NCBI GenBank assembly: GCA_020631135.1
Contig: JAHDHU010000009.1
Span: 1-39,113, forward strand
Length of the DNA stretch: 39,113 bases
Reading direction: 5' to 3'
From: Saprospiraceae bacterium
GTDB lineage: Bacteria; Bacteroidota; Bacteroidia; Chitinophagales; Saprospiraceae
Position numbers and translations under genes: made by a program. Of the stretch, positions 1 to 39,113 are shown piece after piece. Each line of letters starts with the position of its first letter. The stretch's first letter is position 1. Below the pieces are notes generated by a model. The model searched no databases and was not told the DNA's origin. It saw nothing but the letters and a program-made list of their open reading frames with translations.

Positions 1-465
1 AGTAGAATTCGTTTGAGTTATATTTTCCGAGATGCCCAGTTGTTTTTGTAAAAAACTTTGATCGATTAATTCACAAGCATTGGGCAAGACATTGCCTAAT
101 GCAGTGGTTACTCCACCGGAATTTTGTTTACTTGGTACTTTCTTAGCTTGAGATCCGTGAACATGCTTAACTTCTCCTGTCGCATTTGGATTTAAACCAC
201 TCGGATCTATCTGTTTAACCTGAGCCCTTTGTTCTCTAGTCAAATTTTTAGATGGCATTTCTTTTTTAGTTTCTGCACCTTTATTTGTCCCTTCACTTTT
301 TCCTTTGTTTTCATCGGGAGTTGGTTGTACTGCTACACTATTGGTATTGCCATCAGGAAATGTGACATTATATCCTGTAGTTGGGTTTTCAGTTGATGAT
401 TGGCCATTGTCACATTCACATGCCCATGTGAGAAGAAATGCAAAAAATAATAAACTGTACCTCAT
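1..465 (-). CDS. Putative lipoprotein, 3' end cut by window edge
   Basis: An open frame of 155 codons starts at ATG 465 and runs off the left edge, so the C-terminus is missing. The N-terminus has a short hydrophobic stretch ending in TWAC, with Cys at residue 16, which suggests a lipoprotein signal, although Trp before the Ala-Cys is not classical. Residues 20-100 are low-complexity and polar (Asn, Thr, Lys, Glu), a likely periplasmic or surface linker. Near the edge the protein enters a folded-looking part reading CELIDQSFLQKQLGI. That resembles the Cys-x-Leu-[hydrophobic]-x-x-x-x-[hydrophobic]-x-x-x-[hydrophobic]-Gly opening seen in several small secreted domain families, but the family cannot be fixed. 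The gene lies 31 nt downstream of the large propeller gene and may be co-transcribed with it. Function unknown. Confidence 0.75.
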   Translation of the reverse strand, partial: MRYSLLFFAFLLTWACECDNGQSSTENPTTGYNVTFPDGNTNSVAVQPTPDENKGKSEGTNKGAETKKEMPSKNLTREQRAQVKQIDPSGLNPNATGEVKHVHGSQAKKVPSKQNSGGVTTALGNVLPNACELIDQSFLQKQLGISENITQTNST

Positions 466-496
466 TTTCTAAGATTAAAATTTGTGCAAATCTAAG

Positions 497-3400
497 CTAC
501 TCATTTTTAAATGGGGTAAGATTTAGCTCATTAACATAAGTTTTATATTCTACCCAATCTTTCTCAAAAAAAGCATCCAATTGTTTTAAAACATCTGAAG
601 TTTTCTCTTTAGCTTGATAAACAGCATTCATAGCATTTTTACCAGGTTTTTTCCATGACGAACCTACATATCTACTAGCTGTGTATAAATAGCTATTTAA
701 ATTATATGCATTTCGTTGAATACCCTTCTGATCTGGTTTGTCCATATATAACTCTTCTAGCTTAGAAAGTTGCTTACCAATATCTTTATTCCTTTTCTTC
801 AAATTGTCTTTAATCGTATCCTGTTCTATGAGCACCATTAATTTTTTGACTAGTGCGACACTTTTTTTGGCTTCTTTAATTTTTTCGAATCCATCCTTAG
901 CTAAAGAGACATCCTTATAATAATCTTGATAGACCTCTTGAACCGCCCTAATATCCTCCTTGGTTATTTCTAACCTTGGATCGCTTTTGACGTTGATATT
1001 TAAAGAATCCAAATTTTTACCGTAACGAGCATAAAGTTTATATTCTCCAGGCAAGACACGATAACCACCTGGTTTAACATCCTTATTGTCCTCTTTCTCC
1101 AGACGCGATGGATACTCTACTCCATCTACATTCATACGCCATCTAAATCGGTTTAAGCCCTCTTTAGGTTTTACAGTAAAGTAGCGGATTGTGTCATTTT
1201 GTGAGTTTAAAATATGGACTTCGATATTCTTTTTCTTTTTGCCTTTCGGCGAATGGGATTCATTTTTGGAATCAACATTTTTCTTTTTGGGGTCTTTTAC
1301 TTTTTTAGCCTCTTTCTTCTTTTTAGGTTTAATCCAATAATTGATACTTCCATTGTTGGATTTATTGTCTCCTACAAATTCTCCTTGTGCTATAAACCTT
1401 ATTCCGTCATAAGATCGATAAGAAGTTAGGTATGCATCAGGAGAAGGTAAGATTTTAAAATCCTGTTTTGTGAAATCATTTTTCCTTGCCATTTCCCGTA
1501 AGGGCCTAACATCATCCAAGACCCAAAATGAACGTCCGAAAGTACCCAATACCAAATCATCAAAATTTTCTTGGAAGGCCAAATCCCTAATTTGCACTGG
1601 TGGCATTCCTTCCGTACAATGTGACCAATTTTGTCCTTTGTCCACGGAAACATACAAACCGCCATCAGTTCCTAAAAAAAGTAGATTTTCTTCTTTTGGA
1701 TCCTGAATTATGGAAGCGACAAAATATTTTACTTGATTGTCGTTTGCAATTCTTTTCCATGACTTGCCATAGTTGGTTGTATGATAAGCATATGCAGACC
1801 AATTATTTCTTCTGTAATCATTGGCAACAACGAAAGCTTCTCCTGCATTTTTGGAAGAAACTTTTACTTGCGGAATCCAAGCGCCTTTCGGTAAACCCGG
1901 CATCGCTCGACTTGTATTGCTCCAATTTTTTCCACCATCGGTTGTCACCTGTAAATTACCGTCATCTGTACTTACATAGATCACATCTTTATCAACTGGA
2001 CTTGGACTTATGCACAAAATTGTGGTATGGTTTTCAGCATTAGTGGCATCTATCGTCAATCCCCCACTGATGTCTTGCTTATGTTTTGTGGTGTCATTGG
2101 TTGTAAGATCTGGCGAAATGGTTTTCCACGAATCTCCGTAGTCATCACTATAATGAACAAATTGACTTCCAAAGTACACTCCTCCTTGTTTAAAAGGATT
2201 AACTGCGATCGCTGCATTCCAATTGTATCTTAGTTTGACATTGATGTCTTCGTGTATTGGCTTGACAAAATGAGTTTTACCTGTTAAGCGATCGTAATAA
2301 GCTACGTTACCTCCTTGAGACATCGCATAACCGTACCGGTTATTATCAGGATCTGGAAGAACATCGAAACCGTCCCCAAAATATAACTCCTGCCAATCAT
2401 AATTACGGATACCTCCTCTTTTAAGTACAAATCCGGGACCTACCCATGAACCGTTATCTTGCATTCCACCATAAATATTATACGGGAAATCATTGTCCAC
2501 ATTGACATGATAAAATTGACCAACCGGTAGATTGGCAACAAATTGCCATGTCGCACCCGCATCTCTAGAAATATTTAACCCCCCGTCATTGCCATCAATT
2601 AAAAAATCAGAGTTTTCAGGATGAATCCAAAAAGCATGATGATCAGGATGAACATTGTTTCCATAGTTTGCAATGTTGGTAAAGTTCTTACCTCCGTCTT
2701 CACTTTTGGTAACGTAAGTGTGTAGGTTGTAAATGGTGTTTTCGTTTAACGGATCAACATAAATGTCCGCGTAATAAAATGGTCGGTTACCAATGTTCTT
2801 TTTGCTGACCAACTCCCAGTTGGCTCCACCATCATTGGAAGTATACAAACCATTTTCCTTAGCTTCTATCAACGCGTAAACTTTGTTTGGATTGCTTTCC
2901 GCGAATGCGATACCCATCCTGCCAAGCTCTCCTTTGGGCATACCCTCTTTATCCGTTAATCTCTGCCAATTTTCTCCACCATCGTAAGTTATGTATAAAC
3001 CAGATCCTGGACCACCCGATTTGAAGAACCATGGCTCTCTAAGATGTTCCCACATTCCGACGATGATTTTATTTGGATTATTGGGGTCCATGACCATATC
3101 TGCAGCTCCCGTTTTATCATTGACATACAGAATCTTATCCCAAGTTTTACCGCCATCTATTGTTTTGTAAACACCTCTTTCTGGATGCGCTCCCCATGGT
3201 GAACCCATCGCTGCGGCGTAGACGATGTTCGAATTATTTTTATCGATCTCGATTCGATGTATGACTTTCGTTTTTTCCAATCCCATCCGATTCCAAGTTT
3301 TACCGCCATCTAGACTTTTGAAGATTCCTGCTCCACAGTTGACTGAATTTCTTGGATTACCTTCACCAGTACCTACCCATATTTCAGAAGGGTTGTTTTG

Positions 3401-3679
3401 ATTGATTTTAATACTGCCGATAGACAAGACAGGTTGGTCATCAAAAATAGGTTCCCAATTAATTCCGCCGTTGATGGATTTCCAAACACCTCCAGAAGCA
3501 GATCCCACATAAATCATATCTGAATCTCTGAGATTTACGTCGATAGTAGTTATCCGCCCACTCATTCCGGCCGGGCCTACATTGCGAAAGTTTAAGTTTT
3601 CGAATTTTTTGAAATCAATTTTCTGTGCAGTTGCCGCATTCGCGAATGCGAAAAAGAAAAAAATATATATAAATCTCAT
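497..3679 (-). CDS. Secreted BNR/Asp-box beta-propeller protein (VPS10/sortilin-like)
   Basis: This 1060-residue protein starts with a signal peptide (hydrophobic residues 2-16, cleavage after ATAQ). The body is a string of Asp-box/BNR signatures of the type S/T-x-D-G-G-x-x-W; I count about eleven, including SINGGINWEP, SLDGGKTWNR, TIDGGKTWDK, TYDGGENWQR, SNDGGANWEL, TTDGGKNWSN and SVDKGQNWSH. They end near residue 690, and this is the layout of sortilin/VPS10-type ten-bladed propellers annotated in Bacteroidota as glycosyl hydrolases or BNR-repeat proteins. No catalytic glycosidase residues are evident, so enzymatic activity is not claimed. A lysine-rich insert (about residues 783-818) separates the propeller part from a beta-sandwich-like segment. 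The last 150 residues are helical and charged. I see no T9SS C-terminal sorting domain. It is the first large gene after the small-envelope-protein cluster upstream. Confidence 0.88.
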   Translation of the reverse strand: MRFIYIFFFFAFANAATAQKIDFKKFENLNFRNVGPAGMSGRITTIDVNLRDSDMIYVGSASGGVWKSINGGINWEPIFDDQPVLSIGSIKINQNNPSEIWVGTGEGNPRNSVNCGAGIFKSLDGGKTWNRMGLEKTKVIHRIEIDKNNSNIVYAAAMGSPWGAHPERGVYKTIDGGKTWDKILYVNDKTGAADMVMDPNNPNKIIVGMWEHLREPWFFKSGGPGSGLYITYDGGENWQRLTDKEGMPKGELGRMGIAFAESNPNKVYALIEAKENGLYTSNDGGANWELVSKKNIGNRPFYYADIYVDPLNENTIYNLHTYVTKSEDGGKNFTNIANYGNNVHPDHHAFWIHPENSDFLIDGNDGGLNISRDAGATWQFVANLPVGQFYHVNVDNDFPYNIYGGMQDNGSWVGPGFVLKRGGIRNYDWQELYFGDGFDVLPDPDNNRYGYAMSQGGNVAYYDRLTGKTHFVKPIHEDINVKLRYNWNAAIAVNPFKQGGVYFGSQFVHYSDDYGDSWKTISPDLTTNDTTKHKQDISGGLTIDATNAENHTTILCISPSPVDKDVIYVSTDDGNLQVTTDGGKNWSNTSRAMPGLPKGAWIPQVKVSSKNAGEAFVVANDYRRNNWSAYAYHTTNYGKSWKRIANDNQVKYFVASIIQDPKEENLLFLGTDGGLYVSVDKGQNWSHCTEGMPPVQIRDLAFQENFDDLVLGTFGRSFWVLDDVRPLREMARKNDFTKQDFKILPSPDAYLTSYRSYDGIRFIAQGEFVGDNKSNNGSINYWIKPKKKKEAKKVKDPKKKNVDSKNESHSPKGKKKKNIEVHILNSQNDTIRYFTVKPKEGLNRFRWRMNVDGVEYPSRLEKEDNKDVKPGGYRVLPGEYKLYARYGKNLDSLNINVKSDPRLEITKEDIRAVQEVYQDYYKDVSLAKDGFEKIKEAKKSVALVKKLMVLIEQDTIKDNLKKRNKDIGKQLSKLEELYMDKPDQKGIQRNAYNLNSYLYTASRYVGSSWKKPGKNAMNAVYQAKEKTSDVLKQLDAFFEKDWVEYKTYVNELNLTPFKNE
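3635..3650. repeat. 16-bp perfect palindrome, copy A of GCATTCGCGAATGC repeat
   Basis: CGCATTCGCGAATGCG lies in the signal-peptide codons (FAFANA) of the BNR-propeller gene. It is identical to the core of the palindrome at 22067-22086. A half-copy, CGCGAATGCGAT, occurs at 2900-2911 in the same gene, and a copy with one inserted base at 7966-7981. Confidence 0.9.
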
Positions 3680-3747
3680 GATAAATTTGTGATCTGTTAA
3701 TTTACAAAATGTAAAGCCTTATCTAATTAAAAGATTTTCGAATTAAT

Positions 3748-4284
3748 TTAATTCCAAATGAGGCTTATTGATATATTCGGTGTCACTATGCCTTTTTCAG
3801 ATTCGGCCATAAAATATTTAGAAACAGAAAAAAGTCCATTAATTCCAAAATTTTTAGAAATCGATCGATACCACCCTATTTGAGCTCCAAATGACAATGC
3901 ATTTAAGAATCCAATGCTCGGACCAATATAAAAATCGTTTTTTTCGCCATAGTTTAAAATCTCACTGAAGTGTAATCTAAGCCCTAAATGAAGATGAACA
4001 TCTTTGTAAAAACTGGGATTTAAATCACTACTATTCCAATTGTGTAAAACGAAAAAAGTAGATAAGTAATTATTTTGACCAAAATCACTAGAAATAAAAA
4101 AAGAAGGATCAGATCCGACTATACCAAACCCAAGTCCCAATTTAGAATCATGCTTGCCATCGAAGGCAACACCTTGTTGAGAAGAAACTTCAGGAATAAG
4201 AACAAGGATGAAGAAAAAAATACAGAACAAGCTCCTCACAGTTGTATTTTTATTCACTTTCGCAAAGTTGGTCAAAAATCTCAT
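3748..4284 (-). CDS. Small outer-membrane beta-barrel-like protein, unknown function
   Basis: The reading frame opens at ATG 4284, which overlaps the upstream gene by 35 nt and puts 16 polar residues ahead of the signal peptide. An in-frame GTG at 4239 would give a standard signal peptide (VRSLFCIFFFILVLIPEVSSQ, cleaved after SSQ) and no overlap; I consider that start equally likely. The mature part (about 140 residues) alternates aromatic or hydrophobic and polar residues in short strands (GLGFGIV, LHLGLRLHF, FYIGPSIGFL, FGAQIGWYRSI) and ends in ISISLIWN. This is typical of an 8-stranded outer-membrane barrel closing on an aromatic residue. I do not recognise the family. It sits last in a run of four envelope genes read on the same strand. 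Confidence 0.72.
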   Translation of the reverse strand: MRFLTNFAKVNKNTTVRSLFCIFFFILVLIPEVSSQQGVAFDGKHDSKLGLGFGIVGSDPSFFISSDFGQNNYLSTFFVLHNWNSSDLNPSFYKDVHLHLGLRLHFSEILNYGEKNDFYIGPSIGFLNALSFGAQIGWYRSISKNFGINGLFSVSKYFMAESEKGIVTPNISISLIWN

Positions 4285-4921
4285 TTAGAAAATCAATGGT
4301 CACTTGCTTATCCTTTGCAAAGGATTGAATTTTGGGATCATTTTTTAAATACTTTCCAAGTGCTCGCTTGTTATATTGTCGAATTGTTGGAGTTCCTTTC
4401 TTCTTGGTGTTTGTTGCGACAAGATCCATCGAAACTAGGGTTGCTTTTGGTTCGCTTTTCTTTCTTAGATAAATAGAAGTTCTGAACCCCCCTTGATAAA
4501 CATAATAGATCTTAGAACGTGAAATATCCATCGGGGTAAAAGGTTCATACATTACAACATTTTCACAGATGTTGATTACTCTTAACCAACCTGGTTTTTT
4601 GGTTTCTCTAATTTTGTCCTTTTTATTGTAATGGCTTATTACCTTAACATACTGCCAAATTGACTCAGTTTCACCTTTTCTAAATATTAAAAAGTCAATC
4701 TTATCTGAACTTACCTCTTTAACTTTCCCTTTTTTAGTTTCCTTAAATTTTACAGCTTTAGAGTTTGCCTTAATCTTGTGACTTGCTAAACCTTTCATAA
4801 CCTTCCCATCTTTTAAAATGATTTCTGCATCAATAAACTTTTGAGAAATTCCTTGGGAAGAAAAAACTACAAGCAGTAGTCCAAATAAAAGGCTTGTTCT
4901 AAAATGATTCATATTTTTCAT
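4250..4921 (-). CDS. Secreted protein of unknown function
   Basis: A 223-residue protein with a clear signal peptide (MNHFRTSLLFGLLLVVFSSQGISQ, cleaved after ISQ). An alternative ATG three codons downstream of the first would suit the signal peptide equally well. The mature protein is basic and strand-rich at the start (KFIDAEIILKDGKVMKGLASHKI), and its C-terminal 50 residues look helical (RALGKYLKNDPKIQSFAKDK...FLNEIFDQL). The opening strands resemble a small beta-domain that would present a peptide or sugar surface, but I recognise no named family. It has the same orientation as its neighbours, overlaps the downstream barrel gene, and follows a 193-nt spacer measured to its own start from the next gene's stop side. 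Probably periplasmic; no function assigned. Confidence 0.75.
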   Translation of the reverse strand: MKNMNHFRTSLLFGLLLVVFSSQGISQKFIDAEIILKDGKVMKGLASHKIKANSKAVKFKETKKGKVKEVSSDKIDFLIFRKGETESIWQYVKVISHYNKKDKIRETKKPGWLRVINICENVVMYEPFTPMDISRSKIYYVYQGGFRTSIYLRKKSEPKATLVSMDLVATNTKKKGTPTIRQYNKRALGKYLKNDPKIQSFAKDKQVTIDFLNEIFDQLCESE

Positions 4922-5034
4922 AAGGGTAATTTTACAATAATATCGGGACAGATTAAAGTGGATTAACGATTAAAACGTATTGTTTTTACTCGTTCCTAAA
5001 ATGTGGAGAAATTAACTGTTCATCAAAGCTCAAT

Positions 5035-5841
5035 TTATCTTCTTCTATTTCTTTTTACTTTTTTCCAAATAGGAATACCTAAATAAGCGCTCATCAAATT
5101 TAATCCCGCCTTGTGATGAAAGACTGCATCTTGCTTTCTTTGCCTCATAGTTAAAGATGGATTTTCGGTAATCGTCCAAGCTGGTCCCAATTCTAAAAGC
5201 TCTATAGAAAGTCCAAATTTTAAAAACCTTCCCTTACTTGTTCGTTTTAGATAATTAAAATCCACACCCAAGCCTATTGTTGCTCGATTATCTCTAAGCT
5301 CTGTTGTTCCACTGGCAGTATTTGCTGGCCAATATCTTTGTCTTTCAAAAGAGGAATTCAACATTAAAGAAAGAAAAAGTTGTCGTTTTTCTTCTCTCAC
5401 AAGACTATATCCGCTGAGGTATGAGTACTTTATTTTCAGAAAATCTGATTCATAACCCCGTACTGGCAATGTGCGATTTGGCTCATAAAACAAATTTTCT
5501 TTTTTCCCTAAAAACATCCCTAATCTATGTGATCGCAGTTTAATCGTGCCCAACTCATTTCGAAGTTCTCGTCGAACATTTTGCCGTTTATACTTCTTAA
5601 TAACGGTTCTTTCAAAGGCCAGATGAACGGGGCTTATATAAGAGGCAAAAAAGGTTGAACCTCCAAAACGATCCTTTTTTACATTTTGGGAAGCATAGAA
5701 TCCACCAAGGTTTAAGAAAAAGAATTTTTCAGTATTTGGTTTAGCAGCACGTTTTTGTCTGCCTTCCAAGCTTTGGCAGCTTGCACTGATTACGAGAAAT
5801 AGAAATATGAAAAGGAGAAAGCACTTTTGAAATTGTATCAT
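5035..5841 (-). CDS. Putative outer-membrane beta-barrel protein, unknown family
   Basis: I place the start at ATG 5841, which overlaps the stop of the upstream lipoprotein gene as ATGA and indicates translational coupling; a TTG at 5856 is possible but less likely. The product has 268 residues. A signal peptide (MIQFQKCFLLFIFLFLVISASCQ) ends in ASCQ and could be read by signal peptidase I or as a lipoprotein signal. The mature part is rich in alternating strands (FFFLNLGGFYAS, LKIKYSYLSGYSLV, QLFLSLMLNSSF, ATIGLGVDFNYL, FLKFGLSIELLEL) and strongly basic, ending in KKVKRNRRR. This is typical of outer-membrane barrels of Bacteroidota. I cannot name the family. Its partner is the lipoprotein encoded just upstream. 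Confidence 0.75.
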   Translation of the reverse strand: MIQFQKCFLLFIFLFLVISASCQSLEGRQKRAAKPNTEKFFFLNLGGFYASQNVKKDRFGGSTFFASYISPVHLAFERTVIKKYKRQNVRRELRNELGTIKLRSHRLGMFLGKKENLFYEPNRTLPVRGYESDFLKIKYSYLSGYSLVREEKRQLFLSLMLNSSFERQRYWPANTASGTTELRDNRATIGLGVDFNYLKRTSKGRFLKFGLSIELLELGPAWTITENPSLTMRQRKQDAVFHHKAGLNLMSAYLGIPIWKKVKRNRRR

Positions 5842-6599
5842 ATTACTAAATTCCAATTGACACCATCTTTATCTACAAATCCAATCAATCCATAATCCTT
5901 ATTATAAAAAATTGTCATCACCTTTTCTGCAAAGATGTTTACATCGATTACATCTGAAAAGGTCACCTCATTTATATCCAATTGATCATGTTCTTGATAA
6001 GGATGGCTCCGCTCCTGATCTTTAAATAGAAGCCGCATCGAAAATTCCTCCCAATAAGCTCTTTTAAAATCAGAGGAGATGTTTTCTTTCAGTAGAAAAG
6101 AGAAAAGGCTAATTTGCTTTACTTGATTATTTTCCATTATCAAACTTGGATGACACAAAAGATAAAAGTCTAAGAAAGGACCTTGAAATCGCTGATACGC
6201 CAATTCGTACCTAAAACAAGCACCTGGAAGATCTTGACATGTGGGATTTAAAATATCTCCGTCATAAATCCATTCTTTTTCGATCACTTCAAAAGCAGTA
6301 AATCTTCCATCTGTTGATTTAAAATAAATTCTATCCGATACATTAGTACAAAACATTGGGTAATTGTACCAAGCCAAAGTATCTATTCTTATGTCTTCTG
6401 GAATTATAGTATCCGTACAAATTCCATGAGATACATTAAAACAACTATACTGGCTATCCTCAATTAGCTCCTCTTCGTGACAAAAAAACTCAGGACTAAA
6501 AGCTTGTACCTCTTTCGAAGTTATTTCATCAAAAACGGAGCCTCGCTCTTCGCATCCAATAGCGAGCATCAACAAAAGAAAGAAGCAAAGTTTATGCAT
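5838..6599 (-). CDS. Putative lipoprotein, unknown function
   Basis: A 253-residue protein starting MHKLCFFLLLMLAIGC. LAIGC is a good lipobox, so residue 16 should be the lipidated cysteine. The mature protein is acidic and aromatic and contains several further cysteines (FCHEEELIEDSQYSCFNVSHGIC, FCTNVS, PTCQDLPGACF) that could form disulfides in the periplasm or on the surface. No enzymatic motif was recognised. It is the first gene of the minus-strand envelope cluster and is coupled by a 4-nt ATGA overlap to the barrel protein that follows. A lipoprotein translated with a barrel suggests a two-part outer-membrane assembly; this is inference from gene order. Confidence 0.8.
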   Translation of the reverse strand: MHKLCFFLLLMLAIGCEERGSVFDEITSKEVQAFSPEFFCHEEELIEDSQYSCFNVSHGICTDTIIPEDIRIDTLAWYNYPMFCTNVSDRIYFKSTDGRFTAFEVIEKEWIYDGDILNPTCQDLPGACFRYELAYQRFQGPFLDFYLLCHPSLIMENNQVKQISLFSFLLKENISSDFKRAYWEEFSMRLLFKDQERSHPYQEHDQLDINEVTFSDVIDVNIFAEKVMTIFYNKDYGLIGFVDKDGVNWNLVI

Positions 6600-6699
6600 T
6601 AGGAATATTTCGTTGGACCAATATACTCAAGATTATTTCCATTTAAATATTCATACAGAATTGAGTCTAGATACATCTACTTTATTATTTATATAAGAC

Positions 6700-6707
6700 T
6701 ATTTTTG
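6700..6707 (+). promoter_or_regulatory. Putative Bacteroidota -7 box TATTTTTG
   Basis: An exact match to the Bacteroidota consensus TAnnTTTG, ending only 5 nt before the ATG at 6713. Transcription normally begins a few nucleotides after this box, so the mRNA would start at or almost at the start codon. No TTG -33 element lies at the usual 17-23 nt spacing. Confidence 0.5.
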
Positions 6708-6712
6708 TATTC

Positions 6713-8734
6713 ATGGAATTTTTACATCCAGCGATATTGTGGGGACTGCTTGTTTTGATCATTCCGATCATCATTCATCTATTTTATTTTCGAAGATTCA
6801 AGAAAGTCTACTTCACGAACGTAAAATTTCTTCAAGAAATTAAGCAAGAAACCAGTTCTAGAAATAGATTGAAGAATCTGCTAATCCTATTATCCAGGTT
6901 GTTGGCGATTGCTGCATTGATATTGGGATTTGCCCAACCTTTTATTCCGAGTGGGGAAAAAATAGAAAAAGGAACCAAAGCTATAAGTGTGTTTGTCGAT
7001 AATTCTTTTAGTATGAGAGCGCTCAGTAAGGATATCCCTTTATTTGACAAAGCTAAACAAAAAGCCAAAGAGATCATTGAGGCGTATAGTAACGAAGATC
7101 AATTTCAAGTATTATCTCATGATTTTAAAGTAAAAGAGCAGCGTCTCTTGACCAAAGAAGATGCTATTGCTGCAGTTGACAATTTAGAAATAGGTTCGTC
7201 TATCAAAACACTAGATCGAATTTATGACCGCCAACTTCAAGCTTTAAATAATGCGGCAGATATAAATTCACTTTACATATTATCAGATTTTCAAAAATCA
7301 ATATGTGAATTTGAATCAAAAATAGATAGCCTTTATAAATTAAGCTTTGTCCCTTTCCAATCTGTCCAAGAAAACAATGTTTCAATAGATTCCGTTTGGC
7401 TTGCAACGCCAGTACCAATCCCTAATCAAAATAATCAGCTAATAATTAAAACATTTAATCACTCAGATCAAAAGGTCGAAAATGTAAGATTGAGTATTGT
7501 TCAAAATGACAAAACCAAACCGTTAGGACAAATTGATATTCCAGCAAGATCAGCTCATATCGATACGGCAAACATTAGTATCCTAAAAACAGGTTGGCAA
7601 AATTTTAAACTCAGCATAAGCGATCATCCCATAAAGTTTGATAATGAGTATTTGCTGAGTTTTGAAATTCCTGAAAAGATCAATGTGTTGTCACTTAATC
7701 AATCAGGTGAAAATCGATACTTAAAATCTGTTTTTAAAGGCTTGGCCTATTTCAATTTAGAAAATGCAAGTGCCAATAAATTTCAATATTCAGATTTAAA
7801 GAACTTCGATTTAATAATATTGAACGAACTGGTAAGTATGAGTTCGGGTTTAATCCAAGAATTATCTCGATATGTAGTTAATGGCGGCAACCTTATTATG
7901 TTTCCATCAAAATCCGCCAATAAGGACAATTACAACGAACTTCTCAATGCCCTAGCAGCGGATAACATTCGCGAAATGCGAAACGAACAAAAAACAGTAT
8001 CTAAAATAAATACAAAGGATTTTGTTTTTAGCAATGTCTATTTAAAAAATAATAGAAATCTAAAACTACCAGTTACCCAGTCCAATTTTGAGATAACAAG
8101 TTATTCGAATCGAGGAAGGCAGGATTTGCTAAACTATCGAGATGGCAGTGCTTTTTTGGTAAAATATAAAAAAGGAGATGGATACTTTTATCTATGTTCA
8201 AGTCCTCTGAATCAAAATGAAAATGACCTGACCCTAAATGCAGAAGTTTTTGTGCCGATGCTTTTTAAAATGGCCATCACTCAAGGAGAAGCATCTGTGG
8301 GTTCGTACACGATAGGAGTCAATAGATTAAGCACGATACCTAAGCTCAGTACATCTAATGAAACTACCTACAAAATCACAGGTCCAAAAGAATTTATACC
8401 TAAACAGACCAGTCTTGATGATAAAGTAATCATAGATGTAGGAGACGAAATTGAGGAGCCAGGAATATATAATCTCGAACTCGAAGAAAACAAGTTAAAG
8501 CAGATGGCTTACAATTTTGATCGTAAGGAATCTGATCTAAGTTATTATAACACTGCCGATCTAAAAAGTAAATTTGGGGAGCTGGATATAGCTTTTTTCG
8601 AGAATGCTCAGGACGCCAATTTTACTCAGCTAATTGGTGAAAAAGAAAATGGAACTGCACTATGGAAATGGTGTCTTATATTTGCGTTGATCTTTTTGGC
8701 GATCGAAACCCTGTTAATAAGATTTTGGAAATAA
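6713..8734 (+). CDS. BatA-domain membrane protein with vWA-like region
   Basis: 673 residues. It opens with the BatA / aerotolerance-regulator N-terminal domain: a first membrane helix (about residues 5-25), a short cytoplasmic stretch ending in the FTNVKFLQE motif, and a second helix (about 55-77). A von Willebrand-A-like region follows, with a DxSxS-type motif at D96, S98 and S100 (VFVDNSFSM). The middle and C-terminal parts are beta-rich and lie outside the membrane, with a glutamine-amidotransferase-like stretch near FDLIILNELVSMSSGLI. One last helix (about 650-670) anchors the C-terminus. Such proteins are common in Bacteroidota and have no settled function; the family is linked to envelope stress and MoxR-type systems. 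The dihydroorotase-like gene begins 13 nt after the stop, so the two are probably one operon. Confidence 0.88.
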   Translation: MEFLHPAILWGLLVLIIPIIIHLFYFRRFKKVYFTNVKFLQEIKQETSSRNRLKNLLILLSRLLAIAALILGFAQPFIPSGEKIEKGTKAISVFVDNSFSMRALSKDIPLFDKAKQKAKEIIEAYSNEDQFQVLSHDFKVKEQRLLTKEDAIAAVDNLEIGSSIKTLDRIYDRQLQALNNAADINSLYILSDFQKSICEFESKIDSLYKLSFVPFQSVQENNVSIDSVWLATPVPIPNQNNQLIIKTFNHSDQKVENVRLSIVQNDKTKPLGQIDIPARSAHIDTANISILKTGWQNFKLSISDHPIKFDNEYLLSFEIPEKINVLSLNQSGENRYLKSVFKGLAYFNLENASANKFQYSDLKNFDLIILNELVSMSSGLIQELSRYVVNGGNLIMFPSKSANKDNYNELLNALAADNIREMRNEQKTVSKINTKDFVFSNVYLKNNRNLKLPVTQSNFEITSYSNRGRQDLLNYRDGSAFLVKYKKGDGYFYLCSSPLNQNENDLTLNAEVFVPMLFKMAITQGEASVGSYTIGVNRLSTIPKLSTSNETTYKITGPKEFIPKQTSLDDKVIIDVGDEIEEPGIYNLELEENKLKQMAYNFDRKESDLSYYNTADLKSKFGELDIAFFENAQDANFTQLIGEKENGTALWKWCLIFALIFLAIETLLIRFWK

Positions 8735-8747
8735 GAATTAAATCTAG

Positions 8748-10013
8748 ATGGAGCTACTGATAAAAAACGTTACCATCATCCGACCTGGAAATAGAAAAAA
8801 ATCCAGTAAAAAAGATATCTATATTAAAAATGGAATCATCCAAAAGATCGGTTCCAAATTAAGCATCGAAGGCATTAAAGTAGTTGAAAGCAATGACCTC
8901 CATGTTTCGCCTGGTTGGTTTGATGTAGGTACCCAGATTGGAGAGCCTGGTTTCGAACATCGAGAAACGATCGACTCTGTCGCGAAGGCAGCAGCCAAAG
9001 GTGGATTTACAGGTATCGCATGTTTCCCAAATACGAATCCAGTAGTGGATACAAAATCCGCAGTGCATTTTATAAAATCCAACAGCAGTAGATATGCGAC
9101 AACTTTCTACCCAATCGCAGCATTGAGCGCTGGAGTCAAAGGAACTGATATCACAGAGATGATCGATTTACACCAAAATGGTGCTATAGGATTTTCGGAT
9201 GGATCGTCGAGTGTACAAAACAGTGGAATCCTATTAAGAGCCTTGCAATACGTAAAATCATTTGGTGGTTGTGTATTGCAAAAATCGATTGACGAAAAAA
9301 TTGCCAATCATGGTCAAGTTCACGAAGGAGACGTTAGTATACAATTGGGATTAAGTGGAGTACCAAGTATTGCTGAAACTTCTTCTCTACAAAAAGACCT
9401 AGAACTTAACAGATATGCAGAATCCAAAATTATTTTTCACACCATTAGTTCTGAAGGTTCGTGCAAAGTGATCAAAGCAGCTAAAAAAAATAAAGATCGA
9501 GTTTTTGCCACTGTATCATATCTCAACCTCATTGAAAATGATGAAGTATTGCTCAATTTTGACAGTAACTTCAAAGTCGATCCTCCGTTGAGATCATCCA
9601 AAGATCAGAATGCATTGATTAAAGCTGTCAAAGATGATACGATTGATGCGATTTGCAGCAATCATGTGCCATTAGAAGAAGAGAGGAAGAAATTGGAATT
9701 CTCTTATGCCGACCAAGGAGCTATCGGTTTACAAACTTTATTCCCAGCCATCTATACAGCATTATCTTCTAAACTAAGTTTAAATGACCTGGTCAAAAAA
9801 CTGAGTTTAGGTCCACGAAGATTATTTGGTTTACCTGAGATCTCCATCAAGGCTGGCGAAAAAGCAGAATTAACACTTTTCGATCCAAGCCTTAGTTGGA
9901 CTTTTGATAAAAAAGATAATCAGAGTAAATCGAATAATTCTCCCTATTTGGGCAGAACTTTTGATGGTAAAGTTTTGGGAATTATAAATGGGAAAAACAT
10001 TAGCTTGTCTTAG
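8748..10013 (+). CDS. Dihydroorotase family protein (PyrC-like), metal ligands mostly lost
   Basis: 421 residues with the overall pattern of multifunctional-type dihydroorotases (amidohydrolase superfamily, pyrimidine synthesis). Recognisable family landmarks are PGWFDVG..IGEPGFEHRETI (56-75), FPNTNPVVD (93-101), GAIGFSD (145-151), FHTISSEG (230-237), DPPLR (278-282) and the C-terminal LSLGPRRLFGL. The usual D-x-H-x-H metal motif reads D59-V-G61-T-Q63, so both histidines are gone. The third histidine is replaced in LQKS (177-180), and the catalytic aspartate of the DHAP motif is Asn305 in SNHVP. D151 and H231 remain. From known chemistry this should not bind the usual zinc pair. It may be a structural partner, like the inactive PyrC' chain of Pseudomonas aspartate transcarbamoylase. 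Database entries for such genes usually read 'dihydroorotase'. Confidence 0.85.
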   Translation: MELLIKNVTIIRPGNRKKSSKKDIYIKNGIIQKIGSKLSIEGIKVVESNDLHVSPGWFDVGTQIGEPGFEHRETIDSVAKAAAKGGFTGIACFPNTNPVVDTKSAVHFIKSNSSRYATTFYPIAALSAGVKGTDITEMIDLHQNGAIGFSDGSSSVQNSGILLRALQYVKSFGGCVLQKSIDEKIANHGQVHEGDVSIQLGLSGVPSIAETSSLQKDLELNRYAESKIIFHTISSEGSCKVIKAAKKNKDRVFATVSYLNLIENDEVLLNFDSNFKVDPPLRSSKDQNALIKAVKDDTIDAICSNHVPLEEERKKLEFSYADQGAIGLQTLFPAIYTALSSKLSLNDLVKKLSLGPRRLFGLPEISIKAGEKAELTLFDPSLSWTFDKKDNQSKSNNSPYLGRTFDGKVLGIINGKNISLS

Positions 10014-10090
10014 GTTATAATTCTTTGTTCTCAAACTGACCAACAATAGTTTTAAGCTTTTTTATATCTTTCGGAAAACAATCTACTACT

Positions 10091-10609
10091 ATGAAAAACC
10101 CTGGAGTATCTAATGGAGTGTATTTAGGTGTAGCCGTTGCACTCATCAATTTGATCATGTATTTTGTCAGTCCAAAATTTATGTTGAGTACAGGAAGTTG
10201 GTTTTCCTTTTTACTCTATATTCTTTTTATGGTAAAGGCTGGTAGAGAAGAAAAAAGTCTTCTAGAAGGTTACGCCTCTTTTGGGGAAATCCTCAAACCA
10301 ACAATGATCTGTTATATTATAGGATCTCTAATCGCAACCGTTTTTTCATTTGTTCTGATCAACTATATAGATCCTAGTTTAATGGATACGATGAAAGATA
10401 TCCAAATCGAAGCAATGGATAAGATGGCTGGATTTTTAGGTGAAGATGCTATGGAAGAGGCGAAAGACACTATATTGGAAAATGAAAACATAGCAGGATT
10501 TGGTACATTTATTATGGGCTGGGCCTTTGGTTTGATCATACCTGGATTAATTTTCGCATTGATCATTTCAGCAATATTAAAAAATGCTAAACCAGAAGAA
10601 TTAGCATAA
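10091..10609 (+). CDS. DUF4199 family integral membrane protein
   Basis: 172 residues with four predicted membrane helices: about 8-25 (VYLGVAVALINLIMYFVS), 35-50 (WFSFLLYILFMV), 73-93 (TMICYIIGSLIATVFSFVLI) and 145-165 (FGLIIPGLIFALIISAIL). The hydrophilic segment between helices 3 and 4 carries the IDPSLMDTMKDIQIEAM motif typical of DUF4199. The role of the family is unknown. From memory, DUF4199 genes often lie between a dihydroorotase-type gene and a family-2 glycosyltransferase in Bacteroidota, and that is the order here. The gene is followed by an intrinsic terminator that directly abuts the next start codon. Confidence 0.85.
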   Translation: MKNPGVSNGVYLGVAVALINLIMYFVSPKFMLSTGSWFSFLLYILFMVKAGREEKSLLEGYASFGEILKPTMICYIIGSLIATVFSFVLINYIDPSLMDTMKDIQIEAMDKMAGFLGEDAMEEAKDTILENENIAGFGTFIMGWAFGLIIPGLIFALIISAILKNAKPEELA

Positions 10610-10631
10610 ATACTCAACAAATAATAATTTT

Positions 10632-10666
10632 GGCTTGATATCTGTTCATGGTATCAAGCCTTTTTT
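10632..10666 (+). terminator. Intrinsic terminator abutting the next start codon
   Basis: A 9-bp perfect stem GGCTTGATA / TATCAAGCC (10632-10640 and 10652-10660) with an 11-nt loop is followed by TTTTTT (10661-10666). The ATG of the glycosyltransferase is the very next base, so the hairpin occupies the whole ribosome-binding region. Confidence 0.85.
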
Positions 10667-11614
10667 ATGCAATTATCTATCGTAATACCATTATTAGACG
10701 AACGGGATTCATTGACCGAATTAACTCAATGGATACATCAAGTAATGCAGGACAATGATTTCTCCTATGAAATTATCTACATAGATGATGGCAGTACTGA
10801 TGGATCATGGAAAATGATCTCTGATCTTCAAAAATCATATCCTACCATTAGAGGAATTCGATTTAGAAGAAATTACGGCAAGTCTGCTGCATTAAATACA
10901 GGTTTTGAGAAATCAAAAGGTGATGTGGTTATAACCATGGATGCCGATCTGCAAGATTCTCCAGATGAAATACCTGCTTTATACAAAATGATTACGGAGG
11001 AGCGTTTTGATTTAGTCAGCGGTTGGAAGAAAAAGAGATTTGATCCCATCAGTAAAACAATCCCAACTAAACTTTATAATTCAGTTACCAGAATGATGTC
11101 TGGTGTTAAACTCAATGATATGAACTGTGGGCTGAAAGCTTATAATGCCGAAGTCACCAAATCCATTGAGGTTTATGGAGAAATGCATCGCTATATACCC
11201 GTTATTGCTAAATGGGCCGGATTTACCAAAATTGGTGAAAAGGTTGTTCAGCATCAAGCAAGAAAACATGGGGTTACCAAATTTGGTTTAAGTCGCTTTA
11301 TCAATGGACCACTGGATTTAGCTTCAATTATGTTTGTCGGCAAATTTGGAAAACGTCCCATGCACTTTTTCGGTACCTTGGGTACAATAATGTTTGCACT
11401 CGGCTTTGCATTATTTGCTTATCTAGGAGGATACAAGTTATATGCTTTGCTAAATGAAATTCCTGCCAAAAATATAGCCACTCAATCTGGATTTTTTATT
11501 GCACTTACTGCAATGATTATAGGAGTACAACTATTTGTAACTGGATTTTTAGCTGAATTGGTCACCCGAAATGCTCCAGAACGCAATCGATATCACATAC
11601 GTGAAATAATTTGA
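10667..11614 (+). CDS. Family 2 glycosyltransferase (DPM1/ArnC-like)
   Basis: 315 residues. The N-terminal GT-A fold has the nucleotide-sugar signature IDDGSTDGSW (39-48) and the metal-binding MDADLQDSP (91-99); NCGLKAYN supplies the acceptor-side loop. Two C-terminal membrane helices (about 232-255 and 272-298) place it in the polyprenyl-phosphate glycosyltransferase group (dolichol-phosphate mannosyltransferase, ArnC, GtrB), which loads a sugar onto a lipid carrier at the cytoplasmic membrane. The actual sugar is unknown. The start is secure: the family begins MxLSIVIPLL, and no start codon lies upstream before an in-frame stop at 10625. Expression must read through, or start within, the terminator hairpin that ends at the ATG. 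The 3' end overlaps the convergent oxidoreductase gene by 22 nt. Confidence 0.92.
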   Translation: MQLSIVIPLLDERDSLTELTQWIHQVMQDNDFSYEIIYIDDGSTDGSWKMISDLQKSYPTIRGIRFRRNYGKSAALNTGFEKSKGDVVITMDADLQDSPDEIPALYKMITEERFDLVSGWKKKRFDPISKTIPTKLYNSVTRMMSGVKLNDMNCGLKAYNAEVTKSIEVYGEMHRYIPVIAKWAGFTKIGEKVVQHQARKHGVTKFGLSRFINGPLDLASIMFVGKFGKRPMHFFGTLGTIMFALGFALFAYLGGYKLYALLNEIPAKNIATQSGFFIALTAMIIGVQLFVTGFLAELVTRNAPERNRYHIREII

Positions 11615-12513
11615 TCTCCGATCAACTTGATCGTCTCTCCTATTGGAGCCTGGTTAAATTTTAGATTTAATATGACATGATTGACGCCCACAGACTGGAT
11701 TTCTTTTAAATACTTCAACAAGTACTCAGGATTCGATCTAAACCCTAGATGAATGGCCTGTCTTTCTACATTTACCTTGTTTACTAAATCAATGTAAAGA
11801 GATTGCATAAAAGGTTTCCAAGAATAACCAGCAAGAGTCAATGACAATTTCCAGTCGTTCATTAAGTTTTCAAGGAAATAAGAATTTCTTGGATAGTACA
11901 ACCAGCCGTCCGCATTTTGCGCAATCCAGTCTAAGCTTTGTCCCGCATGCCCAGTGACAAAATAATTGGTTTTATAATTGGATTTTGGAAGCAAATCTAT
12001 ATTACCCGAGACTTTACCAAAAGTATCGGAACTAAAATTAGGAAAGTCCCGATCTAAGGCTTTGAGATATTCAAAGCTTTCTCGAAAAAGCTCATTTTTC
12101 GAATTGATATCCATATTAAATGCAGGATATTCTAGAGGACGATCACCAGATGCTATACCTACCATGATCCTTCCTTTAGATAAAATTTGTAGGCTATTTA
12201 TAGATTTTAAGGTATGAACTGGATGTCGCAATGGAAGAATCACACTTCCCGTAGCAAGAAGTATTTTTTCAGTTTGATTCATCATATGCGCCATATAAAC
12301 CCATGGATCATACATTTGACCTGCATCTCCAAAACTCGGATCATGAAAAGGAACATCTCTAAACCAAAGAGATTTAAAACCATAGTTTTCGGCTAATCGA
12401 GCCAATTCTTCTTGGTTTTGCATTAAGGGGACAGATCCTTGATATGATTCTAATGGAAAAACTAGACCCAAGCTTAGTTTGCCTTCCTTGGTGACTTTTT
12501 TTAAGGGATCCAT
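11593..12513 (-). CDS. Luciferase-like (LLM class) flavin-dependent oxidoreductase
   Basis: 306 residues with the bacterial-luciferase TIM-barrel pattern. LGLVFPLESYQGSVPLM opens strand 1, SLWFRDVPFHDPSFGDAGQMYDPW covers the second and third segments, LATGSVILPLRHPVH is a strongly conserved flavin-site segment, and LSKGRIMVGIASGDRPLEYPAFN follows. This matches the BA3436-type subgroup of LLM oxidoreductases. These are FMN or F420 enzymes; FMN is more likely in this group, and the substrate is unknown. The ATG overlaps the stop of the upstream SDR gene as TAATG, so the two oxidoreductases are translationally coupled and probably act in one pathway (inference). Confidence 0.88.
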   Translation of the reverse strand: MDPLKKVTKEGKLSLGLVFPLESYQGSVPLMQNQEELARLAENYGFKSLWFRDVPFHDPSFGDAGQMYDPWVYMAHMMNQTEKILLATGSVILPLRHPVHTLKSINSLQILSKGRIMVGIASGDRPLEYPAFNMDINSKNELFRESFEYLKALDRDFPNFSSDTFGKVSGNIDLLPKSNYKTNYFVTGHAGQSLDWIAQNADGWLYYPRNSYFLENLMNDWKLSLTLAGYSWKPFMQSLYIDLVNKVNVERQAIHLGFRSNPEYLLKYLKEIQSVGVNHVILNLKFNQAPIGETIKLIGDQIISRM

Positions 12514-13331
12514 TAACTTAAAGATTGAAGGATAAACTTCGTCGTTTCAATTAATTCATTGATCAGCTCTTGATCATATGCATCCGGATGTGCATTTCCA
12601 AATCTACCCAAAGGGTTCCCAAGGTCATTGTCAAAATATTGACCAACAACATTCTTATATTTAGGATCGACTGCTAATAAATGAAGAATATCACTTCCTT
12701 TCGAGGCGGACGACCAAAACTTTCCATAAGCCTCTTGTACCATTTTGGTGTTGAGAAGCGAACCAGGATTGACCGGAATCACAGTGATGTGTTCTAATCT
12801 CTGCCCTAAATCAAAACTCCACATTGTCAATGCCAATTTGCTCTGTGCGTAGGCTGCAGAAACTGTTACTTCATCCTTGCCTTTCAAAAAATCCAAAGAA
12901 ACAGAATCCTGTGCTGCAGAACTCAAGTTGATGATCCTACCATCGGAGCTTTTGGATATAATCGGAAGTAATTGCTTGGTTATATAAAATGGAGCCAAGT
13001 AATTAACCATCATTCGTAAATCATAACCCTCCTTGGTCTTTAACTGTGAACTTTTAAATACTCCGGCGTTGTTTATCAATACATCAATCTCTTCAAATTT
13101 TTGTAAAACATCCTCGCACATCCATGCAATGGCTTTAAAATCTGAGAGATCAGCAATGAAAGAATAGATTTTCGAATTTCCAGATTGCGATTTTAATTCA
13201 GATACAGTACGACTTACTTTATCTTCGTTTCTTCCATGTAAAATAACCGCATGCCCTTCTTTTAATAACGAAAGAGCTGCTAGCTTTCCAATGCCGTCTG
13301 TACTACCTGTTATAAAAATCGTCTTTGACAT
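12513..13331 (-). CDS. SDR family NAD(P)-dependent oxidoreductase
   Basis: 272 residues of a classical short-chain dehydrogenase. The cofactor-binding TGSTDGIG motif is at residues 8-15, and HGRNEDK follows strand 2, where the arginine favours NADP. The structural NNAG motif appears in DVLINNAGVF, and the active site is the Ser of INLSSAAQ plus YAQSK (Tyr-x-x-x-Lys). The sequence resembles retinol-dehydrogenase-like SDRs. It is co-transcribed with the downstream LLM oxidoreductase through a 1-nt TAATG overlap. The substrate cannot be inferred. Confidence 0.9.
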   Translation of the reverse strand: MSKTIFITGSTDGIGKLAALSLLKEGHAVILHGRNEDKVSRTVSELKSQSGNSKIYSFIADLSDFKAIAWMCEDVLQKFEEIDVLINNAGVFKSSQLKTKEGYDLRMMVNYLAPFYITKQLLPIISKSSDGRIINLSSAAQDSVSLDFLKGKDEVTVSAAYAQSKLALTMWSFDLGQRLEHITVIPVNPGSLLNTKMVQEAYGKFWSSASKGSDILHLLAVDPKYKNVVGQYFDNDLGNPLGRFGNAHPDAYDQELINELIETTKFILQSLS

Positions 13332-13418
13332 AATCTTGAAATTAGTTCAATGCATAATTAATCATTGAAACACCAATTATGTTTAACGTTTAGGTTTAGA
13401 ATGTTGTAAAAAAAGAAT

Positions 13419-13703
13419 TTAAGCAGCTTCCTCGACATAGAGCAAAAGCCCAGCTGCATTTAGAATCTCTTTGGATTTATCCCCCAATAAATCGTAGTTT
13501 ATACTGATTTGACTTAGAATGTCTAACAACACGGTAATTCTTCCTTTGACCTCAAAGAAACGATTTACTACCACTATTTTTTTGCTTTCCACCAAACAGT
13601 ATCCTGATTGGAAGTTCCCTTTTTCAAATCGAACCTTATATTCTAGCTCTTCGAATAACTTAACCAGCTTTTCTAAGGTCGTTCTCGTATATTTAATGGA
13701 CAT
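13419..13703 (-). CDS. Small conserved protein of unknown function
   Basis: A 94-residue cytoplasmic protein without signal peptide or membrane segment. The N-terminal helix (TRTTLEKLVKLFEELEYKV) is followed by strands (RFEKGNFQSGYCLVESKKIVVVNRFF) and two further helices. The central RFEKGNFQSG-x-C-x-[VLI]-x-x-x-K-x-[VI]-x-[VI]-N-[RK] pattern is one I associate with a widespread Bacteroidota orphan family of about this length; no activity is known to me. It is divergently transcribed from the beta-barrel gene at 13748, with 44 nt between the two starts. Confidence 0.75.
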   Translation of the reverse strand: MSIKYTRTTLEKLVKLFEELEYKVRFEKGNFQSGYCLVESKKIVVVNRFFEVKGRITVLLDILSQISINYDLLGDKSKEILNAAGLLLYVEEAA

Positions 13704-13747
13704 AAACGTTCATATTATATAATTGCAAATATCTATTATTCTTTAAT

Positions 13748-14359
13748 ATGAAGAAATCATTGAAGGTTTTTTTTCTATTTATTTTTTTTGGCCTTGTGCA
13801 ATCAGGCAATGCTCAAGGATTTGATGCAGCCCTCTTGTTAGGTTTAAACGCTGCACAAGTCAATGGTGATGGTCTTGTAGGTTATCACAAAGTAGGACTT
13901 GAAGGAGGATTGCGAGTCTCTTATCCATTGAGAACAAAAACCGATCTTGGTTTAGAATTATTATTTTCCCAAAGGGGAAGTCGAAGTGCATATAATATCC
14001 CAGGAGATCTGGTTAACTATACAACGCTTAATTATTTAGCCGTTCCGTTTTTTATAAATTATAAAGATTGGTACATCGAAGAAGAAGACTATTATAAGGT
14101 GCGTGCAGAAGGCGGATTTTCTTATGGATACCTTTTTGATGTGACCTCTAACAACGTGGTATTAGAAGACGAAATTGGCAATTTTAAACGCAATGATCTC
14201 AGCATCCATGTTGGCGTTTCTTATGCAGTAAATAAAAAGTGGAATTTTTCTGCCCGTTGGACACGAGGGCTTTTATATTTATTAAAGAGCCCAAATTTGC
14301 CCAATGTTGAGGCTGCAATTAGTTATTATCTTAACTTTAGAGTTGAATATAATCTTTAA
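13748..14359 (+). CDS. Outer-membrane beta-barrel protein (PorT-like / OMP_b-brl type)
   Basis: 203 residues: signal peptide MKKSLKVFFLFIFFGLVQSGNAQ, then an 8-strand-type barrel. Landmarks are FDAALLLGLNAAQVNGDGLVGYHKVGLEGGLRV (the conserved G.N.s.~~g......Gf..G opening), LGLELLFSQRGS, YLAVPFFINYK and the aromatic C-terminal strand YYLNFRVEYNL. It should sit in the outer membrane, and its ligand is unknown. The next gene's ATG follows after a single base, so the lipoprotein and then the Ppx/GppA gene appear to be read from the same transcript. Confidence 0.85.
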   Translation: MKKSLKVFFLFIFFGLVQSGNAQGFDAALLLGLNAAQVNGDGLVGYHKVGLEGGLRVSYPLRTKTDLGLELLFSQRGSRSAYNIPGDLVNYTTLNYLAVPFFINYKDWYIEEEDYYKVRAEGGFSYGYLFDVTSNNVVLEDEIGNFKRNDLSIHVGVSYAVNKKWNFSARWTRGLLYLLKSPNLPNVEAAISYYLNFRVEYNL

Positions 14360-14360
14360 T

Positions 14361-14864
14361 ATGAAACAAGTATTTCTTTTGCTCAGTTTCGCCATTTTTA
14401 TGTTTTCTTGCGGAGGAGAAACTAAAAAAGCCGAAAATACTACTCCTGTGGTCGCACAATCTGCCACTCAATATGTTGCGGAGAATTTACCTTCGATTGA
14501 TGTCAAAATTTTAGAAAGACTTTTTAAAGAAGCAACGGCTGTAGATTATATTTTTCATAACCATCCTTTTTCAATGAGCCAAGATGAAGATGCTTCGATC
14601 AAAACAAGCATCACTTACTTTAGCGGAGAAAGACCTCAAGGTATTCCAGTAAATTGTAAGCCAGTAGCACGCCAATCTTATCAAATAAATGGTGAATTTG
14701 TAGCTGAATTTGATGTCTATTTTGATCAAAATTGTACTTTTTTTGCGCACATGGTAAACGAAAAGCCAGTAGCTGCTAATAAGATGACCGAAGCCGGATT
14801 GGCATTTTTTAATCAGGTCATTTCACAAGCGATCGGACAAAGTCAACAGTTGCGAGGTAACTAA
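14361..14864 (+). CDS. Putative lipoprotein, unknown function
   Basis: The product has 167 residues when started at ATG 14361, one base after the barrel gene's stop; the frame is open further upstream but only inside that gene. MKQVFLLLSFAIFMFSCGGE gives a good lipoprotein signal with Cys17 as the lipidated residue, followed by a polar linker. The mature domain contains FHNHPFSMSQDED and YFSGERPQGIPVNCKPVARQSYQ, with two further cysteines that may pair. No named family was recognised. The gene is coupled to the following phosphatase gene by TAATG. Confidence 0.8.
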   Translation: MKQVFLLLSFAIFMFSCGGETKKAENTTPVVAQSATQYVAENLPSIDVKILERLFKEATAVDYIFHNHPFSMSQDEDASIKTSITYFSGERPQGIPVNCKPVARQSYQINGEFVAEFDVYFDQNCTFFAHMVNEKPVAANKMTEAGLAFFNQVISQAIGQSQQLRGN

Positions 14865-15781
14865 TGCGAAACCGCTTCGCAGTAATGGACTTAGGTTCCA
14901 ACACCTTTCATTTACTTATCGTCGAATTTGAATCCCCAAATTCTTTCAAAGAGGTACATCGCATTCGAGTATATACAAAACTATCTCAAGGCGGAAAACA
15001 AGAAATATTGTCTTCTTCCTACGATAAGGGAATAGAATGTTTAAAATCATTCAAAAAAGCGATGATTGATTTTAAGGTAAAAAATTATCGAGCTATCGGA
15101 ACTGCCACTCTAAGAACCGCAAGTAATGGCAAAGATTTTCTCGCATACGCGAAAGAAAAAATAGGTATTGAAATTGAATTGATCGATGGAGAAAAAGAAG
15201 CCGAACTCATAGCGAAGGGTGTTTTAACAGCTGTCGGGAGACTCAAAGGTCCTGGACTCATCATGGACATCGGCGGAGGAAGTGTTGAATTTATACTTAT
15301 TAAAGAAAATAAGATCAGTTACTTACAGAGCTTCAAAATAGGACTTGGAATATTGAAAAGTAAATTTCATCAACTTGATCCGATGAATGAAAATGAAGTG
15401 TCTGCAATGATTGATTTTTTAGCACTCGAACTAAAGCCTTTAATCGAAGCATGCAGTAAGACGAATATAGAGTATCTCATCGGAGCCTCAGGAACCTTTG
15501 AAGTTCTTCAAGAAATGAGCGACGCCTCTCCCAGAAATGCACATTCTTACTCTTGTCAAATTTCAGATTTTACGGCTATACATCATGACATTAAAAAACT
15601 ATCATATAAGGAACGTTTAGATCATCCTAATATTCCGGATCAACGTGCCGATTTGATGGTAGTCGCATTGCACCTAATCAATTTTGTCATTCACGAATGT
15701 GGTCCTAAAGAGCTTATAATATCTGATTTTGCCCTAAAAGAAGGTTTACTTCATTCATTTAGATCAATATATTTAGATTAA
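14864..15781 (+). CDS. Ppx/GppA phosphatase family protein
   Basis: 305 residues, about the length of domain-I/II-only members of the exopolyphosphatase / guanosine pentaphosphatase family (ASKHA fold). The two phosphate-binding loops are visible: MDLGSNTFHLLIV at residues 8-20 and IMDIGGGSVEF at 133-143. The catalytic glutamate lies in ELIDGEKEAELI (about residue 110), and GASGTFEVL (adenosine/P2 loop) comes later. The C-terminal HD-like domain of long Ppx proteins is absent. The likely reaction is hydrolysis of polyphosphate or pppGpp; which one cannot be told from sequence. Translation is coupled to the lipoprotein upstream. Confidence 0.92.
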   Translation: MRNRFAVMDLGSNTFHLLIVEFESPNSFKEVHRIRVYTKLSQGGKQEILSSSYDKGIECLKSFKKAMIDFKVKNYRAIGTATLRTASNGKDFLAYAKEKIGIEIELIDGEKEAELIAKGVLTAVGRLKGPGLIMDIGGGSVEFILIKENKISYLQSFKIGLGILKSKFHQLDPMNENEVSAMIDFLALELKPLIEACSKTNIEYLIGASGTFEVLQEMSDASPRNAHSYSCQISDFTAIHHDIKKLSYKERLDHPNIPDQRADLMVVALHLINFVIHECGPKELIISDFALKEGLLHSFRSIYLD

Positions 15782-15791
15782 TCTAAAAATA

Positions 15792-15807
15792 TATTTTTGT
15801 ATATTTG
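15792..15807 (+). promoter_or_regulatory. Two tandem -7-like boxes TATTTTTG and TATATTTG
   Basis: Two back-to-back exact matches to TAnnTTTG (15792-15799 and 15800-15807) lie just before the permease-repressor start codon at 15811. They indicate an internal promoter separate from the Ppx/GppA operon, possibly with two alternative start sites. The first would give a leader of only a few nucleotides. Confidence 0.5.
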
Positions 15808-15810
15808 ATC

Positions 15811-17292
15811 ATGGACTTACTTCAAGTTTTGACGGAAGAATGGGTGATGCGAGGAATCATTGCCTCTTCTCTCGTAGGGATTACCTGTGGAATAATCGGC
15901 TGTTTTATTGTACTTCGAAACATGTCCATGATCGGTGATGGACTGGCGCACGCTATTCTTCCCGGAGTATTTGTGGCTTTTCTGGTATTGGGATACAGTA
16001 CAATTGGATTTTTTATTGGTTCTGTAATCGCGGGATTAATTACCGCTTTTGGAATCACCTGGATCCAACATAAAGTAAATACAAAGAATGATGCTGCTAT
16101 AGGAATCATATTTACCGCCATGTTTTCTCTTGGAGTTATTGGTATTTCATATTTGAATAATGAACAGGGTGTTCATATTGACCTTAAAGACTTTTTGTTT
16201 GGAACTACACTTGGTGTTTCAAACGAAGATATCTGGCTCTCTTTGGGTATTTGTGTTTACACCATCCTCAGTGTAATAATATTTTACCGCTATCTCTTTA
16301 TTACTACCTTCCAACCCACCATTGCAACCACAATGGGTATTTCAGTAAAAAACATGCATTATTTTTTAATGCTAATGCTTTCCTTTGCCGTAGTCGCTTC
16401 TTTGCGGACGGTAGGTTTGATTTTGGTAGTTGCGATGTTGGTTACACCTCCGTCCACCGCACTATTGTTAAGCAACAAATTAAAAAGAGTCATTTTATTA
16501 TCTGCCTTACTCGGCTTGTTTACAGCAATGTCTGGTTTTATATTAGCGATTGTCCTTAATGCTCCACCGGGACCATTAATGGCTGTGGTGGCAACATCAA
16601 TTTATTTATTGACAGTTGTTTTTTCCCCTAATAAAGGCCTGCTTTTCAAATTTATCAATAAAAGAATTCAACTCAATAAAATAGAAAGAGAAGACATTAT
16701 CAGACAGAGCATCAGGTACCCTAAGGGAACTAAAATTAGTTTTAAAGAATTAACTGACCGTTTAGGTTTTACAACTTCCAAGCTAAATAGACATATCAAA
16801 GCACTTAGCGAAGATGGACTTATTCTTGCTCAAAACGATGGACTTCAATTAAGCATCAAAGGTTTAGAAAAAGGAGATGCTCTTGTGAGAGCCCATCGAC
16901 TTTGGGAGTCTTATCAAGTTAATAAAATGGGACTCAAAGAAGGCCAAATTCACGAAGAGGCCGATCGTTTAGAGCATTTTCTAACCGACGAAATGCTAGA
17001 TGAAGTAGATGAAAAACTTGGGTTCCCTACCTCCGATCCCCACGGCAGTCCTATACCGCAGAAAAAAGCAAAACCTATAAATCCGCTACTAAAACTTAGA
17101 CCAAAAGATTTAGCTATAATCTCTAAAGATCAAATTAGCGATTGGGTTGAGTCGGAGTTGTGGGAACTAGGTTTATTACCTGAAAATCCGATATCGGTTG
17201 TTTCGATTGGCACGGACCATGTCACGATAAAAAAAGGGAAGTCTGAAATAAAAATTCCTGCAGATTTGGCCAGCCAAATCAATGTCCATTAA
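15811..17292 (+). CDS. Metal ABC transporter permease fused to DtxR/MntR-type repressor and FeoA-like domain
   Basis: 493 residues from ATG 15811; a TTG two codons upstream is less likely. Residues 1-275 form a ZnuB/MntB/TroC-type ABC-3 permease with about eight membrane helices and the conserved MSMIGDGLAHAILPGVFVAF and LRTVGLILVVAMLVTPPSTA stretches. Residues 290-355 are a winged helix (DRLGFTTSKLNRHIKALSEDGLI is the recognition region). Residues 356-415 are the DtxR metal-binding/dimerisation domain. The ligand ladder is present: D295 (MntR D8), H362 and E366 (DtxR H79, E83), H381 (H98), D385 (C102 or MntR E99), E388 and H389 (E105, H106). Residues 428-493 resemble the FeoA/SH3-like tail. 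Transporter and regulator in one chain recall chlamydial YtgCR, whose repressor part is released by cleavage. No ATPase or binding-protein gene is adjacent. Confidence 0.92.
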   Translation: MDLLQVLTEEWVMRGIIASSLVGITCGIIGCFIVLRNMSMIGDGLAHAILPGVFVAFLVLGYSTIGFFIGSVIAGLITAFGITWIQHKVNTKNDAAIGIIFTAMFSLGVIGISYLNNEQGVHIDLKDFLFGTTLGVSNEDIWLSLGICVYTILSVIIFYRYLFITTFQPTIATTMGISVKNMHYFLMLMLSFAVVASLRTVGLILVVAMLVTPPSTALLLSNKLKRVILLSALLGLFTAMSGFILAIVLNAPPGPLMAVVATSIYLLTVVFSPNKGLLFKFINKRIQLNKIEREDIIRQSIRYPKGTKISFKELTDRLGFTTSKLNRHIKALSEDGLILAQNDGLQLSIKGLEKGDALVRAHRLWESYQVNKMGLKEGQIHEEADRLEHFLTDEMLDEVDEKLGFPTSDPHGSPIPQKKAKPINPLLKLRPKDLAIISKDQISDWVESELWELGLLPENPISVVSIGTDHVTIKKGKSEIKIPADLASQINVH

Positions 17293-18701
17293 AGAGTTTT
17301 TAGATACTCAATCAAATCACTTCTTTGATCTTCTTCTAAATGATCTCCAAAATAATGTCCATAGTTTCCATAGCCTGGTAAAGTAGTATCATAAGTAAAG
17401 ACATCATTTTTTGAGTCTTCGGTAGTATATTTTAATCCCAATTTTAAATGATCATAATTATCCCTAGATCCAGAAACTCTCCAATAACTTGGACGTTGCG
17501 CGCTATTTAATAGATCTTCCAAAGTGGGTACCGATCCGTTATGCAAATAAGGTGCAGTAGCCCAGACACCATCCAAAGGTTGCGCTATATATCCATTACC
17601 CGGCACAATTTGAGCATTGGCATTATCCACACCAAACCAAGAAGTGTTAAACCAATTTTCGAATTCATCATAAGCATAATTGGATAGAGCCAATAAACTA
17701 TCCGTTTGAATAAGTTCATGATCTACTAAAACAGTTTTATAACTCGGTGTGGATCCGTAGGTTCCATGACAAGTACTACAATTTATTTCGAACAAAGCTT
17801 CGCCTCGCAGTGCTTTTTCTGTATTAATGGATCCAGGATACGGTGGTGCCTCGAGAGAAAGAATAAAGTCTTTGACATTTACAAATTCATTATCTATCTG
17901 ACGAGCCTCAGTCGTATCTTCTAAAGTTAAAATACTCGAGGCCATCATCATTTTAGCAAAATCTCCTCTTCCTATACCTGTAGAAAACATGGCAGTTTTC
18001 TTTTTTAACAACCACCATGCAGGTACATCTGCTGGCACCACTTCAGAAGGAATTGGAATACCTGGATCATCGCGCCATTTTAAATCATCCTTATCTCTAT
18101 ACGCCGCTAAAACTACTGCCAATTTATCCGCAGGGTTGGCACCGATGGATTCTGTTAACAAATAAGAACTGGTGGCTCGGACCGCTCGTCCAAAAGGAAA
18201 ATAAGCATCCCATTCTGGCGACGGATTTCCGAAATTTGTTTCAACCAAGGCATCTAAAAAGTCACTTGCTAAACCTTGATCATTTGTGAAATTGGCCAAA
18301 GTATTTCCCAGACCCAAAACAAATTGATTATCCACATAACCACCGTGGCACTGAAAACAATTTGGTGCAACGATCTCAGTGCCGTTAGGATGATATAAAG
18401 AGGTATACTCAAAATAAATATCTTCGTTTATTCCGTTCCGGTCTAAGACATTTTGGGGATTGGTAGTCAATGCCAAGCTGTTGTCAAAAACACTGCGCGG
18501 AACACCACTTTTGATATAATCACCGGTCAACAAATATTCTTTTCCCGCCGAGGGGTTTCCAGATCTTTGTAGTGACGACGGAATCTCAACCAAATATTCA
18601 CCTACATTAGATGGTATTCCCGAGATCAATTCTGGTTCTCTATCGCAAGCAACAAAGCACAAAAGGCAAACTATAAATATTAAACAATATTTAGATCTCA
18701 T
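17289..18701 (-). CDS. Diheme c-type cytochrome lipoprotein (cytochrome peroxidase/RoxA-like)
   Basis: 470 residues with lipoprotein signal MRSKYCLIFIVCLLCFVAC (Cys19). Two covalent heme sites are visible: C115-F-Q-C-H119 and C308-S-T-C-H312. The segment PAWWLLKKKTAMFSTGIGRGDFAKMMM (228-254) and WATAPYLHNGSVPTLEDLL (380-398, with candidate ligand H387) are the hallmarks of the RoxA/diheme peroxidase-like superfamily. It should be a periplasmic or outer-membrane-anchored redox protein; the substrate is open (peroxide, or a dioxygenase-type reaction). The stop codon overlaps that of the convergent permease-repressor gene in the palindrome TTAA, so no terminator separates the two. Confidence 0.85.
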   Translation of the reverse strand: MRSKYCLIFIVCLLCFVACDREPELISGIPSNVGEYLVEIPSSLQRSGNPSAGKEYLLTGDYIKSGVPRSVFDNSLALTTNPQNVLDRNGINEDIYFEYTSLYHPNGTEIVAPNCFQCHGGYVDNQFVLGLGNTLANFTNDQGLASDFLDALVETNFGNPSPEWDAYFPFGRAVRATSSYLLTESIGANPADKLAVVLAAYRDKDDLKWRDDPGIPIPSEVVPADVPAWWLLKKKTAMFSTGIGRGDFAKMMMASSILTLEDTTEARQIDNEFVNVKDFILSLEAPPYPGSINTEKALRGEALFEINCSTCHGTYGSTPSYKTVLVDHELIQTDSLLALSNYAYDEFENWFNTSWFGVDNANAQIVPGNGYIAQPLDGVWATAPYLHNGSVPTLEDLLNSAQRPSYWRVSGSRDNYDHLKLGLKYTTEDSKNDVFTYDTTLPGYGNYGHYFGDHLEEDQRSDLIEYLKTL

Positions 18702-18749
18702 TATCTAAATATAAATAAACTTAAAGAGGCAATCCCCTATATTTATTAT

Positions 18750-19058
18750 ATGAAGAAAAAGTACAAACTAACAGGATGTGCGAGACTCGTTATTTTTCTA
18801 TTGATTTTTTTACCAATAGTTTACATTGGTGTAAGCATATATCATGGTAACAATCCTTTAGAAAAAATTGAGAACTTGTTCTCTTCAAGTGATCAAAAAG
18901 AACCTATTATATCGAAAGAAAGGTTTGGCGTTAAAGATGCTGAAGATCTTAAAAATGAATTAGATGGTAAAAACGATCAAATTGAAGAGTTAAAGAATCA
19001 AATCAAAAAACTAGAAAGAGAATTGGAAAAACTCAAAGCACAAAGTCATGATCATTAG
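18750..19058 (+). CDS. Small membrane-anchored coiled-coil protein
   Basis: 102 residues. A basic N-terminus (MKKKYKLTG) and one membrane helix (about 12-30, ARLVIFLLIFLPIVYIGVSIY) are followed by a linker. The C-terminal 45 residues are a strong coiled coil (EDLKNELDGKNDQIEELKNQIKKLERELEKL) ending in SHDH. Topology is probably N-in with the coiled coil outside the cytoplasmic membrane, a layout shared with FtsL/DivIC-like and septum proteins, but there is no specific match. The last 11 nt overlap the acetyltransferase start. Function unknown. Confidence 0.75.
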   Translation: MKKKYKLTGCARLVIFLLIFLPIVYIGVSIYHGNNPLEKIENLFSSSDQKEPIISKERFGVKDAEDLKNELDGKNDQIEELKNQIKKLERELEKLKAQSHDH

Positions 19059-19488
19059 ACGTGCTCAAGTGGAAGATTTAGATCAGCTGTCTTCACTCTT
19101 TGATGCTTATCGTATTTTTTATAAGCAAGAATCTGACTTAAGTGCTGCCAAACAATTTTTACACGAACGATTTCAAAATAAGGACAGCGTAATATTTTTG
19201 GCAATTGATGGTCAAAAAGAATCCGTAGGTTTTATACAATTATTCGATTCTTTTACCTCAGTAGGAATGTCAAAAATTTGGTTACTTAATGACCTTTTTG
19301 TTAATCCAAAGTCGAGAACCAAAGGAGTCGCCGAAGCCTTAATGAATGCAGCTAAATCACATGCAATCGCCACAAATCGGCCCAAAATTATCTTGGAAAC
19401 TGGTTTTGACAACGTCAAAGCCCAAATGCTTTATCAAAAATTGAATTATCAAAAGTCTTCTAGTTTTATCTATGAATTGAACATTTAA
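19048..19488 (+). CDS. GNAT family N-acetyltransferase
   Basis: 146 residues of a compact GNAT fold. Strand 1 is MIIRRAQVEDLDQL, and the acetyl-CoA loop is KSRTKGVAEALMNAA (motif A; the usual R/Q-x-x-G-x-G/A is R-T-K-G-V-A). Motif B is KIILETGFDNVKAQMLYQKLNYQK. The substrate is unknown. It overlaps the upstream coiled-coil gene by 11 nt and so is translated with it. Confidence 0.9.
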   Translation: MIIRRAQVEDLDQLSSLFDAYRIFYKQESDLSAAKQFLHERFQNKDSVIFLAIDGQKESVGFIQLFDSFTSVGMSKIWLLNDLFVNPKSRTKGVAEALMNAAKSHAIATNRPKIILETGFDNVKAQMLYQKLNYQKSSSFIYELNI

Positions 19489-19579
19489 AGGGTGTTTCCA
19501 GTTGAATTTTGGGATTTGTCGCAGAAAGTATAAGAATGCTAATTTTAATCATGTCTCTTTTTAAATAAAATTTCGTCCT

Positions 19580-19587
19580 TATTTTTG
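19580..19587 (+). promoter_or_regulatory. Putative -7 box TATTTTTG
   Basis: An exact TAnnTTTG match, 19 nt before the start at 19607, giving a short conventional leader that contains the A/C-rich stretch ACCACCACCA rather than a Shine-Dalgarno sequence. No -33 TTG was found at the expected distance. Confidence 0.45.
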
Positions 19588-19606
19588 TAGAATTATACCA
19601 CCACCA

Positions 19607-21370
19607 ATGAGAAAACTATTGTTTACCCTAAGCCTATTGTTTGGATTTCTATCCAACGGTTTGACACAAGACTGCTGCGATGTAGATACCAAGTTAGTCA
19701 TCTGTTACACAGCACAAGCAGATCACTGTTTGCCGGCCGTATGTACCTATACTTATGATGGGGATTTTATGGAAGGCCTTCGATTAAAGCTAAATAACCC
19801 AGCTAATTTTGGTCCCAACGGGATTGCCCAATGCGAAGTTGAACCAAAAGAATTAGGTTTAGTTTCTACTGTTCAAGAAATAAATAATCTTCAATGCGAT
19901 ATTATCCTAGTTGGATCATTCTACATCGACCTTAACACAATTACATCGACTACCCTAGACCCAAGCCTCCTAAATGCAGTCATAGAATGGTCTAAAGAAT
20001 GTGATGAAAATTTGGTGATTGCTTCACAAGGAGAAACTTCTGCTTGGGGTTATGGTCTTTTAAACATGATGGACAATCCAAATACTGCTGGATCTGTCAC
20101 AGAACCGAATATTTTTAACGGTGTATTTGGTTCACTAACAAATTTCAATCAAGGTGGAGCTTTTCAAGCAAATTTTAATCAAATACCTCCTACTGGGGCT
20201 ACTATACTTGCTGAAAGCAATTCCGGTTTACCTACCATTGTTTTAGACAATGCCACTAATGATATTTTATTGGCAGATGTAGGTATGATTTGTAACGGTC
20301 CGGGAGATGTGACGGTAAATCCCAACATCGTTTCTGACAATGATATTTTGGCCTGCAATTTATTTGCTCTTGGATGCGAAATTGCTGGCATGGAATCGTT
20401 TACTGAAATCGATGCATTTATTTGTGAAGACGAAAGTTATACCCTACCCGATGGGATTATAGTCGACCAAGAAGGTGAATACCAAAGCAATCTTTTAAGT
20501 TCCAATGATTGTGACTCTATCATCGTAACTACAGTTATGTTTTCCATTCCACAACCGAGTAACTTTGAATATGTTGGATGTGATCAAGATGGTTTCGAAG
20601 TGATCATTGGTAACAATACTTATAACCAGGACAATCCGAGCGGAGTTGAAATTGTACCAAATATTTACGGTTGTGATTCTACTGTAAATATTGCCCTTAC
20701 TTTTAACGAACATACTAATGGTGTTTTTGATACAACAATTTGTATCCAAGATCAATTTGACTATCTAGATGTCAACTTTAACCGAACCATTGACACCACC
20801 TTAGTGCGAACCAATGTCAATGGATGCGACTCATTTATAAATGTTTTGGTTTCCGAATTTGATTTTCCAAACATTGCGATCGACAGTGTGTTGGAAATCA
20901 CAAACAACATCCCATATACTTTTAACAATACAATACCTCTAGGATATAACATTAGCTGGTCTCCTGAGAGTGGATTAAGCTGTACCGACTGTCCTAATCC
21001 AGTATTAAATAATTCTGAAAATATACCGACTTATACCTTGAGCATTGAATCTGATGGAGGTTGTATCAGTAATTTTGACGTTAATGTTGGTTATATCTGT
21101 ACTCCATACATCCCGAATATTTTTAATCCCGAATCTGATTTTGGTAACGATCGCTTTGGTGCGTTTACACCATGCGAACTTCAAGATTTTAGTATCTCAG
21201 TTTTTGATCGCTGGGGTACACTAGTTTTTAGCAGCGAGGATCAAAGTATACTATGGGATGGAAGACTCAACAAGAATTTTGTTGTGCCCGGAGTCTATGT
21301 TTATTTATGTGAATACTCCAATTTTGGATTGCCCGAACAGGAGGTGGGACAGCTTACAATCACTCGCTAG
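19607..21370 (+). CDS. Secreted protein with T9SS type B sorting domain
   Basis: 587 residues: signal peptide MRKLLFTLSLLFGFLSNGLTQ, an N-terminal domain (about 30-260), a cysteine-containing repeat section (about 265-410) and a C-terminal gliding-motility-type (type B) sorting domain (about 500-587). The sorting domain shows its hallmarks PYIPNIFNPESD, NDRF, SISVFDRWGTLVFSS, WDGR and VPGVYVYLCEY. The middle section has repeats of the form C...(E)SYTLPDG...CDSIIVTTV and CDSTVNI / CDSFINV, the usual C-D-S ladder of Bacteroidota surface proteins. The N-terminal domain contains CDIILVGSFYIDLN and LVIASQGETSAWGYGL, which read like an alpha/beta (ThuA/amidotransferase-like) fold; that is tentative. 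It should cross the outer membrane by type IX secretion and stay on the surface or be released. Confidence 0.88.
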   Translation: MRKLLFTLSLLFGFLSNGLTQDCCDVDTKLVICYTAQADHCLPAVCTYTYDGDFMEGLRLKLNNPANFGPNGIAQCEVEPKELGLVSTVQEINNLQCDIILVGSFYIDLNTITSTTLDPSLLNAVIEWSKECDENLVIASQGETSAWGYGLLNMMDNPNTAGSVTEPNIFNGVFGSLTNFNQGGAFQANFNQIPPTGATILAESNSGLPTIVLDNATNDILLADVGMICNGPGDVTVNPNIVSDNDILACNLFALGCEIAGMESFTEIDAFICEDESYTLPDGIIVDQEGEYQSNLLSSNDCDSIIVTTVMFSIPQPSNFEYVGCDQDGFEVIIGNNTYNQDNPSGVEIVPNIYGCDSTVNIALTFNEHTNGVFDTTICIQDQFDYLDVNFNRTIDTTLVRTNVNGCDSFINVLVSEFDFPNIAIDSVLEITNNIPYTFNNTIPLGYNISWSPESGLSCTDCPNPVLNNSENIPTYTLSIESDGGCISNFDVNVGYICTPYIPNIFNPESDFGNDRFGAFTPCELQDFSISVFDRWGTLVFSSEDQSILWDGRLNKNFVVPGVYVYLCEYSNFGLPEQEVGQLTITR

Positions 21371-22380
21371 TTTACCAATTCAAAGTTTTCTATTTTTAAA
21401 ATGTCTTTGCTAAACTTGAGCATCTCGTTTAATACCAACTCTGTATTGGCATTAAACAATTTTGATCCAATAACATGGTTTTGACATGTTGGACATTCTA
21501 TAAATTTCTTTGATGTTGTAGCTGTGGAAATTTGACTAAAAAATTCACGCATACGCGGAACGGAAACCACTTGATCCTGAATTTCTTCATTTTGATAAAA
21601 AGCTATGACCAATGTTGGTTGATCTATCCTACGAAAAGTTTCTTCTTTCATCGTTTGTACGATCAAACTTTTTAGGGCTATGATGCCATCGTTGTGATAT
21701 TTCCAATTCCAATATTTTTTTTGCTCTTCACTGTAATGACTGATTTCGTTATACTCTCCTCCTTGCATAAACGTCATCATCTTTTCACCCCATGGTTTTA
21801 GTATCAAATCACTTCGCTTGTCAAAAACATCAATATTAGGTGAGAGCAATATCTGAGCATATATTTCTTTATCATAAGCCGATAAAAAAGTACTATAGGT
21901 TCCTCCTGTAGACGTAGATACTACTATGAGTTTATTTCCCAGTTCTTTCGCAACCGCAATTGCTTCTTTGGCCGAATTAAGCAAGTCCTTTGGTGTTATG
22001 TCTTTGAAGGTATCAAAGCTTTCTCTACCGCTGTCCACCAATCTTGGAATATATAAATTGGCGCCAATCGCATTCGCGAATGCGATATGGACATCTTCGC
22101 CTTCAACACCGCAAGCAGAAAACCCATGCAAATACAAAACGACGTATTCAGTTTTTTGATTGGGTAAGTCATCCTTCCAATATAGCCTCCCTTCATTCCC
22201 TGGTTTTAAATCTAGAATCTGTGCATCTTTTGCTTTAATGTATTCCTCGACATTGTCAATGGTCGCCGGAGAAGAAATAAAAGAAGCATCAACTGTTTCA
22301 AAACTAGCCTTTGGTCCGAGCAAATATAAGAGGGCCAATAGCATGAGGAGGGTAAACAATATTTTAAATAGCTTTTTCAT
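21367..22380 (-). CDS. Membrane-anchored alpha/beta hydrolase
   Basis: 337 residues from ATG 22380; a GTG seven codons upstream is possible. A single N-terminal hydrophobic helix (about 3-22) is either a signal anchor or an uncleaved signal. The hydrolase core shows the oxyanion motif LYLHGFSACG (82-91), the nucleophile elbow VVSTSTGGT (S157; the usual G-x-S-x-G starts with Ser here) and a late histidine in CPTCQNHVIGS that would complete the triad. It is a serine esterase/lipase-type enzyme of unknown substrate facing the periplasm. It carries the 20-bp palindrome at 22067-22086 within the AFANAIGAN codons, and its stop codon overlaps that of the convergent T9SS gene in CTAG. Confidence 0.87.
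   Translation of the reverse strand: MKKLFKILFTLLMLLALLYLLGPKASFETVDASFISSPATIDNVEEYIKAKDAQILDLKPGNEGRLYWKDDLPNQKTEYVVLYLHGFSACGVEGEDVHIAFANAIGANLYIPRLVDSGRESFDTFKDITPKDLLNSAKEAIAVAKELGNKLIVVSTSTGGTYSTFLSAYDKEIYAQILLSPNIDVFDKRSDLILKPWGEKMMTFMQGGEYNEISHYSEEQKKYWNWKYHNDGIIALKSLIVQTMKEETFRRIDQPTLVIAFYQNEEIQDQVVSVPRMREFFSQISTATTSKKFIECPTCQNHVIGSKLFNANTELVLNEMLKFSKDILKIENFELVN
22067..22086. repeat. 20-bp perfect palindrome, copy B of GCATTCGCGAATGC repeat
   Basis: ATCGCATTCGCGAATGCGAT equals its own reverse complement over 20 bp. It lies inside the hydrolase gene. Its inner 16 bp (CGCATTCGCGAATGCG) recur exactly at 3635-3650 in an unrelated gene. Confidence 0.9.
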
Positions 22381-22472
22381 GTAGTATGTTAAATCATCCA
22401 CAAATATCGACTTTATATAATCTTTTATGGAGATATATCCTTGGGTAAATGCGATATTTGGAGTTCCCTAAA

Positions 22473-23426
22473 ATGAACAAAATGAAAAAGGTCTTAGCAA
22501 ACGATGGCATTCACGAAAGTGGTAAAAAAATGCTTGAAGAAGCCGGTTTTTCCGTTGATACTGATAAAATACCACAAGAAGAATTAGTCAATCGACTTAA
22601 TGAATACGATGCGATATGTGTTAGAAGTGCAACAAAAGTTAGACAAGAACTTTTGGATGTCTGTCCTAATTTAAAGGTGATTGCACGAGGAGGTGTCGGA
22701 CTTGACAACATCGATGTAGATTACGCAAAATCTATTGGAAAAGCAGTTTACAATACACCTGCGGCTTCGTCTCGGTCAGTAGCAGAATTGGCCTTTGCTC
22801 ATATTTTTTCCGTTGCGCGATTTGTTTACAAGAGTAACCGGAATATGCCACAAGACGGTGATTCTGAGTTTAAGAACTTAAAAAAATCATTCTCAAAAGG
22901 ATTTGAACTAAAAGGAAAGAAACTAGGGATTATTGGTTTTGGACGTATAGGTCAAGAAACTGCAAAAATTGCTTGCGGCTTAGGCATGGACGTATTGGCG
23001 GTGGATCCTTTTGTAAAGCAAACAGAAATAACATTAAATATACAGGGACAAGATCTAAACATTCCAATCACGACAGTTTCAATGGAATCTATGTTATCCA
23101 ATGCAGATATTATTAGCCTGCACATTCCATCCGTAGGAAAGGCAGTATTAGGTCAAGCAGAATTCGATTTAATGAAAGAAGGAATGATTTTAATCAATTG
23201 TGCCAGAGGTGGTACAGTCGATGAAAATGCTTTAATCGAAGCTCTAAACTCTGGAAAAGTTTCGGCAGCAGGACTTGATGTTTTCGAAAATGAACCCACT
23301 CCGAGAAAAGATATTTTAGAGCATCCCAATGTTTCCTTAACACCTCACATAGGTGCTTCGACTGGAGAAGCTCAAGAAAATATTGGTTTAGAATTGGCTA
23401 CACAAATCATAGCTTATTTTAAATAG
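22473..23426 (+). CDS. serA: D-3-phosphoglycerate dehydrogenase-like 2-hydroxyacid dehydrogenase
   Basis: 317 residues from ATG 22473. An ATG at 22449 and another at 22482 are also in frame; family members begin at or near MKKVLANDGI, which favours the later two. The NAD-binding loop is LGIIGFGRIGQETA. The catalytic Arg is in INCARGGTVDE, the Glu in LDVFENEP, and the His in TPHIGASTGEAQ. There is no C-terminal ACT domain, as in the short PGDHs common in Bacteroidota. The likely role is oxidation of 3-phosphoglycerate in serine synthesis; other 2-hydroxyacid substrates cannot be excluded. The acetyltransferase gene follows after 3 nt. Confidence 0.88.
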   Translation: MNKMKKVLANDGIHESGKKMLEEAGFSVDTDKIPQEELVNRLNEYDAICVRSATKVRQELLDVCPNLKVIARGGVGLDNIDVDYAKSIGKAVYNTPAASSRSVAELAFAHIFSVARFVYKSNRNMPQDGDSEFKNLKKSFSKGFELKGKKLGIIGFGRIGQETAKIACGLGMDVLAVDPFVKQTEITLNIQGQDLNIPITTVSMESMLSNADIISLHIPSVGKAVLGQAEFDLMKEGMILINCARGGTVDENALIEALNSGKVSAAGLDVFENEPTPRKDILEHPNVSLTPHIGASTGEAQENIGLELATQIIAYFK

Positions 23427-23429
23427 CCT

Positions 23430-23951
23430 ATGAGTTATTCTTCCGAAACTGAACGTTTTTATCTTCGACCCTTTCAGCTCAGTGACAAAGAAGATTTATT
23501 CGAATTGGATTCTGACTCAGAAGTACACAAGTACCTTGGAAACAATCCTGTCACAGAAATTAATCAAGTGATCGTTTATATTGAAGATGTGTTAAAGCAA
23601 TATCAAGATTCTGGCCTAGGACGATGGATAATCGAAGACAAATCCACTGGCGAAGCTTTAGGATGGTGTGGAATCAAGTTGGAAAAAAATCTCAGATCAT
23701 TCGAATATTATGACCTTGGATATCGAATAAAACGAAAGCATTGGAGAAAAGGTATCGCTACAGAAACAGCCAAAGAAGCTTTGCGATACGGTTTTCAAGA
23801 ACTCAAACTAAAAAAAATAGCCGCTGCTGCTGACGCTTTAAATGAAGGGAGCAATAAGATTTTGAGTTCTTTAGGTATGAAACGAGGGGCAAATTTCGTT
23901 TTCGATGGCACCTTGTGTCATTGGTATGAAATAAAAAACGATGACTATTAA
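23430..23951 (+). CDS. GNAT family N-acetyltransferase (RimJ/RimL type)
   Basis: 173 residues of the RimJ/RimL-like GNAT type: TERFYLRPFQLSDKEDLFELDSD at the N-terminus, GWCGIKLE in the middle, and acetyl-CoA loop KHWRKGIATETAKEAL (R-K-G-I-A). The late part KKIAAAADALNEGSNKILSSLGMKR matches motif B. The substrate could be a ribosomal-protein or other N-terminus, or a small molecule; unknown. It is the intact relative of the frameshifted acetyltransferase at 34743-35246 (shared GWCG...DLGYR/DLGFR...KGIATE/QGFATE). Three bases separate it from the dehydrogenase gene. Confidence 0.9.
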   Translation: MSYSSETERFYLRPFQLSDKEDLFELDSDSEVHKYLGNNPVTEINQVIVYIEDVLKQYQDSGLGRWIIEDKSTGEALGWCGIKLEKNLRSFEYYDLGYRIKRKHWRKGIATETAKEALRYGFQELKLKKIAAAADALNEGSNKILSSLGMKRGANFVFDGTLCHWYEIKNDDY

Positions 23952-24672
23952 GACTTTCGCTTTCTCAAAATCCTATAAAGAGCCAACACAACAAACAACA
24001 ATAAGAGTATTGAAAATGGCGCAATATCCTTAAGGCGTTGCAACAAATTGGATTCAAGTTCTATCGGAGTATTATTTCCATAAACAGCCCATCCTGCCCA
24101 GTAATACGGAGCACGTATAGAGGGTGATGTGATGTTATCGTCGATCATATAATTAACTTGTGCATTTTTTAATGCACTTGACTTGCTCATCCCTTTTTTT
24201 AAATTGGAATAAAACAACTCCATCATTAGCATAGTAGATCTATCTGGTACATCCCAATACGAACCCATTGTTGACTTGGAACCTGCAAATGTAAAAGCAC
24301 GAGACAAACTCATTAAACCTTCACCATCAATGTCCTGACCAATCCCTGTTTGACATGCACTTAAGACCGTTAGTTCATTCCGAGACCCCATACTTAGGAT
24401 TTCTTTATAACTCAGTTCAAATTCTTCAGATTTATCCTGACTCAATAAAACAAAAGAGTTCTTAAAATCATTTTGATCAACCAATGCATGTAGGCAAAAT
24501 ATCGATGAGTAGGTCTATTCCCTAAAAATCCTATTCCATCATCCGCTAATTTTATGGAACTAATATCATCTCCTAATCTGCTAAAATTTGTACTCAGGTT
24601 TACATAAGCGGACATTACAAATGCGGTATCTTTTTTTATGGCGGACTCAAGTTCCTGGGTACACCAAATTTG
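23948..24672 (-). pseudogene. Remnant of CHAT-domain (caspase-like) protein
   Basis: The readable C-terminal part (23948-24493) is the end of a CHAT (caspase HetF-associated) domain. HALVDQND contains the putative catalytic His (codon 24490-24488). TVLSACQTGIGQ contains the catalytic Cys, followed by GEGLMSLSRAFTFAGSKSTMGSYWDV and PYYWAGWAVYG, and then one membrane helix (FSILLLLFVVLALYRIL). The domain normally needs a longer N-terminal half and usually TPR repeats, which are missing. The frame is blocked by a stop at 24515-24517. Just upstream, another frame of the same strand stays open from 24672 to 24445 and encodes AYVNLSTNFSRLGDD... and GFLGNRPTHRYF, which reads like the missing upstream segment (TPR or early CHAT). 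It is joined out of frame near 24485, so a deletion or frameshift is likely. The last 4 nt overlap the convergent acetyltransferase stop. Confidence 0.7.
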
Positions 24673-25025
24673 CTATTTGGAACAATACAAATCATTTGCT
24701 CGTAAACGATAAGTTATTTGTAAATGACGTTGGAACAAATTCTTTATGTCTCGATCCTGAAACTGGAGCAATCATTTGGCATGAAAACTATTATTCTTCT
24801 AATTGTACTGACAACATGCTTTACTATGAAAAAGAAGATTATCTAGTATTTACCTCTTGGGGAAAAGGATCTGTGATTGTTTTAGATGCATTAACCGGTC
24901 AACTGATTCATCGAGAAAATGGATATGAAAATTCCGTGTTCAACAATGACATTGTTTATGACGAGGAGCGGGATATGTTTTTTACAACGACTTACAAGCA
25001 TGCGATAGCTTTTAAAATCAATTAA
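24621..25025 (+). pseudogene. Truncated PQQ/WD-like beta-propeller fragment
   Basis: 134 codons from ATG 24621, lacking a signal peptide. The part from about codon 12 on reads as propeller blades: NDKLFVNDVGTNSLCLDPETGAIIW, DYLVFTSWGKGSVIVLDALTGQLIH and MFFTTTYKHAIAFKIN. These are two PQQ-like [LIV]-D-x-x-T-G-x-[LI] units plus a closing strand. A propeller needs six to eight blades, so this is only the 3' end of a gene. The codons before about 24655 are the antisense of the CHAT remnant's open frame, so the junction with foreign or deleted sequence lies near there. A strong double hairpin follows. Probably non-functional. Confidence 0.6.
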
Positions 25026-25027
25026 AG

Positions 25028-25099
25028 CTATTTGCTATTGTGAACATAGCAAATAGTATAAAGCCACTGCAATATACCGCAGTGGCTTTACTTTTTTTT
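25028..25099 (+). terminator. Tandem hairpins; second is an intrinsic terminator
   Basis: Hairpin 1 is CTATTTGCTAT / ATAGCAAATAG (25028-25038 and 25046-25056), an 11-bp stem with a 7-nt loop and no T-run. Hairpin 2 is AAAGCCACTGC / GCAGTGGCTTT (25060-25070 and 25079-25089), an 11-bp stem with an 8-nt loop, followed by ACTTTTTTTT. Hairpin 2 is a strong plus-strand terminator, surviving behind the truncated propeller gene. Confidence 0.85.
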
Positions 25100-25145
25100 A
25101 TAATCCCGAAATTCCTAGCTGTTTCAAAAAATTGACATCAATCAT

Positions 25146-25697
25146 CTACAGAATCACCAAATCAAAAACCAAAATCTCATTTGGTCCCACAAATCCGGGA
25201 AATCCATCCTTCCCATAAGCCAAATGAGATGGAATCACAAAAACTGCAGAGTCTCCATGAGACAAATAAGTCAGACCTTCATTCCAACCAGCTATCATTT
25301 GCCCAATTTTAAATTGGATCGGTTCTCCCCGACCATAAGAAGAGTCAAATTCTTTTCCATTTAAAAGTCGACCTCGATAATGCACACTCAATTGTTCAGA
25401 TTTGCTCAGTTTTGCCCCTATACCCTTTTTGACTACTTGATAAAAAAGACCTGATTCAGTTTTTATCAAATCCAATCCTTCCTGCATGGCATAATCTACA
25501 ATTTTATTCTGCTCAAAATGAGCAGGGTGCGAGGGGTTGGTAATATAATACTGACTTAGTCTAGAAATAACCTCCTCATTAATTTCTTTCGAAGCGTTAA
25601 AAGATGGAGCAGTAGCAGTTTTGGGTACTTTCTCAGATTTACAGGAAAATAGAAAAGCTATAAAAACAATTGTTGTGATTCGCATAAATGCGAACAT
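25146..25697 (-). CDS. FKBP-type peptidyl-prolyl isomerase, lipoprotein
   Basis: An FKBP domain (about the last 110 residues: LSVHYRGRLLNGKEFDSSYGRGEPIQF, GWNEGLTYLSHGDSAVFVIPSHLAYG, VFDLVIL) follows a lipoprotein signal, MRITTIVFIAFLFSC. It catalyses proline isomerisation during folding, here in the periplasm. Starts at ATG 25697 and ATG 25685 both suit the signal. The more distant ATG 25748 would put an intrinsic terminator inside the coding region and give an unusually long n-region, so I favour the later ones. The ribosomal protein S20 gene lies upstream on the same strand, with the terminator between them ending at ATG 25697. Confidence 0.88.
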   Translation of the reverse strand: MFAFMRITTIVFIAFLFSCKSEKVPKTATAPSFNASKEINEEVISRLSQYYITNPSHPAHFEQNKIVDYAMQEGLDLIKTESGLFYQVVKKGIGAKLSKSEQLSVHYRGRLLNGKEFDSSYGRGEPIQFKIGQMIAGWNEGLTYLSHGDSAVFVIPSHLAYGKDGFPGFVGPNEILVFDLVIL

Positions 25698-25731
25698 AAA
25701 AAATCCCGACGAGAATTTCTTCAGTCGGGAT
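25698..25731 (-). terminator. Intrinsic terminator between rpsT and the FKBP gene
   Basis: Read on the minus strand: stem ATCCCGAC / GTCGGGAT (25731-25724 and 25710-25703), 13-nt loop, then TTTTTT ending at 25698. The next bases are ATG (25697), the likely start of the FKBP gene. The architecture is the same as at 10632-10667. Confidence 0.85.
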
Positions 25732-25755
25732 GGGAATATAAATTGCATTAATTCT

Positions 25756-26010
25756 TTAGTTCATTTTATTGACCATGGTCATCAAACTACTTTTTAAGTT
25801 AGAAGCTTTGTTTTTATGCCATGAGTTACGCTTGGCTAATCTATCGATCATACTGACCACTTTAGGCAAAAACTCTTGAGCTGCCTTCTTGTCTTCCATT
25901 TCTCTCAACTTAGCTATTGCCGTACGCGTAGATTTCTTATAGTATCTATTGTGGGTACGTTTTACCGCATCCTGTCTGATTCTCTTTTGTGCTGATTTAT
26001 GATGTGCCAT
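25756..26010 (-). CDS. rpsT: 30S ribosomal protein S20
   Basis: 84 residues, the standard length of S20, which binds 16S rRNA in the small subunit body. The sequence is a classic helical, very basic S20: MAHHKSAQKRIRQDAVKRTHNRYYKKSTRTAI, then KAAQEFLPKVVSMIDRLAKRNSWHKNKASNLKSSL. The conserved K-S-A-x-K-R and H-K-N-K-A-S-N-L-K-S motifs make the identification certain. A full promoter (TTG and TACTTTTG) lies just upstream, and a terminator follows. Confidence 0.97.
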   Translation of the reverse strand: MAHHKSAQKRIRQDAVKRTHNRYYKKSTRTAIAKLREMEDKKAAQEFLPKVVSMIDRLAKRNSWHKNKASNLKSSLMTMVNKMN

Positions 26011-26029
26011 CTATATTAAAATTGGAGTG

Positions 26030-26061
26030 CAAAAGTAATGGATATTTCCTGAAGTCGCCAA
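26030..26061 (-). promoter_or_regulatory. rpsT promoter (-33 TTG, -7 TACTTTTG)
   Basis: On the minus strand, TTG (26061-26059) is followed after 21 nt by TACTTTTG (26037-26030). Both elements match the Bacteroidota sigma consensus with spacing in the accepted 17-23 nt range. It predicts a leader of about a dozen nucleotides before the ATG at 26010. Confidence 0.65.
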
Positions 26062-26179
26062 TTTTATTCAAATAATTTTATTTACCCTCAAATTGGCTAA
26101 AAACTTGCAAATAGTTGTTTCTAAACATTGATTTTTATAAGTTTTGTTGGATTTTAGTACCCGCGATAAGAAAAGGATA

Positions 26180-28894
26180 ATGAAAGATTACAGTTACGTT
26201 TTTAATGCTCATCCAAGTTTTATTGATAGTATGTATGCAAAATACATAGACAATCCTACAGATGTAGAGGATGGATGGCGCAGTTTCTTTGAAGGATTCG
26301 AATTCGGCAAAACAGAAAATGGAGCCGCTTCAGGTGGACAAATCTCAGAAAAAGAATTTTCAGTAAATGCCATCATTCATGGATTTAGGAGCAGAGGTCA
26401 TTTATTATCTACTACCAATCCAATTAGAGACAGAATAGATAGAAAGCCATACTTAGATCTCAAAGATTACAATCTTGACGAATCAGATTTAAACAATGTC
26501 TTTAGCGCAGGTCAAGAAATTGGTTTAAAAAACGCAACTCTCAAACAGATCATAGATAAACTGCAAAAACTATATGCAGGAAACGTAGGATTTGAATATT
26601 CCCACATCGAAGATCGCGAAAAAAGACTTTGGCTCCGAGAAAAAATCGAATCTCGTAAACTGGAAGGTGGTTATGGATTGGACATCAACAAAAAGAAACG
26701 AATCTTAGAAAAATTAAACGGAGCCGTAATTTTTGAAAAATTTCTACACACCAAATACATAGGTCAAAAAAGGTTTTCCCTCGAAGGTGGAGAGTCGGTA
26801 ATTGCCGCACTGGATGCCATCATCAATACCGGAGCAGAAGATCGAGTCGAAGAGGTGTTAATCGGCATGGCGCATCGCGGAAGATTAAATGTGCTTGCAA
26901 ATATTATGGGTAAAACCTACGAGCATATATTTAATGAATTCGAAGGGACAGCTGTGCCCGATTTAAGTTTCGGAGATGGTGACGTTAAATATCATTTGGG
27001 ATATTCGAGTCAAGTAGATACACTTGGCAACAAAAAGGTATATCTCAAAATGGCTCCAAATCCATCTCATCTAGAATCCGTAAATACCGTCTTAGAAGGT
27101 TTTGCAAGAGCAAAAGCGGACGTATTGTATGATAGTGACTATGATAGAATATTACCGATCTTACTTCATGGTGATGCGGCATTAGCTGGACAAGGAGTAG
27201 TTTACGAAACTGTCCAAATGAGCCAGTTAGATGGATATTACACTGGTGGGACCATACACATAGCGATTAATAATCAAATAGGATTTACGACAGATTTTGA
27301 AGATGCCAGATCTTCAACCTATTGTACTTCAGTAGCTAGCCTCATACAAGCTCCTGTTTTTCATGTAAATGGTGACGATCCGGAGGCCTTAGTTTGGGCG
27401 GCGGAATTGGCAACCGCCTACAGGCAGAAGTTTAACAATGATGTTTTTATAGATATGGTTTGCTACAGAAGACATGGTCACAACGAAGGAGATGATCCCA
27501 AGTTTACGCAACCTGAAATGTATAAATTGATCGATACTCACAAAAACCCAAGAGATAAATACATCGAAATATTAACATCAAGAGGTGACGTTGAAAAAGA
27601 CCTTGCAGAAAAACTAGAAAAAGAGTTTTGGAGTGATTTGCAAAATCGCTTAGACAGTATTAAACAAAAACCACTCCCCTACACATATCAAAAACCTGAA
27701 GAAGCTTGGCGTAAATTAAAACAAGCTGAAGAAAAAGATTTCGTCAAATCTCCTGCAACCGGGATTGCGAAAACGAAAATTGAAAAGATTTTAAAGCATT
27801 TGATGACCTTACCAGATGGTTTTACTCCGCTTTCAAAGATCAATCGATTACAGAAAGGAAAACAAAAATTACTGGATAAAAATCAATTGGACTGGGCACT
27901 TGGAGAACTGTTGGCCTATGGTTCTATTTTATTAGAGGGCAAGAATGTCAGAATGAGTGGACAAGATGTCAAAAGAGGAACCTTCTCTCATAGACATGCC
28001 GTATTTAATGACGCCAAATCATTTGAAGAATTAAATCGTTTTGACAATCTTCAAACAGACCAAGGAAAATTTATGATCTACAACTCCTTTCTATCGGAGT
28101 TCGGGGTAATGGGTTTTGAATACGGTTACTCGATGGCTTCTCCGGATCATCTTGTTATTTGGGAAGCGCAGTTTGGAGATTTTTACAACGGTGCCCAAAC
28201 CATTATAGATCAATATGTGTCTGCTGCTGAAAGTAAATGGAGAAGAATGAGTGGTTTAGTATTGCTATTGCCGCATGGCTATGCAGGTCAAGGTCCTGAA
28301 CATTCAAGTGCGAGATTGGAAAGATTTCTTCAATCGTGTGCAGAACTTAACATGACTGTCACCAACCTAACTACGCCAGCAAATCTATTTCATGCATTGA
28401 GACGACAGCTAGAAAGACCTTTTAGAAAACCTTTAATCAATATGTCGCCAAAGTCTTTATTAAGACATCCTTTGTGCGTGTCTGATAAATCTGATTTTCA
28501 AACAGGTTCAGCATTCGCTGAATTGATTGACGATAAAGAATCAAAGCCAGCTAAAACTAAAAGAGTTCTGTTTTGTACTGGCAAAATCTATTACGACCTT
28601 CTTGCTAAAAAGAGGGAAGATAATAGAGAGGATGTTGCCATTGTGAGAATCGAACAATTATATCCATTCCCACAAAAGCAGTTTGATGCTGTATTAAAAA
28701 AATACAACAAAGCAGAACTGTTATGGGTGCAAGAAGAACCTCTTAATATGGGGGCTTGGAATTATATGCTTGGTATCGTAAGAAAACTGGATATGGAATG
28801 TGTTGCGAGAAAAGCAAGCGCCTCTCCTGCAACTGGATTTAAAAAGGTCCACGATCTTCAACAAGCAGAAATTGTAAATAAGGCTTTTGCTTAA
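26180..28894 (+). CDS. sucA: 2-oxoglutarate dehydrogenase E1 component
   Basis: 904 residues from ATG 26180, which has AAAAGGAT just upstream; a TTG 36 nt earlier is unlikely. E1 landmarks of the thiamine-diphosphate-dependent oxoglutarate dehydrogenase are all present: YAKYIDNPTDVEDGWRSFFEGF (N-terminal E2-binding region), FSLEGGESVI, MAHRGRLNVLANIMGK, PNPSHLESVN, LHGDAALAGQGVVYE, NNQIGFTT, VNGDDPEA and CYRRHGHNEGDDP. The C-terminal part contains FGYEYGYS-like FEYGYSM and EAQFGDFYNGAQTIID. It decarboxylates 2-oxoglutarate and passes the succinyl group to lipoyl-E2 (SucB) in the TCA cycle. sucB is not the next gene here. Lipoyl synthase, which makes the E2 cofactor, is about 7 kb away in this window. 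Confidence 0.97.
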   Translation: MKDYSYVFNAHPSFIDSMYAKYIDNPTDVEDGWRSFFEGFEFGKTENGAASGGQISEKEFSVNAIIHGFRSRGHLLSTTNPIRDRIDRKPYLDLKDYNLDESDLNNVFSAGQEIGLKNATLKQIIDKLQKLYAGNVGFEYSHIEDREKRLWLREKIESRKLEGGYGLDINKKKRILEKLNGAVIFEKFLHTKYIGQKRFSLEGGESVIAALDAIINTGAEDRVEEVLIGMAHRGRLNVLANIMGKTYEHIFNEFEGTAVPDLSFGDGDVKYHLGYSSQVDTLGNKKVYLKMAPNPSHLESVNTVLEGFARAKADVLYDSDYDRILPILLHGDAALAGQGVVYETVQMSQLDGYYTGGTIHIAINNQIGFTTDFEDARSSTYCTSVASLIQAPVFHVNGDDPEALVWAAELATAYRQKFNNDVFIDMVCYRRHGHNEGDDPKFTQPEMYKLIDTHKNPRDKYIEILTSRGDVEKDLAEKLEKEFWSDLQNRLDSIKQKPLPYTYQKPEEAWRKLKQAEEKDFVKSPATGIAKTKIEKILKHLMTLPDGFTPLSKINRLQKGKQKLLDKNQLDWALGELLAYGSILLEGKNVRMSGQDVKRGTFSHRHAVFNDAKSFEELNRFDNLQTDQGKFMIYNSFLSEFGVMGFEYGYSMASPDHLVIWEAQFGDFYNGAQTIIDQYVSAAESKWRRMSGLVLLLPHGYAGQGPEHSSARLERFLQSCAELNMTVTNLTTPANLFHALRRQLERPFRKPLINMSPKSLLRHPLCVSDKSDFQTGSAFAELIDDKESKPAKTKRVLFCTGKIYYDLLAKKREDNREDVAIVRIEQLYPFPQKQFDAVLKKYNKAELLWVQEEPLNMGAWNYMLGIVRKLDMECVARKASASPATGFKKVHDLQQAEIVNKAFA

Positions 28895-28900
28895 TTCGAT

Positions 28901-29578
28901 CTAATAATTTGGCTGAGGTCCATTTTGAAAAAGAAGACTGACACCAAAAACGTGAAAAGCATCATTATAAGATCCTTGTTGTAAGCCGATGCTGTCTTTG
29001 AGATTGTCTAAATTGGTTTTGCCCCAAGCAAAATCAAAGTAGGGCCTAAACACAAAACTGCTGGTGCTACTTCCCCTAGCAATAATATTTATATAAAACT
29101 TCGAAACGAGATTTCTCTGAGACTCGATGGTTTCAAAACTACTGGTTGTTCCAATTTGTGATTTCACTTTGGTCAATCGAGATCCTAAACAAGAACCAAT
29201 TCTGATATTATTTAATCCAAAATCCAATCCTACCCATACCGTACCCATAGAATAATTAATCGTATTCGATGCTACATCATCGGAGCCTACCCGTACTTCA
29301 GAACTACGACGCATCCTCTGATTTGAATAAAACACTGAAGTTGCGACAAACTCATAATTATATCTAAGCCCCATCTCGAGACCTGGCATAAAACGCAATT
29401 GTTTAAATGGCTCCACTAATTCTTGACTATTGGCAGTATTAAATCTGTTCAATAAAACATTATTGTCACCAGAAAGAATAGCCCCTCCGTTAAAACCGAT
29501 GACAAAATTCATTTGCCCATTAAGGTTTGATTGGATAAAAAAGAGACCAATAAAGAGAATCAAGAAATTCTTTTTCAT
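28901..29578 (-). CDS. Outer-membrane beta-barrel protein, unknown function
   Basis: 225 residues with signal peptide MKKNFLILFIGLFFIQSNLNGQ. The mature part alternates strands (MNFVIGFNGGAILSGDNN, LEMGLRYNYEFVATSVFYS, TVWVGLDFGLNNIRIGS, FYINIIARGS, FRPYFDFAWG, FHVFGVSLLFQ), typical of an outer-membrane barrel of the OMP_b-brl type. No family beyond that was recognised. It is convergent with sucA, with 6 nt between the stops. A -7 box lies 4 nt before the ATG. Confidence 0.8.
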   Translation of the reverse strand: MKKNFLILFIGLFFIQSNLNGQMNFVIGFNGGAILSGDNNVLLNRFNTANSQELVEPFKQLRFMPGLEMGLRYNYEFVATSVFYSNQRMRRSSEVRVGSDDVASNTINYSMGTVWVGLDFGLNNIRIGSCLGSRLTKVKSQIGTTSSFETIESQRNLVSKFYINIIARGSSTSSFVFRPYFDFAWGKTNLDNLKDSIGLQQGSYNDAFHVFGVSLLFQNGPQPNY

Positions 29579-29582
29579 GGCA

Positions 29583-29590
29583 CAAATTTA
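29583..29590 (-). promoter_or_regulatory. Putative -7 box TAAATTTG close to start codon
   Basis: An exact TAnnTTTG on the minus strand ends 4 nt before the ATG at 29578. The predicted mRNA would be leaderless or nearly so. No matching -33 TTG lies within 17-23 nt. Confidence 0.45.
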
Positions 29591-29661
29591 GAAATAAAAA
29601 TGCTCGGATTCTTCCGATTCAATAAAGGACCTACAAGAGATTCTTATAAAAGATTATTTGA

Positions 29662-31941
29662 TTAATGATGGTGATGATGATGTCCACCATTGCCTAGGCT
29701 AAATTTCGTAGCAGGTAAATCTACTTCCTCGAATTTGCTCTGGCCTTCTGTGATTTTCAAATTTTTATTGACTGGGACATTTTCATAAACTCCAAGTGTA
29801 CCTCCTCGGATTGGCCATATAACACTAATACGTTTTATGACTTTGGTTTCTCCCACCCCAATTTCCGCCAAAAGACTATTACCTCCGAAGCTTGCTCCTG
29901 ATTCAACACGATGATAAATTTTTCGATATTGCTCATTTTCATCCAATTCTAAAATGATCTTGGCACCGATCGCAGAACGATTGGATCGCACACCTTCTAA
30001 TTTAATATTAACCCAATTGTTATTATTTCCACTGGGGTTTTCGAACAATATATTTTGAAAAACATCCCCTTCAAATGCACCTCCCATGACAGTATAAATG
30101 TCTTGATCACCATCCATGTCTAAATCTCCAAAACCTACTGCATGCCCTTTCTGAATGTGACCAAACCCTCCTTTGTATGTGACATCCTGAAATCCAAAGC
30201 CAGCATTATTTCTATACATTCGATTAGGCACTATCGAAAACAAATTGGGTTCGCCAGTAGCCAAATAAAAATCTTTAAACCCATCATTATCCAAATCTCC
30301 AAAATTACACCCCATGGTAACAATAGGTTCTGTTAATCCCACTTTGGCAGAAACCTCAGAAAATGTTCCATTGCCATTGTTTCGATATATAAAAGGCCGT
30401 TGTGGATGCGCATGACCTTGAACCCCTTCGAACATTAAACTGGATGCGGATTTAGAACCAAAGCTATATCCAGAAACAAATATGTCTGTAAATCCATCAT
30501 TATTATAGTCAAACATCCATGTAGGAAAACTAACCTTCGGTGCAGTCACATTCGCAAGTTTTCCAACAGAAGTAAATGATACTTTATTATCTTTCGGCGT
30601 ATTGATCAGCAAATGATTATCAGATCCCATGGTCGAAATATAAAGATCTGTCAAACCATCATTATTGATATCACCAGAAGAAACCCCTTTAAAGAATCCA
30701 GTAATTTTAATTCCTGCCGCTTCACTTGTTTCTGTGAAAGTCCCATCTCCATTGCTGATAAATAATTCACATGGCGCATGCGAATCTTCGTTAGATTCGT
30801 TGGCGATAAACAAATCCAACCATCCATCAACATTAAAATCTTCCCAAACAGCTGTCTGGGTCGGATATTCAGAATACAAGCCAGCTTCTATGGTCACATC
30901 TGTAAAAGTGCCATCTCCATTATTTCTAATTAAAGAATTTGGTATTTTTCCTTGATCAAAAAACCAAGCACCTCTGAGAATAAAGAAATCCATGTGCCCA
31001 TCATTGTTATAATCCGCATGGCGCAAATTAAGTCCGCCACTGACTCCTTTTAACCCTACTGCAAAAGTTCGATCTATAAATCCACCTTTCCTATCGTTCT
31101 CAAAATATTGAACGTTATGATCAAATCCCCATGAAGAAGCGATAATATCTAAATATCCATCTCCATTAAAATCATCGACGCAAGTTCCTCCAGACAATTT
31201 AGAGGTCCCTACTCCCAAGTTAGAAGCCACATCCGTGAATGGTGTAAAGTCCATTGATTTCTCAAAATAATTGGGATCTATTCGATATTGACTTGGTACA
31301 CTTTGAGGATATTCTCCTAGAGTCATATAAGCTATATTCAATAGATATTTACAATCCTTATCTGCTAAATTTTTTGCGAGAATTTCTTCTAGTAATTTTA
31401 TACTTTTTTGTGACCCTTCTTTGTTTTTATGAACAGCTCTTTTTTGGATAGGGATGATGCATGAAACATTGGTGTGATTATTTATACAATTGTCTTGCTC
31501 TGCTTTACGCATGTAAGAAAGCGCCAAAAGTTTTTTGATGTATAATTCAACAGATCCACTGTTTTTTACTTTTACGGATTTAAGTTGGTTCAGTAATTTT
31601 TCCAAAGTGGCAATAGCCTCAGGTGTATTTCCTGCCGAAAGAAGTTCGCTGGCATATTTGACTTCTAATTGCATTCTCTCGGTTCCTTTCAAATTTTCCA
31701 ATTGCTTCTTATACATTTCTGCTCGTTTGGCATTTAGGTAGTAACTGATCTCTGATGGAATGATTCGATCGACAGCCTCGGCAGTTTTATTGATCATCTC
31801 TCTCGTTTGAGCCAAGGGCTCAATAAAATTATTATCAATCTGTGGACCCATATTTATGTGGTCCTGATGATCACCTGAACCGGATTTATCTCCAGTACAT
31901 GAATAAGTGAAAATTAAAATAACTATTACTAGGCGCTTCAT
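29662..31941 (-). CDS. FG-GAP repeat / ASPIC-UnbV (CRTAC1-like) lipoprotein with C-terminal His6
   Basis: 759 residues. The lipoprotein signal is MKRLVIVILIFTYSC (Cys15). Residues about 60-225 are helical and TPR-like. Then come at least seven calcium-binding FG-GAP units with D-x-[ND]-x-D-G-x-x-D loops (DFNGDGYLDI, DYNNDGHMDF, DFNVDGWLDL, DINNDGLTDL, DYNNDGFTDI, DLDNDGFKDF, DLDMDGDQDI), forming a surface propeller. The ASPIC/UnbV domain (WVNIKLEGVRSNRSAIGAKI..., about 645-740) follows, as in CRTAC1-family proteins. The protein ends in GGHHHHHH, six consecutive His codons directly before the stop, and the N-terminus just after the lipidated Cys also has histidines (DHQDH). That suggests metal binding near both ends. 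It should sit at the outer membrane facing the surface; the ligand is unknown. Confidence 0.88.
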   Translation of the reverse strand: MKRLVIVILIFTYSCTGDKSGSGDHQDHINMGPQIDNNFIEPLAQTREMINKTAEAVDRIIPSEISYYLNAKRAEMYKKQLENLKGTERMQLEVKYASELLSAGNTPEAIATLEKLLNQLKSVKVKNSGSVELYIKKLLALSYMRKAEQDNCINNHTNVSCIIPIQKRAVHKNKEGSQKSIKLLEEILAKNLADKDCKYLLNIAYMTLGEYPQSVPSQYRIDPNYFEKSMDFTPFTDVASNLGVGTSKLSGGTCVDDFNGDGYLDIIASSWGFDHNVQYFENDRKGGFIDRTFAVGLKGVSGGLNLRHADYNNDGHMDFFILRGAWFFDQGKIPNSLIRNNGDGTFTDVTIEAGLYSEYPTQTAVWEDFNVDGWLDLFIANESNEDSHAPCELFISNGDGTFTETSEAAGIKITGFFKGVSSGDINNDGLTDLYISTMGSDNHLLINTPKDNKVSFTSVGKLANVTAPKVSFPTWMFDYNNDGFTDIFVSGYSFGSKSASSLMFEGVQGHAHPQRPFIYRNNGNGTFSEVSAKVGLTEPIVTMGCNFGDLDNDGFKDFYLATGEPNLFSIVPNRMYRNNAGFGFQDVTYKGGFGHIQKGHAVGFGDLDMDGDQDIYTVMGGAFEGDVFQNILFENPSGNNNNWVNIKLEGVRSNRSAIGAKIILELDENEQYRKIYHRVESGASFGGNSLLAEIGVGETKVIKRISVIWPIRGGTLGVYENVPVNKNLKITEGQSKFEEVDLPATKFSLGNGGHHHHHH

Positions 31942-32008
31942 ACGATGAGTTCTATTTACCCAATTTTAAAAGATGATTACAGGATACTTTTAATTGGAAT
32001 ATAAAGGT

Positions 32009-33124
32009 ATGTCGAAGCTATCAAATAACGAAGAAGAACTAAAATACCTCATCACTTTAAACAACATTCCGCTTGTCGGTCCAAAACTCGCGAAACAATT
32101 ACTTAAAACCATCGGAGCACCGAAACAAATCCTAAACACTCCATTCTCGTCTTTAATCAAAATAAAAAATATAGGACCTAAGATTGCTGCAAACATTTCT
32201 AAAAATCAAAACTATTCGAAAGCAGAAAAAGAGATCATTGAGTGTCAAAAAAATCACATCATTTGCCTTTCTTATCAAAATGACAATTATCCTCATAGAC
32301 TAAAACAAATTCCCGATAGCCCATTGGTTCTTTATTCGAAAGGAGAATCTATATCTAGCCTAAACGCATCAAGAATTATCTCCATCGTAGGTACAAGAAC
32401 ACCTACAATGTATGCAGAAGAGGTCATCTCAGATCTTTGTAAAGAGTTAAGTCAAATGGGTGTGCTTGTTCTCAGCGGGCTGGCTTATGGTGTAGATACC
32501 ATAGCCCATAAACAAGCCCTCAAAAACAACATTGCTACCGCAGCAGTTTTGGGAAATGGCTTAAAGTATATCTATCCTCAAAGCAACCACCAACTTGCTA
32601 GTAAAATATTGAATTCAGGTTTACTAATTTCAGAATTGGGATTTGACAAAAAAGTAGAGAGGGAGCATTTCCCAATGAGAAATAGAATCATAGCTGGTAT
32701 GAGCGATGCAGTAATCGTGATACAGTCAAAAAAAATAGGCGGCTCAATGATCACTGCAGAATTTGCCAATCAATATCATAGAGATGTTTTCGCGATACCA
32801 GGAAGACTCAAAGATCCTTTGGCCGAAGGAACAAACTTCCTTATAAAGTCTCATCGAGCTAGTCTCTTGACTTCCGCCAGTGACATTGCATATTTACTTT
32901 CTTGGGATAAGATCAAAACCGCAACACAAAAACGCCTATTTCTAGATTTAGAACCAGAAGAGGAAATAATCTACAAATTGATAAAAGAACGTAGCAACAT
33001 CTCTATTGATTTAATAAGCAAAATGAGTGGCTTTCACAGTTCAAAACTTTCTGGCCTTATTCTTAATCTAGAATTTAAGGGAATCATTCGTCCATTACCT
33101 GGTAAAAGATTTACTTTGATTTAA
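32009..33124 (+). CDS. dprA: DNA-processing protein DprA
   Basis: 371 residues from ATG 32009, with AAAGG just upstream; a TTG five codons earlier is unlikely. An N-terminal helix-hairpin-helix part (NNIPLVGPKLAKQLLKTIGAPKQI, IKNIGPKIAANI) precedes the Rossmann core, with IVGTRTPTMYAEE, LSGLAYGVDTIAHKQAL, VLGNGLKYIYP, EHFPMRNRIIAGMSDAVIVIQ, GSMITAEFA and DVFAIPG. The C-terminal winged helix (EEEIIYKLIKERSNISIDLISKMSGFHSSKLSGLI) is complete. DprA binds single-stranded DNA brought in during natural transformation and loads RecA, so the organism may be transformable. The gene is divergent from the FG-GAP gene. Confidence 0.95.
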   Translation: MSKLSNNEEELKYLITLNNIPLVGPKLAKQLLKTIGAPKQILNTPFSSLIKIKNIGPKIAANISKNQNYSKAEKEIIECQKNHIICLSYQNDNYPHRLKQIPDSPLVLYSKGESISSLNASRIISIVGTRTPTMYAEEVISDLCKELSQMGVLVLSGLAYGVDTIAHKQALKNNIATAAVLGNGLKYIYPQSNHQLASKILNSGLLISELGFDKKVEREHFPMRNRIIAGMSDAVIVIQSKKIGGSMITAEFANQYHRDVFAIPGRLKDPLAEGTNFLIKSHRASLLTSASDIAYLLSWDKIKTATQKRLFLDLEPEEEIIYKLIKERSNISIDLISKMSGFHSSKLSGLILNLEFKGIIRPLPGKRFTLI

Positions 33125-33134
33125 TTTTCGCAAT

Positions 33135-34253
33135 ATGAGAAATTCAATCTTTGTTTTGTCCATAATTTTTTTGTGTTTTTCCTGTGACAATGGTCAAACT
33201 AAAAAATTGGTGGAAAGTCCACTGAAATTAGCAGAAACTCATCCAATGGTAAAAAACGTGATTTTACTGATCGGAGATGGTATGGGCTTGGGCCAAATAT
33301 CAGCGGGTATGTATAGTCAACAAAATCACACCGCTCTAGAAAGATGTAAGGTAGTTGGAATTCACAAACCTCATGCAAGTAACAAATTGGTCACCGATTC
33401 TGCAGCTGCAGCAACGTCATTTGCTTGTGGAGTAAAAACTTACAATGGGGCAATTGGCGTAACTAAAGACACACTTGATGTAGAAAGCATCATGAGCCTG
33501 GCTCAAAAGAGTGGTAAAAAAACGGGACTGGTCGCGAGTTCTACAATTGTCCACGCCACACCAGCTGCCTTTTATGCCCACAACAAATCCAGAAAAAATT
33601 ACGAAGAAATCGCCGCCGACTTAGTTAATTCGAACGTTGACTTTTTTGTAGGTGGGGGCAAACAATTTTTCAGTAATCGCAATTCTGATGGAAGAGATTT
33701 GTACGCAGAATTAAGAGCCAAAGGATATATCATTTCAGATTTTCTGGAAAGTGAATTTGCCACTTTAGAAATTTCTAAAGAAAAGAAATTTGGTTATTTG
33801 ACCGCAAACAAAGATCCTCTTCCCGTAGCTCAAGGAAGGGATTATCTGATCGATGCCTCTAAAGCAGCATTAAACTATTTAGAAAATTCAATAGAAGACG
33901 ATGGCTTCTTCCTGATGATTGAAGGTTCTCAAATCGATTGGGGTGGTCATGCCAATGACGGTGATTATGTCGTTTCTGAATTTATTGAATACGATAAAAT
34001 CATCGATTTAGCATTAGATTTTGCTGATACACATCCCAATACTTTGGTTGTCATAACTGCCGATCACGAAACGGGTGGTTTAGCCATCCAACCAGAATCC
34101 AAAATGGATAGTTTGAGTTACGCTTTTACATCAACTTATCATACCGGTACCATGATTCCTGTTTTTGCCTACGGACAAGGAGCTGAAGATTTCGGAGGTA
34201 TCTATGAAAACACAGCCATATTTGATAAAATAAAATTGGCATTAGACTTATAA
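33135..34253 (+). CDS. Alkaline phosphatase (PhoA family), lipoprotein
   Basis: 372 residues with lipoprotein signal MRNSIFVLSIIFLCFSC (Cys17). The PhoA two-zinc/magnesium site is complete: D48 (LLIGDGMG), nucleophile S89 (VTDSAAAAT), T142 (HATPAAF), E263, D268 and H272 (IEGSQIDWGGHAND), D310 and H311 (VITADHETGG) and H336 (STYHTGTM). The positions matching E. coli D153 and K328 are His140 and Trp269, a pair I recall from Vibrio-type alkaline phosphatases. It releases phosphate from esters outside the cytoplasm and is likely tethered to a membrane. It lies 10 nt after dprA but is functionally unrelated. No Pho-box-like repeat was seen. Confidence 0.95.
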   Translation: MRNSIFVLSIIFLCFSCDNGQTKKLVESPLKLAETHPMVKNVILLIGDGMGLGQISAGMYSQQNHTALERCKVVGIHKPHASNKLVTDSAAAATSFACGVKTYNGAIGVTKDTLDVESIMSLAQKSGKKTGLVASSTIVHATPAAFYAHNKSRKNYEEIAADLVNSNVDFFVGGGKQFFSNRNSDGRDLYAELRAKGYIISDFLESEFATLEISKEKKFGYLTANKDPLPVAQGRDYLIDASKAALNYLENSIEDDGFFLMIEGSQIDWGGHANDGDYVVSEFIEYDKIIDLALDFADTHPNTLVVITADHETGGLAIQPESKMDSLSYAFTSTYHTGTMIPVFAYGQGAEDFGGIYENTAIFDKIKLALDL

Positions 34254-34383
34254 TTTATTTTAACATTTTAGTACTAGTCAATACAATCAATTGAAAATTA
34301 ATTCATGTGTAAAATTTTATTATATACGATAATTTTATATATTACACTGATTAAATATTAATTTAAAACCAAAAAAAACTATT
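34254..34383. other. AT-rich intergenic spacer
   Basis: 130 nt of very AT-rich DNA between the alkaline phosphatase stop and the glycine-rich membrane protein. I see no hairpin with a T-run, no clear TAnnTTTG box and no RNA gene. Confidence 0.6.
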
Positions 34384-34689
34384 ATGATTGGTACTATAAT
34401 CGGATTATTGAGTGGAGCCATCGGCGGCAATGTAGCTGGTAAGCTCATGCCTAATTCTTCTATGGGTACATTATGGAACTCTGTTGCAGGAATAGCAGGC
34501 GGAGGAATTGGTTCATCCATTCTCGGCATGTTAGGAATCGGGGCAGCTTCCGCAGCAGATGCTGTTGGAGGTGGAGGTGGAATGCCTGACATTGGTACTT
34601 TACTCGGTATGGGTGGTTCTGGATTGGTCGGTGGAGGTGTCGTGATGGCGGTGATTGGAATGATTAGAAAGGCGATGAACAAAGGTTAA
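34384..34689 (+). CDS. Small glycine-rich membrane protein
   Basis: 101 residues composed almost entirely of Gly, Ala, Ser, Met and Ile, with glycine-zipper spacing (GLLSGAIGGNVAGKL, GIAGGGIGSSILGMLGIGAA, GGGGGMPD, MGGSGLVGGGVVMAVIGM). It ends in a basic tail, RKAMNKG. Two to three hydrophobic segments could insert in a membrane and pack through glycines. It has no signal peptidase site and no recognised family. The gene has its own terminator and is preceded by 130 nt of AT-rich DNA in which no TAnnTTTG box was found. Confidence 0.75.
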   Translation: MIGTIIGLLSGAIGGNVAGKLMPNSSMGTLWNSVAGIAGGGIGSSILGMLGIGAASAADAVGGGGGMPDIGTLLGMGGSGLVGGGVVMAVIGMIRKAMNKG

Positions 34690-34711
34690 TTTTATCCCAA
34701 ACCATTATATA

Positions 34712-34745
34712 AAGGTCGTTATCAAATCGGTAGCGGCCTTTTTTA
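34712..34745 (+). terminator. Intrinsic terminator, also containing the stop of the convergent pseudogene
   Basis: Stem AAGGTCGTTATC / GGTAGCGGCCTT (34712-34723 and 34729-34740, with three G-T pairs), a 5-nt loop and a T-run. It terminates the glycine-rich protein gene. The TAA of the minus-strand acetyltransferase pseudogene (34743-34745) lies within its T-tract. Confidence 0.8.
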
Positions 34746-35246
34746 TTTTTGGCGCTTCCTAGAATACACTAATATTTTACCAATTAAAGGATCCCTTGAA
34801 GAATTTAAAAATCTAAATCCTAGATTTTCTAAAACCTTAATTGAAGCCATATTTTCTGGAGAACACCTACCAACAATCTCACGTAATTTATATTTTCCAA
34901 AACCCATATCAACGACGATTTTACCTGCCTCAGTAGCAAATCCCTGGTTCCAATATTCTCAACCAAAATCTAAAGCCTAAATCTACCTTATCTTAAATTC
35001 CACTCTTAAACCACACCATCCGATTACACTCTTTTTAGACTTTAATAACGCAGACCATCTTCCAAAGCCATAGTCTTGGTAGTGCTTATAATTCATTATA
35101 AAATCTCTCGCTTTTTCCACATTCGTGAATGGTGCATCTCCCGTATATTTCAGAACATATGGATCTTTGTTCGGATCACATAAAAATTGAGCATCGCATG
35201 GTTTAAATCTACGGAGCAGCAATCTCTCTGTTTCTGCGATAACCAT
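34743..35246 (-). pseudogene. Frameshifted GNAT acetyltransferase (RimJ/RimL type)
   Basis: From ATG 35246 a RimJ/RimL-type GNAT is readable: MVIAETERLLLRRFKPCDA, FGRWSALLKSKKSVIGWCGLRVEFK, then a stop at 34983. The family continues in two other frames of the same strand: first VDLGFRFW, then after a one-base shift EYWNQGFATEAGKIVVDMGF and REIVGRCSPENMASIKVLENLGFRF, ending at TAA 34743. Spliced together this gives a normal-length protein (about 167 residues) with an intact acetyl-CoA loop, so two frameshifts break an otherwise complete gene. The decay looks recent. It follows lipA on the same strand, 9 nt away. Sequencing errors in a homopolymer-poor stretch are less likely but not excluded. 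Confidence 0.85.
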
Positions 35247-35255
35247 GGGTGGGAT

Positions 35256-36131
35256 TTACAAATGCCTTTCTGCGTGGTAGCTACTTCTCACCAAAGGACC
35301 ACTTTCAACAAAATCAAATCCTTTTTGAAGTCCTATTTCCTTGTATTCTGCGAACTTGTCTGGATGAACAAAACTCTCAACCGCCAAATGCATTTTAGTA
35401 GGCTGCAAATATTGACCAATGGTAACCACATCACAACCAGCCTCAATTAAATCGTCCATTGTCTTATATACCTGCTCATCTGTTTCACCTAAACCGACCA
35501 TAAATCCGGTTTTAGTCCTTTTACCAAAATCCTTAATTCTTTTAATTTGTTCCAGGCTCCTAGCATATTTGGCTTGAGGACGTACTTTTCGGTACAATTC
35601 CTCGACTGTTTCCATGTTGTGACTTACCACCTCTTGCCCACCACTGATCATCCTTTCGAGAGCTTCCCAGTTAGCTCGAGTATCTGGTATTAATGTTTCT
35701 ATGGTTGTTGTAGGAGATTCTTTTTTCACCTCAACAACCGTTTGATACCAAATTTCAGCACCTCTATCTTTAAGCTCATCACGATTTACGGAGGTAATCA
35801 CTGCATGCTTAACTTCCATCAATCGAATGGCCTCGGCCACCCTTCTTGGCTCGTCCTCGTCATATTCTGGTGGTCTTCCTGTCTTCACAGCACAAAACGA
35901 ACATCCTCTAGTACAAACATTTCCGAGTATCATAAAAGTCGCAGTACCTGCTCCCCAACATTCTCCCATATTCGGACAATTCCCAGATTGACAAATCGTA
36001 TGTAATTTATATTCATCTACTAAAGACCTGACCTTTTTGTATTTTTCGCCAATAGGCAATTTTACCCTTAACCAATCTGGCTTTTTGGTCCTTTTATTTT
36101 CCTCTTTATTTATTACAGTCAACTCTAACAT
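35256..36131 (-). CDS. lipA: Lipoyl synthase
   Basis: 291 residues. The auxiliary iron-sulfur cluster motif is C47-x4-C52-x5-C58 ([12 protein letters not shown]), and the radical-SAM motif is C73-x3-C77-x2-C80 (CTRGCSFC). The SAM-binding stretch is [40 protein letters not shown] follows, and the C-terminal RSSYHA serine completes the signature. It inserts two sulfurs into octanoyl groups on lipoyl domains (E2 subunits, GcvH) and so serves SucA-type complexes. It is 13 nt downstream of the beta-barrel gene and probably co-transcribed with it. Confidence 0.97.
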
Positions 36132-36144
36132 CCTTCAATAATTA

Positions 36145-36969
36145 TTAGTTGGATCTAAATCCAAAATGAATATTTAAATAAGCATTTATAAAGTAAGGTT
36201 TATTACTAACCTCTTCAGTTTCTATCATAATCGGGACACGTTTACTGAAAAGATCTGCCATAATCCCTAAGTCAACTGCCCTTACTTTTTTATCAAAGGC
36301 ACCTTTGGATAGGTGCAATGCAATTTTTCCTTGAATCCCAGGTATAAAACTCCATTCATCGAAACGATTAAAAAATCCCGCTCCGCCAAAAATATCTTCG
36401 TTCAAATCCAAAAACTTCTCAGCATTATCTTCCGAGTATTTCTCAGATTTAATTTCGATTATGGTTCCGTTATCAGTTGGTGTCGTATACACCAATTCCA
36501 AATAGTAAGGCTTTAGCAGCCCAACTACTGGTCCCGCTTCCCAAGAATACCCCAAAGCAATCCCTCGTCTTCGTGTCTTCTCTGAAACATATTTTTTAAA
36601 TCCAATCCCACCTCTCAAGGCCAAAAAATAATTTTGTTTGCCATAAACGTAATTGGCAGAAGACCCCAACTCTCTAAAATTGTAATTTTTATTTAACCTC
36701 CTTTCTCGAGGATCTTTTAAGACGCCTAATTCGATGTGACAAAATTTAGTGGTATAGTAATTTTTGATTTTTCCAGAATTAAAAGCAATCGCATATCCAT
36801 TGGTATGAATCTTTACATCGAAAGATTTTTCAGTTTTATAAAGTATACCTTTGGAACTGGTTTGTAGTTGTTTCGGCTGAAATATTTTCTGAGCCAAAAC
36901 GCCATTCGCGCAAAGCAAAAACGCCTGACAAAAAACCAAAACTGGTATACCTTTTAAAATACGCGACAT
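36145..36969 (-). CDS. Outer-membrane beta-barrel-like protein, unknown family
   Basis: 274 residues with a signal peptide whose cleavage follows VLAQ (MSRILKGIPVLVFCQAFLLCANGVLAQ). The mature part has KSFDVKIHTNGYAIAFNSGKIKNYYTTKFCHIELGVLKDPRE (a pattern I have seen in Bacteroidota proteins near lipA), NYFLALRGGIGFKKYV, IALGYSWEAGPVVGLLKPYYLELVY, and a C-terminal strand, AYLNIHFGFRSN. All of this is consistent with an outer-membrane barrel. Its relation to lipoate synthesis is unknown, and the association is through gene order only. Confidence 0.8.
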   Translation of the reverse strand: MSRILKGIPVLVFCQAFLLCANGVLAQKIFQPKQLQTSSKGILYKTEKSFDVKIHTNGYAIAFNSGKIKNYYTTKFCHIELGVLKDPRERRLNKNYNFRELGSSANYVYGKQNYFLALRGGIGFKKYVSEKTRRRGIALGYSWEAGPVVGLLKPYYLELVYTTPTDNGTIIEIKSEKYSEDNAEKFLDLNEDIFGGAGFFNRFDEWSFIPGIQGKIALHLSKGAFDKKVRAVDLGIMADLFSKRVPIMIETEEVSNKPYFINAYLNIHFGFRSN

Positions 36970-37032
36970 ATCACTATAAAGCTACTAAATACTAGAATAG
37001 CATGCAGCGATTAATTGTTCAGTGCAATTTTT

Positions 37033-37040
37033 TACTTTTG
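37033..37040 (+). promoter_or_regulatory. Putative -7 box TACTTTTG close to start codon
   Basis: An exact TAnnTTTG ends 4 nt before the ATG at 37045. A TTG at 37015-37017 lies 15 nt upstream, slightly short of the usual spacing. Transcription would start at the start codon or a base away. Confidence 0.5.
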
Positions 37041-37044
37041 GACA

Positions 37045-38523
37045 ATGTCTGTTTCTCCTCAATTAATTTTTGCTATCATAATTGGATATTTCTTGGTGCT
37101 GATCTTGGTTTCCAAGCTCACTTCCAAACAATCTGATAATGAGGACTTTTTTACCGCCAAAAGGCAATCGCCATGGTATTTGGTGGCTTTTGGCATGATC
37201 GGAGCCACCCTATCTGGGGTAACATTCATTTCGGTTCCTGGATGGGTCGTGGATAGTCAATTTTCCTATTTTCAGATGGTTTTGGGATACATCATTGGCT
37301 ATTTTGTAATTGCCACAGTTTTAATGCCTACCTATTATCGACTCAACTTAACTTCTATTTATGGTTACTTAGAAGAAAGATTTGGTTGGGCTTCTTACAA
37401 AACTGGTGCTGGTTTTTTTATTCTTTCCAGAACAATTGGAGCTTCGTTTAGACTTTATCTTGTATCAATCGTTTTACAAGAATTTGTACTCGGCCCGATG
37501 GGTATTCCCTTTTGGTTGACTGTAATGATTACAATCATTTTAATCTGGGTCTACACTTATCAAGGCGGAATCAAAACGATTGTTTACACAGATACTTTGC
37601 AAACATTTTGCATGTTGACTGCAGTCATATTAACCATCTTTGCGATTGGACAAAGTCTCGAACTAGATTTATCTTCCATGGTTGCAGAAATTAGACAAAG
37701 TGAATACTCAAAAAGCTTCTTTTTCGATGGTGGATGGTCAGATGGTCAAAACTTTTTTAAACAATTCTTCGCCGGTGCATTCATTGCCATCGTTATGACA
37801 GGATTGGATCAAGACATGATGCAGAAAAATTTAAGTTGTAAAAACATCGGAGATGCTCAAAAAAACATGTTTAGTTTTAGCATTGTATTGGTTTTTGCCA
37901 AACTCCTTTTTCTATGCTTGGGTGCGATGCTGATCTTATTTTGCGCAAAAAACAATATCGATATACCTGAAAAACGAGACCTCCTTTATCCTTTAATTGC
38001 ACTCGAACATTTATCTCCTTTTGTGGCCATCGTTTTTATTTTAGGCTTAATAGCCGCGGCTTATTCCAGTGCTGATTCTGCATTGACCTCTCTGACTACT
38101 TCCTTTTGTGTCGACTTTCTAAATTTCGAAAAGAATGATGCAATAAATTCTACAAAAACACGAACCATCGTACACATAGGTTTTTCGATATTGCTATTTG
38201 TCGTTATCCTCATTTTCTATGCAATAAATGATGAATCCGTCATAGCAAGCATTTTTAAAGTAGCAGCATACACCTATGGACCTTTGCTCGGATTATATAG
38301 TTTTGGATTTTTTACAAAACGAAGGATATTGGATAAATGGGCTCCACTTATCTGCATCCTTTCACCTATAATCACCTATTTATTAAATAAATATTCTGCA
38401 GTTCTACTCGATGGGTATGTTTTTGGATTTGAACTTCTAATCGTAAATGGCTTGCTGACCTTCTTAGGACTGCTTTTGATCAGTCAATCGAAGAAACCTC
38501 CTTCTGAAATTGGATCTCAATAA
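37045..38523 (+). CDS. Sodium:solute symporter (SSS family)
   Basis: 492 residues from ATG 37045; a TTG ten codons upstream would lie ahead of the promoter box, so I reject it. About thirteen membrane helices are visible, starting with LIFAIIIGYFLVLILVSKL. The SSS signature FTAKRQSPWYLVAFGMIGATLSGVTFISVPGWV is the substrate- and Na-site region in helix 1, AAAYSSADSALTSLTTSF is the conserved helix-8 sodium site (Ser-x-Asp-Ser), and YTYQGGIKTIVYTD is the loop before helix 6. It couples sodium entry to uptake of an unidentified substrate (sugar, sialic acid, amino acid or similar). The next gene starts 5 nt after the stop. Confidence 0.93.
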   Translation: MSVSPQLIFAIIIGYFLVLILVSKLTSKQSDNEDFFTAKRQSPWYLVAFGMIGATLSGVTFISVPGWVVDSQFSYFQMVLGYIIGYFVIATVLMPTYYRLNLTSIYGYLEERFGWASYKTGAGFFILSRTIGASFRLYLVSIVLQEFVLGPMGIPFWLTVMITIILIWVYTYQGGIKTIVYTDTLQTFCMLTAVILTIFAIGQSLELDLSSMVAEIRQSEYSKSFFFDGGWSDGQNFFKQFFAGAFIAIVMTGLDQDMMQKNLSCKNIGDAQKNMFSFSIVLVFAKLLFLCLGAMLILFCAKNNIDIPEKRDLLYPLIALEHLSPFVAIVFILGLIAAAYSSADSALTSLTTSFCVDFLNFEKNDAINSTKTRTIVHIGFSILLFVVILIFYAINDESVIASIFKVAAYTYGPLLGLYSFGFFTKRRILDKWAPLICILSPIITYLLNKYSAVLLDGYVFGFELLIVNGLLTFLGLLLISQSKKPPSEIGSQ

Positions 38524-38528
38524 GAATT

Positions 38529-39113
38529 ATGAAGAATGAACTGATCAATTGGAAATACACACTCAGAGAAATTATCATTGTTTCAATCGGAATTTTAATT
38601 GCATTTGGAGTTAATAAATTGTCTTCCAATATTTCAAATGGGCAAGAAAAAAAAGAATTTCGAAAGAGTTTAATTACTGATCTAGAAGAAAACATAAAAA
38701 ATATAGAGCGAATCATAAATGTGCAAGAAACCAAAGTAAATGATCTTTCTTGGCTGATTCAAAATATTGAATCCCAACAAATTGATTCGATAATAGCAAG
38801 TGCAATTCTTTTTAAACAAAGAAAAAGCCCTACTTTTTTTCCAGTTAGCGGGACCTTTAATTCATTGGTATCTCAGGGAAGAATCGAAATTTTTAACACC
38901 GAAATCAAACGTGAGCTTTTCAACCTATATGATACCAATTATGAACGCACTGTTTATAACGGAATTCTGTACGATGAGATTTATGTTGCCAAATATGATC
39001 AACAAATTCAGAATGTGATGAATTTTAGAACCCAACAAATAGAAGATATATCCAAGCTAAATTCGGAGGAATTCACGAAGAGCATAATTCTCATTATTGA
39101 CGAAGCCGAATCT
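38529..39113 (+). CDS. DUF6090-like membrane protein, 3' end cut by window edge
   Basis: 195 codons from ATG 38529 run off the right edge. The N-terminus, TLREIIIVSIGILIAFGVNKLSSNISNGQEKKEFRKSLITDLEENI, is the DUF6090 pattern: a single membrane helix (residues about 14-30) preceded by a short cytoplasmic segment, then a long helical, charged part outside the membrane. The function of this Bacteroidota family is unknown. The gene is probably co-transcribed with the symporter. Confidence 0.75.
   Translation, partial: MKNELINWKYTLREIIIVSIGILIAFGVNKLSSNISNGQEKKEFRKSLITDLEENIKNIERIINVQETKVNDLSWLIQNIESQQIDSIIASAILFKQRKSPTFFPVSGTFNSLVSQGRIEIFNTEIKRELFNLYDTNYERTVYNGILYDEIYVAKYDQQIQNVMNFRTQQIEDISKLNSEEFTKSIILIIDEAES

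Follow-up and report, generated by a model that had tools for sequence, protein, structure and literature searches.

The gene at positions 15811 to 17292 on the forward strand of the window, by which we mean the whole 39,113-nucleotide stretch of DNA analyzed here, encodes a metal permease continued in frame by a DtxR-like domain. The best explanation for this fusion, to which we give a probability of roughly 0.6, is that a former repressor has become a metal sensor that may gate its own transporter. The first-pass annotation had presented the protein as a transporter joined to a metal-sensing repressor, which might act while tethered, be released by proteolysis, or gate transport. Of these three options, the gate appears to fit the sequence comparisons best. 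The repressor headline is not supported, given that the recognition helix and wing are unconserved, a stand-alone MntR coexists with the fusion, and the link between the two halves is of fixed length.

The gene starts with an ATG at 15811, its stop codon ends at 17292, and the intervening frame encodes 493 amino acids with no internal stop. An ABC-3 permease domain comes first (residues 10 to 271, 15838 to 16623; PF00950, E = 6e-66), with a match that spans profile positions 3 to 257 of 258, i.e., the full-length domain. It is followed by a winged helix-turn-helix (residues 293 to 349, 16687 to 16857; HTH_24 match at residues 309 to 338, E = 1.6e-5), a DtxR metal-binding and dimerization domain (residues 350 to 417, 16858 to 17061; Fe_dep_repr_C, PF02742, E = 4.9e-22), and a FeoA/SH3-like end (residues 425 to 492, 17083 to 17286). 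Reading frame and Pfam matches thus bear out the earlier description of one uninterrupted permease-DtxR-FeoA frame, and the FeoA-like end is present, though barely over the Pfam cut-off (23.7 versus 23 bits). All seven metal ligands that had been listed (D295, H362, E366, H381, D385, E388, and H389) were found. The same architecture recurs at full length in many genera among the relatives, which rules out an assembly error or a hidden frameshift and shows that the frame is not a chance reading frame.

The upstream neighbor of the fusion gene is a Ppx/GppA phosphatase gene, and a gene for a RoxA-like cytochrome c is convergent with it; the two convergent stop codons overlap by 4 nt (17289 to 17292). 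Between 13748 and 15781 lie an outer-membrane barrel gene, a small gene, and the Ppx/GppA gene, followed by the fusion gene, and this order recurs in relatives, with the Ppx/GppA gene immediately 5' of the fusion gene at 50 of the 95 loci of the close form (defined below) that have enough flank. Among the eight neighboring proteins scanned, there was no ATPase or substrate-binding protein (SBP), as the first-pass annotation had stated; these partners sit on another contig.

We searched 150 Saprospiraceae genomes with the fusion protein and obtained matches in 144 of them, part of these to the DtxR part alone. A close form of the fusion (best E below 1e-80) was present in 104 genomes, three of which (G007, G033, and G034) gave partial matches; a distant form of about 430 amino acids and 28 to 31% identity, here called type 3, was present in 9, and the fusion was absent from 37. 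The close form occurs with the FeoA end (type 1, about 490 amino acids) or without it (type 2, about 420 amino acids, under 450). The 98 distinct close sequences from the fetched loci, which were aligned and include the protein studied here, comprise 68 of type 1, 22 of type 2, and 8 of type 1 length in which FeoA was undetected. Type 3 was sampled at 27 loci, 9 from Saprospiraceae and 18 from other families of the phylum. At 15 of the 27, the codirectional order is mntR, SBP, ATPase, and fused permease, then a plain permease; at three (L267, L276, and L277), the fused gene has no mntR, SBP, ATPase, or permease neighbor; and at the remainder, mntR is divergent, cut off, or elsewhere. In other genomes of the phylum (e.g., G534, G341, G403, and G399), there are pairs of neighboring ABC-3 permease genes with frames of about 360 to 430 amino acids.

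In a tree of the DtxR part, 51 fused sequences (24 of the 98 close ones and 27 of type 3) fall on one side of a branch with support of 98, against 35 stand-alone sequences (18 of 43 plus 17 others), in a quick reconstruction that used 143 columns, lacked an outgroup, and left many forks weak. Because the fused parts of both groups share one side of this branch, a single origin of the fused sensor would be the simplest reading. The permease tree contains three groups, is unrooted, and carries a long-branch warning. Nested within its close fused group is the permease of one genome (G033, locus L122), which is complete at 328 amino acids and has no DtxR part, the sole such case among the fetched loci. 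Given this nested position, it looks like a loss of the domain, probably a natural one and hence a natural control.

The partner proteins had been expected to be encoded elsewhere in the genome, and a search for them had been proposed; an unlinked operon now supplies them. The assembly, which is 73% complete, contains one ZnuA-type binding protein, one ABC-3 permease (the fusion), and two DtxR domains. On contig C11, mntR (220 amino acids), an SBP gene (333 amino acids), and the ATPase gene P0004 (246 amino acids) stand in a row that includes no permease, which rules out a transporter with missing partners. Across the family, an SBP was found in 106 of the 113 genomes that carry a fusion and in 2 of the 37 that lack it (Fisher P = 8e-25, kinship ignored), one of the latter two matches being weak (G058), and at three loci (L033, L077, and L279) the fusion gene lies directly 3' of the SBP and ATPase genes. 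The fusion is probably the membrane subunit, expected to be a homodimer, of an importer that uses the SBP and ATPase of the mntR operon. SBP and ATPase occur as one chain at three loci: L053, 357 to 2114 on the minus strand (G107); L124, 2824 to 4434 on the plus strand (G036); and L130, 2661 to 4442 on the plus strand (G066). The C-terminal end of the SBP on contig C11 reads like a membrane helix, which makes a protein running from a periplasmic SBP through a membrane helix to a cytosolic ATPase plausible; together with the fusion permease, such a chain would give an importer that needs two genes.

The two loci share a candidate operator. A perfect 16-bp palindrome, TTTAGATTAATCTAAA, lies at 15772 to 15787, and we propose it as a DtxR/MntR-type site; it was absent from the first-pass annotation. 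It ends 4 nt before the first of two abutting TAnnTTTG boxes (15792 to 15799 and 15800 to 15807, forward strand), which we take to be the Bacteroidetes -7 type motif. These putative boxes are the tandem pair that had been put forward as the gene's own promoter, and by sequence both are present. A second exact copy of the palindrome precedes mntR-SBP-ATPase (G000:C11:28094-28109), and the 73%-complete assembly holds no third. With up to two mismatches, two more palindrome-like places appear in this genome, compared with 10 matches on each strand for a control in which the pattern was read backwards; in the window alone, up to three mismatches give one match versus 1.4 expected. Since the mismatch searches do no better than the control, the argument for an operator depends on the pair of exact copies found at partner loci and on the relatives. 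Among the latter, 96 close fusion genes had 150 nt of flank or more, and TTTAG-N6-CTAAA lies no farther than 300 nt upstream in 67 of them (0.075 expected in shuffled sequence). The rest of these fusion loci, 400,715 nt, contains it 9 times, their mntR operators included. Of the stand-alone mntR genes, 34 of 43 have the motif in front of them. The distance from operator to TAnnTTTG box is not constant, and because these gaps scatter among the fused genes of relatives, promoter spacing was dropped as a shared signature.

The metal ligands of the fused domain are strongly conserved. In the 98 close fusions, H362, E366, H381, E388, and H389 are invariant, position 295 is D in 96 and H in 2, and position 385 is E in 83 and D in 15. 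The same five residues are invariant in all 27 type 3 fusions, in which position 385 is E (26) or D (1) and D295 is replaced by N in 22 and by H in 4, the remaining sequence having a gap there; stand-alone Saprospiraceae MntR also has N there in 40 of 43 sequences. Column variability in the close fusions is 1.21 bits for the metal domain, 1.04 bits for the permease, and 2.56 bits for the winged helix, which keeps its hydrophobic core despite a variable surface.

What is not conserved is the DNA-reading surface, including the recognition-helix equivalent (residues 321 to 336, 16771 to 16818). In 38 matched genomes, variability in stand-alone MntR versus the fused protein was 0.64 versus 2.61 bits for the recognition helix, 0.90 versus 3.08 bits for the wing, and 0.81 versus 1.11 bits for the metal domain; the stand-alone set leans to closer relatives (30 loci being best matches), which genome matching partly corrects, and some of its copies may be paralogues (e.g., in G066, 46%). 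All 23 helix and wing columns compared were more variable in the fused protein than in MntR, while for the metal domain 32 of 66 columns were more variable and 17 less (P = 0.02). Type 3 repeats the pattern (17 stand-alone versus 27 fused sequences), with 1.10 versus 2.35 bits for the recognition helix, 1.59 versus 3.04 bits for the wing, and 1.05 versus 1.18 bits for the metal domain; the 17 comprise 15 sequences from type 3 operons, one divergent neighbor (L039), and one from a close-form locus (L279). The alignment with MntR that had been suggested as a check on the recognition helix thus gives a negative answer, its residues not being kept in the fused homologues. The condition that had been named as refuting a repressor, homologues without the DNA-contact residues, accordingly also speaks against DNA reading. 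On these grounds, the fused part very probably does not read the operator. Stand-alone MntR probably does, because operator and MntR stay unchanged while the fused helix drifts. Reading of the operator by the fused domain is disfavored by the unconserved DNA-reading residues and by the way operator and MntR track each other. Compared with that of MntR, the recognition helix of the fused protein is more basic (+3.6 versus +1.0 in MntR), so that some unspecific contact with DNA or lipid is possible.

The tracking of operator and MntR can be followed in the 97 genomes with a close fusion. With a threshold of 212 bits, a stand-alone MntR was found in 78 of them, and the genome studied here has one as well (C11). 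A strict operator precedes the fusion in 60 of the 78. Among the other 18, eight (G003, G005, G022, G071, G099, G114, G115, and G128) carry the fusion, without an operator of its own, on the same contig a few kilobases downstream of mntR and SBP, an arrangement in which none would be expected. Four have variant sites before the fusion (G002, G025, G113, and G130), five have mntR on another contig and no operator-like site before the fusion (G061, G096, G112, G117, and G120), and in one (G007) the sequence upstream of the fusion is absent from the assembly data. Three further genomes (G009, G036, and G103) have an SBP and keep all ligands of the fused domain, with no operator before the fusion and no stand-alone mntR found. 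In five (G054, G079, G118, G126, and G136), the operator is present and neither SBP nor mntR was found, probably owing to assembly gaps. The 11 genomes with merely distant or partial stand-alone DtxR have a strict site in two cases (G016 and G043) and variant sites in some others (e.g., G004, G106, G116, and G137). Co-occurrence of operator and MntR is therefore a tendency seen in few informative genomes and not a rule. A second stand-alone DtxR, of about 40% identity, occurs in a number of these genomes.

The link between permease and sensor is nearly constant in length. Counted from P273, where the membrane part ends, to D295, it measures 23 residues in all 98 close fusions and in 26 of 27 type 3 fusions, although its letters vary (2.15 bits over positions 276 to 292); the loops of the winged helix, unlike this link, change length. 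AlphaFold2 (mean pLDDT, 80; pTM, 0.67) draws residues 277 to 301 (16639 to 16713), which include the ligand D295 (codon 16693 to 16695), as one helix running from the membrane into the sensor, and the mean pLDDT values of three blocks within residues 271 to 300 are 77, 86, and 87. The fixed length and the single modeled helix are more in keeping with a lever than with a linker made for cleavage. In models of Bacillus anthracis MntC, the last membrane helix likewise extends into the cytosol, and cutting the extension is reported to abolish activity in a manganese-sensitivity assay (PMC8487065). We infer that the lever corresponds to this extension; if so, a ligand of the sensor would be positioned on a segment that a relative requires for transport.

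The transported metal is likely manganese, since manganese proteins are nearest to both halves. For the permease, the closest solved structure is PsaC of the PsaBC manganese importer (E = 1.5e-46, versus 5e-25 for ZnuB). D43 (15937 to 15939), H47 (15949 to 15951), and D94 (16090 to 16092), a stretch covering 15937 to 16092, are invariant in 61 sequences, and in our reading they match by position the Asp-His-Asp triad described in B. anthracis MntC (PMC8487065), with D43 and H47 backed by the alignment with PsaC. For the sensor, the list of DtxR structures ranked by fold has SloR and ScaR, assigned to manganese from their structure titles, on top and IdeR from rank 13 on, and the closest superposition is with the manganese regulator DR2539 (root mean square deviation, about 2).

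These observations can be joined into the following scheme. At high metal, stand-alone MntR would repress both loci via the shared palindrome. The fused DtxR part would no longer read DNA and would serve as a cytosolic metal sensor within the transporter, and cytosolic metal would fill a site to which the lever contributes D295 and the dimer domain H362, E366, H381, D385, E388, and H389. A filled site might then clamp the lever helix, which is continuous with the last membrane helix, and hold the permease at rest. Control would thus have two layers, a fast feedback inhibition of existing transporters at the protein level atop the slow repression by MntR. The fused architecture, the partners, the palindrome, the metal site, the unconserved recognition surface, and the length of the lever are sequence based. 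We infer the metal binding, the lack of DNA binding, the role of MntR as reader, the coupling with its sign, and manganese as the metal. Metal-dependent control of transport by the fused domain seems probable, whereas for inhibition as the sign of the coupling the chances are about even. More tentatively, and at somewhat less than even odds, we speculate that in an ancestor of these Bacteroidota a DtxR/MntR repressor was converted once, its first helix welded to the last membrane helix and its DNA reading given up, such that the metal-driven movement by which it formerly positioned its DNA-binding heads would gate the pore.

The gate is favored by the three genomes that keep the ligands of the fused domain without operator or mntR. 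It is weakened by the replacement of D295 by N or H in type 3, as the letter of the lever ligand differs between the groups; by the slightly higher variability of the fused metal domain than of that of MntR; and by the imperfect tracking of operator and stand-alone mntR. As the fused subunit of type 3 mostly occurs alongside a plain permease, which leaves a single DtxR part in each presumed heterodimer, a canonical DtxR dimer within one such transporter would be impossible, and the permease of G033 indicates that the domain is not strictly needed. Conservation is silent on gating and its sign, and the domain might just receive or buffer metal. Such a receiving or storage domain, taking metal at the permease exit and passing it on without regulating transport, would account equally well for kept ligands and a lost DNA-reading surface, and the direct attachment of the domain to the last membrane helix suits it. 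We consider it unlikely, as it leaves the fixed lever length and the position of a ligand on the lever unexplained and as the whole dimer domain, beyond its ligands, is conserved. A little less likely still is a mode of action like that of chlamydial YtgCR, in which the C-terminal part, released by proteolysis or acting while tethered, represses its own transporter genes. The architecture is shared with YtgCR, which is reported to be cleaved and to bind DNA in a metal-dependent manner (PMC5599777, PMC7755916); fold and ligands are retained, the recognition helix is basic, and an operator precedes the fusion gene. But the DNA-reading residues are unconserved although the operator is conserved, a stand-alone MntR accompanies the fusion in this genome and neighbors many type 3 fusions, the link is near-invariant in length and helical in the model, and in three genomes with an SBP the domain is kept where the operator is absent and mntR was not found.

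The same three genomes bear on the idea of an antirepressor, in which the membrane-bound DtxR part would pair with stand-alone MntR and take it off DNA. A dimerization fold common to both proteins would permit this, and by the score threshold MntR is present in 78 of 97 close-fusion genomes; we nevertheless find the idea improbable, because the fused domain persists with all ligands where stand-alone mntR was not found and because fixed positions of the fused domain are unlike those of MntR (position 361, A in 98 of 98 versus K, R, or N; position 391, L in 93 of 98 versus mostly K or Q). Finally, the domain could be a jobless relic of an old fusion that is tolerated, as the drifting winged helix, the missing FeoA end of type 2, and the absence of the whole domain in G033 might suggest. 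This is very improbable for a metal and dimer domain whose conservation is close to that of the permease (1.21 versus 1.04 bits) and whose ligands are kept across two divergent groups.

If the gate is right, a metal sensor has moved from the control of genes to the control of a transporter, and the fusion would let one trace how a transcription factor became an allosteric domain, besides providing a form of feedback control in manganese import. Other permease-repressor fusions, now read as stored repressors, may then include many gates, and we would in that case caution that such fusions should not be annotated as regulators.

Permease-DtxR fusions as such are known, the one studied case having a DtxR part that is cleaved off as a repressor. 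A 2017 review reports orthologous fusions in 11 phyla, by which the architecture itself is established, and suggests that regulation of the YtgCR kind is used by bacteria at large (PMC5599777). Among the matches listed in the open-licence part of PMC, by titles and the starts of abstracts, no paper assigned the gating of transport to a fused DtxR domain, and none joined permease-DtxR fusions with the fused regulatory domains that stop ABC importers. The fusion resembles YtgCR in that an ABC-3 permease stands in frame with a DtxR-like domain bearing metal-coordinating residues. YtgD of the operon ytgABCD is a further permease, and in this the operon resembles the type 3 loci with their fused and plain permeases. 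In contrast to YtgCR, the fusion described here has a separate MntR, an unconserved helix and wing, and a link of fixed length, whereas YtgR of Chlamydia is reported to be cleaved off, to bind DNA, and to act as an iron-dependent repressor (PMC5599777, PMC7755916).

With MntBC and PsaBC, the fusion shares the permease domain, the Asp-His-Asp residues, the expected homodimer, and the cytosolic extension of the last helix; it differs in carrying a DtxR-like sensor on that extension, for which the accounts consulted describe no counterpart. With the MntR/DtxR regulators (SloR, ScaR, DR2539, and IdeR), it shares the fold, the ligands, the dimer domain, and the FeoA/SH3 end, and it differs from them in being membrane bound and in the unconserved DNA-reading surface. 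The nearest functional parallel, if the gate is right, would be MetNI and ModABC, in which a cytosolic domain is reported to bind the imported substrate and stop transport (PMC10710835). In those importers, the domain is on the ATPase side; here, it is the permease that carries the added domain, and the ATPase P0004, at just 246 amino acids, has no counterpart to the ATPase-borne domain of MetNI and ModABC. The sensor proposed here would instead act from the membrane subunit and would do so with a fold derived from a repressor.
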